A stretch of DNA of 7,354 nucleotides, taken from contig CP070627.1 of assembly GCA_020355945.1 (NCBI GenBank), forward strand, positions 7,800,953 to 7,808,306, in the 5' to 3' direction. This stretch comes from Candidatus Aminicenantota bacterium. GTDB lineage: Bacteria > Acidobacteriota > Aminicenantia > UBA2199. Under the pieces are notes generated by a model. The model was not told where the DNA came from. It was given only the letters and a program-made list of their open reading frames with translations, and did not search any database. Positions 1 through 7,354 of the stretch are shown here, in pieces (position 1 is the first letter of the stretch; each line of letters begins with the position of its first letter). A program made the position numbers and the translations under genes.

Positions 1-905
1 CCGATTTTTTTAAATGCGGGGACGTACCGCAAAATGAAATCATCTCCCTCGCCGCTGTATGCTTTTGTGAAAACGTCGTATATTTCGGGCTGCAGTGCAT
101 AAACAAATATGAGATTTTCATTGGTCATGATTTCAGTGCTGAATTGGAGTAGTTTTACCACTTCGCCTATCCAGTCTTCGCTGTTTGTGATTGTCTTAAT
201 GATCCGGTCCATTTCGTCGATAAACAGGACAACCGGGGCGGGGAGCTTGGCGGTTATTTTTGCGATGGACTTCTTTAGCGATTCCTCCGTATGTTTTTCG
301 TAATTTTTGGTTTCCGTTTTTTGGGTTTCTCTGCCGATTTTGGCATCCAATTTAGCTTTCAGGTTTAAAGGCAGGATGGAGCCGAGAAACAATTTAGGGA
401 AATTGGATTCGATTCCCGGGGTGATTTCCACCTGTTTTTTCTTAAAATCTTCTATAGTAATGGAAAAACTTAAGCGGTTTGTTTCAAAGGAAATTTCTTC
501 CGGTTGGTAATGGTTCATTAAATCATCGTTGTCGATGATCATCATCAAAAGGCTGGACAAAAAGGACCGGAATAGTTCCTCTTTCATTTCTTTATCGGTT
601 TTGGAATGCATGGAGAAGTAGAGGTAATCGGTATAATAGGAATCTTTTATTTCTTCCTGGCATTTTAGCAGCAGTGAGCTTTTTCCTGTGCCGGTTTCAC
701 CGATTACAGCGTAATTTTGATTGAATTCCACTGCTGTTTTAAGGTCGGTGATTTCATCTCTCCTGTCCACGAAACGCCGGATATCTTTGCCTTTTAGTTC
801 ATCGGTTTTAAAAAAGGGTTCCTTGATCCCGAAGAACTCTTTTATTCCATCGTTCTTTGTAACTTTTTTCATTGTTTTTTCTTTTTGCCTTTTTAGCTTT
901 GTCAT
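1..905 (-). CDS. P-loop AAA-type ATPase, C-terminus beyond window edge
   Basis: Translating the minus strand gives an open frame of 301 codons running off the left edge, so the C-terminus is not visible. I place the start at ATG 905 because AAAGGA (913-918) lies 7 nt upstream; a second in-frame ATG at 872 lacks a good ribosome site. The protein begins with a Lys-rich stretch, then FVDRRDEI (46-52), the lead-in seen in many AAA/ORC-like P-loop ATPases. Walker A is GETGTGKS (69-76) and Walker B is VVLFIDE followed by MDR (225-234). A sensor-1-like strand, LIFVYALQP, follows. About 150 residues separate Walker A from Walker B, longer than in a compact AAA core, and this insert is charged and unrecognised. 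The gene starts 31 nt after the NACHT gene on the same strand, so the two are probably co-transcribed and this ATPase is a candidate partner. ATPase assignment is firm; the exact family and role are not. Confidence 0.85.
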   Translation of the reverse strand, partial: MTKLKRQKEKTMKKVTKNDGIKEFFGIKEPFFKTDELKGKDIRRFVDRRDEITDLKTAVEFNQNYAVIGETGTGKSSLLLKCQEEIKDSYYTDYLYFSMHSKTDKEMKEELFRSFLSSLLMMIIDNDDLMNHYQPEEISFETNRLSFSITIEDFKKKQVEITPGIESNFPKLFLGSILPLNLKAKLDAKIGRETQKTETKNYEKHTEESLKKSIAKITAKLPAPVVLFIDEMDRIIKTITNSEDWIGEVVKLLQFSTEIMTNENLIFVYALQPEIYDVFTKAYSGEGDDFILRYVPAFKKI

Positions 906-912
906 CTTCGTG

Positions 913-918
913 TCCTTT
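913..918 (-). promoter_or_regulatory. Ribosome binding site deciding the ATPase start
   Basis: The minus strand reads AAAGGA, then 7 nt, then ATG at 905. This is the only Shine-Dalgarno-like site near the gene's two candidate starts and favours the ATG 11 codons upstream of the one at 872. It lies in the 31-nt gap after the NACHT stop codon. Confidence 0.5.
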
Positions 919-936
919 GCTGTTCAGCATTTTATA

Positions 937-3900
937 TTACAGCATATTTTTGAAAATGTAAAGGGCATTGAGGCGGATGTTGTCATCGGGGTGGGCGGCG
1001 ATGAACTTCCTGATGATTAGATACAACTTTTCATAATTGTTATTTCCCAGGATTTCAAAGGCTTTTAGGTGATGGGTATGTTTTTCTTCTTCATGTTGGG
1101 AGTCCAGCTCGAATTCCAGCATCTGTTCCACGGATTTTTCGTCGAAAGTTACCAGCTTTGCTATGTGGGCTTGTTTTTTCTTTGTCAATTCTCTCCCTTT
1201 CAAGATATCGCAATTGCCTTTGGAAAGTTCATTGGCAATTACCTCTGCAAAACTGTCACGAAATTTCTTCAACTCTTCTTTTGTGGTGTTGGGAAAATAT
1301 TTTAAAAGCTTTTTGTCGGACAAAGAATGCAATTTATCAATGGCCCGGTCCACCCATTGGGAAATCTCGCGCTGATGTTCCATTAATTTTGATTTGTATT
1401 TTTCTTTGAATTCCATTGAGATTTTTTTACAATACGTGAAGATCAAGAAGGAACTTATAATAAAGAAAATCTGGGGAGCCCAGAGGTCCCGAAGGCACAG
1501 GAGATCCTGGAGGTACTGGAGGTCCCGGAGGTCCCGGAGTTCCAGGAGATCCAGGAGGTCCAGGAGGTCGCGGAGATACAGGAGGTCCATGAAGTCACGG
1601 AGATCACGGAGGCCCCATAGGCCCAGGTATTGTAAAATAATATCCCCGGATTTTAATTTTGCTAACATGAAATTAAAATCCGTTACGTTCCTACGCCCTG
1701 CTGCCAGGAGTACCATACTATTATTATTCCGAAGCAGGAAACGCAAACGCTGGTGGTCGCTTATATTGCTTTGTTTATCGAAATCTTCGATACGGTTCTT
1801 CAATCGCGCCATTAATTCCGCTTTTGTTTTATCACCGCATTTATACAGGATAGAGGCGCCAATGGACTGCACAAAGGGATGCGGCGCATGATCAAACAGG
1901 TTCCATGCTTCCCTCTCCAGATGTTCCGCCTTTTGGTATAAAGGGTAATGCAGCACTAAAGCATCGATTAAGTTATCATTTACATCCTTACATTCAATTA
2001 CCATAAGTATATCGATAACCTTTCTCGCGAACTTCAACTCGATGGTATCCCTGGTCCCTTCCACCACCACTTCCAGCAGGCATTCTTCCCAAAAACGCAT
2101 TTGCTGCCAATATTTCTTTTTTAATAATTGCTCGATGATCTCATCGAAAAATAATTCCGCGCTGCCGATATTTACAAAGAGCTTGAAGGTTTCCCGCCAA
2201 TAATCTTTATCATAATATCGGAGGATTTCAACCTGGACTTTTCGGTTAGCAAAGTACCATGCTGCCAGGAACTCCTGGAAGGTGAGATGCAAAAAACCGT
2301 ACTTGCCTTCGGATTCATAAAGCAGCCCGGCCTTTAGTACCATTTCCTTCAAAAAGAACCCCCGTGTTTTTCCCTCGATTTTAACCGGCCAACAGGCCTC
2401 GATTTCCTTTTTATCCATTTCCCTGCGGTTTGTTTTCATCAATTGTACCGCGATTTTGGAAAGGTGGGCCATGCTGTTTTCAAAGGAGAAGCTGACATCC
2501 AGCTTTCGATTGGCCAGGTTCCACAGCTCGATCATTACTTTGAGGCATTCCTCGTATAATTTGTAGCGGTCCCTGGGTAGTACGGCACGGGTGCGGTGGA
2601 CGATGGCAATAATTGTCAATAACAGCGGATTCACCGATAATTCCAGAAGATTTTTCGAATCCCGGATGATATCGATTAAATCTTTATATTTTTTTTCTCC
2701 TTGCTCGATGGCTTTTTGGATATGCATTTCCCCGGCCACGGCAATCTCGACATTCCGGTACCAGTTTTGCAAAAAGGCTTCTGCATCTGCCATTTCAAAA
2801 TCCCGTAGTGAAAAAACCGGGATCTCATCCCGGAACTTTAAGCCTTCCGACTCTTTTATACCTGAGAACCGGGAAGTAACAACCAGGGTATTTTGGCCCA
2901 TGTACTGCTTTTGTATCCAGTTGATTACTTCACGCCGGACATTTTCATCCCCAATCTCATCCAGCCCGTCCAGGAGAAACAACAGCCGGTTGGCTTTAAA
3001 TTGGCCATCTAAAAACGATTCAACGGCTGTGTTTTCTTTTTGATAGAGTTCAATTGCTAAATTAACAATGTTTTTGGAACGAAATGTCCCGTCAGGATTG
3101 GCCCCCAGGTCTTTCAGCGAAATAAATACCGGGATGAATTGCGAGAAAAATTTACCTTTGTCTTTCAGGCACTGCAGCGCAATCCATTTCATCAGGGTGG
3201 TTTTCCCGCTGCCGGGCTTGCCCAGGATCAGCATCTGCACCGGTGGGTACTTTTCCCGGTCCCGTTTATGCAATTCTCTAAAAAAGGTGACAAAATCTTT
3301 AACATGTTCTTTTTCATATTTTTCTTTAGTTTTGATGTTCTCGTCCCCGGGATGAAGCAGCGAAGAGAAGTGTTGTAACTTTTCAACTCTCCCGCATTTG
3401 CTGGCGCGCAGCTTTACATAAATATCTTCAAGCCGCAGCGGTTTTTGCAAGATGGCATTCAACCCGGTGAAATCCAGGTAACGAAACTTTCGCTGCAAAT
3501 GCTCTTTGTAATGCTCCAGGTCAAGCTTTGCCAATTCCTCTTTGTCTGCTTCATCAACCACTGCCTCTTGTTTAAGAAGAATCACCTGGTCCAATTGGCG
3601 CTGCAATTTTAAGATCAAATCTTCCCCGGATTTAAATGTACCGTATATCTGTTGATACTGTTGAATTTCCTTCTTTAACCTGCCGATCTCCAGTATATCT
3701 TCATTGACTTCGGCAATGTCGATTTTTTCACTTTTAAAATAAACAAAAAGGAAATGCGGTTTCTTTCCTTTTTTAAGATTCTCGTAGGCCAGCTTGAATT
3801 CTTCTTTAGTGAATTTGCCCACCTTTTTAAAAAAAAGCACCATCACGATATCGCACTCCAACATCTTGCGATTAAAATAGTCCTGGATACGTTCCCCCCG

Positions 3901-4053
3901 GAAACTTTGCAGCAAGTCCTCCCATACGACCAGTTCGAGATAAACATCCTTTTCCACCCAGGCATTATTCTGCCGGGAGATCATTAAAGCGATTTCCTTG
4001 CGCTCCAGAGCTAATTCGTTGGAAGAGGCCAGGAAAACTTTATATTTTCTCAC
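937..4053 (-). CDS. TIR/DUF4062-like NACHT STAND ATPase with Leu-x-Asp repeat
   Basis: A STAND-class NTPase of about 1038 residues, numbered here from GTG 4053. Residues 4-110 form a TIR/DUF4062-like domain: first strand KYKVFLASSNEL, a WED motif near 64-66, strand CDIVMVLFF, then GKFTKEEFKLAYE, where a glutamate could match the catalytic position of NADase TIRs (inference). A helical linker (about 115-210) leads to LEDIYVKL, a motif often just before NACHT. NACHT follows: Walker A GKPGSGKTT (278-286), Walker B LLFLLDGLDE (357-366), TSR sensor (393-395), and the late NLR-like motif FLHLTFQEFLAA (587-598). The C-terminal half is helical and HEAT-like in places. It contains 14 Leu-x-x triplets (815-857), a short hydrophobic stretch (862-875), and an unrecognised charged tail. 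Related bacterial NACHT proteins act in phage defence, so defence is the likely but unproven role. The frame stays open to GTG 4113, adding 20 residues, but a consensus promoter lies inside that extension and the domain begins right after 4053. Confidence 0.9.
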   Translation of the reverse strand: MRKYKVFLASSNELALERKEIALMISRQNNAWVEKDVYLELVVWEDLLQSFRGERIQDYFNRKMLECDIVMVLFFKKVGKFTKEEFKLAYENLKKGKKPHFLFVYFKSEKIDIAEVNEDILEIGRLKKEIQQYQQIYGTFKSGEDLILKLQRQLDQVILLKQEAVVDEADKEELAKLDLEHYKEHLQRKFRYLDFTGLNAILQKPLRLEDIYVKLRASKCGRVEKLQHFSSLLHPGDENIKTKEKYEKEHVKDFVTFFRELHKRDREKYPPVQMLILGKPGSGKTTLMKWIALQCLKDKGKFFSQFIPVFISLKDLGANPDGTFRSKNIVNLAIELYQKENTAVESFLDGQFKANRLLFLLDGLDEIGDENVRREVINWIQKQYMGQNTLVVTSRFSGIKESEGLKFRDEIPVFSLRDFEMADAEAFLQNWYRNVEIAVAGEMHIQKAIEQGEKKYKDLIDIIRDSKNLLELSVNPLLLTIIAIVHRTRAVLPRDRYKLYEECLKVMIELWNLANRKLDVSFSFENSMAHLSKIAVQLMKTNRREMDKKEIEACWPVKIEGKTRGFFLKEMVLKAGLLYESEGKYGFLHLTFQEFLAAWYFANRKVQVEILRYYDKDYWRETFKLFVNIGSAELFFDEIIEQLLKKKYWQQMRFWEECLLEVVVEGTRDTIELKFARKVIDILMVIECKDVNDNLIDALVLHYPLYQKAEHLEREAWNLFDHAPHPFVQSIGASILYKCGDKTKAELMARLKNRIEDFDKQSNISDHQRLRFLLRNNNSMVLLAAGRRNVTDFNFMLAKLKSGDIILQYLGLWGLRDLRDFMDLLYLRDLLDLLDLLELRDLRDLQYLQDLLCLRDLWAPQIFFIISSFLIFTYCKKISMEFKEKYKSKLMEHQREISQWVDRAIDKLHSLSDKKLLKYFPNTTKEELKKFRDSFAEVIANELSKGNCDILKGRELTKKKQAHIAKLVTFDEKSVEQMLEFELDSQHEEEKHTHHLKAFEILGNNNYEKLYLIIRKFIAAHPDDNIRLNALYIFKNML
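1472..1624 (-). repeat. 9-bp tandem repeat array inside the NACHT gene
   Basis: Seventeen consecutive 9-bp units can be laid out without gaps. The plus-strand consensus is about (A/C)GGAGGTCC, with variants such as AGGAGATCC, CGGAGTTCC and CGGAGATAC. The most regular part is 1499-1588; units decay at both ends. In the coding frame the array gives Leu-Arg-Asp, Leu-Leu-Asp and Leu-Gln-Tyr triplets. One frame over on the same strand it gives Gly-Pro-Pro/Gly-Ser-Pro collagen-like triplets, interrupted by two TGA codons near its upstream end. On the plus strand it gives Arg-Ser-rich or Gly-Gly-Pro strings. Since 9 is a multiple of 3, gain or loss of units keeps the gene in frame. Confidence 0.9.
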
Positions 4054-4059
4054 AGGTCT

Positions 4060-4088
4060 ATTATAAAGGATTAAGGGAAAATTTTCAA
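4060..4088 (-). promoter_or_regulatory. Sigma-70-type promoter of the NACHT/ATPase unit
   Basis: On the minus strand, TTGAAA (4083-4088) is followed after exactly 17 bp by a perfect TATAAT (4060-4065). The predicted transcription start, about 7 nt past the -10, falls on or next to GTG 4053, six bases (AGACCT) after the -10. This implies a leaderless or nearly leaderless message and argues against the longer ORF from 4113, which would make the promoter coding sequence. The same -35 word occurs in the two promoters at 6009-6089. Confidence 0.7.
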
Positions 4089-4116
4089 TTCCCTGCCATG
4101 TCCCTAAATCCACCGC

Positions 4117-4209
4117 CTATTTTTTTAAGCGTGAAACATGCGAAGACACGCACAGAACAGAACTTTCATCATCCTTTATCAAAACCCGAATCCGAGAATG
4201 ATCTTTCAT
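4117..4209 (-). pseudogene. Possible response-regulator 5' remnant (30 codons)
   Basis: Four bases after the kinase stop codon, an ATG at 4209 opens a 30-codon frame ending in TAG at 4117-4119. Its start, SRIRVLIKDDESSVL, closely matches the first strand and acidic pocket of a receiver domain (usual form: R-I/V-L-I-V-D-D-E-x-x-V), and the following residues keep hydrophobic spacing as in helix 1. The phosphorylated aspartate and the rest of the roughly 120-residue domain are absent. It has no good ribosome site and would rely on coupling to the kinase. Hybrid kinases of this type are often followed by a response regulator, so I read it as the stump of one, cut off where the NACHT unit begins. 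A short stand-alone peptide or chance resemblance remains possible. The rest of 4054-4213 holds the NACHT promoter; I see no convincing terminator. Confidence 0.45.
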
Positions 4210-4213
4210 TTTG

Positions 4214-5980
4214 TTAATCAAGAATCGTGCGAATCGCCCGGGCAATGTCTTTTTTAAGTAAGGGTTTCAAGACAAAGGCGTTAATCCGGTGAGTTTTAAT
4301 GGTTTCTTCCTTAACGCTTTCGCTGAAACCGGTACAAAGGATGATGGGAATATCCGACCGTATTTGCCGGAGTTTCCCGGAGAGCTGCAGACCGGTCAAA
4401 TTGGGCATGATTTGGTCTGTAATCACCAGGGCAAAACGGTGCGGCGCGCTGCTGAAAGCTTCTAAGGCCTCGATAGCACTGGTCCTGGCTGTCACTGTGT
4501 ATCCCAGGGATTCCAGCATTTGCTGTGCCAATTCCACCAGGGTTTCTTCATCATCAACAAAAAGAATGTGCTCGTTTCCTCCCTGGATCTCTTCTTTTAC
4601 CTCTACTTCTGATATTTTTTCAATTTCAGTAACCGGGAAATAAATGTGAAAAACGGTGCCTTTACCGGGTTCCGAGTAAACGGTAATCTCACCGCCATGG
4701 CTTTTGATTATTCCATGAGCCAGGGCCAATCCCATGCCAGTCCCTTCACCCTTTGCCTTGGTGGTGAAATAGGGCTCAAATATCCGGTTCATGACTTCGG
4801 GTATCATGCCGTGCCCCGTATCACTGATAGTTAACTGTTGATACCTGCCGGGCTGAAGATTTTTCACTCCTATGTCCCGGGGATCAAGGTGGATTTCTTT
4901 TAACAGGATTTCAAGGGTTCCTCCCTGCTCACTCATGGCATGAGCGGCATTGGTACAAAGGTTCATGATAACCTGGTGAATTTCAGTCCAATTGGCCAGG
5001 ATGGGACCGAACTCTCCCGGGATATGTTGACGAATTTCAATAGTAGTAGGCAGTGCGGAACGCAGTAATTTAAGAGATTCATTGACAATTTCATTCAACA
5101 AAACCGGTTTTCGTTCTTTTTCCGTTTTACGGCTGAAAGTGAGGATATGTTTCACCAGGTCCCTGGCCCGTTGGCAGGCGATCAGCACCTTTTCCATATA
5201 AGCCCGGTTGGGATCGTCTCCAGGTATATTCTCCAGGGTCATTTCCGAATAACCGATGATTACACCCAGGATGTTATTGAAATCGTGGGCAATGCCCCCG
5301 GCTAAAGTACCGATGGCTTCCATTTTTAAGGCCTGGCGCAGTTGTTCTTCCAGTTTTTGTCTCTCCTCTTCCGCTTGTTTACTCTCGGTAACATCTTCAA
5401 CAATACCATCGAAGTAGACAATATCGCCATTCTCCCCGGCCACGGCTTTACCGGTGTCTCGAACCCATATTTCTTTTCTGTCCCTGGTTAAAAGTTTATT
5501 TTCAATAGTGAGAACGCCTTTGTTTTTTTTCCATCTCATCAGGTAATCTGTCCGTTGGTTAGGGTTGACAAAGGTATGCTGGACCGGTACTTTTAATAGT
5601 TCCTCCACCGAATCATAGCCCAGCATGGCTGCCAATGCCGGATTAGCATATAATATTTGTCCTTCTTCAGATGTCCTGTAAATACCCACGGGGACTTGAT
5701 TGGCCAGGGACCTGTATTTTTCTTCGCTCTCTTGCAGCGCTTTTTCCGCCTGACGGGCTTCGATATCGGTAATGCGAGCTATACCGTATATCACCAGGCC
5801 TCCCACCACCAGCACCAAAAGACCAGGAAGAATAATCACCACCAATCCGTTTCTAGCTTCTGTGAGCTCATTCTTGAGGTTCCCGTTAATAATGAACAGG
5901 AAGAATGACGTATAAACCACTCCCAACAAAAGTACCAATACGCCGAAGTTTCTCAGAAATGTTCGCGATTTAAATTTCAT
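4214..5980 (-). CDS. Membrane PAS hybrid histidine kinase with receiver domain
   Basis: A 588-residue hybrid sensor kinase. Two membrane helices (about 11-31 and 45-67) are joined by a loop of roughly 13 residues, too small for a periplasmic sensing domain, so sensing is probably cytoplasmic through the PAS domain or within the membrane. A coil leads to PAS/PAC (about 84-200; [24 protein letters not shown]). The dimerisation/phosphoacceptor motif is GGIAHDFNN with His232. The ATP-binding domain shows the N box around N344 ([15 protein letters not shown]), G1 SDTGHGM (386-392), F box FEPYFTTK and G2 [10 protein letters not shown] (411-420). The C-terminal receiver (471-588) keeps D476/D477, phosphoacceptor D522 (VITDQIMP), T550 and K572, so all key residues for phosphotransfer are present. 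There is no HAMP, HPt or DNA-binding output domain, so the downstream partner is not visible. It is divergent from the sigma gene, and a receiver-like fragment follows its stop codon. Confidence 0.95.
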
Positions 5981-6008
5981 TTGTCAGCAATTACCCATTC
6001 AAGCATAT

Positions 6009-6040
6009 ATTATATTACTCGAAATAATTGTTTTTTTCAA
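6009..6040 (-). promoter_or_regulatory. Promoter of the hybrid kinase gene
   Basis: On the minus strand, TTGAAA (6035-6040) precedes GTAATATAAT (6009-6018). Two -10 registers are possible: TAATAT with a 17-bp spacer or perfect TATAAT with a 20-bp spacer. The first has better spacing, the second the better word. Either leaves a leader of about 20-25 nt before ATG 5980, with no strong Shine-Dalgarno site. Confidence 0.5.
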
Positions 6041-6059
6041 GCCCCAATAACCAAATCAC

Positions 6060-6089
6060 TTGAAAAATAACGAATAAATGTAATATAAT
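6060..6089 (+). promoter_or_regulatory. Promoter of the ECF sigma factor gene
   Basis: TTGAAA (6060-6065), an 18-bp spacer and TATAAT (6084-6089) form a near-consensus housekeeping-sigma promoter. The ATG at 6102 is only 12 nt past the -10, so the predicted leader is about 6 nt and contains no ribosome binding site. The promoter lies back to back with the kinase promoter; the two -35 boxes are 19 bp apart. It does not look like a typical ECF-dependent promoter, so autoregulation is not evident. Confidence 0.65.
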
Positions 6090-6101
6090 CAAATTGAACA
6101 A

Positions 6102-6629
6102 ATGGATATAGACGAAATTATTGACAAATACTATCAGAAAATTTATAAATTATGCCTCTTTTACCTTAATAATAAAGAGGAAGCCGAGGAAATCCTCCAG
6201 GAAATATTTATCAAAGTAATGAAAAAGGGTTCCGCCTTTAAAGGCAAATCCGGCATCTATACCTGGATTTACCGCATTGCCGTCAATACACTCATCAACT
6301 ATATCAACAGGAAAAAAATCGTGGAATTTATTTCTTTTGAAAGTGTAAAGAATTTCGGGGAGCCAGGGGATGATGCAGATTCATCCTTACACGGTATGGA
6401 CCCGGCGGTTAAACTGGAAAAGCATGAAATTGAAAAACAAAAAATTGAAAAATTAGAGGAATGTATCCAACGATTATCCCATCGCGAGAAAACCGCATTT
6501 TATTTTTTTCATTATGACCGGTTGAAACAGAGTGAAATTGCAGGAATTATGAAAACCTCGGTTTCAGCTGTAGAGTCCCTGGTTCACAAAGCCGTGAAAA
6601 AACTCAAAACCTGTGTCAAAGATACATAA
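6102..6629 (+). CDS. ECF-type RNA polymerase sigma factor
   Basis: A 175-residue protein of normal ECF sigma length that would redirect RNA polymerase to a dedicated promoter set. Region 2 spans about 5-75: YYQKIYKLCLFYLNNKEEAE, then EILQEIFIKVMKK and FKGKSGIYTWIYRIAVNTLI, the classic core-binding and -10-recognition pattern. A variable acidic linker (about 80-117) leads to region 4 (118-170): LEECIQRLSHREKTAF and the helix-turn-helix LKQSEIAGIMKTSVSAVESL, which would read the -35. Region 3 is absent, as in ECF factors. No anti-sigma factor, zinc-binding anti-sigma motif or membrane protein gene lies beside it; the next gene is convergent and the upstream gene is a divergent kinase. Control may be transcriptional, by a distant anti-sigma, or through the kinase; the sequence does not say which. 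The start is fixed by the promoter directly upstream and by the conserved N-terminus. Confidence 0.93.
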   Translation: MDIDEIIDKYYQKIYKLCLFYLNNKEEAEEILQEIFIKVMKKGSAFKGKSGIYTWIYRIAVNTLINYINRKKIVEFISFESVKNFGEPGDDADSSLHGMDPAVKLEKHEIEKQKIEKLEECIQRLSHREKTAFYFFHYDRLKQSEIAGIMKTSVSAVESLVHKAVKKLKTCVKDT

Positions 6630-6633
6630 AAGG

Positions 6634-7335
6634 TTAACAGGCTTCTTTTAATATCATTGCTGCTGCTGAAAAAATCCCGGAAACAGCAGCAGCCCGGTTA
6701 GCGTTCACCGTATTCCTAATGGCCTTTTTGAAAACATCTGCCTCTGCCAACGTATCCATTCGCAGCATTACCCTCTCCTGGTCCTCCTGCTGGGGGAAAA
6801 CCTGGCGGGTGAGCTTGCACCCATGGATGAGACCGATAAGTCTCAGGCTTTTGGGGTCCGGTTCTTGTCCCTGCACCAGGATATGATGAAGCCGCCTGCG
6901 GAGGTGCTGGAGGGGGACATCATACCAGATGCAGAACCGCTGCTTGCGAAACAGTTTTGGCTCATCTTCTCCAGTTCCCGGCTCTCCCCGCCGTTTCAGT
7001 ATACCTTTATCCATCAGGTCATTTAACAAAATATTCTTAAAGGTTTTGTACTTGGTCCCTAATTTGGCAACCCAGTGTTGGACTTTTTTCTGTTTTTGGG
7101 ATTGCCCCAGGACTTCAAGGGCGGGATCCAGTAGCATATCCCCAAAAAGATTACCCTCAAGTACCTTGATCGCTTCCTCATCTAACTGCAGTTTTTCCAG
7201 GATAATCAATTCTTGTAAAATTGCCGCGGCCACACCGTATTTGAAATACTCTCTTTTAAACGGGGCAACGCACCCTTTCTTTTCATTTAAAGCCAGCAAA
7301 AACAGTTCTTCTGACAGTCGCAGTTCAACAGCCAT
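6634..7335 (-). CDS. GPP34 (GOLPH3/Vps74-like) family protein
   Basis: A 233-residue protein matching bacterial members of the GPP34 family in length and pattern. The N-terminal LRLSEELFLLALNEKKG (5-21) is the family signature, followed by the helix GVAAAILQELIILEKLQL (34-51), DPALEVLG (70-77), the segment TFKNILLNDLMDKGILKRR (98-116), and LRLIGLIHGCKL (164-175). The C-terminus ends in alanine-rich helices (213-229). Eukaryotic relatives bind PI4P on Golgi membranes and sort glycosyltransferases. Bacterial members have no settled function, so peripheral membrane association is only a guess. No signal peptide or membrane helix is visible. The start is supported by AGAGG 8 nt upstream of the ATG. 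It is convergent with the sigma gene, with 4 nt between the stop codons and no recognisable terminator between them; upstream context is beyond the window. Confidence 0.85.
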   Translation of the reverse strand: MAVELRLSEELFLLALNEKKGCVAPFKREYFKYGVAAAILQELIILEKLQLDEEAIKVLEGNLFGDMLLDPALEVLGQSQKQKKVQHWVAKLGTKYKTFKNILLNDLMDKGILKRRGEPGTGEDEPKLFRKQRFCIWYDVPLQHLRRRLHHILVQGQEPDPKSLRLIGLIHGCKLTRQVFPQQEDQERVMLRMDTLAEADVFKKAIRNTVNANRAAAVSGIFSAAAMILKEAC

Positions 7336-7343
7336 GATTTAAA

Positions 7344-7348
7344 CCTCT
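7344..7348 (-). promoter_or_regulatory. Ribosome binding site of the GPP34 gene
   Basis: The minus strand reads AGAGG, 8 nt before ATG 7335, a clear Shine-Dalgarno site. It overlaps a small inverted repeat, TTAAAC-AGAG-GTTTAA (7339-7354), that reaches the window edge, so most of the site lies in the loop of a weak hairpin or the centre of a possible operator. Confidence 0.6.
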
Positions 7349-7354
7349 GTTTAA

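Follow-up and report, generated by a model that had tools for sequence, protein, structure and literature searches.

The window analysed here, a 7,354-nt stretch of the genome of a Candidatus Aminicenantota bacterium, carries a gene for a NACHT STAND protein (P0001) of 1,038 amino acids, or of 1,058 if translation starts, as in the ORF listing, at the alternative GTG at position 4113 (Table 1). Its NACHT match scored 54.3 bits against a Pfam cut-off of 26.7, and both the P-loop and the Walker B motif are present. At the N terminus, AlphaFold2 predicted alternating strands and helices, and Pfam gave TIR_2 at E 0.0016 (19.3 bits, cut-off 28) and DUF4062 at E 0.08. Several of the nearest named homologues returned by a protein search carry the label Candidatus Aminicenantes. 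The C-terminal part of the protein contains a repeat array, which we argue to be translated in the coding frame because the downstream flank is kept in the same frame among homologues.

Table 1 Genes and features of the window, all positions given on the forward strand
Feature	Position	Strand	Basis or remark
Partial ATPase_2/AAA-type ATPase gene	3..905	-	Same strand as the NACHT gene and directly downstream of it
NACHT STAND protein gene (P0001, 1038 aa)	937..4053	-	PF05729 NACHT, E 1.9e-14, above cut-off
Helical downstream flank and C terminus	937..1485	-	Conserved, same reading frame in homologues
9-bp DNA repeat, 17 units	1472..1624	-	Lag identity, Tandem Repeats Finder
Variable array, 14 Leu-x-x triplets, residues 815-856 of P0001	1486..1611	-	Codon reading
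Mostly helical region, NACHT to array	1612..2754	-	Ends in the conserved upstream flank (KLKS..LQYL)
NACHT domain	2755..3234	-	P-loop GKPGSGKT, LLDGLDE; residues 294-453 of the 1058-aa frame
Alpha/beta domain at the N terminus, perhaps TIR-like or DUF4062-like	3583..4053	-	Both Pfam models below cut-off
Hybrid PAS-histidine kinase-receiver gene	4214..5980	-	Beside the NACHT gene
Sigma-70-family factor gene	6102..6629	+	Regions 2 and 4 only
Golgi phosphoprotein 3 family protein gene	6634..7335	-	GPP34, E 3e-35

At the DNA level, the gap-free 9-bp units have a lag-9 identity of 0.70, compared with 0.28 ± 0.036 (maximum 0.43) after 5,000 base shufflings and 0.43 in the highest-scoring other 153-bp segment of the window. 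Tandem Repeats Finder reported arrays within positions 1479–1612 with periods of 9, 27, 36 and 45 bp. Codon reading of the minus strand gave the array core as LRD LRD FMD LLY LRD LLD LLD LLE LRD LRD LQY LQD LLC LRD, in which Phe replaces Leu once and Asp or Glu stands third in 11 of the 14 triplets. An earlier note, made from the letters of the DNA, had counted the same units and triplets and had held that their period matches no LRR, HEAT, TPR or heptad repeat; the counts were reproduced, and no LRR, HEAT, TPR or coiled-coil Pfam model was found over the array in the scanned proteins. P0088 and P0104 did give weak HEAT_2 matches, in each case downstream of the array.

To compare the site among relatives, residues 560–1038 of P0001 were scored on 7,993 candidates, which gave a list of 75 proteins, the window's own included. 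Since the array lies inside this region, it could influence which homologues were recruited, although the flanks probably supplied most of the score. An alignment was made of 57 of the 75 proteins, and 56 held both flank anchors (P0050, lacking an anchor, was left out). In 53 of the 56 members, the window protein counted, the same pair of conserved flanks enclosed nine or more hydrophobic-x-x triplets, and the triplet runs between the anchors had a median of 21 and a range of 5–33; P0008, P0012 and P0062 fell below nine. The run exceeded the 95th percentile of a member's own 100 shuffles in 48 of the 56 and did not exceed it in the other 8. Homologues with a non-repetitive, alignable sequence, which the earlier note had named as an argument against its reading, occur in part: a clean array is missing at the site in P0008, P0012, P0062, L133, L136 and L141.

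The content of the site differed among close relatives. In 83 between-species pairs whose flanks were at least 70% identical, the array was less conserved than the flanks in 74 (mean identity 0.53 versus 0.78), was equal in length in 8 and differed in length by a multiple of three residues in 60; the order of the units varied, not the length alone. The six nearest proteins (P0001–P0006, 15 pairs) had flanks 84–91% identical and arrays 37–73% identical; gaps took up 3 to 33 columns of the array, always a multiple of three. In 38 of the 56 members the number of residues between the anchors was divisible by three, for which the binomial p of 1.4e-7 assumes an independence that these members do not have. 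Such frame-keeping indels agree with the earlier proposal that the repeat number can change without breaking the gene, and the few close pairs of equal length support its view of a length-variable region within a NACHT, defence-sensor-like protein. Identical copy number and unit order among relatives, which would speak the other way, was not the general case; the exception is an Ile-based clade (P0015, P0020, P0021 and P0026), in which the arrays have identical length and 85–96% identity, unlike the Leu arrays. This comparison shows a coding array with a three-residue period, fixed in location, variable in length and order, and with homogenised units in several genes.

Residues were counted over 1,350 triplets from the 54 of 108 proteins that passed an array filter, which itself demands a hydrophobic residue at position 1; the total is not free of flank units (LKS and LAK, for example). 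Position 1 was Leu in 66, Ile in 12, Phe in 8, Met in 3 and Trp in 2 percent, position 2 was Arg in 45 and Leu in 16 percent, and position 3 was Asp in 44, Tyr in 18, Asn in 8 and Glu in 6 percent. As pairs at positions 2 and 3, Leu-Tyr was rare (8) compared with Leu-Asp (124), Arg-Asp (291) and Arg-Tyr (154), and a second count over 79 arrays found an Arg-Tyr unit in 63, a Leu-Asp unit in 61 and a Leu-Tyr unit in 11. This shortage of Leu-Tyr would also be expected from one-step mutation of LRD followed by copying. The three-residue period was kept in the four Ile arrays (P0015, P0020, P0021, P0026), in the Ala/Pro/Phe-rich array of P0007, in the Phe-containing one of P0082 and in the Trp-rich one of P0086. 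Trp stands in place of many leucines in the arrays of P0086, P0104 and P0111 (WRDWRDWQD). The order of units at position 2 had a weak excess at lags of 1, 3, 4 and 6 units, and a solenoid period in the unit order was rejected because of this weakness.

Arrays of different lineages were written in different codons. The units CTC-CGA-GAC, CTC-CTA-GAC and CTC-CGA-TAC together made up 18 of 24 units in L005, 14 of 19 in L007 and 13 of 19 in L009 (flank units included), and CTC accounted for 14 of 91, 10 of 97 and 19 of 88 leucines in the rest of these genes, respectively. L010 (SAR324) used TTG-CGA-GAT, TTG-CTA-GAT and TTG-CGA-TAT, and two loci from a search of the class containing a Ktedonobacterales genome used CTG with AGA or ATA and with GAC or TAC (L135), or CTG with CGA or GGA and with GAC or TAC (L140). 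A similar protein alphabet (LRD, LRY, L[L/I/G/S]D) thus recurs in different codons in other lineages, Ktedonobacteria included, and copies within these genes are homogenised. More synonymous variation was present in the older-looking arrays of the window, L003, L139 and L142.

Variants were counted against the modal unit of each of 13 DNA arrays, with units failing the residue filter and multi-base variants dropped. Single-base variant units numbered 60 synonymous and 154 non-synonymous, corresponding to 23 and 51 distinct types, and the expected synonymous share is 16–44%, depending on the array and the mutation model. In five homogenised arrays the numbers were 1 and 56, which count copies and not events. 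As the distinct types lie near what mutation alone gives, we do not claim diversifying or positive selection. Single-base Asp-to-Tyr variants were found in 10 of the 12 Asp-modal arrays (35 units), compared with 9 units carrying the transition Asp-to-Asn, and Tyr-to-Asp variants were found in L140. That Tyr appears to be favoured over Asn among the changes of Asp points to selection on position 3. G-to-T hypermutation was rejected as the cause of the alphabet, since the third-position G of the Leu codon is not changed to T in L010, L135 or L140.

Occurrence of the 9-mer in other genes, a point raised by the earlier note, was followed with one degenerate DNA pattern in six array-bearing genomes, and 20 of the 21 exact matches sit in NACHT genes. 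The reversed control gave 1 match and the array-bearing genomes G002 and G006 gave 0, so that the pattern sees only part of the arrays. A mobile 9-mer spread over the genome was rejected, given that 20 of 21 matches occupy NACHT-family places. An array-only protein search took residues 715–815 of P0038 as the query against 7,992 length-limited candidates and gave 53 proteins, of which 41 have a precomputed NACHT call and the other 12 align at 38–60% with NACHT members. P0103 was the only one of 33 new proteins to have no long run, and part of the new matches were labelled Ktedonobacteraceae where the source gave names. The array of P0077, searched in the same manner, yielded 21 matches, including the new NACHT members P0111 (34 triplets) and P0118. 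Nine of the 21 we take to be LRR types from Pfam accessions that we recognised, several of them from plants; their runs peak at 8 to 11 triplets and are not arrays. At least 12 triplets were present in 88 of 119 proteins (LRR proteins among the 119), and 75 of the 88 had a Walker A pattern; the 13 lacking it were P0003, P0006 and eleven members of two Ktedonobacteria-type families. With one shuffle per protein, the run never exceeded 10 in the 119, and outside the main array one protein had a run of 12 and two had runs of 15.

The family is patchy. In the class of G001, 6 of the 142 genomes had members at E 1e-60, and in the class of G144, 5 of the 47 had members at E 1e-100; of the five best loci in the latter class, four had an array by the filter and L141 had none. 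When profiles were compared for a common ancestry of the array in the two scaffolds, the window family matched the Ktedonobacteria-type families in the NACHT domain and the adjoining part only, the alignments ending at P0001 residue 682 or 627, before the array; a comparison of the two Ktedonobacteria-type families gave an alignment of 1,012 columns that extended as far as column 1064 of the 1194 in the profile. G001 alone holds 29 matches to the window protein, most of them remote, amounting to a large NACHT-type repertoire. One family member, L085 (G005:C381:56-2437), has two TGA codons inside the matched region and may be a pseudogene, an assembly error or a case of another code. Among the literature matches listed, which mostly lay outside subscription journals and bioRxiv preprints, we recognised no description of this array.

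AlphaFold2 modelled P0001 from 57 sequences with a mean pLDDT of 82.4. By blocks, pLDDT was 71 at residues 811–820, where the array starts, and 37–49 at residues 821–870. The model of P0038 (40 sequences, mean pLDDT 78.6) had values of 32–46 at residues 731–790, and at its ends the array passes into helices predicted with confidence. Thus, neither model gave a confident fold for most of the array, and neither predicted strands or a WD, ANK or TPR fold in it. The top Foldseek matches of the P0001 model were NLRP3, NLRC4 and NOD2 (E 2e-12 to 1e-10), and the TM-score of about 0.3 by query length makes this a partial match, in line with an NLR-like overall fold. PDB sequences searched with a hand-composed array gave as best match 9c3h, a 25-residue nascent chain of repeated RDL (E 0.0015), followed by internalins at E 0.014 and above, and the whole of P0038 matched only a G-alpha chain and miniGq, weakly and near the P-loop; no PDB entry was informative on the array by sequence. 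The nascent RDL of 9c3h chain NC resembles these arrays in sequence. The N termini also differ within the family: the shorter members P0022, P0024, P0025 and P0027 lack the alpha/beta N terminus of P0001 and have a hydrophobic, membrane-spanning-looking start, and a long N-terminal helix was predicted by AlphaFold2 for P0038, which suggests effector swapping.

We propose, at about even chances, that this fast-evolving three-residue repeat is the variable, sensing part of a NACHT STAND protein. A coding minisatellite would build a [Leu/Ile/Phe/Trp]-[Arg or Leu/Ile/Gly/Ser]-[Asp/Tyr/Asn/Glu] segment in the C-terminal helical part, and its units would be gained, lost and homogenised mostly in 9-bp steps, so that the array could change in length and order between species without breakage of the gene. 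Selection would hold a hydrophobic residue at every third position and a small alphabet elsewhere. The variability is what comparison of relatives shows, and selection on the protein pattern is supported. Beyond this, we infer that the array contributes to sensing as the changeable part of the receptor's surface, where exposed combinations of Arg/Leu and Asp/Tyr triplets might bind or gate an infection signal; the NACHT domain would then oligomerise and the weakly TIR-like N-terminal domain would act as the effector. Such a receptor would resemble the fungal NLRs, in which WD, ANK and TPR repeats are homogenised and reshuffled. The low pLDDT over the array in both models counts against this reading, as do the near-neutral proportions of the distinct variants, the homologues without a clean array and the nearly unchanged Ile clade. 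A bolder form of the proposal, in which the LRD-type arrays constitute an undescribed, NACHT-specific class of three-residue repeat that serves several phyla as a modular, rapidly rewritten recognition surface and adopts a new fold with a 3.0-residue period, strikes us as doubtful.

Neutral slippage offers a simpler account, in which a 9-bp minisatellite grows and decays in a tolerant insert between two helices and leucine, inherited from the founder unit, is merely harmless to folding. The low AlphaFold confidence, the homologue stretches without a clean array, the closeness of the distinct variant types to the neutral share and the higher-order periods of 27, 36 and 45 bp all fit this account. 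It explains less readily why different codon backgrounds converge on similar residues, why Ile, Phe, Met or Trp so often replace Leu (position-1 hydrophobicity being part of the filter), why array-only matches are confined to NACHT families, plain LRR proteins apart, and why position 3 prefers Tyr to Asn and Gly, which mutation reaches more easily. We consider neutral slippage improbable, and neutral turnover nevertheless stays the main rival because some homologues lack a clean array and selection on the variation is unproven.

The array might instead be an assembly element, an oligomeric or extended rod (for example, of stacked short strands like those of alpha/beta coiled coils) that sets spacing or aids the NACHT ring, its variability reflecting tolerance of length only. 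Hexads and nonads bring a three-residue step in hydrophobic spacing into coiled coils, and the step of the array may be of this kind. With neither strands nor a confident fold predicted in the array, and with the order of its units varying as well as its length, we regard such a rod as quite unlikely. Still less likely is a degenerate leucine-rich repeat solenoid, for which the weak matches of array-like letters to internalins and the nine LRR-type proteins found with the P0077 array could be cited. The LRR consensus has a unit of 20–30 residues, LxxLxLxxN/C; the window array has no LxL step and no conserved Asn/Cys, no LRR Pfam model matched the window protein or P0111, and the LRR-type matches have no arrays. 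LRR membership was rejected on these grounds.

The earlier note had also pointed to a collagen-like neighbouring frame, and the minus-strand frame beside the coding frame does read GPPGSPGTPGPPGPP. Stop codons lie a few codons upstream in this frame, and the ORF listing of the window contains no ORF of at least 80 amino acids in it. Across the neighbouring sense frames of 13 related DNA arrays, the longest Gly-x-y run was 5 units (window and L002), five other arrays had runs of at most 3 units, and six (L003, L004, L005, L007, L009 and L010) had none. On the opposite strand, Gly-x-x runs of 10 to 21 units face the arrays of the window (10 units, in one plus-strand frame of 1472–1624), L005 (19), L007, L009 and L140 (21), and L010 has 0; we take these runs as a consequence of the array codons, and codon choice seems to have produced the Gly-Pro-Pro frame as a side effect. 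The translated frame of the array contains no Gly-X-Y repeat and is not collagen-like. That the array began as a collagen-type repeat and changed its frame, as the earlier note had suggested, is therefore rejected as having practically no chance, given that 6 of 13 arrays have no sense-frame Gly-x-y run and that the conserved frame is the hydrophobic one, in which hydrophobic-x-x is kept with Leu, Ile, Phe and Trp.

Several known systems bear on a variable sensing array in a NACHT protein. In alpha/beta coiled coils, insertions of two or six residues into the heptads of a trimer show that unusual hydrophobic spacing can give new backbone structure (PMC4786415); the array here gives no evidence of a trimer or of strands. 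As in the NLRs of animals and plants, the NTPase of this NLR-like protein is followed towards the C terminus by a leucine-rich repeat region, which unlike theirs has a strict three-residue period and no LRR model match. Antiphage bNACHT proteins likewise have a central NACHT domain, and bNACHT25 is reported to sense indirectly via DnaJ; the array is not described in the part of the bNACHT account available (PMC12169576). Matches here were at 22–35 bits for NCBIfam EruA (cut-off 1000) and below 24 bits for PADLOC. NACHT sensors diversified by DGRs resemble the family in that the part made variable in a NACHT-associated bacterial protein is a putative sensor; error-prone reverse transcription is there aimed at a CLec domain (PMC10907252), whereas the variation here would come from 9-bp repeat turnover, and none of the five window genes scanned encodes a reverse transcriptase.

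Repeat-based diversification of NLRs is already known from fungi. If the sensing reading is true, a bacterial NACHT lineage would be doing the same with a three-residue repeat and would make a simple system, one where the DNA sequence gives the order of the units and this order can be set against what the receptor detects. It would also raise the structural question of what fold a chain takes up when every third residue is leucine. Fungal NLRs of the HET-D/HET-E/HET-R type carry homogenised WD, ANK or TPR repeats, and the repeat domain of such an NLR-type receptor combines high internal similarity, number variation and concerted evolution (PMC4986451). Positive selection is reported there; the arrays here have 51 non-synonymous and 23 synonymous distinct variants. 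The unit here is three residues long, in a bacterial host, and no WD, ANK or TPR Pfam model matched the window protein. Like the fungal repeats, these arrays vary in number and order among close relatives in the between-species comparison.
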